A stretch of 34,894 nucleotides of DNA, from IMG/VR virus record IMGVR_UViG_3300013126_004881, positions 1 to 34,894 of that record; one strand, 5' to 3'. Under the pieces are notes generated by a model. The model saw only the letters and a program-made list of their open reading frames with translations. It was not told the DNA's origin and did no database searches. The translations under genes and the position numbers were made by a program. Every line of letters starts with the position of its first letter. Position 1 is the stretch's first letter. Shown here in pieces: positions 1-34,894 of the stretch. This stretch comes from a virus.

Positions 1-33
1 GTCCTGACGGAAGAGTTAGAAGGGGTCAGATGA
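1..33 (+). CDS. 3' end of an upstream gene (partial)
   Basis: An open frame runs from the first base to a TGA at 31-33 and encodes VLTEELEGVR. It overlaps the next start by ATGA, the coupling pattern used throughout the window, which is the main reason to believe it. Too little is present to name the product. Confidence 0.4.
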   Translation, partial: VLTEELEGVR

Positions 34-590
34 AAACAACATACACCGACAGATTGATGGTTCCAGGTGCAGAATCGATTACAACTTTTTTGAATTACAG
101 TGTTGATTCCGTTACAGTTGGTGGAACATACAAAGTCAAGAACATTGTTGACCCAATTCAAATAACAATATTCCCACCACAATATAACCATAAATGGTTA
201 GTAACAGTTGTTGGCGGAAGATTGGGTTATCCAAACGGAAACGTTGTTGAATGGAATTCAACAAAAACAATCGAACAAATTGAAGGTTCTCATACACCCA
301 TACTTCGTGATGATGTATTCAAAATAACAGGTAACGCTAATGGAGTTACAGTTAGAAGCATCGGAACAACGGGTCCTACTGTATCAACATGGTGGAACTC
401 AGAAATAATTGAACCCCTAATTAGAAAGAATAGTTGCAGGTGGATTGTAAAAGGAAAAATTAGAACAATAAGAAGAAATTTATCCAACACAAGTCCATGG
501 GTTGCAGTCCTTGACTTTGGAAACGGTACTTGTGATAACATCGCAACACTAAACATAAACGGCAATATTAGAACAATAACTTTACCATAA
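30..590 (+). CDS. unknown protein with a Bacteroidota-type DFGNGTCDN C-terminal motif
   Basis: A 186-residue protein with no clear membrane segment and much predicted beta structure. Its C-terminal third carries WIVKGKIRT, then WVAVLDFGNGTCDNIATLNINGN. I recall a similar LDYGDGTCDN-A-x-NG signature at the C-terminus of many uncharacterised Bacteroidota proteins, often surface-exposed; this is memory, not a search. The ATG overlaps the upstream stop as ATGA, which supports the start. The role is unknown; a virion surface or tail-associated protein is possible but not shown. Confidence 0.7.
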   Translation: MKTTYTDRLMVPGAESITTFLNYSVDSVTVGGTYKVKNIVDPIQITIFPPQYNHKWLVTVVGGRLGYPNGNVVEWNSTKTIEQIEGSHTPILRDDVFKITGNANGVTVRSIGTTGPTVSTWWNSEIIEPLIRKNSCRWIVKGKIRTIRRNLSNTSPWVAVLDFGNGTCDNIATLNINGNIRTITLP

Positions 591-594
591 ATTT

Positions 595-918
595 ATGGAA
601 AATTTTGATCCAAATAAGGAATCTGAAGGACTTGGCGACACCATTGCTAAGGTTACTCACTTTTTAGGTATAGATAAGGTAGCTGATGGTTTAGCTAAGT
701 TAGCTGGGGCTAAAGATTGCGGATGTAGCAGACGTAAGGATCTGCTTAATGAATTGTTTCCTTATAGTCACTCTGTTAGAGAATTTAGAGTCTTGCAAGA
801 TTTCAAACACGATACTACTCTATTTAAGCAAGGTACAACTATACACGTAGCTAAAACAAGTAACATTCGTAATAATGTGTTGAATTTAATAAGAGACGGA
901 ATCATAGAAGAAATATAA
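595..918 (+). CDS. small phage protein with a CGC-RRKDLLNELFPY motif
   Basis: A 107-residue protein. Residues about 13-40 look like a short helix-rich segment (GDTIAKVTHFLGIDKVADGL). A Cys-Gly-Cys then precedes RRKDLLNELFPY, and the C-terminal half is probably a small beta/alpha domain. The CGC followed by a LN-x-LFPY stretch is a pattern I associate with small proteins of Bacteroidota phages; no function is established. It starts five bases after the previous stop with no SD sequence, and ends four bases before the bS21 gene. Confidence 0.7.
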   Translation: MENFDPNKESEGLGDTIAKVTHFLGIDKVADGLAKLAGAKDCGCSRRKDLLNELFPYSHSVREFRVLQDFKHDTTLFKQGTTIHVAKTSNIRNNVLNLIRDGIIEEI

Positions 919-921
919 AAT

Positions 922-1101
922 ATGATAATAGTAAATATAAACAGTTCAGTTGAACAGGCTTTAAAGCAATATAAAAATAAGCATAATAAGATAGGTATAA
1001 TAAAAGAGTTAAGAGATAGGCAAACCTTTACTAAGCCTTCAGTCAAACGTAGAACTCAAATTCTCAAGGCTCGATACGTAGAGTGTAAAAAGATAAAATG
1101 A
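922..1101 (+). CDS. rpsU: phage-encoded 30S ribosomal protein bS21
   Basis: A 59-residue, strongly basic protein. It opens with MIIVNINSSVEQALKQYK, continues with a central KELRDRQTFTKPSVKRR, and ends with KARYVECKKIK. This is the bS21 pattern (IxRALKxxK, then KELRxRxxFxKPSxxRR). It is slightly shorter than the usual 60-70 residues. bS21 sits on the 30S platform near the 3' end of 16S rRNA and takes part in initiation. In Bacteroidota ribosomes, bS21 with bS18 and bS6 sequesters the anti-SD tail; the Tyr in KARY lines up with a Tyr in the KAAY segment of the host protein, as I recall it. The stop overlaps the next start as ATGA. Phage-borne bS21 is known in other phages, so it is a plausible late translational modifier. 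Confidence 0.92.
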   Translation: MIIVNINSSVEQALKQYKNKHNKIGIIKELRDRQTFTKPSVKRRTQILKARYVECKKIK

Positions 1102-2117
1102 AGATAGATAAATATAATAAGTTAAGAGTAAAGCTTGAGGTGTATAAGCTCGAGCAAAACTATTTTACTTTAGATAGAATACTTTATTACTTTTCTTTCC
1201 TCGGTAATATATTCCTCATCTACTTTGGATACTTCTTTGTAAAGTCGATTACCGACAGTATTCCTCCTTTATTCCCTTTTCAAGATACTTTTTTTGCTAT
1301 TTTTGTAGGACTATTCCTTACCGGTTACGAACTAACCAAAAGGTTTGTATTGCAGCAACTATCAATTAGCATTTTACAAATAAAAAAATTTACTACTTCT
1401 ATTGCTATAGGATCAGTTATATGTATCGGATTAATTGCAGGAAGCTTTTATCTTTCAATAAAAGGAGCCCATAGATTGATCGATAATTCAGAGACTATTC
1501 AAAGTACTGTAGAAGCTACTAACTCCCAAAAAGCCGATTCTATTGCATCATATTACGATAAAGAGATTAATTATTATAGAACCCAGCCTGCTAGGTCGAG
1601 AGCAGACAGACAATATAGAGATTCGATAGTTGCTTCTTTACAGCAAACTAAAGATGCAAAATTAAACGAAATAGATGATAAGTCTAAGGAAAAAGAAGCT
1701 AATAAACTGGACGTAAGTAGTGAGAATTCCACAGCATTTTTCTTTATAACTGTATTTTTGGAATTGTTGATCTTAATAGGCGTAGGTTTTAACGCATACT
1801 ATACTATTGGCAGTTATGACGAAACTAAAAAACTTCTACAAACTCCAAAGTTCAAACAGTTGGAGCTTAACTTAAAACTTCTTAAATTGTACTATCAAAA
1901 CGGTAAGAAGTTAGCTGGCAATCCGACTCTATCTTTTAGCAAATTTCAATCTCTTGTACAGACTCAAGGTTTATACTGCTCGCAGAAAGACTTAAAAGCA
2001 TTTACTACTTTATGTCAAGAGCTTGAAATCGCTAGAGAGTCTAGAGGTAGGAAAAAAGAGTTAACTATGTCTTACGATCAAGCAAAAAAATTGATAGAGA
2101 ATCAAGAAGGTTTATGA
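1098..2117 (+). CDS. multi-pass membrane protein with a soluble coiled-coil loop
   Basis: A 339-residue protein with four hydrophobic segments at about residues 29-48, 63-80, 100-120 and 213-234. Between the third and fourth lies a charged loop of roughly 90 residues (121-212) rich in Lys, Asp, Gln and Arg, probably helical or coiled coil. A basic C-terminal domain of about 100 residues follows. I recognise no family. It overlaps bS21 upstream and the polymerase downstream by ATGA, so the three genes are probably translated together. Confidence 0.75.
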   Translation: MKIDKYNKLRVKLEVYKLEQNYFTLDRILYYFSFLGNIFLIYFGYFFVKSITDSIPPLFPFQDTFFAIFVGLFLTGYELTKRFVLQQLSISILQIKKFTTSIAIGSVICIGLIAGSFYLSIKGAHRLIDNSETIQSTVEATNSQKADSIASYYDKEINYYRTQPARSRADRQYRDSIVASLQQTKDAKLNEIDDKSKEKEANKLDVSSENSTAFFFITVFLELLILIGVGFNAYYTIGSYDETKKLLQTPKFKQLELNLKLLKLYYQNGKKLAGNPTLSFSKFQSLVQTQGLYCSQKDLKAFTTLCQELEIARESRGRKKELTMSYDQAKKLIENQEGL

Positions 2118-4426
2118 TGCAGCAAAAAAGTTATGTAACAGTAAATAATAAAGAAACGTTAAAGGAACTGGTTCAGCATATAAGAACTAGCGAATATGTA
2201 GCGTTTGATACCGAGACCGATAGTTTGAATCCAAGAAAGGGTCGAATTATCGGCTTTTCTGTTTCTGGCGAAGTAGGGAAAGGTTACTATATGCCTACTA
2301 TGGTATGGAATACTGATGGGCTTGAGGAAGTAGTTATTGAAGGTAAAAATACTCATGCTCTCGCTGCATATGTTATTGAGCAATTGATAGGTAAGAAAGT
2401 AATATGTCATAATGCATCTTTTGACTTGCGATTTGTAGAAAACTTTTACGGCATAAATCTACTACCTCATTTACATGCCGATACATCTCTACTTGTTCAT
2501 ACTGTCAAAGAAGAAGGAGCATTTGGATACGGTAATCCTTTTGGATTGAAGTCGATTGCAATAATGATTCAAAAGGAAATTGGCCTTGATGTTGAGACAG
2601 AAGCTAATGAAGAACAATTAGCTCTAAAAGAGAGTATAAAGGCTAATGGTGGGTCTACTTCTAAGGAGAATTACGAGATATACAAGGCTGATTTAGAGAT
2701 TCTATCTAAGTATGCAGCAGCTGATACCGATCTAACGCTTCGTATCTACCATCATTTTTATAAAATATTAGTCGAAGAAGGTCTAGAGAAGTTTTTTTTC
2801 GAAGACGAAGTGATGCCCGTTTACAGGGAGGTAACTATCCCTATGGAGAAGCACGGTATTAGATTGGATATACCTTTAATTCAGGAGACTAAAAATAGGA
2901 TTACTAAAGACCTTGAAGAGCAAGCTGCAGCTGTATTGCAGGAGTTACTGAAAGAACAAAAAGTAAGGTCATGGATTATTGATCAAGCTTTAGAAGCATA
3001 CCCACCTAAAAGCAAAGGTATTTTTGCCCAGCGTCTACTCGAACAGAATAACATTAAACTCCCTAAATCCGATAAAACCGGTAAATTTACTATAAACAAA
3101 GCTGCTGTATCTGCCCTACCTTCTTCAGTTATCAAGGATTACTTGATGACTGGTGATGTAGAGAATCTCACTAAAGATCAAATCGTTAGAGTTAGTCTAT
3201 CCCTTTGGAAGGAAGATAACGATGGACAGTTTTTCAATATACAATCTAAAGATCAAATGGGTAAAATTGCCTTCGATGTATTAGGTGAAAAACCAATATC
3301 AAGCACTACGAAAGGTAAAGCTCAGTTTGACGAAGATATGATACAGTCTATAAAAGATAAATATGCTTGGGCTAAACATCTTCGCTTATATAATAAACTT
3401 ACAAAGATTAAAACTGCATATGTAGATAGATTCTTAGACGCAGCTGAAGACAATAGGTTTTATCCATATTTTAAACAAAACGGTACTGTATCAGGACGAT
3501 ATGGTTCAGATATGCAGCAGTTACCTAAACCTCTTGAACCCGGCCAGGATGAAGATCTAATTATGGGTTATACAAACCTTGTAAGAGCATTTTTTATTGC
3601 TGACGAAGGAACTAAGATTCTTGATACCGACTATGCCTCTCTTGAACCAAGGGTGTTTGCTACAGTAGCAGGTGATCAAGGTCTCAAAGATATTTTTAAT
3701 AACGATCTTGATTTCTATTCTCACATTGCTATCAAAACTGAAAAACTAGAAGGTGTTAGTGCTCATACCAAAGCACCTAATTTCCTTAAAAAAGTAGACC
3801 CGGTAAAAAGGCAAACTGCTAAAGCCTACTCCTTAGGTGTACCGTATGGAATGTCTGGGTATGCCTTGGCAATGTCGTTGGGGGTAGATAGAAAAGAAGG
3901 AGAAAGACTTATAGAAGGCTACCTAGATGGATTTCCTGAACTGAGAAAGTGGCGAGAAAACTCTAGGAAGTTTGTTAAGGAGAATGGCTATATTAAGAAT
4001 AAGGTAGGTCGAATCAGGCATTTGCCACAGGCTAAGGAAATCTATTCTGCCCTAGGAGATAGGCTTATTGAAGATTGGAGGTTTAGAAAAGATCTGGAAA
4101 GAGAATACGGAGCCGAGTACACAACCAATCTGTATAGAGATTATAAGAATGCACTTAACCAAGTTTTAAATTATCAGATTCAAAGCTATTCAGCAAGTAT
4201 AGTGAACCGTGCAGCTTTACAAATTAACAGGAGATTCAAGGGGGAAGGTATTAGAGGGCAGGTTATTTGTCAAGTTCACGATCAAATAATCTGCCAAGTG
4301 AGAGACGAAGATGTAGTAAAAGCTTGCTCTATCGTTCAAGACTGTATGGAAAATACTACTAAACTGGACGGCGTAGCTTTGATAGCTGAGCCCGAGGTTA
4401 CAGTAAATTTTAAGGACGGTCACTGA
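2114..4426 (+). CDS. polA: family A DNA polymerase with 3'-5' exonuclease
   Basis: A 770-residue replicative polymerase of phage type without an N-terminal 5'-3' exonuclease. The proofreading domain shows Exo I FDTETD (residues 31-36), Exo II HNASFD (99-104) and Exo III YAAADTD (200-206). The palm and fingers show motif A D506-YASLEPR, motif B R566-QTAK570-AYSLGVPYG, and motif C VHD (H722, D723). Motif A reads DYASLEPR where the commonest form is DYSQIELR. Position 574 is Leu where E. coli Pol I has Phe762. It overlaps the upstream gene by ATGA and ends at the first TATTTATTA motif. The catalytic acids are intact, so it should be active. Confidence 0.96.
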   Translation: MMQQKSYVTVNNKETLKELVQHIRTSEYVAFDTETDSLNPRKGRIIGFSVSGEVGKGYYMPTMVWNTDGLEEVVIEGKNTHALAAYVIEQLIGKKVICHNASFDLRFVENFYGINLLPHLHADTSLLVHTVKEEGAFGYGNPFGLKSIAIMIQKEIGLDVETEANEEQLALKESIKANGGSTSKENYEIYKADLEILSKYAAADTDLTLRIYHHFYKILVEEGLEKFFFEDEVMPVYREVTIPMEKHGIRLDIPLIQETKNRITKDLEEQAAAVLQELLKEQKVRSWIIDQALEAYPPKSKGIFAQRLLEQNNIKLPKSDKTGKFTINKAAVSALPSSVIKDYLMTGDVENLTKDQIVRVSLSLWKEDNDGQFFNIQSKDQMGKIAFDVLGEKPISSTTKGKAQFDEDMIQSIKDKYAWAKHLRLYNKLTKIKTAYVDRFLDAAEDNRFYPYFKQNGTVSGRYGSDMQQLPKPLEPGQDEDLIMGYTNLVRAFFIADEGTKILDTDYASLEPRVFATVAGDQGLKDIFNNDLDFYSHIAIKTEKLEGVSAHTKAPNFLKKVDPVKRQTAKAYSLGVPYGMSGYALAMSLGVDRKEGERLIEGYLDGFPELRKWRENSRKFVKENGYIKNKVGRIRHLPQAKEIYSALGDRLIEDWRFRKDLEREYGAEYTTNLYRDYKNALNQVLNYQIQSYSASIVNRAALQINRRFKGEGIRGQVICQVHDQIICQVRDEDVVKACSIVQDCMENTTKLDGVALIAEPEVTVNFKDGH

Positions 4427-4435
4427 TATTTATTA
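4427..4435 (+). promoter_or_regulatory. TATTTATTA motif, candidate phage promoter element
   Basis: TATTTATTA begins within a base of the polymerase stop and ends 17 bases before the next ATG. The same nonamer, or a one- or two-base variant, recurs in gaps between genes across the window. It resembles AT-rich late-promoter elements of T4-like phages (TATAAATA) but is not identical. The function is inferred from placement only. Confidence 0.4.
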
Positions 4436-4452
4436 GTAAAGAGTCAAATATT

Positions 4453-4827
4453 ATGAAAAAGAGCCAAATAAGCGAAGTTAGAAAGTTTCAAAAAATAGCA
4501 GGGATTTTAAAAGAAAACATGCATTTAGACGACTCTACTACTAACAATATGAGTGAGTATCATGGAAAAACATCCTCACTAAAAATAATAAAATTTAAAG
4601 ACGACACATATGAATTACATTCTTTTTTAAGCTGGTTAGAGTGGAACTACGCCAAGGCTTCGACACCAGATTTCAATACTTGGGATACAGACGAAAGCTA
4701 CTTTTTTGATCCAGCAACATTAACTTTGGTCTTATTTAACGAAGAATTTGCTATGGAGGAAAATGAAGAATTTCATGAATACCTAGATCAACTAAAGGAT
4801 AATATAAAGAGTATAAAGAGTAGGTAA
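4453..4827 (+). CDS. unknown acidic protein with a KFQKIAGIL N-terminus
   Basis: A 124-residue acidic protein. The N-terminal RKFQKIAGILKEN resembles short helical peptides that I recall at the ends of several proteins of large marine or freshwater phages. A related peptide (KEWMKRMAGLKK) ends the 29727-30200 product. The rest contains aromatic-rich stretches (SFLSWLEWNY, ESYFFDP) and an acidic C-terminus. No catalytic motif was recognised. A clear terminator follows. Confidence 0.65.
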   Translation: MKKSQISEVRKFQKIAGILKENMHLDDSTTNNMSEYHGKTSSLKIIKFKDDTYELHSFLSWLEWNYAKASTPDFNTWDTDESYFFDPATLTLVLFNEEFAMEENEEFHEYLDQLKDNIKSIKSR

Positions 4828-4856
4828 AGTATTAGATGTAAAATTATAATACAAAG

Positions 4857-4884
4857 CCCTCCTTAGACTTGGAGGGTTTTTTTT
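4857..4884 (+). terminator. Rho-independent terminator
   Basis: CCCTCC (4857-4862), an 8-nt loop, and GGAGGG (4871-4876) form a perfect 6-bp GC stem followed by eight T. It closes the transcript that carries the polymerase and the 4453 gene, and separates them from the chaperone block. Confidence 0.88.
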
Positions 4885-4916
4885 GTAAAAGTTGGTAGTT
4901 CACACAGAAAATTAAA

Positions 4917-4925
4917 TATTTATAC
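4917..4925 (+). promoter_or_regulatory. TATTTATAC motif variant
   Basis: A variant of the recurrent motif 33 bases after the terminator and about 80 bases before hsp20. A second variant, CATTTATTA, lies at 4962-4970. Given its place just after a terminator, this is a sensible location for the promoter of the chaperone block, but nothing beyond the motif supports it. Confidence 0.35.
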
Positions 4926-4934
4926 ATAAACAAG

Positions 4935-4949
4935 GTACTTAGTAGGCCT
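4935..4949 (+). repeat. left arm of a 15-bp inverted repeat flanking hsp20
   Basis: GTACTTAGTAGGCCT here is the exact reverse complement of AGGCCTACTAAGTAC at 5448-5462. The pair encloses only the hsp20 gene. The core AGTAGGCCT also occurs on the + strand inside the gene (5163-5171) and in the right arm region (5445-5453). No flanking target-site duplication is visible. Confidence 0.8.
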
Positions 4950-5004
4950 TAAGTTTTGAGACATTTATTAACCGTTCACCGTAAGGGAACACAAATTTAA
5001 AACG

Positions 5005-5442
5005 ATGACAGCATTTTTTCGTCCATTCGAGCTTGATCCATTTGACCTGCTCTGGAAAGATCTAAAAGAGACACAAGCACATTTTTCTGCCATCACGCAG
5101 AGAGTAACCCATCCCGTAGATATTTACGAAACAGAAACCGGCATTCGCTTTGAAGTTGCCGCAGTAGGCCTCAATGTGGAGGATATCGATATCTCTATTG
5201 AGAACGATTCACTCCGAATCTGTTATGAAAAACCTGCACAGCAGGAAGAAAGTCAACCAGTTTATAGAGGTATTAAGAGATCAGGCTTTGATCTTACTTG
5301 GAAAATTTCCACTAAGTTTGACCTAAATAAGCTAGAAGCATCTCTCGATAAGGGTCTTCTCACCCTCAGTATACCGGTTGCTGAAGGTAAAGCTACTCGA
5401 AGAATTTCGATTACTACACCTAAAGCTCTCCTTGAGAAATAA
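5005..5442 (+). CDS. hsp20: small heat shock protein (Hsp20/alpha-crystallin)
   Basis: A 145-residue ATP-independent holdase. A short N-terminal arm (FFRPFELDPFDLLW) precedes an alpha-crystallin domain from about residue 34 to 130. That domain contains VDIYETETGIRFEVAAVGL, then LRICYEK, and ends with LEASLDKGLLTLSIPVAEG. A C-terminal RRISI resembles the I-x-I anchor used for oligomerisation. Small Hsps are frequent in large T4-like phages. The gene looks more GC-rich and has different codon choices from its neighbours, and it sits alone inside a perfect 15-bp inverted repeat, so recent acquisition is possible. Expression may come from the variant motif near 4917. Confidence 0.93.
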   Translation: MTAFFRPFELDPFDLLWKDLKETQAHFSAITQRVTHPVDIYETETGIRFEVAAVGLNVEDIDISIENDSLRICYEKPAQQEESQPVYRGIKRSGFDLTWKISTKFDLNKLEASLDKGLLTLSIPVAEGKATRRISITTPKALLEK

Positions 5443-5447
5443 ATAGT

Positions 5448-5462
5448 AGGCCTACTAAGTAC
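5448..5462 (+). repeat. right arm of the 15-bp inverted repeat flanking hsp20
   Basis: AGGCCTACTAAGTAC is the exact reverse complement of 4935-4949. This arm overlaps a 14-bp perfect palindrome, TAGTAGGCCTACTA (5444-5457), located just after the hsp20 stop and before the next ATG. Confidence 0.8.
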
Positions 5463-5467
5463 TAGTT

Positions 5468-5656
5468 ATGTTAACACTTACAAAGCAGTTTATTCCGTTT
5501 AATAACAAACTCTTTCTAGTTAAAAAAATAATTAAGGAAGATCATTCTCCCGTAGTGGAAGTCTGGAAAGAGCATCTACGGGCCGATACAGTATTAAGGA
5601 AAGAAGGATTACTTTATTTTTTAGAGACAGTTGATGATTTGGAGATTATTTCTTAA
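5468..5656 (+). CDS. small unknown protein in the chaperone operon
   Basis: A 62-residue protein of mixed beta character (FIPFNNKLFLVKKIIKED, then VEVWKEHLRAD and LYFLETVDDLEII). No family was recognised. It starts six bases after the right inverted-repeat arm and ends 15 bases before groES, so it is probably co-transcribed with groES and groEL. Confidence 0.6.
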   Translation: MLTLTKQFIPFNNKLFLVKKIIKEDHSPVVEVWKEHLRADTVLRKEGLLYFLETVDDLEIIS

Positions 5657-5671
5657 ATTAAAATAAAAAGC

Positions 5672-6043
5672 ATGTCGAAGTTACAACCGTTAAATGGGTA
5701 TTTAATTTTGAGACCCATAGAAGAGGACGAACAAATGTACGGTAATATCGTTATTCCTGATTTAGGAAAAGAGAGACCTGAGATGGGGGAAGTTATTGCT
5801 GTTTCCGGTACCTATAATTTTAATTCAGATAAACTGGTATCTTCAAATCTTGAATTAGGAGATAAAGTTCTCATCCCTAAACTAGGTTCTTTAAGAATTA
5901 CTGTAGAAGGAGATGAGTATTTTATCTGTAAAGAACAAGACGTCTACGCAAAATTAAGCAGTGGATCAAGTGTTTTATCTGTTCTCAAAGAAACAGTAGT
6001 TGATCCTGATTTCGAAAAATATAACAATAGTAAAGTTTTATAA
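5672..6043 (+). CDS. groES: co-chaperonin GroES
   Basis: A 123-residue Cpn10-like protein, a little longer than the usual 95-100. The N-terminus LQPLNGYLILRPIEED and the mobile-loop region MYGNIVIPDLGKERPEMGEVIAV match GroES, whose Ile-Val-Leu loop tip docks on GroEL apical domains. ELGDKVLIPKLG and YFICKEQDVYAKL follow as in GroES. The final 25 residues or so extend beyond the standard fold. It lies one base upstream of groEL, so the stoichiometric pair is coupled. T4-like phages usually carry a diverged gp31; this one looks more like bacterial GroES. Confidence 0.9.
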   Translation: MSKLQPLNGYLILRPIEEDEQMYGNIVIPDLGKERPEMGEVIAVSGTYNFNSDKLVSSNLELGDKVLIPKLGSLRITVEGDEYFICKEQDVYAKLSSGSSVLSVLKETVVDPDFEKYNNSKVL

Positions 6044-6044
6044 A

Positions 6045-7679
6045 ATGACAACAACAGTATTTGGAACTGAATTAAAGAATAAGTTACTTGCCGGTATTAA
6101 AAAATTAAATGAGTCGGTAAGTTCTACTTTAGGACCAGGAGGTCGTACAGTGTTAATTAAAGAAAAATCAGGCGAGGTGAAAGTAACCAAAGATGGAGTT
6201 ACAGTTGCTCGTTCCTTTCATGAACTCGAAGACCAGGTTGAAGATCTTGGTGCCCAGCTAGTAAAGCAGGTATCGATAAAGTCTGCTAATGAAGCAGGAG
6301 ACGGAACTACTACCTCTACTCTCCTTGCAACCACTATGGTAGAAGAAGGGTTAAAACTTATCAATCAAGGATCTAACCCAGTAGAAGTAAAGAAAGCTAT
6401 CGACGTTTACGTAAAGGAAGTTATCGATAACTTAAAAAAAATATCAAAAGATATTTCATCTCAAGATCAAATCCAGCAGGTAGCAGCTATCTCTGCAAAT
6501 AATGATACTGAGGTAGGTAACCTAATATCCACTGCTATTGAGAAAGTAGGAAGAGAAGGTATTGTTACTATCGAGGAATCTAAGACAGGGGAAACTGCCT
6601 TAGAGATAGTAGAAGGTATACAATTCGATAGAGGTTATAAGTCCCCGTATTTTGTTACTAACAATACGACAATGCAGGCAGTCTTAAACGAACCTTATAT
6701 TCTCATTTACGATGGCCGTATCACTAAAGCTGCCGATATTTTAAATACGTTAACTAAAGCTAACTCCGATCAAAAAGCGTTACTAATAGTAGCTGAGGAT
6801 ATTGAAGACGAAGCGCTTGCTACTTTGATAGTAAATAAGATGCGCGGTATAGTTTCTGTTGCAGCAGTAAAAGCCCCAGACTTCGGGGAACGTCGTACTT
6901 TAATCTTAGAAGATTTAGCTATCTTAACTGGCGGACAAGTAATCTCTAAAAATAAAGGGCATAAACTAGAAAAACTAACTCCGGTACAGCTAACGGAATT
7001 TTTTGGAGTTGCAAGGACTATTACAGTATCTAAAGAAACTACTACTATAGTTGACGGTAAAGGTACAGAAGAGGCTATAACCTTGAGAGCTGAAGAGATA
7101 AAAGATCAAATTGAAAAAGCAACATCATTCTACGAGAAAGAAAAGCTACAAGAGAGACTTGGCAAATTAGTTGGCGGCGTAGCTATCATTTCAGTAGGGG
7201 GTAATTCTGATATTGAGATCAAAGAAAAGAAAGATAGAGTAGAAGATGCTTTGTTTGCTACTAAGGCAGCTCTTGTAGAAGGTGTAGTACCTGGAGGAGG
7301 TCTTGCCCTAATCACGGCATTCGAAAGTATTCAGTTACCTTTAACATCAAGCGATGAGCAGAAAGGTTGGGATATCGTGAGAAGAGCATGTCATGCTCCA
7401 TTCAAAGCAATTTTGACAAACTGCGGTATTGAAGATCACTACCGTATCTTAAGTCAGATTAAGAACTATGAAACCGAAGAATCAGCTCATACCTACGATG
7501 CTAAAAATCAAAAAGTAGTAGAAGCAACTGAAGCAGGACTTCTTGATCCGGCTAAAGTAACCCGTACTGCTCTTGAAAATGCCGCTTCAGTAGCAGGTAC
7601 TATACTAACAACAGAATCAGTGATCTTTGAAAAGAAAGACGATAAGAAAAAAGACGAAGATCTTGGAGGAATGTACTAA
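6045..7679 (+). CDS. groEL: chaperonin GroEL
   Basis: A full-length 544-residue Cpn60 (bacterial form about 545-550). Nucleotide-binding signatures are present: [10 protein letters not shown] near residue 27 (the bacterial form is LGPKGRNV), TKDGVTVAR with Asp50, and [11 protein letters not shown] with Asp86. [22 protein letters not shown] contains the Asp equivalent to the ATPase residue Asp398. The tail ends [13 protein letters not shown], a short version of the GGM repeat. The ATG at 6045 is chosen over an upstream TTG at 6000 because it gives the canonical N-terminus and follows the groES stop by one base. It should form a tetradecameric folding cage with the adjacent GroES or host GroES. 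Complete phage GroEL genes are uncommon but known in jumbo phages. Confidence 0.97.
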
Positions 7680-7683
7680 TAGC

Positions 7684-7713
7684 TATTTATTTGCCTAAAA
7701 TTCCTATTTATTC
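7684..7713 (+). promoter_or_regulatory. two copies of the TATTTATT motif
   Basis: TATTTATTT (7684-7692) and TATTTATTC (7705-7713), both preceded by C, lie 21 bases apart just after the groEL stop and 43 or more bases before the phosphoesterase ATG. This doubled arrangement is the only one of its kind in the window. Confidence 0.4.
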
Positions 7714-7755
7714 ACGTATGTTTGGATTGTGATTCAGATAATTTAAATTTAGGGT

Positions 7756-8520
7756 ATGCGAGTAGTTCTTATAAGTGATACTCATACTAGACATAAGCAT
7801 TTAACCTCGAAGGGAATGGAAAACATTCTTCAAGAAGGCGACTTGTTAATACATGCAGGAGATTTTTCTAGCGTTGGACAAAAAGGTGAAGTCGAGAGTT
7901 TTGTTAAGTGGTTAGACCAGCAATCAAAAAACTATACATACGGCGCTATTTTTATAGCTGGAAATCATGATAGGTCCTTTGATCCAAAATATTTTAGAGA
8001 GTATGAAGATTCCGATTTATGGGGCGATTTCTCGCACCTTCAAAAGCCCACGTGGGTTCGCAATATTTTATCTGATCTTAAACCTGGCAGCTCTAGCGTT
8101 ACTTATTTGGAAAACGAAGACGTAACCGTAAATGGACTTAAGATATGGGGCTCTCCTGTAACTCCTTGGTTTTTTGGAGAGAAGTGGGCTTTTAATAAGC
8201 AAAGAGGAGCTGAAATAAAAGAGGTTTGGGATAAAATTCCAGTTGATACAGATATTGTAGTAACTCACTCTCCTGTTATAGGCCGTTTAGATTATATTCC
8301 TTCTACCGGAGAGTATGTAGGATGCGAAGAATTGAGAAATAAGATCGAAGAAATCCGGCCAATACTACACGTATGTGGTCATATACATGAGGGGTATGGT
8401 GAAAGTATGGTTAACGGTACAGTTTATGTTAACGTTAGCATATGTGATCGATTTTACGACCCTGTAAATAGACCTATTGTAGTCGATATTGACACTAAGG
8501 ATAAAAGTGTAATTTATTAA
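7756..8520 (+). CDS. calcineurin-like metallophosphoesterase
   Basis: A 254-residue metallophosphatase or phosphodiesterase. The dinuclear metal-site motifs occur in order: D8-TH10 in LISDTHTRH, GDF in LLIHAGDFS, GNHD in FIAGNHDRSF, TH in VVTHSP, and GHIH in HVCGHIHEGYG. The spacing and GHIHEGYG resemble the MPPED-like branch. The substrate is unknown; phosphodiester hydrolysis or nucleotide turnover is likely. It has its own double candidate promoter upstream and is followed after two bases by the 8523 gene. Confidence 0.88.
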   Translation: MRVVLISDTHTRHKHLTSKGMENILQEGDLLIHAGDFSSVGQKGEVESFVKWLDQQSKNYTYGAIFIAGNHDRSFDPKYFREYEDSDLWGDFSHLQKPTWVRNILSDLKPGSSSVTYLENEDVTVNGLKIWGSPVTPWFFGEKWAFNKQRGAEIKEVWDKIPVDTDIVVTHSPVIGRLDYIPSTGEYVGCEELRNKIEEIRPILHVCGHIHEGYGESMVNGTVYVNVSICDRFYDPVNRPIVVDIDTKDKSVIY

Positions 8521-8522
8521 TA

Positions 8523-8873
8523 ATGGAAAATAAAACTTTTAATTTTGCAAAGTATCAAGGAGTCTTGTTAAAACTTACTAAAACAGAAGATAGAAGATTT
8601 TTTGATAATCACCCTAATGGCGTTGAGGTCGGACGTGTAGAAAAAGGACTTCTTCATTTAGAGAATTCCAACAAGTACCAATGCGTGTTTATTCTAGACG
8701 GACCTAACCGCTACTTTCATACATCACAGGTTTTGGAAATTTGGGAGCATGAAGGATATGATTTAGTGAAAACTCTTAACTCCACTTATAAAATTGAACC
8801 ACAAATAGTATCAATTCCAGGTGTCCAGCAAAAACATTCGGTAGATATTGTTTCATCAGAGAAAAATTCTTAA
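8523..8873 (+). CDS. unknown protein downstream of the phosphoesterase
   Basis: A 116-residue protein with probable mixed alpha/beta structure (LLHLENSNKYQCVFILDG, FHTSQVLEIWEHEGYDLVK) and a polar C-terminal tail. No recognised family. It starts two bases after the phosphoesterase stop and lies 17 bases before the thioredoxin, so all three are probably one operon. Confidence 0.65.
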   Translation: MENKTFNFAKYQGVLLKLTKTEDRRFFDNHPNGVEVGRVEKGLLHLENSNKYQCVFILDGPNRYFHTSQVLEIWEHEGYDLVKTLNSTYKIEPQIVSIPGVQQKHSVDIVSSEKNS

Positions 8874-8890
8874 TTTTACAAAAAAGAAGT

Positions 8891-9142
8891 ATGGTATATT
8901 ATTTCACTGCAGCCTGGTGTGGACCTTGTAAAATGTTTAAGCCTACAGTACAAGAGGTAAGCTCGGAACTTGAAATCGGCATAGTTTATGTAGACGTAGA
9001 TCAGCAGAGAGACATGGCGATGAAGTACGGTGTAACAAGTGTTCCAACTGTAATGATTGAGAATAACGGAAGTGTGTTATACAGAAATTCCGGGGTAATG
9101 TCAAAACCGCAGTTAAAACAGGTTTTATCACAATTCAGGTAA
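8891..9142 (+). CDS. thioredoxin-like protein
   Basis: An 83-residue minimal thioredoxin fold with the redox motif W9-CGPC (Cys10, Cys13), the buried VDVDQ strand, and the cis-Pro motif SVPTV. It is shorter than the usual 105 residues because the N-terminal strand and helix are missing, as in glutaredoxin/NrdH-sized phage thioredoxins. Likely roles are reducing disulfides in phage enzymes, donating electrons, or acting as a polymerase processivity partner as in T7; the choice is not resolvable here. Confidence 0.93.
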   Translation: MVYYFTAAWCGPCKMFKPTVQEVSSELEIGIVYVDVDQQRDMAMKYGVTSVPTVMIENNGSVLYRNSGVMSKPQLKQVLSQFR

Positions 9143-9168
9143 ATTTATTTTAAACAAAAAAAAGAAAG

Positions 9169-9339
9169 ATAAAAAAAGCAATTGCATTTTTAACGCTCGT
9201 TACTTTTGTAGCATGCGCAAATCCAGCCTCAACTGGAACTCCAGTCGTAGATTCTACTGCAGCACCAGTTGATACTTTACAAGCAGCGCCTACTGTAGCT
9301 CCAGCAGCTGACAGTACTCCTGCTCTCGAGGTAAAGTAA
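9169..9339 (+). CDS. small lipoprotein-like gene with only an ATA start
   Basis: Frame 9169-9339 encodes IKKAIAFLTLVTFVAC, then ANPASTGTPVVDSTAAPVD and a Ser/Thr/Ala/Pro-rich tail ending in TPALEVK. A basic N-terminus, a hydrophobic core and a Cys in a TFVAC lipobox are typical of a lipoprotein signal peptide. Small proteins with VDST-rich tails are common in Bacteroidota and their phages. No ATG, GTG or TTG lies in frame between a stop at 9151 and the signal peptide; the first codon that gives a normal signal is ATA at 9169, preceded by an AAAGAAAG stretch. It is either a rare non-AUG start, a start-codon mutation in a decaying gene, or a sequencing error. Confidence 0.55.
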   Translation: MKKAIAFLTLVTFVACANPASTGTPVVDSTAAPVDTLQAAPTVAPAADSTPALEVK

Positions 9340-9419
9340 GAAGATCTACGTCGGAGAGTCGGCCGCTAAGACTACGTAGTAGAAAGGTCTTTTGTTTTAT
9401 TATCAGTTCTTTATAATAT

Positions 9420-9810
9420 GGGGGAGCCAGGTATTGCTCCGTAATGTGAAGGTACCACTACATGCAGACGGTTGGATTTGTCGTCTTTAAACAAATTTTC
9501 AAACAATAAACGCAACACGTGAAAAACGTATTGCTGAAGGTGGAGCAATTTTAGCTTCTCTCTTCTCTGAGAAGTACGCCGTAGCAGCGTAATCTCGCAG
9601 GGGCAGCTGATAGCCTTGCAACAGAACAGCACTTTAGTTTTCCTAGTTTCATAAAATTAGGTGGTGGAGCCGATGTCAACCAAAACTGACGTCCCCAATT
9701 ACTGATCAGATTTTTGGAGTGTGGTGTCCGCGCTCGGTCAGATCTAAGCATGTGATACGCTGGTGTTATTGTTCCTTATGGATACACGGGTTCGATTCCC
9801 GTCTCCTCCA
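9420..9810 (+). ncRNA. ssrA: transfer-messenger RNA (tmRNA, one-piece)
   Basis: A 391-nt tmRNA. The tRNA-like ends pair: GGGGGAG (9420-9426) with CTCCTCC (9803-9809, one G-U), then discriminator A9810. CCA is not encoded. The T arm is ACGGG-TTCGATT-CCCGT (9786-9802). A pseudoknot precedes the tag: AGACG (9466-9470) pairs CGTCT (9482-9486), and loop TTGGA (9472-9476) pairs TTCAA (9498-9502). The tag frame most likely resumes at GCA (9512) and ends at TAA (9590-9592), giving 26 residues starting ATREKRIAEG and ending SEKYAVAA. Downstream stems include GATGTCA/TGACGTC and CTGATC/GGTCAG. tmRNA with SmpB rescues stalled ribosomes and tags products for proteolysis; the YAVAA end resembles the usual YALAA. 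No smpB is seen in the window, so the host's SmpB is presumably used. A TATAAT lies at 9412-9417, too close to be a certain promoter. Confidence 0.92.
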
Positions 9811-9831
9811 CTGAGCTTTTTAACATCTAAC

Positions 9832-9840
9832 TATTTATTA
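9832..9840 (+). promoter_or_regulatory. TATTTATTA motif after tmRNA
   Basis: An exact CTATTTATTA about 20 bases after the tmRNA end. A strong terminator hairpin begins only eight bases further on (9848). If this were a promoter, transcription would start at or inside the terminator, so this copy argues either against a simple promoter role or for an attenuator-like arrangement. Confidence 0.35.
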
Positions 9841-9847
9841 ACGCAAG

Positions 9848-9879
9848 AAGGTTGTATATTATATATACAGCCTTTTTTT
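9848..9879 (+). terminator. Rho-independent terminator after tmRNA
   Basis: AAGGTTGTATAT (9848-9859) pairs with ATATACAGCCTT (9863-9874) in a 12-bp stem with one G-U and a 3-nt loop, running into a T tract to 9879. It probably ends the tmRNA transcript. Confidence 0.82.
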
Positions 9880-9917
9880 ATTTAAAAAATCAATTATTCA
9901 CAATAAAACTCAAAACT

Positions 9918-10151
9918 ATGAGCTTTTGGAAAGATTTATTTAACGACGACAACAGTATTAATGAAAAGTCTGTAGTCGGTTTTATTGCATTTTTAATGAT
10001 GGTGGTCACTCTTGTTACAGATATTGTAACAGGGGTGATGGGTCGTGAGATGCCTATTCATGAGTTCATCTTTGATGGTTTTATGATTATTGTTCTAGGT
10101 GCATTTGGTATTGCATCTATAGATAAATGGATTAACAAGAAAAATAAATGA
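9918..10151 (+). CDS. small two-pass membrane protein (holin-like)
   Basis: A 77-residue protein starting MSFWKDLFND, with two hydrophobic segments (about residues 19-40 and 51-67) and a basic tail (KWINKKNK). The size, two segments and charged tail fit many phage holins, but no lysin lies next to it in the window. The ATG at 9918 is preferred to an upstream ATG at 9852, which lies within the terminator stem. It overlaps the PAS gene by ATGA, so the two are translationally coupled and may act together at the membrane. Confidence 0.65.
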   Translation: MSFWKDLFNDDNSINEKSVVGFIAFLMMVVTLVTDIVTGVMGREMPIHEFIFDGFMIIVLGAFGIASIDKWINKKNK

Positions 10152-11263
10152 AAAATCTATCAAAAGAGGAGTTGGTAAGTAGATTAGAGGCAATCAATCG
10201 CAGTAATGCCATCATATACTTTGACCTCAAAGGTTTTATTCTTGGGGTTAATGCAATTTTTTTGAAAGCGATGGGATTTGCAGAGGATGAACACGAAAAG
10301 GTTATTGGTCAACACCATAGCATTTTTGTTTCCCCTGAATATGTTAAGTCAAATGAATATAAAGAGTTTTGGGAAAAGTTAGGAAGCGGTAAGTTTTATG
10401 AAGGTGAGTTTGAAAGAGTAAAAAAAGATGGAAGTCTAATATATCTACAAGCAACTTACAATCCAATACTCAGTGAAGATGGTGAGGTTACTAAGATAAT
10501 GAAAATTGCAACCGATATTACTACAACGGTAATTGCAAAGAACGAGATTGGAGCAGTAAGTAAAAGCAATGCTATTATTTATTTTGATTGCGATGGTTAC
10601 ATATTGGGGGCAAACTCAATATTTTTAAAAGCAATGGGATTTGATGAAAAAGATGAGAGTAAAATTATTGGAAAGCATCATAGCATTTTCGTTAGTTATG
10701 AGTATTCAAAATCAGAAGAATACAAAGAGTTTTGGAAAAAATTAAGTAACGGCAAATTCTTTGAGGGCGAGTTTGAAAGAAGAAAGATTGACGGCACTCC
10801 TATTTATTTGAAGGCTACCTACAATCCAATACTTAGCAATGACGGCACTTGTAAAAAAGTAATGAAAATTGCCAATGATATAACTGAAACTATTTTAAGT
10901 AAGAATAAAATAGATGAACTTTCAAAAAATTTGCAAGAGGAGTTACACAATTCTAATAAGTTAAAGGATGCAATTGAGATAGAAAAAAATGCCGCTTTGA
11001 ACGATTTGGATGCAACTATCAAAAAAAGTCAAAGTGAACTCATAAAAGTTATAGTTAAATGTGCTTTGGCAGTCATAATAGGTGTGGGGTTTATCACAAC
11101 CCTCATGTATTCATTTGCCATCCTATCAAATAAAGACACGCAGATAATTGGCTCAACTTGGTCTAATATGTTCAGCGTTTTGCTCACAAATGCTTTTTCC
11201 ATAGTCGGAACAATTATGGGTATAAAGTATGCCACCCAAGAGGGGGAAAAAGGAAAAAATTAA
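10148..11263 (+). CDS. tandem-PAS membrane protein
   Basis: 371 residues. Two PAS domains repeat the pattern SNAIIYFD, IFLKAMGF, IG-x-HHSIFVS, YKEFW, G-F-EGEFER, YLKATYNPIL, MKIA-DIT, at about residues 19-127 and 140-248. Both resemble the PAS domains of chemotaxis receptors such as Aer/BdlA-like proteins, which often bind flavin or heme. A coiled-coil segment (about 255-295) and two hydrophobic helices (about 297-325 and 337-361) follow. There is no HAMP, methyl-accepting, kinase or GGDEF output domain. A redox or ligand sensor coupled to the membrane is the likely role; the output is unknown. The two PAS copies are similar at DNA level, indicating internal duplication. PAS domains are unusual in phage genomes. 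Confidence 0.85.
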   Translation: MKNLSKEELVSRLEAINRSNAIIYFDLKGFILGVNAIFLKAMGFAEDEHEKVIGQHHSIFVSPEYVKSNEYKEFWEKLGSGKFYEGEFERVKKDGSLIYLQATYNPILSEDGEVTKIMKIATDITTTVIAKNEIGAVSKSNAIIYFDCDGYILGANSIFLKAMGFDEKDESKIIGKHHSIFVSYEYSKSEEYKEFWKKLSNGKFFEGEFERRKIDGTPIYLKATYNPILSNDGTCKKVMKIANDITETILSKNKIDELSKNLQEELHNSNKLKDAIEIEKNAALNDLDATIKKSQSELIKVIVKCALAVIIGVGFITTLMYSFAILSNKDTQIIGSTWSNMFSVLLTNAFSIVGTIMGIKYATQEGEKGKN

Positions 11264-11269
11264 TTAAAA

Positions 11270-11376
11270 ATGAAATATCTTAAGCAGTTAATTTAATTCT
11301 TGAACAAAGCCAAACAAGCTTTGTTACAGCTGACAGCGTTGAGAAAGAAAAACTTGCTGCCGATAGCAAAGAGTAA
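11270..11376 (+). pseudogene. possible frameshifted small gene
   Basis: ATG at 11270 gives MKYLKQLI and then stops at 11294-11296. A different frame then reads LEQSQTSFVTADSVEKEKLAADSKE to a TAA at 11374-11376, which looks like coding sequence. One frameshift would join them into a protein of about 34 residues. It is short, so chance cannot be excluded. Confidence 0.3.
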
Positions 11377-11402
11377 TTTTAAAGTTTCTAAAATATATAA
11401 AG

Positions 11403-11431
11403 CGGCTTATTTATTACAAGCCGTTTTTTTT
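11403..11431 (+). terminator. Rho-independent terminator after the PAS operon
   Basis: CGGCTT (11403-11408) pairs with AAGCCG (11418-11423) around a 9-nt loop, followed by eight T (11424-11431). The recurrent TATTTATTA motif occupies the last stem base and the loop (11408-11416). It ends the 9918-11263 operon. Confidence 0.82.
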
Positions 11432-11481
11432 ATGTTAAAGTTTGTAATTTTAAAAAAGTTACTTATATTATTATTCTGAAG

Positions 11482-11508
11482 ACGGTGCGAAAGCATTAAC
11501 GCTACCGT
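11482..11508 (+). other. hairpin directly upstream of the tRNA-like gene
   Basis: ACGGTGCG (11482-11489) pairs with CGC-T-ACCGT (11500-11508), an 8-bp stem with one bulged T and a 10-nt loop, ending two bases before the tRNA-like element at 11510. There is no T tract, so it is not a terminator; it could mark a leader for 5' processing. Confidence 0.45.
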
Positions 11509-11509
11509 G

Positions 11510-11582
11510 TGACCATTAGCTCAGTAGGTTAGAGCAAGCCCTAAAACAGGCCGTGCCACTGGTTCGATTCCAGTATGGTCAC
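11510..11582 (+). tRNA. tRNA-like gene with an aberrant anticodon arm
   Basis: The acceptor TGACCAT/ATGGTCA (11510-11516, 11575-11581), D arm GCTC/GAGC and T arm ACTGG-TTCGATT-CCAGT are perfect. The D region shares TAGCTCAGTAGGTTAGAGC with the Met-type tRNA at 12317, so the two are related. The anticodon arm is not normal. With a 7-nt loop it reads AGCCC-TAAAACA-GGCCG, with two mismatches and A at position 33; otherwise a GCC/GGC stem closes an 8-nt loop CTAAAACA. Identity is undetermined. It may be a decaying or specialised tRNA. No CCA is encoded. Confidence 0.7.
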
Positions 11583-11589
11583 CTACTAA

Positions 11590-11660
11590 TGTCCTTTTGT
11601 GTAACGGTAGCACAAGTGGTTTTGGTCCACTTAGTTTAGGTTCGAATCCTAAAGGGACAT
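11590..11660 (+). tRNA. tRNA-Gln (TTG)
   Basis: The acceptor TGTCCTT/AGGGACA (one G-U), D stem GTGT/GCAC, anticodon stem AGTGG/CCACT with loop TTTTGGT (anticodon TTG, reading CAA) and T arm TTAGG-TTCGAAT-CCTAA all form. CCA is not encoded. It lies eight bases after the aberrant tRNA and 17 bases before the nuclease gene, so it is likely processed from a common transcript. Confidence 0.92.
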
Positions 11661-11676
11661 CTAAATAATATAAACT

Positions 11677-12306
11677 ATGAGAATGTTAATTCTATTATTA
11701 GTACTTAGCTTAAACACATTAGCTCAAGATACTATTACAATTGTTCATAAAGCATATAAAACTACTTATGATAAGAATAAAAACTATCCTGTTAAAGTTG
11801 AATGGTGGATAACTAAGAATAGTTTAGTATGTGACAATAAAGTAAAAAGAGGAGATAAGTTTATACCTGATCCAAAGCTAATAAAAGAAACTAATTTGCA
11901 AGGATCATATACAGGAGCAGGCTTTGATAGAGGACATAACTTTCCTGCTGCAGACGCAGCCTGTGATCAAATAGCAAATGAAGAATCGTTTTACTTTAGT
12001 AACATGACAGCACAATATCCAGCACTTAATAGAGGAGATTGGAAAGCGTTAGAATCACTGACTCGTGAGCTATCTATTAAAAATGATTCAGTAAAAGTCT
12101 GGTGTGGATCAACTGGTGAAGTTAAGAAAATAGGAATTGTGTCGGTTCCTGAAAAATGCTGGAAAGTTATATATGTTAGCAAAACTAAAGAGTGGTTTGC
12201 GTATCTATTTACTAACAACACAAGTAAAGCAGACGGTATTGAAAACAACTCAGTAACTGTAAAAGATGTTGAGAAATTGACCAAATTCAAATTTGAGTTG
12301 TATTAA
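11677..12306 (+). CDS. secreted DNA/RNA non-specific endonuclease
   Basis: A 209-residue nuclease of the NUC1/EndA beta-beta-alpha-Me family. An N-terminal signal peptide (MRMLILLLVLSLNTLAQD, cleavage probably near residue 16) directs export. The catalytic motif DRGH (His87) is followed by FSNMTAQ and LNRGDWKALE, with the metal-binding Asn118 and Glu126 of the family. It is likely active in the periplasm or released on lysis. Possible roles are degrading host or competing phage DNA, nucleotide scavenging, or breaking viscous DNA at lysis. It sits between two tRNA pairs like an inserted accessory gene. Confidence 0.9.
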   Translation: MRMLILLLVLSLNTLAQDTITIVHKAYKTTYDKNKNYPVKVEWWITKNSLVCDNKVKRGDKFIPDPKLIKETNLQGSYTGAGFDRGHNFPAADAACDQIANEESFYFSNMTAQYPALNRGDWKALESLTRELSIKNDSVKVWCGSTGEVKKIGIVSVPEKCWKVIYVSKTKEWFAYLFTNNTSKADGIENNSVTVKDVEKLTKFKFELY

Positions 12307-12316
12307 TCTTACATTT

Positions 12317-12390
12317 TGACTCTTAGCTCAGTAGGTTAGAGCGGCTGACTCATAATCAGTAGGCGACTGGTTCGATCCCAGTAGAGTCAA
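12317..12390 (+). tRNA. tRNA with CAT anticodon (Met-type, or Ile2)
   Basis: The acceptor TGACTCT/AGAGTCA, D arm GCTC/GAGC, anticodon stem GCTGA/TCAGT with loop CTCATAA (anticodon CAT) and T arm ACTGG-TTCGATC-CCAGT form fully, with discriminator A. Elongator Met is the simplest call; a CAT tRNA modified by host TilS to read AUA (Ile2) cannot be excluded by eye. It lacks the initiator hallmark of three G-C pairs at the anticodon stem base. CCA is not encoded. Confidence 0.88.
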
Positions 12391-12391
12391 C

Positions 12392-12490
12392 GAACAGGGT
12401 GGCGAAAACGAGCGGGCATATGACCGCCGAAGGTTAGACGTAGACGCAAGTCTGCCGCAAGGCGTGAAGGTTCGATTCCTTCCCCTGTTC
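12392..12490 (+). ncRNA. tRNA-like structure without a normal anticodon loop
   Basis: A 99-nt element with a perfect 8-bp acceptor-like stem GAACAGGG/CCCTGTTC (12392-12399, 12483-12490) and a perfect T arm GAAGG-TTCGATT-CCTTC. In place of D and anticodon arms lie three hairpins: GCGG-GCATATGA-CCGC (12412-12427), AGAC-GCAA-GTCT (12442-12453) and GCC-GCAA-GGC (12454-12463). The last two carry GNRA tetraloops back to back. No 7-nt anticodon loop with T33 can be formed. It follows the Met-type tRNA after one base. It could be an inserted or scrambled type II tRNA, or a specialised decoy or structural RNA. Confidence 0.65.
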
Positions 12491-12492
12491 CG

Positions 12493-12505
12493 AGTTACTG
12501 CTCTT
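12493..12505 (+). repeat. left arm of a 13-bp inverted repeat flanking the 12529 gene
   Basis: AGTTACTGCTCTT is the exact reverse complement of AAGAGCAGTAACT at 12815-12827. The two arms enclose exactly one gene. In the transcript the arms could pair over about 310 nt. Confidence 0.75.
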
Positions 12506-12513
12506 TGACATAT

Positions 12514-12520
12514 AAGGAGA
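12514..12520 (+). promoter_or_regulatory. strong Shine-Dalgarno sequence (AAGGAGA)
   Basis: AAGGAGA lies eight bases before the ATG at 12529. This is one of the few canonical SD sequences in a window where most genes start in an A/T-rich context without one. It fixes the start at 12529 rather than the TTG at 12505. Confidence 0.7.
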
Positions 12521-12528
12521 AACAAATT

Positions 12529-12804
12529 ATGGAAACACTATCATTCATTTTAGGGATAGCGTCTGTGGTGGTTATTGCTACGGCAATAGTTGCTGTTTAC
12601 GCATTCGTTAAGGTAAATAAAGTAAGTAGAAATCTAGAAGATGTCTGTAGAGAGCTTGATTTGATGAGAAGCACAATCTATAGAGATATGAGCGATCAAT
12701 TTGATAACGTACGTAGAGAGGTAGATAGCCGTTACGATAATCTGCTATCTAATATAGACTCACGTATGGATAAATTAGAAAACAAATTAACTAACAAGAA
12801 GTAA
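12529..12804 (+). CDS. membrane-anchored coiled-coil protein
   Basis: A 91-residue protein with one N-terminal hydrophobic helix (about residues 4-27). A charged helical segment follows to the end (NLEDVCRELDLMRSTIYRD, then VRREVDSRYDNLLSNID and RMDKLENKL), predicted to be coiled coil. No family is certain; small proteins of this architecture occur in T4-like marine phages. It is the sole gene inside the 13-bp inverted repeat and has a strong SD, unlike its neighbours. Confidence 0.8.
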   Translation: METLSFILGIASVVVIATAIVAVYAFVKVNKVSRNLEDVCRELDLMRSTIYRDMSDQFDNVRREVDSRYDNLLSNIDSRMDKLENKLTNKK

Positions 12805-12814
12805 AAAATAGTTG

Positions 12815-12827
12815 AAGAGCAGTAACT
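12815..12827 (+). repeat. right arm of the 13-bp inverted repeat
   Basis: AAGAGCAGTAACT matches the reverse complement of 12493-12505 exactly, ten bases after the stop of the enclosed gene. A weak local hairpin GAAGA/TCTTC (from 12814) overlaps it, without a T tract. Confidence 0.75.
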
Positions 12828-12860
12828 TTCTTCTTATAATAAAAGTATAAACTAAATAAT

Positions 12861-13094
12861 ATGCCGCATCAGCCAATGAATCTAAACATTTCTCTTGATA
12901 AGACTACCTCCATTACGTGTGACGCATGTGGAAACGATAACTTTACGCAAGTAACTTACCTACGTAAAGTAAGCAAGTTTATTGCCGGCACCGACCACGA
13001 TGCGCTTATTCCTGTCCCAAGCTTTGCTTGTAGTAAATGCGGATACGTAAATCAGGAGTTCAAACCTAAAAATTTAGCTAATGACTTGGAATAG
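12861..13094 (+). CDS. small zinc-ribbon protein
   Basis: A 77-residue protein with two Cys pairs, CDACG and CSKCG, about 35 residues apart, forming a zinc ribbon. The segment between holds RKVSKFIAGTDHDALIPVPSF. Similar small zinc ribbons are common in T4-like phages. No nucleic-acid target can be inferred. It overlaps the next gene by 14 bases. Confidence 0.78.
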   Translation: MPHQPMNLNISLDKTTSITCDACGNDNFTQVTYLRKVSKFIAGTDHDALIPVPSFACSKCGYVNQEFKPKNLANDLE

Positions 13095-13392
13095 AGATTT
13101 AGGGACTATTACCATTAATAATGGACCTGATAGACCTGATGATAGTATTACAAGAGCAGTTATTAGCGATTTAAATAGTAGGGCCGATCGAGGTTGGAAA
13201 AAGTATAATACCACACTCAATCAGAATAATCACGAGAATATGCTTCAGCATGCTTATGAAGAAGCCTTAGATCTAGCTCAATACTTAAAGAAAGAAATAA
13301 CGACTCTTAATACTGTTCAGGATTTAGTTAAACAGTACCCTAACGATCAAGAGTTAGGAAATAAAATAAGAGCGTTATATGGCCAAAGATAA
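13081..13392 (+). CDS. MazG/pyrophosphohydrolase-like protein
   Basis: A 103-residue all-helical protein. R-x-DRGWKKYNTTLNQNNHENMLQHAYEEALDLAQYLKKEI resembles the GxKKYGTxxDxND...WLQHAYEEALDAAxYLKK pattern of small phage dATP/dGTP- and MazG-like pyrophosphohydrolases. The EExxD core that binds Mg is represented by EEALD. It would remove non-canonical or excess dNTPs, or help set ppGpp and dNTP pools. Overlaps bind it to the zinc ribbon and the nuclease. Confidence 0.7.
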   Translation: MTWNRDLGTITINNGPDRPDDSITRAVISDLNSRADRGWKKYNTTLNQNNHENMLQHAYEEALDLAQYLKKEITTLNTVQDLVKQYPNDQELGNKIRALYGQR

Positions 13393-14248
13393 AACTGTCT
13401 CGTTTTCTCAATATCAGATCTATAAGACTTGCCCATATCAATGGTATCTATCTTACGTTAAGAAGCTACAACCCTTTAAGCCTTCTGTACATTTAATCTT
13501 CGGTACTGCCTTTCACGAGACGCTACAGAACTATTTGAAAGTAATGTTCGAGGAGTCCGCAACTGTAGCCGATAAGATACACTTACCTACTTATTTCAAA
13601 ACAAGGTTAATGGAACTGTATAAGGAAAATAGCAATCAAGGCCATTTTTCTAGTCCAGAAGAGTTAACTGAGTTTTATGAAGATGCGATCGCTATCCTAG
13701 ATTTCATTAAAAGAAAAAGAGGTTTATTTTTTAAGAAAAAAAATCATAAACTCATCGGAATAGAAATTCCTATCAACGGAATTATCGTAGAAGGTTTTGA
13801 ATCGGTAAAGATGAAAGGTTTCATAGACCTAATTATATATGACGAAATACTAGATAAGTATGTTGTTTATGATATCAAGACCTCTACTAGAGGGTGGTCT
13901 GATTATGAGAAGAAAGATCAGACTAAGATCAATCAAATACTCCTGTATAAACGTTTCTTCTCTGTTTTACGCAATGTTCCTGAAGATAAGATAGACGTGC
14001 AGTTTTTCATAGTACGTAGGAAGATCAATGAGAATCTTGAGTATGCTCCTAAGAGAGTCCAAGAATTCATACCTGCACATGGGGTAAAGAAAGTAAAAGA
14101 TGCATTCGAAGACTTACAAAATTTTGTAAAAGATGTTTTTACATCTGATGGAGAATATCAAGAAAAAGCTTATTTTAAAAATGTAGCTAAGTGTAAGTTT
14201 TGTCCCTATTTCGATAAACCAGATCTTTGCGATAGAAAAAATAGTTAA
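13379..14248 (+). CDS. PD-(D/E)XK nuclease, Cas4/RecB-like
   Basis: A 289-residue nuclease. SFSQYQIYKTCPYQWYL at the N-terminus (Cys18) and FGTAFHETLQNYL match the RecB/Cas4 start. The core has GFIDLIIYD (Asp150) and YDIKTS (Asp165, Lys167), then a QILLYKRFF helix like the RecB QxxxY motif. The C-terminus has C272-KFC275 and C284. With Cys18 these four Cys are placed as in Fe-S-containing Cas4 and AddB-type exonucleases. A 5'-3' single-strand exonuclease for recombination or end processing is the likely role. No CRISPR array is present, so a Cas4 spacer role is not supported here. Confidence 0.87.
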   Translation: MAKDKTVSFSQYQIYKTCPYQWYLSYVKKLQPFKPSVHLIFGTAFHETLQNYLKVMFEESATVADKIHLPTYFKTRLMELYKENSNQGHFSSPEELTEFYEDAIAILDFIKRKRGLFFKKKNHKLIGIEIPINGIIVEGFESVKMKGFIDLIIYDEILDKYVVYDIKTSTRGWSDYEKKDQTKINQILLYKRFFSVLRNVPEDKIDVQFFIVRRKINENLEYAPKRVQEFIPAHGVKKVKDAFEDLQNFVKDVFTSDGEYQEKAYFKNVAKCKFCPYFDKPDLCDRKNS

Positions 14249-14277
14249 CGATATATAGTTTTATATATAGACTGTAC

Positions 14278-14286
14278 TATTTATTA
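14278..14286 (+). promoter_or_regulatory. TATTTATTA motif
   Basis: An exact CTATTTATTA 30 bases after the nuclease stop and 14 bases before the next ATG. This would be the natural promoter position for the small RHH-like gene and the long glycan operon behind it. Confidence 0.45.
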
Positions 14287-14300
14287 CTAAACAAAGAATC

Positions 14301-14507
14301 ATGCATATTGGTAAAAAGGGAGATATCCTAACTACAGTTCGGCTTCAAGATGAATTATTTGAAGCTTTTAAACAAGAAGGTCCTAAGAATAAAATTACTA
14401 TGAGAAATCTCTTAGAGAGAGCTATGTTTTTATATCTTACAGACGAAGGATTTAAGAAAACTATCAACAACCAGTTAAACGCTCGCTACACTAAACCAAC
14501 AGAATAA
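14301..14507 (+). CDS. small ribbon-helix-helix-like protein
   Basis: A 68-residue protein. DILTTVRLQDELFEAFKQEGPKN-x-ITMRNLLERAMFLYLTD has the short N-terminal strand followed by two helices expected for a ribbon-helix-helix DNA-binding fold. It lies at the head of the glycan operon, just after the promoter-like motif, and could regulate it. This is inference from sequence shape. Confidence 0.6.
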   Translation: MHIGKKGDILTTVRLQDELFEAFKQEGPKNKITMRNLLERAMFLYLTDEGFKKTINNQLNARYTKPTE

Positions 14508-14512
14508 GTTAC

Positions 14513-15955
14513 ATGAAAGAAGGTTATATTCCTAGAGAGCAGAGAAAGAAAATACTTTTGCTTTCAGACGACATTCGATTTACCTCCGGGATTTCAACGA
14601 TGGCTAAAGAGATAGTTATCGGTACCTCTCATCGGTTCAACTGGGTTAACTTAGGTGCAGCCATTACGCATCCTGAAGCTGGTAAGAGACTCGATGTATG
14701 TGCAGATACTAACACCTTAGCGAAGATAGAAGATGCCTCGGTTTTCATTTATCCTAACTCAGGTTACGGATCTCCAGAAATTTTACGTCAATTAATTCAA
14801 CTCGAACAGCCTGACGCTATCGTCTTCTTTACTGATCCTAGATATTGGATCTGGCTTTTTCAAATAGAGAATGAAGTTAGAAAGAAAATTCCTATGGTGT
14901 ATCTGAACATATGGGACGACTTACCTGCTCCTCTTTATAATAAAACTTATTATGAATCTTGTGATGCATTAATGGCTATCTCAAAGCAGACTTTTAATAT
15001 TAATAAGCTAGTACTTGGGGATAAGGCTAAGGACAAAGTAATAAAATATGTTCCTCACGGTATTAACGAAGGAGTATTCTATCCCATTACTGCTGAAATG
15101 ACAGAGGACTTCAGTAAGGTTCAAGACAAGAGAAAGAAATTCTTTGGAGAAGATCAGCCTGATTTCGTTATTCTTTATAATGCACGAAACATAAGGAGAA
15201 AATGTGTACCTGATTTAATTGCCGGTTACGTTGAGTTCTGCAACCAACTACCTTTGGAAGAAGCTAAAAAATGCGCATTACTGCTCCACACTCAGCCTGT
15301 AGACGAAAACGGAACTGATCTTCCAGCAGTTATTGACCTGTTATGTGATCCAGAGAGACATAAGGTAGTATTTTCTACTGATAGAAACTCTCCCTATGAT
15401 ATGAATATCTTATATAACTGCTGTGACGTAGTAGCTCTCGCCTCTTCTAATGAAGGATGGGGACTATCACTTACTGAAGGTATGATGTGTGGTAAGCCTA
15501 TAATTGCAACAGTTACTGGAGGAATGCAAGATCAAATGAGGTTTGAAGATAAGCAAGGCAATTGGATAGATTTTGACGAAAACTTCTGTAGTAATCATTT
15601 CGGTACTTACAAGACTCACGGCAATTGGGCATTCCCAGTATTTCCTAGCAATATGAGCCTTGTAGGGTCCGTACCTACTCCTTACATCTTTGATGATAGA
15701 GCCGATTTTAGAGATATTGCTACTCAAATGTCTGCTTGTTATAAATCAGGAGAGAACTTCCGTAAGTTTATTGGAGAAGAAGCTCGAAAATGGGTTACCT
15801 CGGACGAATCAATGATGTCAGCTAGGGCTATGTGTAAGAATGTAATCGATACGCTTGAAGAGACTTTGACTAAATGGAAGCCAAGACCTAGTCACGAATT
15901 CGTTAAGATATCAAAATTACCTAAGAAAAAAATTGTACATAAGCTAACTTATTAA
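14513..15955 (+). CDS. GT4-type glycosyltransferase (GT-B fold)
   Basis: A 480-residue protein. The N-terminal domain begins KKILLLSDDIRFTSGISTMAKEI, like the donor-site glycine loop of GT4 enzymes. The C-terminal domain shows KYVPHGINEGVFYP and the E-x7-E region EGWGLSLTEGMMCGKPIIAT, which holds the nucleotide-sugar diphosphate. An insert between these motifs carries two Cys-rich stretches. It probably adds a sugar to a phage or host surface glycan; donor and acceptor are unknown. It is followed after one base by a second GT4-like enzyme. Confidence 0.87.
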   Translation: MKEGYIPREQRKKILLLSDDIRFTSGISTMAKEIVIGTSHRFNWVNLGAAITHPEAGKRLDVCADTNTLAKIEDASVFIYPNSGYGSPEILRQLIQLEQPDAIVFFTDPRYWIWLFQIENEVRKKIPMVYLNIWDDLPAPLYNKTYYESCDALMAISKQTFNINKLVLGDKAKDKVIKYVPHGINEGVFYPITAEMTEDFSKVQDKRKKFFGEDQPDFVILYNARNIRRKCVPDLIAGYVEFCNQLPLEEAKKCALLLHTQPVDENGTDLPAVIDLLCDPERHKVVFSTDRNSPYDMNILYNCCDVVALASSNEGWGLSLTEGMMCGKPIIATVTGGMQDQMRFEDKQGNWIDFDENFCSNHFGTYKTHGNWAFPVFPSNMSLVGSVPTPYIFDDRADFRDIATQMSACYKSGENFRKFIGEEARKWVTSDESMMSARAMCKNVIDTLEETLTKWKPRPSHEFVKISKLPKKKIVHKLTY

Positions 15956-15956
15956 T

Positions 15957-17270
15957 ATGAAGCAGTTTTGTGTTATTTCTGCTCCGCCAGATACTTATAG
16001 CGGTTATGGAGCTAGAGCGAGAGATTTTATAAAAGCAGTTTACGAACTAAAAAAAGATGAATGGGATATAAAAATTATATCTCAGAGATGGGGGAGTACC
16101 CCTTGGGGTTTTATAGATGATAATTTAGAAGAATGGGGATGGATTAAACCTCTTTTAATAAATAATCAGTTACCTAAGCAACCAGATGTATGGATGCAGA
16201 TCACAGTTTCCAATGAATTTCAATCTATCGGTAAAGTTAATATCGGAGTAACTGCCGGTATAGAGACTACTATATGCGATCCAGAATTTATTATAGGATG
16301 TAATAGAATGAATTTAGTTTTAGTATCATCTAATCATGCTAAAAAAGTATTTGAGAGTACTACTTATGAGCAGAGAGATAAGAATACTAACGCAGTTACT
16401 GGGATAATTAAAATACAGACCCCTGTAGAGGTATTGTTTGAGGGAGTAGATTTAAATAAATACTTCTATGTACCTAAAGAGCAATTAGAGACTACACCTC
16501 TTGTCAATGACCTAAATAGTATTTCAGAGCAATTCTGTTACTTATTTGTAGGCCATTGGCTTCCAGGAGACTTCGGCGAAGATAGAAAGAATACTAGTCT
16601 TTTGATAAAGCTATTCCTAGAATCGTTCAAAGATAAGAAAGATCAACCGGCATTGATTTTGAAAACTTCTCAAGCCGGTGCTAGTATAATGGATAGAGAT
16701 GAAGTATTGAGAAAAATAGATATAATTAGAAATAGTGTAGAGGGAAAAAAGCTGCCAAACATTTATCTCGTTCACGGTGATTTAGATGATAAGGAGATTA
16801 ATAATTTATATAATCATCCAAAAGTTAAAGCTTTTGTATCCCTAACTAAAGGAGAAGGGTTCGGTAGGCCGTTAGCTGAATTCAGTTTATCTAAAAAACC
16901 TTTAATTACCTCAGGATGGTCCGGTCATACTGATTTCCTAAATCCTGAATTTAGCATTCTACTCCCAGGGGAAGTAACCCCTGTACACCCATCAGCATTT
17001 GCAAAAGGACTAATCATAGAAGGCTCGTCTTGGTTCTCAGTTAATCATTCTGCTGCCGCTCAAGCTTTAGTTGACGTTCATAAAAATTATAGTAATTTTG
17101 AAGGACCTGCTAAGAGGCAAGCCTATAAAATTAAAAATGAATTTAACTGGGATAACATGGTCTTAGTTTTGAATGAATATCTAACGCGCTATGTTCCTAA
17201 GCAAAAAGAGCTAGTATTACCTAAGCTGAAAAAGATAGAACTTCCTAAACTTACAAAATTAACTTTATGA
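15957..17270 (+). CDS. second GT4-type glycosyltransferase
   Basis: A 437-residue GT-B protein. It opens SAPPDTYSGYGARARDFIKAV, has VEVLFEGVDLNKYFY before the linker, and has the E-x7-E motif EGFGRPLAEFSLSKKPLITS with SGHTDFL. The overall order of motifs is like the upstream GT, suggesting an old duplication. A Lys/Leu/Pro-rich tail (LPKLKKIELPKLTKLTL) is unusual and may be an interaction peptide; the upstream GT ends similarly (SKLPKKKIVHKLTY). Confidence 0.84.
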   Translation: MKQFCVISAPPDTYSGYGARARDFIKAVYELKKDEWDIKIISQRWGSTPWGFIDDNLEEWGWIKPLLINNQLPKQPDVWMQITVSNEFQSIGKVNIGVTAGIETTICDPEFIIGCNRMNLVLVSSNHAKKVFESTTYEQRDKNTNAVTGIIKIQTPVEVLFEGVDLNKYFYVPKEQLETTPLVNDLNSISEQFCYLFVGHWLPGDFGEDRKNTSLLIKLFLESFKDKKDQPALILKTSQAGASIMDRDEVLRKIDIIRNSVEGKKLPNIYLVHGDLDDKEINNLYNHPKVKAFVSLTKGEGFGRPLAEFSLSKKPLITSGWSGHTDFLNPEFSILLPGEVTPVHPSAFAKGLIIEGSSWFSVNHSAAAQALVDVHKNYSNFEGPAKRQAYKIKNEFNWDNMVLVLNEYLTRYVPKQKELVLPKLKKIELPKLTKLTL

Positions 17271-17509
17271 CATCTAAAGAATTTACTACCTGGTTAAAAG
17301 GATTTTCCAAAGCAGCTAATTCATATAATATTACTCCCGAGCAATGGGATACTATTTTAGAAGAACTTAATAAAGTACAGGATACGATTTCCTTTCCTGA
17401 CTACAATCCTAAACCGAATGTAACATCAGACGTACCCGAAGCTATTAAGATTTGGTATTCTACCAACACTAACCTACTTACAAAAGATAAAACGCTACTC
17501 AATGACTGA
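17267..17509 (+). CDS. small unknown protein inside the glycan operon
   Basis: An 80-residue protein (TTWLKGFSKAANSYNITPEQWDTILEELNKV near the start, helical; polar second half). No family was recognised. It overlaps the upstream stop by ATGA and the downstream start by eight bases, so it is translated with the cluster. Similar TTWLxGFxxA-x-WDxIxxxL proteins occur, as I recall, in other large phages. Confidence 0.62.
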   Translation: MTSKEFTTWLKGFSKAANSYNITPEQWDTILEELNKVQDTISFPDYNPKPNVTSDVPEAIKIWYSTNTNLLTKDKTLLND

Positions 17510-17945
17510 TCAGATGGCAATATGCCCTAAATGCGGATGCGATGGCTGCTACGTAACACCCGTAAACGAAACTAAATTTAATTATTTTTGCTGGGGATGT
17601 GGCTTTCAAACTAACGATCTAATGAAGCAAGGAGAGTTTAATTTCGAAGAATACGAAGAAACAATACCTGAACTTTATAAAGATATTAAATTTGTAGATA
17701 ATCAAGAGAGAGTATGGTATCCAATTAGTATTAACATATCTGATAGAGGTACTGTTTTTCTGAATGGGAAGACTAAAGAAGAAACGCAATGGTCGGCTAT
17801 TAAAGTAATTCCTTTAACCGAGGAAGAAAAAAAACAACCGAAGTATAAAAATCAATCCTATAAATCTGACGCCAAATCAATCAAACACTTTGGAAGTGAT
17901 TTTATAGAAGCGTGCGATTATATTGGAGTATTTAACCAAGAATAA
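17502..17945 (+). CDS. zinc-ribbon protein
   Basis: A 147-residue protein. The N-terminal CPKCGCDGC and CWGCGF pairs form a zinc ribbon, followed by an acidic stretch and a C-terminal domain with YPISINISDRGTVFLNG. I recognise no wider family. It sits between glycosyltransferases but looks unrelated to sugar chemistry; it may be a regulatory or structural passenger. It meets the next start in a one-base overlap (TAATG). Confidence 0.68.
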   Translation: MTDQMAICPKCGCDGCYVTPVNETKFNYFCWGCGFQTNDLMKQGEFNFEEYEETIPELYKDIKFVDNQERVWYPISINISDRGTVFLNGKTKEETQWSAIKVIPLTEEEKKQPKYKNQSYKSDAKSIKHFGSDFIEACDYIGVFNQE

Positions 17946-18562
17946 TGTTCAGAATAAGTTACGCTGTTACTGCACATAACGAGCACGAAGAATTAGCCCG
18001 TCTACTCGATCAGCTAGATAGAGGCATTAGAGACGTAGATGAAGTAGTTATTCAAGTCGACACTACTGTGACTGAAGAAGTACTAGAAGTTATAAGTAAG
18101 TTTCCGGCATTTTCTCTATGGCAGTTTCCATTGAAGGGCAACTTTGCTGCATTCAAGAATAATTTGAAAAGCAAATGTACTGGAGAATGGATATTCCAGA
18201 TCGATGCAGATGAATATCTATACCCTGAACTATTATTGAACTTACCTGAAATATTAGCTGCAAATCCTACTGTAGATCTTTTCTTGGTACCTAGAATAAA
18301 TTTAGTAGAAGGTCTAACTCAAGAGCATATTCAAAAATGGAGATGGCATGTAAACGATAACGGCTATGTTAACTTCCCTGATTACCAAACAAGAATACTC
18401 CAGAACTCCCCGAAGATTAGCTGGGTAAGTAAAGTACACGAAGTAATTATTGGCCACAGTAATTATGTTATGCTTCCTGCAACTGAAGAGTATTGCTTGA
18501 TACATAAAAAAGGAATAGAAAGACAAGAAAGACAGAATGCTTTTTATAATACATTTCAATGA
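17945..18562 (+). CDS. GT2-type glycosyltransferase
   Basis: A 205-residue GT-A enzyme. RISYAVTAHNEHEELARLLDQL starts the nucleotide-binding fold, and WIFQIDADEYLYPEL carries the D-x-D metal motif. KWRWHVNDNGYVNFPDYQTRIL and KVHEVIIGH match the WaaE/SunS-like GT2 group. Compared with a typical GT2 of 250 or more residues it is short at the C-terminus. It overlaps the following gene by ATGA. Confidence 0.85.
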   Translation: MFRISYAVTAHNEHEELARLLDQLDRGIRDVDEVVIQVDTTVTEEVLEVISKFPAFSLWQFPLKGNFAAFKNNLKSKCTGEWIFQIDADEYLYPELLLNLPEILAANPTVDLFLVPRINLVEGLTQEHIQKWRWHVNDNGYVNFPDYQTRILQNSPKISWVSKVHEVIIGHSNYVMLPATEEYCLIHKKGIERQERQNAFYNTFQ

Positions 18563-19491
18563 AAAGTTTAAAAGTAGCTATATACGAATCGTTAGATCAT
18601 TTCGTTCCTGGAGGAGTTGGGTGGTATGAAGGACTGGAAAACCTAGGACACGACCCTTATATTCTAGAATTTAAACATGATTTGAACGCATACGAGCTTC
18701 CTGAAAGTCCAGATCTCCTGGTTATAATGGGAATAACTCCTGAGATGTTAATACCTATTTTGACGTTTAAAGACAAACATCAAAGTACTAAAATAATTGT
18801 TAATTTCTTTGGCTTTAAAGACTACTTTTTGAGATTAAAAGGGGTAGTAGATCTTTGGATAGAGCCATTTATGAAGCATGAATATGTTAAGAGAAAGTTC
18901 GAAGAAAACGGACTGTCGGTAGCATTCTTACCTCTAGCAGCTACTGAAAGCATTTACCATAAAACTGTAAACGAATTTAGTAAAACCTACGATGTAAGCT
19001 TTGTAGGAGGATTTGGAGGCCAAGGACACGGCTACAGACATCAGGATGCTTATTTATTTCCGGTAATCGATAGAGGGTATAAAGGTTTCTTTGGCGGCTT
19101 TCATTACAGAGGTATAAACTATCCAACTGTTAAATACTCTTTTTTAAATGAAGTATATAACGCTACTAAAGTAAATTTGAACTTCCATTACGAGCAACAA
19201 AAAAGAGAGCAGTTAGACCAAGAAGGATTTAAGTTAGATTTTAATACTAGGGTTTATGAAATAGCACTAAGTAATAATTTCCAAATAAGCGATCATCCCG
19301 AGGTATTAAATGTTTTTGATGGGGCTATTCCTTATATTTCAAAAGAAGATTGGATAGACGCTATTGACTTTTACTTAGATAAACCAGATCTAAGAGCGGA
19401 GCTAGCATTAAGAGCAAATCAAATATGTCTCGAAAAGCATACGTGGAAACAAAGAATGATAGAATTTTTCAATATACTTTCAAATAAGTAA
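18559..19491 (+). CDS. CgeB-like glycosyltransferase (GT-B fold)
   Basis: A 310-residue protein. The C-terminal part matches the CgeB / glycosyl-transferase 1_2 pattern: LDFNTRVYEIALSNNFQISDH, then PEVLNVFDGAIPYISKEDW and ALRANQICLEKHTWKQRM. The N-terminal half has SFVGGFGGQGHGYR, a probable donor loop. It transfers sugar from an unknown activated donor. Confidence 0.75.
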   Translation: MKSLKVAIYESLDHFVPGGVGWYEGLENLGHDPYILEFKHDLNAYELPESPDLLVIMGITPEMLIPILTFKDKHQSTKIIVNFFGFKDYFLRLKGVVDLWIEPFMKHEYVKRKFEENGLSVAFLPLAATESIYHKTVNEFSKTYDVSFVGGFGGQGHGYRHQDAYLFPVIDRGYKGFFGGFHYRGINYPTVKYSFLNEVYNATKVNLNFHYEQQKREQLDQEGFKLDFNTRVYEIALSNNFQISDHPEVLNVFDGAIPYISKEDWIDAIDFYLDKPDLRAELALRANQICLEKHTWKQRMIEFFNILSNK

Positions 19492-19492
19492 T

Positions 19493-20128
19493 ATGACTAC
19501 AGTAACATACGATACTACTGCCTTTCCGTTTAAAGAGGCTATTGAAAAACTATTTGAAGTCAACGACCTTGCTTCATTAAATGATAAAGTAGATGTATTT
19601 AAGAGAGAAAATGATCAAAGTACAAAGTATCATAAAGCTTTCTACGAGTGGGCACGTACAGATTTATTCGAAAAGCTCTACGATCATTTTATTCTCGAAG
19701 TAGTTAAACCTTTATATGGCGAACAGATAGTATATCAAGCAATACCTACCTTCAGAGTTGCTTACCCTAATAATATTGCCGTTGGTGAGTTTCACAAGGA
19801 TAAACATTACAGAGATGTTAAATGGGCAGGAGAAGTAGATGAAGATAATTTCTTCTTACCTTTTACTGAGGCCTTCGATACTAATACTATTTGGGTAGAA
19901 TCTAAAGAAGATAAAGGTGATTATCTACCTATAGAGTGTAAGTATGGAGAATTGGTACAGTGGGATGGTGCCAATCTAAGACATGGAAATAAAATTAATA
20001 CAACAGGTAAATGCCGAGTTAGTGTAGACTTTAGGGTTATGACTTACTCTAGATACAAGCCAAGTGAACATGGTTCAATAAATACTAAAACTAAATTCCA
20101 GATAGGAGGCTACTATAAAACAATTTAA
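19493..20128 (+). CDS. StrG-like cupin/2OG oxygenase-type protein
   Basis: A 211-residue protein resembling the streptomycin biosynthesis protein StrG. EFHKDKHYRD holds H101-x-D103, LRHGNKIN holds the distal H164, and SVDFRVM holds R181. The H-x-D...H...R layout is that of Fe(II)/2-oxoglutarate dioxygenases. The likely job is oxidising or hydroxylating a sugar or glycan; the substrate is unknown. Its place among glycosyltransferases supports a carbohydrate role. Confidence 0.75.
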   Translation: MTTVTYDTTAFPFKEAIEKLFEVNDLASLNDKVDVFKRENDQSTKYHKAFYEWARTDLFEKLYDHFILEVVKPLYGEQIVYQAIPTFRVAYPNNIAVGEFHKDKHYRDVKWAGEVDEDNFFLPFTEAFDTNTIWVESKEDKGDYLPIECKYGELVQWDGANLRHGNKINTTGKCRVSVDFRVMTYSRYKPSEHGSINTKTKFQIGGYYKTI

Positions 20129-20135
20129 TAAGTTA

Positions 20136-20909
20136 ATGAGTAAACAGAATAGATTTATAATAATAACACCGTGTTATAATGTAGAGCCTTATGTTCAACA
20201 GAATATATACATGAATAAATTTCAGACGTATAAAAACTGTCTATATGTCTATATTGACGACTGTTCTAAAGATACAACCTATTCAACTTTAAAAAACTTA
20301 TCTGAAGGAGATTCAAGATTTTCAATACTCCAGAATGGAGAAGGAGGTAGTCAAGCTAAAACCTACATGTTTGGAATAGAGTATTTAGAAAAAAATAATC
20401 TCATCAAAGATCATGATATTATAGTTGAAATAGACGGCGACGATTGGCTATCAAGTGTTTTTGTTTTTGACTATTTAAATGACATATACCAAGACGAAAA
20501 TATATGGATGACTTACGGACAGTATCAAATCTACCCTACAGGAAAGGTAGGGGGACATTACCATCAAGAGATTAATAAATCTATAGACGATGCTAACTTA
20601 CATAGAAAGTATCCGTTCCCGTACTCTCATTTAAAGACTTATAAGTATTGGCTTTTTAATAAGATCAACAGGCAACATTTAATTGATTTAGAGACGCAAG
20701 AATACTTTTCAGCTGCCTGGGACCATGTACTATGTTTACCTATGGTTGAAATGGCCGGAAAAAAGCATACGGTTATGTGTGAAGATATTCTTTATATTCT
20801 AAATAGGTCTGAAGATTTAAATAATGAATCTAAGACTAGGTTGAATCATCAAAAAAATATCGAAGCATCTATAAGAAATTTAAGTCCGTATACTAAATTA
20901 TTAAAATGA
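20136..20909 (+). CDS. GT2-type glycosyltransferase
   Basis: A 257-residue GT-A enzyme. RFIIITPCYNVEPYVQQNI and VYIDDCSKDTTYSTLKNL are the N-terminal nucleotide-binding motifs, and IVEIDGDDWLSS contains the catalytic D-G-D-D. AWDHVLCLPMVEMAGK lies at the acceptor side. It overlaps the methyltransferase downstream by ATGA. Confidence 0.9.
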   Translation: MSKQNRFIIITPCYNVEPYVQQNIYMNKFQTYKNCLYVYIDDCSKDTTYSTLKNLSEGDSRFSILQNGEGGSQAKTYMFGIEYLEKNNLIKDHDIIVEIDGDDWLSSVFVFDYLNDIYQDENIWMTYGQYQIYPTGKVGGHYHQEINKSIDDANLHRKYPFPYSHLKTYKYWLFNKINRQHLIDLETQEYFSAAWDHVLCLPMVEMAGKKHTVMCEDILYILNRSEDLNNESKTRLNHQKNIEASIRNLSPYTKLLK

Positions 20910-21499
20910 CTCCTAGAGAAAAGCAATATTGGCATTCTTTATTTTTACAAAGTGGAGGAGATCAAAAGTTTCTTTTTGATTTTCAATTAAACGAAAGTAG
21001 TACTGTTTTTGATATCGGCTCATTTGACGGGGAGTATTTTAAAATATTATATGCTAGATACTCTTGTACTATTCACGCATTTGAACCTGTAAACTCATAC
21101 TATAGTAGTTGTTTAGAATCATTACCTGATAGAGTAAAATTAAATAATTATGCAATTGGTAAAGGTAATGATAGTTTTTTTATAAGCTTAGCAGGAAATG
21201 CATCAAGTGCTTTTCTAGATGGAGGCGAAAAGATAGAATGTAAAAAAATTGACTTTAATACTTACGTTAAAGATGAAGGAATAAATCAAATAGACCTCTT
21301 AAAAGTAAACTGCGAAGGAGGTGAGTATGAGCTTTTAGAGACGATTATCGAAAATGATTGGCTTTCAAATATTGATAACATAATTATTCAATTTCATATT
21401 TTTTCCAGTATACCTATTGAAAAAAGGCAAAGAATAGTTGATGAGATTCAAAAAACTCATGAAGTAGTTTTTTCCTTTCCTTACGTATGGGAGGGTTGA
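20906..21499 (+). CDS. FkbM-family methyltransferase
   Basis: A 197-residue SAM-dependent methyltransferase. VFDIGSFDGEYFKIL is the SAM-binding motif I, followed by HAFEPVNSYY, then IDLLKVNCEGGEYELLE and IIIQFHIFSS, which are hallmarks of the FkbM family. It probably O-methylates a sugar of the glycan. O-methyl sugars are common caps on surface polysaccharides. Confidence 0.88.
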   Translation: MTPREKQYWHSLFLQSGGDQKFLFDFQLNESSTVFDIGSFDGEYFKILYARYSCTIHAFEPVNSYYSSCLESLPDRVKLNNYAIGKGNDSFFISLAGNASSAFLDGGEKIECKKIDFNTYVKDEGINQIDLLKVNCEGGEYELLETIIENDWLSNIDNIIIQFHIFSSIPIEKRQRIVDEIQKTHEVVFSFPYVWEG

Positions 21500-21520
21500 A
21501 AAAGAAAATAAAATATATTA

Positions 21521-22321
21521 ATGAAATTTATATCATGTGATTTACTAGGTCCTGGTGACGGTAAAGCTAATTTTGGATTATGCAATCAAATGTTTCAGGT
21601 CGCAGCTCTTTATAGCCACGCCAAGGACTTTAACCTTAATATAACTTTCCCTCAAATAAAACTACCTTCTTATGGAGGTTACGATAAAAATATTTTCTCA
21701 AGAATCAACACTGAGGATATCGATCAAAGTACATTTCTATACTTAGAGCTACCGTTCGGATATCATAAACTCGTATCTCAAGATGGCATAACCTATAGGG
21801 GGTATATGCAATCGGAAAAATACTTTTCACACAATCGCTCGTTTATTTTAGATTTATTTGCTCCTACAGTAGAGATAGGCAGCTATATCAAGAGTAAATA
21901 TAAAAATATACTGGAAAGTAATAGCTTATCTATTCATATCCGTAGAGGAGATTATGTTAATTTACCAGACTATCATCCTCTTATAGGAGTAGAATATTAT
22001 ACAGAAGCAGCTAATCACATAACTAGTAAAGTACCTATAGATAGCTATGTTATATTCAGCGATGATATAGAATACTGTAAGAAATTATTTGGAGATGCAA
22101 AGGAAATAACTTATATTATAGGAGAAGAAGATTATATCGATTTATATCTAATGTCATTTTGTAAGCATAATATAATAACTAACTCTACGTTTAGCTGGTG
22201 GGGAGCATGGCTCAATCAAAATCCTGATAAAATAGTAGTAGCTCCGAAGCAATGGTTCGGTCCTGCAAAATCGACCTTAGATACTAGAGATTTAATACCT
22301 GAAACTTGGATAAAATTATAA
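21521..22321 (+). CDS. GT11 alpha-1,2-fucosyltransferase
   Basis: A 266-residue enzyme. FGLCNQMFQVAALYSHAK is the N-terminal GT11 block. SIHIRRGDYV (His139 to Tyr145) is the HxRRGDY motif that contacts GDP-fucose, and NSTFSWWGAWLNQNPDKIVVAPKQWF is the C-terminal block. It transfers L-fucose from GDP-Fuc in alpha-1,2 linkage, usually to galactose. The GDP-mannose 4,6-dehydratase at 24663 makes the precursor of GDP-fucose; the second enzyme (GDP-fucose synthase) is not in the window and may be host-supplied. Confidence 0.92.
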   Translation: MKFISCDLLGPGDGKANFGLCNQMFQVAALYSHAKDFNLNITFPQIKLPSYGGYDKNIFSRINTEDIDQSTFLYLELPFGYHKLVSQDGITYRGYMQSEKYFSHNRSFILDLFAPTVEIGSYIKSKYKNILESNSLSIHIRRGDYVNLPDYHPLIGVEYYTEAANHITSKVPIDSYVIFSDDIEYCKKLFGDAKEITYIIGEEDYIDLYLMSFCKHNIITNSTFSWWGAWLNQNPDKIVVAPKQWFGPAKSTLDTRDLIPETWIKL

Positions 22322-22322
22322 T

Positions 22323-22736
22323 ATGGAAAATATTTTTAGTAAGCAAGATCCTGAAGTTTTACTACATATGATCGTTCGAAAAGAAGATATGGCTCCTGGA
22401 AGAAAAGATATCGTTTCTGAAGAGAATTTTATTCAATGTTCTATTCTTAATATGGAACAGGGTAAAACTTTTAGACCTCACAGACATATTTGGAAAGAAA
22501 GAACTAGAGATGTAATTGCACAAGAGAGTTGGATTGTAGTTCAAGGCAAAGTAAAATGTATTTTCTACGATTTAGATGATACTATTATTGCCGAGCGTAT
22601 TTTAGAACCGGGTGACGCTAGCTTCACACTTCAGGGAGGTCATAATTATTTGATACTAGAAGATAATACGTTGGTTTACGAGTATAAAACAGGTCCGTAT
22701 GAAGGACAAGCTTTAGATAAAACATTTATAGATTAA
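22323..22736 (+). CDS. cupin-fold sugar-associated protein
   Basis: A 137-residue single cupin domain. FRPHRHIWKERTRDVIAQESWIVVQGKVKCIFYDLDD fits the first cupin motif, with His and Glu metal ligands. LEPGDASFTLQGGHNYLILED fits the second, with the closing His. WbuC-like and sugar-epimerase-like cupins often sit in O-antigen loci. Isomerase or metal-binding accessory roles are both possible. It lies one base after the fucosyltransferase stop. Confidence 0.72.
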   Translation: MENIFSKQDPEVLLHMIVRKEDMAPGRKDIVSEENFIQCSILNMEQGKTFRPHRHIWKERTRDVIAQESWIVVQGKVKCIFYDLDDTIIAERILEPGDASFTLQGGHNYLILEDNTLVYEYKTGPYEGQALDKTFID

Positions 22737-22739
22737 TCT

Positions 22740-23279
22740 ATGTTAAAGATAAACCTAGGCTGCGGAAAAAGAGATTTCGGGAGTGACTGGATACATATTG
22801 ATGGAGGAGACTTCCCTCATTTATATTCAATAGATATTGTTAATCTTCCCTTTGATGATAACTCTGTAGATCTCATCTACGCCAGTCACGTATTAGAATA
22901 CTTTGACAGGCAAGAGGGAGGAGAAGTATTAGGAAAATGGCGAAGCAAATTAAAACCAGGAGGTATATTAAGACTAGCTGTACCTGACTTTCAGAATATG
23001 GCCCGTCTTTATGCCTTTGAAAATATAGCCCTTAGCAAATTCTTAGGACCTTTGTACGGTAAAATGAAAATGGGAGATAAGACTATCTACCATAAAACGG
23101 CCTATGATTTTGTTAGCTTACAAATTATGCTTCGTGAATGTAATTTCAGGGAGATTAAAAGATATGACTGGCATGATACCGAACATGCTCAGTTTGATGA
23201 TCATTCTCAAGCGTATATTCCTCACATGGATAAAAAGAACGGTACCCTTATCAGTTTAAACGTACAAGCAGTAAAATAA
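22740..23279 (+). CDS. class I SAM-dependent methyltransferase
   Basis: A 179-residue protein. LKINLGCGKRDFGSDWIHID is motif I, LPFDDNSVDLIYASHVLEYF is motif IV, and LKPGGILRLAVPDF is motif V, the standard Methyltransf_11 order. It probably modifies a sugar or lipid of the glycan pathway. Its stop is shared with the start of the next gene (TAATG). Confidence 0.85.
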   Translation: MLKINLGCGKRDFGSDWIHIDGGDFPHLYSIDIVNLPFDDNSVDLIYASHVLEYFDRQEGGEVLGKWRSKLKPGGILRLAVPDFQNMARLYAFENIALSKFLGPLYGKMKMGDKTIYHKTAYDFVSLQIMLRECNFREIKRYDWHDTEHAQFDDHSQAYIPHMDKKNGTLISLNVQAVK

Positions 23280-24076
23280 TGATTTCTGTAATTACTGCAA
23301 CTCACAAACGTCCTGATCTTCTTCTAAAGTGCATACGGAGTCTGCAATCACAGACCGTTTCTGACTATGAGCATATAATTTTCTCTGACCATTGTCCGAA
23401 GGCTAAAAAAGTATACGATTTAGTAAAAGAAGATTCGCGAATTACCTTTTATGAAAACCCTAAACCGCATATATGGAACGCTGGTGCAGTAGGGAAGCAC
23501 TTCGGAGTAGAAGTCGCTAGATTTAACTACATTTGTTATTGTGATGATGACAATATCTTACTACCTAATCATCTTCAGGTAATGGAAAATAATTTTAAGT
23601 TAGGAAGTGAGGTTGTTTTTTCTAAAAATTTAATAGTAGATTTTGAAGATTACATAAACAAAGAAGAAAGTAATGCTAACGGAGTAGTACAGGAGATTTT
23701 GAAATTTAAAGAAGCTGATATAGTTAACAGTTCCCGGGTAGTAAAACCGTCATACCTAGAGTATGACGATTACAAATATATACCTTTTGACACAGGATGT
23801 ATAGGTCATAGTAAGGAAATCTACAGAAAGACAAAACAATGGAAACCTGCTTATGAAATTAACACTAATAACGAGGACGGGTATTTTATAACTAGTATAA
23901 AAATAGAAGCTGAAGAAGAAAGAGTTATATACGATAGAACATATACTTCTCTCTATTTTTCAACGAACGCAAGCAGTAATATTAAAGATAATTTATACCA
24001 AAATAAGTTTGAAAATTTAAAAGAGAATGATATATTCGTATATCCTGAGTTGTTAACGAAATTAAGTTTACTATGA
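23279..24076 (+). CDS. GT2-type glycosyltransferase
   Basis: A 265-residue GT-A enzyme. ISVITATHKRPDLLLKCIRSL is the canonical GT2 N-terminus, YICYCDDDNILLPNHL the D-x-D region, and DTGCIGHSKEIYR the acceptor region. It overlaps the next gene by ATGA. Confidence 0.9.
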   Translation: MISVITATHKRPDLLLKCIRSLQSQTVSDYEHIIFSDHCPKAKKVYDLVKEDSRITFYENPKPHIWNAGAVGKHFGVEVARFNYICYCDDDNILLPNHLQVMENNFKLGSEVVFSKNLIVDFEDYINKEESNANGVVQEILKFKEADIVNSSRVVKPSYLEYDDYKYIPFDTGCIGHSKEIYRKTKQWKPAYEINTNNEDGYFITSIKIEAEEERVIYDRTYTSLYFSTNASSNIKDNLYQNKFENLKENDIFVYPELLTKLSLL

Positions 24077-24666
24077 CTTTTAATACTGTAACTTTTTTTG
24101 AAAATAAAATAGCAGAGTTTTTTGGAGCTCCTTATGCTATTGCTGTTGATAGCTGTACGCACGGTATTGAATTAGCATTACGTCTTACTCAAGCCGATCA
24201 TATAACTGTACCTAAACGAACTTACCTATCTATTCCTTTTTTAGCCGATAAACTTTGGATTGATAGATTTTGGAAAGATGAGAATTGGGTAGATTACTAT
24301 TACTTAACAAGTACGGTTATTGATGCAGCCGTATTATGGGAACCTAATAGTTATATTCCGAATACTTTTATGGGTATAAGCTTTCAATATCAAAAACATT
24401 TATCTCTAGGTAGAGGAGGCGTTATACTTTGTGATAATCCTTACGATGCAGAAGAATTAAAGAAAATGTCCTATGACGGAAGAATTCCAGGTATACCTTG
24501 GAGAGAGCAAAATATTAGTTCTACGGGGTACCATTACTATATGACGCCTGAGACAGCTCAATTAGGATTAGATAAATTGCCTACTGCTATATCAACTCAG
24601 CCAAGAAAATGGACAGTAGAAGATTGGCCGGATTTAACTCAAATGAATATATTTAAAGAAATATGA
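24073..24666 (+). CDS. half-size DegT/DnrJ/EryC1-like aminotransferase
   Basis: A 197-residue protein related to sugar aminotransferases of the DegT family. FFGAPYAIAVDSCTHGIELALRL matches the N-terminal cofactor loop, VIDAA contains Asp84, and SFQYQKHLSLGRGG contains the likely PLP Lys108. Full DegT enzymes are about 370-400 residues; here the C-terminal small domain is missing. It is intact, with good overlaps on both sides, so the short form is probably natural. It adjoins the GMD gene, and DegT enzymes such as perosamine synthase use the GMD product, so amination of GDP-4-keto-6-deoxymannose is attractive but unproven. Confidence 0.8.
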   Translation: MTFNTVTFFENKIAEFFGAPYAIAVDSCTHGIELALRLTQADHITVPKRTYLSIPFLADKLWIDRFWKDENWVDYYYLTSTVIDAAVLWEPNSYIPNTFMGISFQYQKHLSLGRGGVILCDNPYDAEELKKMSYDGRIPGIPWREQNISSTGYHYYMTPETAQLGLDKLPTAISTQPRKWTVEDWPDLTQMNIFKEI

Positions 24667-25631
24667 AAAAAGCATTTATTACTGGAATAACCGGGCAAGA
24701 CGGAAGTTATTTAGCGGAGTATCTAGTGAGTCAGGGGTACGAAGTACATGGTATAATGAGAAGAAATTCAGTACCTGAACATCAAGACTCTAGACTTCAA
24801 AACGTATTTGATAAAGTAAATACTTACTACGGTGATTTACTAGATACTAATAGCTTAAGTAAATTATTAAACAAGGTACAGCCTGACGAAATTTATAATA
24901 TAGCTGCACAAAGCCATGTCCGAATCAGCTACGATATACCTCAATTTACCGCACAAACAAACGCTCTTGGAGTCTTAAATATACTAGAAGCTTATAGAGA
25001 GGTTTGCCCTGATGCTAAATTCTATCAAGCTAGCTCTTCTGAGATGTTTGGTTCATCTGTAGATGCTGATGGATTCCAGAGAGAAACTACCCCGATGACT
25101 CCAGTCTCTCCTTACGGGTGTACTAAAGTATTTGGTTACAATATTGTACGCAATTATAGAAACGCTTATAAGCTTCATGCTTCAAACGGCATCTTATTCA
25201 ATCACGAATCACCTCGTAGAGGATCAAACTTCGTAACAAATAAAGTAGTTAAGACTGCTGTGCAGATAAAATTAGGTCTAGCTAGAGAACTTGAGTTAGG
25301 TAACTTAGATGCTTACAGAGATTGGGGTCATTCAAAGGACTACGTACGAGCTATGCATCTTATATTACAGCAAAACGAACCAGGAGATTGGGTGGTAGCT
25401 ACAGGAGAGACTCGTTCAGTTAGGGAGATGTGTAAGTGTGTTTTTGAAAGACTAGATTTGAACTATGAGGATTATGTAGTACAAAATCAAAAGTTCTTAC
25501 GTCCTGAAGAATTGAAATACTTAAAAGGCGATCCGAGTAGAATCAGGTCTTTAGGATGGCAGCCAGAATATACTTTCGAAACTATGATGGATGAAATGAT
25601 TGAACACTGGTTAACTATTTTTGCAAAATGA
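24663..25631 (+). CDS. gmd: GDP-mannose 4,6-dehydratase
   Basis: A 322-residue short-chain dehydrogenase. TGITGQDGSYLAEYL (residues 7-21) is the NADP-binding motif, MRRNS follows, and AAQSHVRISY is the AAQSHV signature. ASSSEMFG precedes the catalytic Y151-GCTK155. FNHESPRRGSNFVTNK and RDWGHSKDYV are diagnostic of GMD. It converts GDP-mannose to GDP-4-keto-6-deoxymannose, the precursor of GDP-L-fucose, rhamnose and perosamine. The enzyme is complete (usual length 320-370). Confidence 0.96.
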   Translation: MKKAFITGITGQDGSYLAEYLVSQGYEVHGIMRRNSVPEHQDSRLQNVFDKVNTYYGDLLDTNSLSKLLNKVQPDEIYNIAAQSHVRISYDIPQFTAQTNALGVLNILEAYREVCPDAKFYQASSSEMFGSSVDADGFQRETTPMTPVSPYGCTKVFGYNIVRNYRNAYKLHASNGILFNHESPRRGSNFVTNKVVKTAVQIKLGLARELELGNLDAYRDWGHSKDYVRAMHLILQQNEPGDWVVATGETRSVREMCKCVFERLDLNYEDYVVQNQKFLRPEELKYLKGDPSRIRSLGWQPEYTFETMMDEMIEHWLTIFAK

Positions 25632-26542
25632 AAATAGCATTCTTTACAGAAATGGGCTTTGAAGGTAAAGTATCTCGTAATCATCCAAATATGAGAACTG
25701 AATTTGCTTGGATGTGTGCCTTAGAAGCTTATCATTATAGCATAGTCAGAGCTCCGTTCGTACAAGGATTTGATTTAGGTATAGTTATTATACCGAAGAA
25801 AAATCCAGACTTCGATATTAATTCCTTAAAGTCTGCTTGCAAAAAAGTAGCTATAATGCAGGAAGGTCCTAACTGGTACTGGCAAGATTATGATTTACCT
25901 AAACAAGTATGGTATTTTAATACGTTGACTTCAGCTGATATTATTTTTACGCATAACGAAACTGATAGAAGGTATTACCAAGGATTAACAGCTCATTCAG
26001 ATGTTAGAGTGCTACCTTCACTTATGATTGAAGATGCTATAGGTGAGTTAGAACAAGTCGAAAGACAAGGTGTGATTATAGGTGGTAATTTTGTTTCATG
26101 GTATGGCGGGTTTGATTCATTTATCATAGCTCAAGAGTTAGATGGAGGTAAAGTAACAGCACCGTCAATGGGGAGAAAACAATTAGGTGAAGAACAATTA
26201 TTAAATCACTTACCTTATTTTGATTGGAAGAATTGGATTCATCAGTTAAATAAATTTAAGTATGGAGTTCATTTAATGAGAACTCATGCTGCTGGTACAT
26301 TTGCTCTTAATTGTGCTTACCTAGGTATACCTTGTATTGGATATAAAGGGTTAGATACTCAAGAAATTTGTCATCCTAATTTAACAGTCGAAGTAGGAGA
26401 TTTAGTTACAGCTAGAAAATTAGCTACCTTACTACGAGATGATGAAGATTTTTATAATTATCAGAGTAGGATAGCTAAAAGTATTTATGCAAAGGTATTT
26501 GCAGAAGATAAGTTTTTAAATAATTTTGAAAGTATTTTATGA
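25628..26542 (+). CDS. GT-B-like glycosyltransferase
   Basis: A 304-residue protein. KIAFFTEMGFEGKVSRNH begins a Rossmann-like domain. The C-terminal half has GVHLMRTHAAGTFALNCAYLGIPCIGYKGLDTQEICHP, which resembles the donor-binding helix of GT-B enzymes. HVRVLPSL-type linkers are present (DVRVLPSLMIEDA). No close family is recalled. It overlaps genes on both sides by ATGA. Confidence 0.68.
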   Translation: MKIAFFTEMGFEGKVSRNHPNMRTEFAWMCALEAYHYSIVRAPFVQGFDLGIVIIPKKNPDFDINSLKSACKKVAIMQEGPNWYWQDYDLPKQVWYFNTLTSADIIFTHNETDRRYYQGLTAHSDVRVLPSLMIEDAIGELEQVERQGVIIGGNFVSWYGGFDSFIIAQELDGGKVTAPSMGRKQLGEEQLLNHLPYFDWKNWIHQLNKFKYGVHLMRTHAAGTFALNCAYLGIPCIGYKGLDTQEICHPNLTVEVGDLVTARKLATLLRDDEDFYNYQSRIAKSIYAKVFAEDKFLNNFESIL

Positions 26543-27108
26543 TTAGCGGAGTATGGATGGACGCAAGAGAGAAAGCTATTATTGAAAAGTATCTCCACCA
26601 AGACGCTACTGTAATGGAATGGGGAAGTGGAGGTAGTACAGTTGAGTTTTCTTCTAAGGTCAAAAAGTATTATTCAGTAGAGCATAATCAAGGATGGTAT
26701 GCAAAAGTAAAAGAAGCTATTCCTTCTAATACCACTCTCTATTACCGTCCTGTTACTAAGGTACCACCTGATGAGCCTTTTTATAATCAATCTACGTACG
26801 AGTACTATCAAGAATATCTAGATGTAGTCTACGAAATAGGTGAAATGTTAGATATGGTTATAATAGACGGTAGAGCAAGAAGACTTTGTGCTTTGAAGAT
26901 AATACCTTATCTTAAACCTAATGCAGTAGTTGTTATACATGATTGGTGTTTAAGACCTTGTTACCATTGCGTGTTAGATTATTATGATTTGATTGAGAAG
27001 GTAGACGATACCCTGCAAACAATTGCTATCTTTAAGCTAAAAGCTGATTGGAATAAAATTAAAGGTTACGATATTAATTTAGGAACTTTTGAAAGATTAG
27101 ATAAATGA
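26539..27108 (+). CDS. SAM-dependent methyltransferase-like protein
   Basis: A 189-residue protein. VMEWGSGGSTVEFSSKVKKYYSVEHNQGWY is a SAM-binding motif I and acidic strand, and LDMVIIDGRARRLCALKIIPYLKPNAVVVIHDW is motif IV/V. The group is uncharacterised but recurrent in phage and surface-glycan loci. It overlaps both neighbours by ATGA. Confidence 0.78.
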   Translation: MISGVWMDAREKAIIEKYLHQDATVMEWGSGGSTVEFSSKVKKYYSVEHNQGWYAKVKEAIPSNTTLYYRPVTKVPPDEPFYNQSTYEYYQEYLDVVYEIGEMLDMVIIDGRARRLCALKIIPYLKPNAVVVIHDWCLRPCYHCVLDYYDLIEKVDDTLQTIAIFKLKADWNKIKGYDINLGTFERLDK

Positions 27109-28301
27109 TTAGTTTAATTCAACCCAGTAGAAATAATTTAAAGTATCTAGTATGGTCCTATAATTCGATAAGAAAGAATGCAGGACCTGAAGTAGAGGTA
27201 TGCGTTGCAGATGATTTTAGCAACGACGGGACTTGGGAATGGTGTCAAGATAGAATGAAGGCTGATCCTAATTTTAAAGCAATTAGGAACGAAGGTCCAA
27301 CTCGTCTAGGGCATACTATACTTTACGATAAGCTTATTAACGAGGTTGCTACTAAAGATATAGTAGGTATATGGCATGCCGATATGTATATGACTCCCGG
27401 AACGGTAGAAAGAATTGTAGAAACTGTTAAGCCGGGAGTGGTAGTATCTCTCACTAGAATAGAACCTCCATTACATCCTCCGGGACCTGAAAAAGTACTA
27501 ATGGATTTTAAGACAGAGCCTGAAGAGTTTGATGAAGAGAGCTTTCTTAAATGGTATGAAGCTTATAGGTTTACGGCTAAAGGTAAAACTACTGAAGGGA
27601 TCTTTGCACCCTGGTTTCTCTTCAAAGAAGATTTTCAGTCTACTGGAGGACATGATCCCTTATACGCACCTCAATCTAAAGAAGACAGCGATATCTTTAA
27701 CCGTTTTCTCCTAAAAGGATATTCTTTCGTTCAATTATGGGATGCAGCAGTATACCATATGACGTGTAGAGGTAGTAGATTCAACCCTACCTTAACTGAG
27801 GTCGGAAAGAATAGTTCTGAATGGGAAGCACAGAATATAAGGAGTACTCGAAACTTTATACGTAAGTGGGGACATTTTGTAAAGCATGATTCTTTAATGA
27901 AGCCTATAGTACCTCCTAAATTCGATATTGCTTTTAGAGTAACTAACTGTATTGTACAAGGTCTAGCAGCATTAGAGCCCTGGTGTTCGGTTATCTCCTC
28001 AGATGCTAGTTATGCTAAGTGGATTGAAGAAGAGCAGAAAAAGACTATGTTCGATATGTGGAAGAGAGTTAAACCTTGGAATGCTCCACTAGAGAACGAT
28101 ATCATAGTAGAGTTTGATATGAAAAGATTTTCAGCAGAGTCTTATACTATCATTCAACAACTATCTCAGATTATAGCTCAATCAGGAGAAATCGGAGAAT
28201 TTGAATTAGATATCTTCAAAATCAGAATAAAGTCTCTAACTACTTACCAAGACAAACTGATTACCAATAGCGATCCCTACTATACTGACCAGCTTCTCTA
28301 A
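27105..28301 (+). CDS. GT2-type glycosyltransferase, last gene of the glycan island
   Basis: A 398-residue GT-A enzyme. MISLIQPSRNNLKYLVWSYNSI and VCVADDFSNDGTWEWCQD are the GT2 N-terminal motifs, and IVGIWHADMYMTPGTVERI has the D-x-D-like HADMY. GHDPLYAPQSKEDSDIFNRFL has acceptor-side ED. It has an extra C-terminal region of about 130 residues of unknown role. The candidate promoter element follows immediately after its stop. Confidence 0.84.
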   Translation: MISLIQPSRNNLKYLVWSYNSIRKNAGPEVEVCVADDFSNDGTWEWCQDRMKADPNFKAIRNEGPTRLGHTILYDKLINEVATKDIVGIWHADMYMTPGTVERIVETVKPGVVVSLTRIEPPLHPPGPEKVLMDFKTEPEEFDEESFLKWYEAYRFTAKGKTTEGIFAPWFLFKEDFQSTGGHDPLYAPQSKEDSDIFNRFLLKGYSFVQLWDAAVYHMTCRGSRFNPTLTEVGKNSSEWEAQNIRSTRNFIRKWGHFVKHDSLMKPIVPPKFDIAFRVTNCIVQGLAALEPWCSVISSDASYAKWIEEEQKKTMFDMWKRVKPWNAPLENDIIVEFDMKRFSAESYTIIQQLSQIIAQSGEIGEFELDIFKIRIKSLTTYQDKLITNSDPYYTDQLL

Positions 28302-28302
28302 C

Positions 28303-28311
28303 TATTTATTT
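28303..28311 (+). promoter_or_regulatory. TATTTATTT motif
   Basis: CTATTTATTT follows the glycosyltransferase stop and ends only two bases before the ATG of the next gene. If it is a -10-like element, the transcript would begin at or within the gene, so this copy is awkward for a simple promoter. Confidence 0.35.
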
Positions 28312-28313
28312 AT

Positions 28314-29078
28314 ATGCGTAGCCTTTCAATATTATTAGACGAAGCCAAAATAGTACCGGATACTAAATTCAAAAAGCAGTTAGAGAAAGCAGTTAAGTAT
28401 CTAGAGACTAAGAAGAAAGTCTTACTCATAACTACCTCAAACAGATGGATTAAGCATGAGCTTACTGAAGGAGATCTTCCAAAATCTACCCGTATTGCTC
28501 AAGTAATTCAAAGATCACTAGGTGCTCACAAGTGTACGATAGTTGATGCCTCTAAACTAAAGATATATGAGTGCGAAGGAAACGTCTCTAGTAAGAACGG
28601 AAATAGCTGTGGAGTAAGAGGTGCAAAACTGGAAGATAAAGAAAAAAATCCATCAGGTCATTTAAGATGCTGGGCATCCTATAATAATGCAGATGATGAA
28701 CTGTGGAAGATTTCGACGCCCTTGCTCGAATCCGATACTGTTATATTCCTAGGATCTATCAGATGGGGTCAGGCTAACGCTATTTACCAACGTTTAATTG
28801 AACGATTAGATTGGCTAGAGAATAGATGGACTACTCTCGGAGAGTCGAATATCATTAAGGACATTGAGTCTGGCTTTATTTTTATAGGTCAGAACTGGAA
28901 TGGTGCCGAAGTTGTAAAGACTCAAAAGCAAGTACATACATTTTATGGCTTTAAACCAATAGATAGACTCTATTTTAACTGGCAATTTACTACAGACGTA
29001 AATGATGAATCGAAAGAGAGTTATAAAGAAGCAGCACATGCTCTCGATAATATTATTGATATCAGAACGCTAGTATGA
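28314..29078 (+). CDS. flavodoxin/NADPH-FMN reductase-like protein
   Basis: A 254-residue protein. KVLLITTSNRWIKHE opens a flavodoxin-like fold, STRIAQVIQRSLGAHKCTIVDAS continues it, and SDTVIFLGSIRWGQANAIYQRLIERLDWL resembles the loop preceding FMN contacts. A central stretch has three Cys (YECEG, NSCGVRG and LRCWAS) that may bind metal or form a redox site. It is probably a flavin-dependent reductase or related redox protein. It overlaps the next gene by ATGA. Confidence 0.7.
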   Translation: MRSLSILLDEAKIVPDTKFKKQLEKAVKYLETKKKVLLITTSNRWIKHELTEGDLPKSTRIAQVIQRSLGAHKCTIVDASKLKIYECEGNVSSKNGNSCGVRGAKLEDKEKNPSGHLRCWASYNNADDELWKISTPLLESDTVIFLGSIRWGQANAIYQRLIERLDWLENRWTTLGESNIIKDIESGFIFIGQNWNGAEVVKTQKQVHTFYGFKPIDRLYFNWQFTTDVNDESKESYKEAAHALDNIIDIRTLV

Positions 29079-29713
29079 TTATTGTAACGGATCAAAAATT
29101 CTACAGTAATAAAACTTGGAATAATCCAATTCCTTTTTCTAGACCAGAGGCTTTCACTTGTGCCCACTGGGTAGAGCTATTTGATCAGAATGGATACCGG
29201 TTAACTCCATTAGAGCAAGAATATTCTAAAGAGAATAATCAACGTTTTGTCTTTCATAGAGATGAGAAATCTCTAAGGAAGGTTTGGATGACCGACAATG
29301 AACCTACTACTGGCGTACATATAAATCATGCATTTTTGTTTGAAAGGAAAGGATATAGTGGAGAAGCTCTAGAGCAACTTAAGATGTTTGCTAAAACTAA
29401 TAACCTCGTAAATAAACTGATAAACTATAAAGGAAAATGGGGAATAGATTTAAGTATTGACTACGTAGACGAGAACGGAAACTCTATGGAACTTCTTCAT
29501 TTTGAATATGATGGTTATGAGTTAGAGGAGATTGAGCAAATGAAAAGTATCGTTGAAAGTAAAATAACTTCTATTAACTGGTCTCTTGCTGCTAGCGATA
29601 TAATAAAGAGGAAAAACGAATGGATTAATTTAGAATTTTTTCAGCAGTCAAAATGGAAGACTGATTATTTCGAACTCCCTAGTGAGCGTTTTAAGATATT
29701 AGCTTGGGAATAA
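29075..29713 (+). CDS. unknown protein with aromatic-rich N-terminus
   Basis: A 212-residue protein. It opens IIVTDQKFYSNKTWNNPIPFSR, then has AHWVELFDQNGYRLTPLEQEYSKEN. A C-terminal helical stretch, ELEEIEQMKSIVESKITSINW, precedes SERFKILAWE. I recognise no family. It is coupled to the flavodoxin-like gene. Confidence 0.66.
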   Translation: MIIVTDQKFYSNKTWNNPIPFSRPEAFTCAHWVELFDQNGYRLTPLEQEYSKENNQRFVFHRDEKSLRKVWMTDNEPTTGVHINHAFLFERKGYSGEALEQLKMFAKTNNLVNKLINYKGKWGIDLSIDYVDENGNSMELLHFEYDGYELEEIEQMKSIVESKITSINWSLAASDIIKRKNEWINLEFFQQSKWKTDYFELPSERFKILAWE

Positions 29714-29715
29714 GA

Positions 29716-29724
29716 TATTTATTA
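29716..29724 (+). promoter_or_regulatory. TATTTATTA motif
   Basis: An exact GATATTTATTA directly after the stop at 29711-29713, ending two bases before the next ATG. As at 28303, the short gap to the ATG is notable; an alternative internal start at Met12 (ATG at 29760) would leave a leader. Confidence 0.38.
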
Positions 29725-29726
29725 TT

Positions 29727-30200
29727 ATGAAAGCAACATTAAAAGAAGCCTTACCAGCTATGATCCCGGAGTTCCCTGTAAAGATTGCAGGACATCATCT
29801 AACTCTTCGGTTCGATGTTAACATAAACAAAACGAAAAAAGGAGTTAAGCTTCAGTTTGTAATGAACGATGTACCTCAAGATCCTCGCCAGCTTCAACAG
29901 ATGGCTAACGAAATCGGAACTGAGCTTCAAGAAAAGTTTGGAGCTGCCAATATGCAGATTGTTTATGATGTTGAGAATCCTTATAAGAATGTAATCGGAT
30001 TTTTACTTCCTCTTCCTTCTCTTGCTAATAGTATCATAAAGAATGTATTTAAAGGAGGCGCCGAAGATGACGAACAAGCGCCAGTTGAAGAGCCTCCTGT
30101 GGAGGAGCCTCAACAGCAAATGCCTGCTCAAGAATTACCTCCAGCAGAAGAAGAGCCTATTAAGGAGTGGATGAAGCGGATGGCAGGATTAAAAAAATAA
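29727..30200 (+). CDS. phage protein with acidic Pro/Glu-rich tail
   Basis: A 157-residue protein. An N-terminal domain of about 110 residues (TLRFDVNINKTKKGVKLQFVMNDVPQ, beta-rich) is followed by a low-complexity acidic Pro/Glu/Gln linker (VEEPPVEEPQQQMPAQELPP) and a basic helical end, KEWMKRMAGLKK. Such a tail suggests a structural or scaffolding role, but this is inference. No family is identified. Confidence 0.66.
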   Translation: MKATLKEALPAMIPEFPVKIAGHHLTLRFDVNINKTKKGVKLQFVMNDVPQDPRQLQQMANEIGTELQEKFGAANMQIVYDVENPYKNVIGFLLPLPSLANSIIKNVFKGGAEDDEQAPVEEPPVEEPQQQMPAQELPPAEEEPIKEWMKRMAGLKK

Positions 30201-30215
30201 ATAAATTGAACGGTT

Positions 30216-30572
30216 TTGTCTACAAGAAGAATACCAAGAGCACTATTCGAGCCTCTAGAAGAAATTAAAGCTTCAGATCTGATCACTAATGAAGCACTTC
30301 TTAATCTAGTTAAGAAAGAAACTTTTGTTGCCATAGAGGAGGCTTTTAGAAACAAAAAGACCTTTGCTACTTTATTTGAGATAAACGGAACAGGGACCTA
30401 TATCGATATTCCTAAACAGTATTGGATTCAAGCTCTTGAACAGAGTATCAATTTTATGTTAGAGGATGAGAGATTTGAGGAATGTATACCTATTAAGACT
30501 CTAATTGATCAAATAAAAAAGCCTGTTAGGACTATTAACAAAAAGGAAAAAAAGAAAACGAATGGAGCCTAA
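30216..30572 (+). CDS. unknown phage protein (TTG start)
   Basis: A 118-residue protein, mostly helical with an acidic core (ALLNLVKKETFVAIEEAFRNKKTFATLFEI) and a very basic end, KKEKKKTNGA. No family was recognised. TTG at 30216 gives MSTRRIPRALFEPLEEI and is the only plausible in-frame start near the preceding gene; the next ATG lies deep in the protein. It overlaps the next gene by 11 bases. Confidence 0.6.
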   Translation: MSTRRIPRALFEPLEEIKASDLITNEALLNLVKKETFVAIEEAFRNKKTFATLFEINGTGTYIDIPKQYWIQALEQSINFMLEDERFEECIPIKTLIDQIKKPVRTINKKEKKKTNGA

Positions 30573-30969
30573 CTTCAACGAAATTCAGGTAGCGATTAAC
30601 AAAATTCTCAACGTAAAGAGCTTACTAAGAAAGAAAAAAAAGACTCAGACGGAAAAGAAAAAAGAGCTTTTTGTAATGACTATTAACTCTCTCGAACAGG
30701 TAATTAATAGACAGGAGCTAATGTACGCAGAATTCAATTTAGATCTTTCAAAATATGATGAGGCTTTTTTAGATGTTATCGACGCATTACTTTTTTTACA
30801 TTTCAATAAAGACGGAGCTGAACTTGTAAATTACTACCTCTGGGAAAGACTAGCTCCAGGTGGAGAAATTAATCCATTAATTGATTCAGAAGGTAACGAA
30901 GTATATCTAGAGACAGCAGAAGATCTTTGGAACTTATTAATTTTAGTTAGTCCTAATGTCGAAGAGTAA
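30562..30969 (+). CDS. unknown phage protein
   Basis: A 135-residue protein. A basic N-terminal stretch (LLRKKKKTQTEKKKELF) precedes a helical region and an acidic aromatic region (DAFLDVIDAL-type segment, NYYLWERLAPGGE). No family was recognised. It overlaps the preceding and following genes by about 11 and 14 bases, so all three are co-translated. Confidence 0.62.
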   Translation: MEPNFNEIQVAINKILNVKSLLRKKKKTQTEKKKELFVMTINSLEQVINRQELMYAEFNLDLSKYDEAFLDVIDALLFLHFNKDGAELVNYYLWERLAPGGEINPLIDSEGNEVYLETAEDLWNLLILVSPNVEE

Positions 30970-31615
30970 AGGAGGAAGACCCAGGAGGGATCTTACTGAA
31001 GCAGTTATTAGAAATGCAATGAAGCATACTCAGTCTAACTTTCAGGCTGCAAGGTACCTTAATGTTACTATCGAAACTTACAGAAAGTATGCTCGTCTTT
31101 ATATCGATCAACAAAGTGAAAAGACTCTATACGAGCTACATAAAAACAACTCCGGTAAAGGTATAAAGAGAATCAGGTGGAACCATGAGATATCGATCGA
31201 TAAGATCAATCAAATAATGTCCAGCGATAGTTATAGGGCAATCAATCAGCAAAAGTTAAAAGGAAGATTAATATATGAAGGTATCTTAAGGATGGAATGT
31301 TACAAGTGCGGACATCATGAGAAGAGAGTTGTTGATTATAAACAGCCTCTTGTATTAAGTTTTAAAGACGGAAATAAAAATAATTGGAAACTTAGCAATC
31401 TAGAAATGCTATGCTATAATTGCTATTTTCTTTATGTTGGAAATATTTTCTCTGAAAAACAGATACTGAGGTTAGAGGATGCAAATGCGACGATACTTAA
31501 GAAAGGAGAGATCGATTTTCAAGTTGATGATAACTTCTTACAGCATTTTAAAGAACTAGGTCTTGAACCTAAAGACGATTACCAAGAAGGAGATGAATAC
31601 ATAAGTAAAATTTAA
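30956..31615 (+). CDS. HTH plus HNH-like zinc protein, probably lacking nuclease activity
   Basis: A 219-residue protein. The N-terminus has a helix-turn-helix (NFQAARYLNVTIETYRKYARLY) and the C-terminus an HNH-like fold: two Cys pairs (CYKC and CYNC) flank FKDGNKNNWKLSNLEMLC. In active HNH nucleases the D-G-N segment is preceded by a His pair (HHIDGN-like). Here the pair is replaced by LSF, so the general-base His is missing. It may be a DNA-binding regulator. It could still use another His, since a CGHHEKR lies just after the first pair. Confidence 0.68.
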   Translation: MSKSKGGRPRRDLTEAVIRNAMKHTQSNFQAARYLNVTIETYRKYARLYIDQQSEKTLYELHKNNSGKGIKRIRWNHEISIDKINQIMSSDSYRAINQQKLKGRLIYEGILRMECYKCGHHEKRVVDYKQPLVLSFKDGNKNNWKLSNLEMLCYNCYFLYVGNIFSEKQILRLEDANATILKKGEIDFQVDDNFLQHFKELGLEPKDDYQEGDEYISKI

Positions 31616-31621
31616 TTAAGA

Positions 31622-31792
31622 ATGAATACAGATGCAGAACAAATGGAAGCAATCGATAAGATGCTTGATGTTGCCATAGATAGCTATTTAGAGGTAGAAG
31701 TTATTTACTGGGCGCTTCAGTATATGAAAAAAGATCCTAGTGTTTCTCCCTCTCAAGCATTTGCTTTAGGAATTGCTGAATGGGTCAAGTAG
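31622..31792 (+). CDS. small unknown protein (56 residues)
   Basis: ATG at 31622 opens a complete 56-residue frame, starting MNTDAEQMEAIDKML and ending QAFALGIAEWVK. It is acidic and mostly helical. It fills the gap between the HTH/HNH-like gene and the next motif with no other gene competing. No family was recognised. Confidence 0.55.
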   Translation: MNTDAEQMEAIDKMLDVAIDSYLEVEVIYWALQYMKKDPSVSPSQAFALGIAEWVK

Positions 31793-31801
31793 TATATATA
31801 C

Positions 31802-31810
31802 TATTTATAA
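31802..31810 (+). promoter_or_regulatory. TATTTATAA motif
   Basis: CTATTTATAA lies ten bases after the stop of the 31622 gene and four bases before the ATG at 31815. It is a one-base variant of the recurrent motif. Confidence 0.35.
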
Positions 31811-31814
31811 CAGC

Positions 31815-32036
31815 ATGGTAGAGCAAGCATTATACGAAACTCTAGAAAGTTTAGCTAAAAAACATATTCCTAAAGGAACTCATAGGCTTTTGCACGTTAA
31901 TAGTAGAGAAGCCTGGACTGGTCTTATGATTGACTTGGTAGAGTCTGGTGCTGTAAGAAAAAGAGTATCGATGTTAGCTAAATGTGCAATAAACTGGGAA
32001 GCATTACTAATACAGAAAATTAGTATTCAAAATTGA
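31815..32036 (+). CDS. small unknown protein
   Basis: A 73-residue protein (MVEQALYETLESLAKKHIPKG, then RLLHVNSREAWTGLMIDLVESG). ATG at 31815 is preferred over an in-frame TTG at 31773 because the extension would run through the motif and the previous gene. No family was recognised. It ends two bases before the next ATG. Confidence 0.55.
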   Translation: MVEQALYETLESLAKKHIPKGTHRLLHVNSREAWTGLMIDLVESGAVRKRVSMLAKCAINWEALLIQKISIQN

Positions 32037-32038
32037 GT

Positions 32039-32215
32039 ATGAAAAATATTACAGCGGAAGGGCTCACGGTCGGTGCATGGGGCCTGCATCTATCAAGCTT
32101 TATAGTAAAAAGTATGCCCTACCTACAAGCAACATCTCTAATTTTAGCCATAGTAGTATCACTACTTACTTTGCGTAAGCTAATAAAAGAATCTAGCGAA
32201 AAGAAAAGAAAATGA
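32039..32215 (+). CDS. small single-pass membrane protein
   Basis: A 58-residue protein with one hydrophobic helix (residues about 31-46, LQATSLILAIVVSLLTL) and a basic C-terminus (KESSEKKRK). ATG at 32039 is chosen over TTG at 32033. A small membrane or holin-like role is possible; no family was recognised. It overlaps the next gene by ATGA. Confidence 0.55.
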   Translation: MKNITAEGLTVGAWGLHLSSFIVKSMPYLQATSLILAIVVSLLTLRKLIKESSEKKRK

Positions 32216-32511
32216 ATAAGTTAATCAAGCGTCTTGGACTAACCCGGATTGCTGACAGTTACGTAACCCGCCTTGAGCAGTCTGATAAGCTCAAAAAGAT
32301 AGCCAACAAAAATAATTACCCCTACAAGGTAAAATTGTTACACGAGAAAATTTCTCAAGAGCTAGATTTTTGGAATCAAAAAAAAATTTCTTCTGAGAAA
32401 AAGTTGGTAGACCTAGATAAAGATCTTATATTCATAGAGAGTCAGATTAATATATCAGATTTCAATAAAGAAAGAATAGATCTATTGATGATTAAGTATG
32501 GTTGTAACTAA
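32212..32511 (+). CDS. unknown helical protein
   Basis: A 99-residue, mostly helical and coiled-coil-prone protein (LLHEKISQELDFWNQKKISSEKKLVDLDKDLIFIES). No family was recognised. It overlaps the preceding gene by ATGA and the next by 14 bases. Confidence 0.58.
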   Translation: MNKLIKRLGLTRIADSYVTRLEQSDKLKKIANKNNYPYKVKLLHEKISQELDFWNQKKISSEKKLVDLDKDLIFIESQINISDFNKERIDLLMIKYGCN

Positions 32512-32683
32512 GTTTACCCGCGATTATTTTTATTATGACTATGAAACAAGAACTAAGATTCTTGCTTCAAGGTGGCATTTTGATTTGAAAAAATTCCTTC
32601 ACGGACCAATACTGGTAGAAGAGTTTGATCCATTTGCGAAAGAAGTAAAAAAACGAAAGAACAAAGACATCACCGAGTCTTAA
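32498..32683 (+). CDS. small unknown protein
   Basis: A 61-residue protein rich in aromatic residues at the start (RDYFYYDYETRTK) and basic at the end (KEVKKRKNKDITES). No family was recognised. It overlaps the previous gene by 14 bases. Confidence 0.55.
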   Translation: MVVTKFTRDYFYYDYETRTKILASRWHFDLKKFLHGPILVEEFDPFAKEVKKRKNKDITES

Positions 32684-32707
32684 TTTACTAACCCACTAAT
32701 ATAAGAT

Positions 32708-32917
32708 ATGAAGTACTGTAAGGTTTGCAATCAACCTATCCCTGAAAGAAGAGTTAAACTTGGCTACTCCGACACTTGCGTTGAACATTCAAATGCATTT
32801 AAGTATGTAGGATTCGTAGCAGGATCTGGTAAAGTTAATTATGAGGTCAATGTAGTAAGAGATAAAGAAACTGCCGAGCATATGCAGAGACTTTTAGAAA
32901 CTAGAGGGGCGTCATAA
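32708..32917 (+). CDS. small zinc-finger protein (DksA/TraR-like Cys pattern)
   Basis: A 69-residue protein beginning MKYCKVCNQPIPERRVKLGY, then CVEHS. The C-x2-C-x2-PIPE-R pattern resembles the zinc finger of DksA/TraR proteins, with a Cys and His as the second pair. DksA-like phage proteins can adjust host transcription, but only the finger is here and the helical arm is missing. A zinc-binding regulator is a reasonable guess. Confidence 0.6.
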   Translation: MKYCKVCNQPIPERRVKLGYSDTCVEHSNAFKYVGFVAGSGKVNYEVNVVRDKETAEHMQRLLETRGAS

Positions 32918-32918
32918 T

Positions 32919-33281
32919 ATGTGGCGTATCGGAAGATTCATAAGACGTTTCAAAAATCTCTTACGATGGTTCCCTATCATCTGGCGAGATGAGCAATGGG
33001 ATCATTACTATATTTTCGAAATATTAAAATACAAATTAATATTTACGGCTGAACATACTCGTAAGAATGGTTATCATGTCAACTCTAGTTGCGATGCCGA
33101 TAGGATGATGCTCTGCGTTAGATTGATCGACAAGGTGCAGAACGAAGAGTATGTGGAAGCTCTGATTAATGATGACGGCTTAACTGCTAAAAAGATAGAT
33201 GCTGCATACAACAAGCAGAAAAAAGCACGTCAGTTATTGTTTAAATTACTTGATAAACATATTGAAGGATGGTGGGATTAA
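32919..33281 (+). CDS. conserved-looking phage protein, unknown
   Basis: A 120-residue protein. It has a very basic, tryptophan-rich N-terminus (MWRIGRFIRRFKNLLRWFPIIWRDE, split here as MWRIGRFIRRFKNLL and RWFPIIWRDE) and a helical C-terminus (KIDAAYNKQKKARQLLFKLL). I recall similar proteins in many large phages, without known function. It lies one base after the zinc-finger gene. Confidence 0.62.
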   Translation: MWRIGRFIRRFKNLLRWFPIIWRDEQWDHYYIFEILKYKLIFTAEHTRKNGYHVNSSCDADRMMLCVRLIDKVQNEEYVEALINDDGLTAKKIDAAYNKQKKARQLLFKLLDKHIEGWWD

Positions 33282-33299
33282 AAATTAAAACTAATTAAT

Positions 33300-33461
33300 A
33301 TGTGGAAAGTTTATCTATTAATATTTGCTATTACGGCATTTATCTCCTACATCTGGGTAAGGAGAGTTAATAATATGAAAAAAAATCATCCTGACTATAA
33401 AGGAGAAGATTTCCTAAATTGGGATGACAATAAAAATCATACTGAAGGAGACTTTGATTAA
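33300..33461 (+). CDS. small single-pass membrane protein
   Basis: A 53-residue protein, ATG at 33300 in a TTAATATG context. An N-terminal hydrophobic helix (about residues 5-19, YLLIFAITAFISYIW) precedes an acidic tail (DFLNWDDNKNHTEGDFD). Its stop overlaps the next ATG by one base (TAATG), which supports it as a real gene. No family was recognised. Confidence 0.58.
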   Translation: MWKVYLLIFAITAFISYIWVRRVNNMKKNHPDYKGEDFLNWDDNKNHTEGDFD

Positions 33462-33799
33462 TGCAAATACTAATAGGAATACTCTGGGGAATAGTTGCAC
33501 AAGTAATAACTTTTATTCAGCTTCAAGGACAAATGAAGTATACCTTCTTGAAAAATAATGTCTGGTTTGGAGCACTGATGGGAATCCCTATCTCGTTAAT
33601 ATTTATGGAATCGGTCAAGAATCTTGTTCTTGCCTACGACGGGCAGATATGGCCGTCTAGGCTCATAGGATTCGGAATAGGAGTTATCGTCTTTACGCTT
33701 ATGTCTTATTTCTTGTTTAAAGAACCTATAAGTCTTAAGACCTTCATCTGTCTATTTTTAGGACTATGTATAATTTTAGTACAAATTTTTTGGAAGTAA
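33461..33799 (+). CDS. small four-pass membrane protein
   Basis: A 112-residue, very hydrophobic protein with probable helices at about residues 2-20, 35-52, 66-86 and 92-110. Size and topology resemble the small multidrug/metabolite transporters of the EmrE type, but no conserved Glu in the first helix is seen, so a transport role is unproven. Confidence 0.62.
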   Translation: MQILIGILWGIVAQVITFIQLQGQMKYTFLKNNVWFGALMGIPISLIFMESVKNLVLAYDGQIWPSRLIGFGIGVIVFTLMSYFLFKEPISLKTFICLFLGLCIILVQIFWK

Positions 33800-33810
33800 A
33801 ATAAAGCATT

Positions 33811-34179
33811 ATGGATAAGAATAATATACAGAGTGGTGAGGATTATGCTAAAGTGCTGATTGATATTATAATAGAAGGAGAGCTAGGTCTCTCACAGAAA
33901 GAGAGGATGGATAGCAAAATGCTACAATACTGGTCAGAAGAGATAAATCGATTTGCAAAAGAGACTTGGTATAAGTACATACTCGGAGCTAGAGAGAGCT
34001 ATTTGTTTGACGAGGATGAAATGCATAAGCTGTATGAAAATGCCGGGCTTAAATATGCCTCAGATATTCTAAACGGACTTGTAGATAAAGAGATGGTTGA
34101 AGTAGGCGTAAGAGAGGGAGGCGAATTAGTTTATAGCTTGACAGAAAAAGGTAAGAATTACGTTATAGGAGAAGATTGA
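33811..34179 (+). CDS. unknown protein with a winged-helix-like C-terminus
   Basis: A 122-residue protein. The C-terminal LKYASDILNGLVDKEMVEVGVREGGELVYSLTEKGKNY resembles a winged-helix recognition region followed by a strand hairpin. The N-terminal half is helical and acidic. It may bind DNA or RNA; this is a fold guess. A motif copy follows its stop. Confidence 0.56.
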   Translation: MDKNNIQSGEDYAKVLIDIIIEGELGLSQKERMDSKMLQYWSEEINRFAKETWYKYILGARESYLFDEDEMHKLYENAGLKYASDILNGLVDKEMVEVGVREGGELVYSLTEKGKNYVIGED

Positions 34180-34185
34180 TTCAGA

Positions 34186-34194
34186 TATTTATAT
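34186..34194 (+). promoter_or_regulatory. TATTTATAT motif
   Basis: GATATTTATATC lies about six bases after the stop at 34177-34179 and four bases before the GTG at 34199. It is a variant of the recurrent motif. Confidence 0.33.
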
Positions 34195-34198
34195 CGAA

Positions 34199-34444
34199 GT
34201 GATAAGAAATAATATACATAATAACAGAGAATACGTTATAGTAGAGACTTTTCTTAACATAGAGAAAGGAGAAACTGTTATAAGCTCTCCCATTCATATT
34301 CGAGTAGATATAAGCAAGCATTCAGATATTGATCGTGCAATCATCTTTGGAAAAGTTAACGGAATGTTTAATCACACCCTTACTATAAAAATTAAGCAAA
34401 AAGCTACTTCTAAAAAGCCCTGGTGGGAAAGAATCTTCAACTAA
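34199..34444 (+). CDS. small unknown protein (GTG start)
   Basis: An 81-residue protein, beta-rich at first (REYVIVETFLNIEKGETVISS) with a basic end (KATSKKPWWERIFN). GTG at 34199 is the only good start before the first conserved-looking block. No family was recognised. Confidence 0.5.
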   Translation: MIRNNIHNNREYVIVETFLNIEKGETVISSPIHIRVDISKHSDIDRAIIFGKVNGMFNHTLTIKIKQKATSKKPWWERIFN

Positions 34445-34456
34445 TAAATTTTTAAT

Positions 34457-34615
34457 ATGTTAATTCTTGCAATTTTTTTACTAGCTTCCTTACTTTTGCT
34501 GGGAGCATTTTACTTTATCGAATGTAAAATAGTAGCCGATCTTCCTGATACTAACGGATTTAAACGTTGGTGGCGTAGACATCTAGTAGGAGATGATCCT
34601 GAGAAGTTAAAGTAG
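34457..34615 (+). CDS. small single-pass membrane protein
   Basis: A 52-residue protein from ATG at 34457 in a TTTAATATG context. The N-terminal hydrophobic helix (residues 2-21, LILAIFLLASLLLLGAFYF) is followed by a basic tail (RWWRRHLVGDDPEKLK). No family was recognised. Confidence 0.5.
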   Translation: MLILAIFLLASLLLLGAFYFIECKIVADLPDTNGFKRWWRRHLVGDDPEKLK

Positions 34616-34624
34616 ATCCTCTAC

Positions 34625-34633
34625 TATTTATTA
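34625..34633 (+). promoter_or_regulatory. TATTTATTA motif
   Basis: An exact CTATTTATTA with a TATAAATAC run directly behind it (34632-34640). The latter matches the T4-like late promoter core TATAAATA. It ends 13 bases before the ATG at 34647 if the first motif is used. Confidence 0.42.
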
Positions 34634-34646
34634 TAAATACTTTACG

Positions 34647-34894
34647 ATGAGCTATATATCTCATGAAGATTATAAAGACTTAATGTCTAAGTTCCAAGCT
34701 AATACCTCTAAAGGAATGTTAAAAGAAGCTGTAGAAGAGGGAAATGCTTTTACTGCTGCTCTCGCTAAGACAAAAAAAGGCGAGAAGACTAAAGTAGGCG
34801 ATAAAGAAATAACAGATACATCTGGCTACGATGATCCCTCTGTAAAGGAATACGGGTATGCGGATAACTATCCTGGATCTTGGGGATATAGAGA
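34647..34894 (+). CDS. unknown protein cut by the window end
   Basis: At least 82 residues of an open frame, starting MSYISHEDYKDLMSKFQANT, then MLKEAVEEGNAFTAALAKTKKGEK and DTSGYDDPSVKEYGY. The protein is charged, and the MLKEAVEEGNAF-x-AAL segment looks like a helical N-terminus of a phage protein. I recall similar stretches in large marine phages but cannot name the family. Confidence 0.7.
   Translation, partial: MSYISHEDYKDLMSKFQANTSKGMLKEAVEEGNAFTAALAKTKKGEKTKVGDKEITDTSGYDDPSVKEYGYADNYPGSWGYR

What the first reader, a model, noticed from the sequence alone, without database searches (positions are those of the whole stretch)
9420..9810. Complete one-piece tmRNA in a phage genome with an unusually long tag
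Acceptor pairing, T arm, a pre-tag pseudoknot with an exact partner loop, a GCA resume codon, a tag frame ending YAVAA, and downstream stems are all present. The inferred tag is 26 residues, whereas common bacterial tags are about 8-15 and the Bacteroidota tag is typically short and ends YALAA. Few phages carry tmRNA. It could replace host tmRNA during infection or mark host proteins for degradation.
Basis: partly seen in the sequence, partly recalled or inferred. Interest (0 to 1): 0.85.

Follow-up and report, generated by a model that had tools for sequence, protein, structure and literature searches.

The report
Phage tmRNA with conserved long tag
This virus of bacteria carries a complete ribosome-rescue RNA whose degradation tag is almost three times longer than the tags of its likely hosts, and the extra stretch is preserved at the protein level across a large family of uncultured phages, which suggests that these viruses steer the host's protein-disposal system in their own way.

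Summary
Confirmed. A one-piece tmRNA lies at 9420-9813 (ARAGORN; Rfam RF00023, 58.7 bits, E 1e-20), with G3.U70 for alanine charging, an upstream pseudoknot, resume codon GCA at 9512 and a 26-residue tag, ATREKRIAEGGAILASLFSEKYAVAA. The long tag is real and not a one-off: all 48 intact related phage loci found without using the tag encode 23-26 residues, whereas Bacteroidota host tags are 9-10 residues (85 of 87). Two tag classes occur: type 1, ...STMTFEDLMAFVGADYAVAA (over 100 viral contigs), and the window's rarer type 2, core RIAEGEAILASIF. The type-1 core is under purifying selection (dN/dS 0.14). The resume codon sits where host resume codons sit; ARAGORN's 8-residue readings of many relatives are miscalls. 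The window's RNA scaffold nests among type-1 scaffolds at the same genomic locus, so the tag segment was exchanged. Neither core was found in the cellular genomes searched. Most contigs lack smpB, so host SmpB is presumably used. Phage tmRNAs and long tags (Mycoplasma, phage Bxz1) are known; a conserved, exchangeable long-tag module in Bacteroidota-type phages appears undescribed in the papers I could search. What the extension binds is inference.

The parts
9420..9813 (+). one-piece tmRNA gene (ssrA)
   Evidence: ARAGORN 9420-9811; Rfam RF00023 58.7 bits, E 1.1e-20
9420..9446 (+). 5' part of the tRNA-like domain; acceptor strand 9420-9426 with G3 at 9422
   Evidence: ARAGORN bracket model; G3.U70 in 84 of 84 unique phage tmRNAs
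9774..9811 (+). 3' part of the tRNA-like domain; T arm 9786-9802, acceptor strand 9803-9809 with U70 at 9807, A73 at 9810; CCA not encoded in full
9466..9498 (+). pseudoknot PK1: 9466-9470/9482-9486 and 9474-9481/9491-9498
   Evidence: an H-type pseudoknot fits in 72% of phage sequences, 11% of shuffles; the relative L091 has a paired double change in stem 1 (AGACG/CGTCT to AGGCG/CGCCT)
9505..9511 (+). resume consensus AATAAAC just before the resume codon
   Evidence: AATAAAC, AATAAAT or AATAACT in 70 of 87 phage tmRNAs
9512..9592 (+). tag reading frame, 26 codons plus TAA: ATREKRIAEGGAILASLFSEKYAVAA
   Evidence: type-2 relatives
9530..9568 (+). type-2 tag core RIAEGGAILASLF
   Evidence: shared with L224/L256/L257, L253, L254/L258, L255
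9845..9877 (+). intrinsic-terminator-like hairpin and T run downstream of the tmRNA
   Evidence: 3 such sites found in the region, 0.7 expected; consensus match only

Best explanation
It is a functional phage-encoded tmRNA that works by trans-translation in a Bacteroidota-type host: charged with alanine by host AlaRS, bound by host SmpB, it enters ribosomes stalled on broken mRNAs and appends a 27-residue tail (the charged alanine plus 26 encoded residues). Steps supported by sequence: charging determinant, tRNA-like domain, pseudoknot, resume site, reading frame and stop, a ClpX-type hydrophobic end (AVAA), and protein-level conservation of the tag upstream of that end. Inferred: the end sends tagged fragments to a host protease, and the 13-16 residue upstream segment, predicted to be a helix, is a docking module for a host or phage factor (adaptor, protease N-domain or chaperone) that makes disposal of tagged fragments faster or different from the host's own during infection. 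The segment behaves as a cassette: closely related RNA scaffolds carry either of two unrelated segments.
For: Rfam and ARAGORN. G3.U70 and A73 in 84/84 unique phage tmRNAs, acceptor pairs 4-7 varying with pairing kept. All 48 intact phage loci found by RNA scaffold or by Rfam in polA relatives, not by tag, have 23-26 residue tags. Type-1 core: 26 distinct sequences, differences at codon positions 1/2/3 = 0.16/0.07/0.41, dN/dS 0.14, permutation p 1e-4. Type-2 core kept while third positions change. Hosts: 85 of 87 Bacteroidota tags 9-10 residues. Type-1 core 0 exact matches in 84,980 cellular species genomes; type-2 core 0 of 395 Bacteroidota genomes. Resume codon position as in hosts. Scaffold tree nests the window among type-1 phages (support 0.98; UFBoot 98) at a collinear locus. 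SmpB in only 1 of 48 contigs. Helix predicted for the window tag (single sequence, low weight).
Against: No expression, charging or tagging data. The docking role rests on conservation alone; no partner was found: no Lon in 48 contigs, and ClpP-family genes in only 9, where they may be capsid maturation proteases. Contigs are fragments, so absences are weak. Type 2 has few independent sequences.
Confidence: 0.7

Rival explanations
1. The true tag is short: translation resumes at an internal codon about 8 residues before the stop and the long frame is an accident.
For: ARAGORN reports 8-residue tags for many relatives (AEEYAYAA, ANEYAVAA, ADYALAA); hosts have 9-10 residues.
Against: The internal site would lie at RNA position 135-152 in relatives, outside the host range 90-103, and lacks the resume consensus (GTAGGT instead of AATAAAC); the long-frame site lies at 87-101. 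Upstream codons are under purifying selection. For the window itself ARAGORN gives the long tag.
Confidence: 0.05
2. The long tag is a neutral spacer: extra unstructured length helps protease engagement and its sequence does not matter.
For: C-terminal end resembles host and ClpXP degrons; tag length is similar in both classes while sequence differs between them.
Against: Within each class the residues are strongly conserved despite synonymous change; invariant S, T, F, G, A positions in type 1.
Confidence: 0.17
3. The RNA mainly acts as a decoy or regulator, titrating host SmpB as proposed for the tRNA-like-domain-only RNA of phage DS6A.
For: DS6A precedent (PMC4131195; PMC11915505); most of these phages bring no SmpB.
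Against: A decoy needs no mRNA-like domain, yet the tag frame, stop, pseudoknot and resume site are kept and selected.
Confidence: 0.06
4. The tmRNA is a recent passenger copied from a host ssrA, with no selected role.
For: Phages integrate at and pick up ssrA fragments (PMC9004378).
Against: Phage scaffolds form their own clade apart from 47 sampled Bacteroidota scaffolds (FastTree 0.91 / 0.98); tags never host-like in this family; host-type GENNYALAA pattern hit only 7 viral contigs against at least 120 for type 1.
Confidence: 0.04

Closest known systems
Bacterial tmRNA (ssrA), Rfam RF00023, Bacteroidota branch
   Same: one-piece form, G3.U70, T arm, pseudoknot, resume site position, A-rich hydrophobic end YA(L/V)AA
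   Different: tag 26 residues instead of 9-10; conserved upstream module; scaffold in a separate phage clade
Mycobacteriophage Bxz1/Catera tmRNA
   Same: phage-encoded, long tag (25 residues, ATDTDATVTDAEIEAFFAEEAAALV in ARAGORN's table)
   Different: unrelated tag sequence, actinobacterial host, ends ALV; relation of the tags not tested beyond reading them
Mycoplasma and Mesoplasma tmRNA tags
   Same: 26-31 residue tags; known precedent for a tag whose sequence suits another protease (Lon in Mesoplasma florum, own knowledge, Gur and Sauer)
   Different: end in (Y/L)AFA-type sequence rather than YA(L/V)AA; cellular, not phage; not related in sequence
Methylophilales phage Melnitz and other marine phage tmRNAs
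   Same: complete tmRNA in a lytic phage (PMC9004378)
   Different: two-piece, alphaproteobacterial type; tag length not discussed in the passages read
Phage DS6A tRNA-like-domain RNA
   Same: phage RNA using the tmRNA tRNA-like domain
   Different: has no tag frame; proposed inhibitor (PMC4131195, PMC11915505)

Membership tests
tmRNA (RF00023) | covariance model match above gathering score | tested here: met
   58.7 bits against 47
tmRNA (RF00023) | tRNA-like domain with G3.U70 and T arm | tested here: met
tmRNA (RF00023) | pseudoknot upstream of the resume codon | tested here: met
   5 + 8 bp in the window; class-wide 72% against 11% in shuffles
tmRNA (RF00023) | resume site and in-frame tag with stop, hydrophobic end | tested here: met
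tmRNA (RF00023) | downstream pseudoknots PK2-PK4 | tested here: inconclusive
   CM aligns the region but with low posterior and many broken pairs
tmRNA (RF00023) | acts with SmpB, charged with alanine, tags proteins | not testable with these tools
   smpB absent from the 34.9 kb fragment and from 47 of 48 contigs; host SmpB presumed
Bacteroidota host tag type (9-10 residues, e.g. GENNYALAA, ADDYSYAMAA) | tag length 9-10 | tested here: not met
   26 residues against 85 of 87 hosts at 9-10
Type-2 phage tag class defined here | core RIAEG[EG]AILAS[ILV]F, total about 26 residues | tested here: met

The most novel reading that the evidence does not exclude
A large family of uncultured Bacteroidota-type phages carries tmRNAs whose tag holds a conserved, exchangeable protein-binding module in front of the degron, so that the phage re-routes products of stalled ribosomes to a chosen adaptor or protease; type 1 and type 2 modules would dock on different partners.
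Probability: 0.45. Interest if true: 0.78.

Novelty: new variant of a known kind. Interest (0 to 1): 0.62.

Why it matters
tmRNA tags are usually treated as short degrons that differ little within a phylum. Here the phage tags are consistently 2-3 times longer than the host tags, conserved as protein, absent from the cellular genomes searched, and swapped between otherwise similar RNAs. That makes a direct question testable: does a phage change where the host's ribosome-rescue system sends its products, and through which partner? It would also supply new, possibly orthogonal, degradation tags for Bacteroidota. On the practical side it shows that ARAGORN, the common annotation program, often truncates these tags to 8 residues, so the family is hidden in existing annotations.

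Tried and rejected
Short-tag reading of relatives by ARAGORN: rejected on resume position, consensus and codon constraint. dN/dS from tag-pattern hits: rejected as circular because the search pattern fixed the residues; redone on loci found without the tag. tblastn of the tag peptides against cultured phages: no match, but the positive control with the Bxz1 tag also failed, so uninformative; blastn of two phage tmRNAs and of the window's found at most the T arm, so no close relative among cultured phages. A first multiple alignment mixed strands because loci from the genome search are not oriented; later work was oriented by script. Motif elsewhere in phage proteins, as a possible shared docking motif: none found outside tmRNAs; one 100-codon open frame in L139 ends in the tag itself. 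Lon in phage contigs: 0 of 48. Antisense ORFs over the tmRNA: long open stretches occur in relatives too, in differing frames; not pursued. Bxz1 record not held under two accession numbers. First iqtree runs failed for technical reasons, repeated.

Full report
The RNA. The window is a 34,894-base IMG/VR virus fragment with phage-type genes around the locus: family A DNA polymerase, Hsp20, GroES, GroEL, a metallophosphoesterase and a thioredoxin upstream, and a small membrane protein, PAS-domain protein, tRNAs and an endonuclease downstream. At 9420-9813 both ARAGORN and Rfam find a one-piece tmRNA. The alanine identity pair G3.U70, A73, the T arm, an upstream pseudoknot and a resume site are all present. 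The encoded tag is ATREKRIAEGGAILASLFSEKYAVAA.

Relatives. A scan with the window's DNA polymerase gave 80 related viral loci. The closest named isolates are Flavobacterium phages of the vB_FspM_immuto group, at about 55% polymerase identity, which points to a Bacteroidota host; the immuto record itself gave no convincing tmRNA (L072/G043). Of 47 related records searched with RF00023, 11 had a tmRNA over the cut-off, and a twelfth (L093) was below it. All twelve have long tags when read from the resume consensus, for example DEMSTMTYDDLVAFVGAEEYAYAA in L091, which has 91% polymerase identity to the window.

An unbiased set. A pattern from the 3' scaffold, which does not touch the tag, found 37 further stretches. 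All but two truncated ones carry tags of 23-26 residues. Together with the polymerase relatives this makes 48 intact loci, 48 with long tags; some are the same contig fetched twice, and there are 26 distinct type-1 core sequences. The same core gave no exact match in 84,980 bacterial and archaeal genomes.

Hosts. In 90 Bacteroidota genomes sampled evenly across the phylum, 89 had a tmRNA; of 87 tags read by ARAGORN, 85 are 9-10 residues and the other two look like miscalls. ARAGORN's built-in table agrees for Flavobacterium, Bacteroides and others.

Two classes. The window does not carry the type-1 sequence. Its core RIAEGGAILASLF recurs, as RIAEGEAILAS[IV]F, in seven other viral contigs with four different whole tags. 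Three of these contigs score above the Rfam gathering score for a tmRNA and ARAGORN calls the L255 one. The type-2 core pattern was absent from 395 Bacteroidota genomes.

Selection. On the unbiased type-1 set, mean pairwise differences at codon positions 1, 2 and 3 are 0.16, 0.07 and 0.41; dN/dS is 0.14; a permutation of columns gives p about 1e-4. These sequences share ancestry, so the p-value is only indicative. Among the five type-2 cores, most differences fall at third positions, but four of the five were found with a pattern that fixes the residues.

Where translation resumes. The long-frame resume codon lies at RNA position 87-101 in 87 phage tmRNAs and at 90-103 in 84 host tmRNAs. The alternative short frame that ARAGORN prefers in several relatives would start at 135-152 and is preceded by GTAGGT or similar rather than AATAAA(C/T). 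My search for the long frame itself required part of that consensus, so the consensus match is partly by construction; the position is not.

Tag exchange. Window and L091 are 89% identical before the tag and 88% over aligned positions after it, but the tags are unrelated as peptides (63% with gaps at the DNA level). The two records are collinear around the tmRNA, at 84-89% DNA identity over the long blocks. In a scaffold-only tree, phages form one clade apart from hosts (supports 0.91 and 0.98), the window nests with type-1 scaffolds (0.98; UFBoot 98 in a smaller set), and tag class needs four changes on the tree for five type-2 members. The exact direction of exchange is not settled, since several deep nodes are weak and type 2 could be the older class.

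Mechanism. The anatomy supports ordinary trans-translation with host SmpB; only one of 48 contigs carries smpB, and none carries Lon. Retention of YA(L/V)AA-like ends in most tags suggests use of a host ClpX-type protease (established knowledge of the ssrA degron; not tested here). A single-sequence AlphaFold2 model of the tag plus five upstream residues is one helix through Tyr22 of the tag with a free AVAA end; without an alignment this deserves little weight. The docking-module role of the extension is inference from conservation and exchange.

Literature. Phage tmRNAs have been reported (10 phages listed in PMC4131195; 2.3% of phage genomes in PMC9004378; huge phages with tmRNA and SmpB in PMC7162821). 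The 2025 database paper gives 10 residues as the most frequent tag length and discusses very short tags (PMC11915505). I found no paper describing conserved long tags in Bacteroidota phages; the library lacks most subscription papers, and supplements could not be read, so priority is not established.

Noticed in passing
window 11510-11583; L002 19988-20061: tRNA-like gene with an enlarged anticodon loop; ARAGORN reports a four-base anticodon (aaaa), and (aaat) in the relative; Rfam tRNA 43.7 bits. Possibly a frameshift-suppressor type or a decayed tRNA.
   Followed up: no
window about 9166-9339: Small lipoprotein-like frame (IKKAIAFLTLVTFVACANPAST...) directly upstream of the tmRNA, without an ATG here; a similar 59-residue lipoprotein with ATG sits upstream of the tmRNA in many relatives (59 of 168 loci).
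   Followed up: partly
G462 (294 kb contig, locus L169; SmpB at L471): The only contig of 48 that carries both a long-tag tmRNA and its own SmpB gene.
   Followed up: no
window 5005-9142: Proteostasis cluster just upstream: Hsp20, GroES, GroEL and a thioredoxin, collinear in L002/L006.
   Followed up: partly
L082-L252 tmRNAs: ARAGORN often truncates these tags to 8 residues (for example AEEYAYAA) and misses some of the tmRNAs, so automatic annotations hide the long-tag family.
   Followed up: yes
L254 4017-12854: Type-2 phage contig with about 25 tRNA genes within 9 kb around the tmRNA.
   Followed up: no
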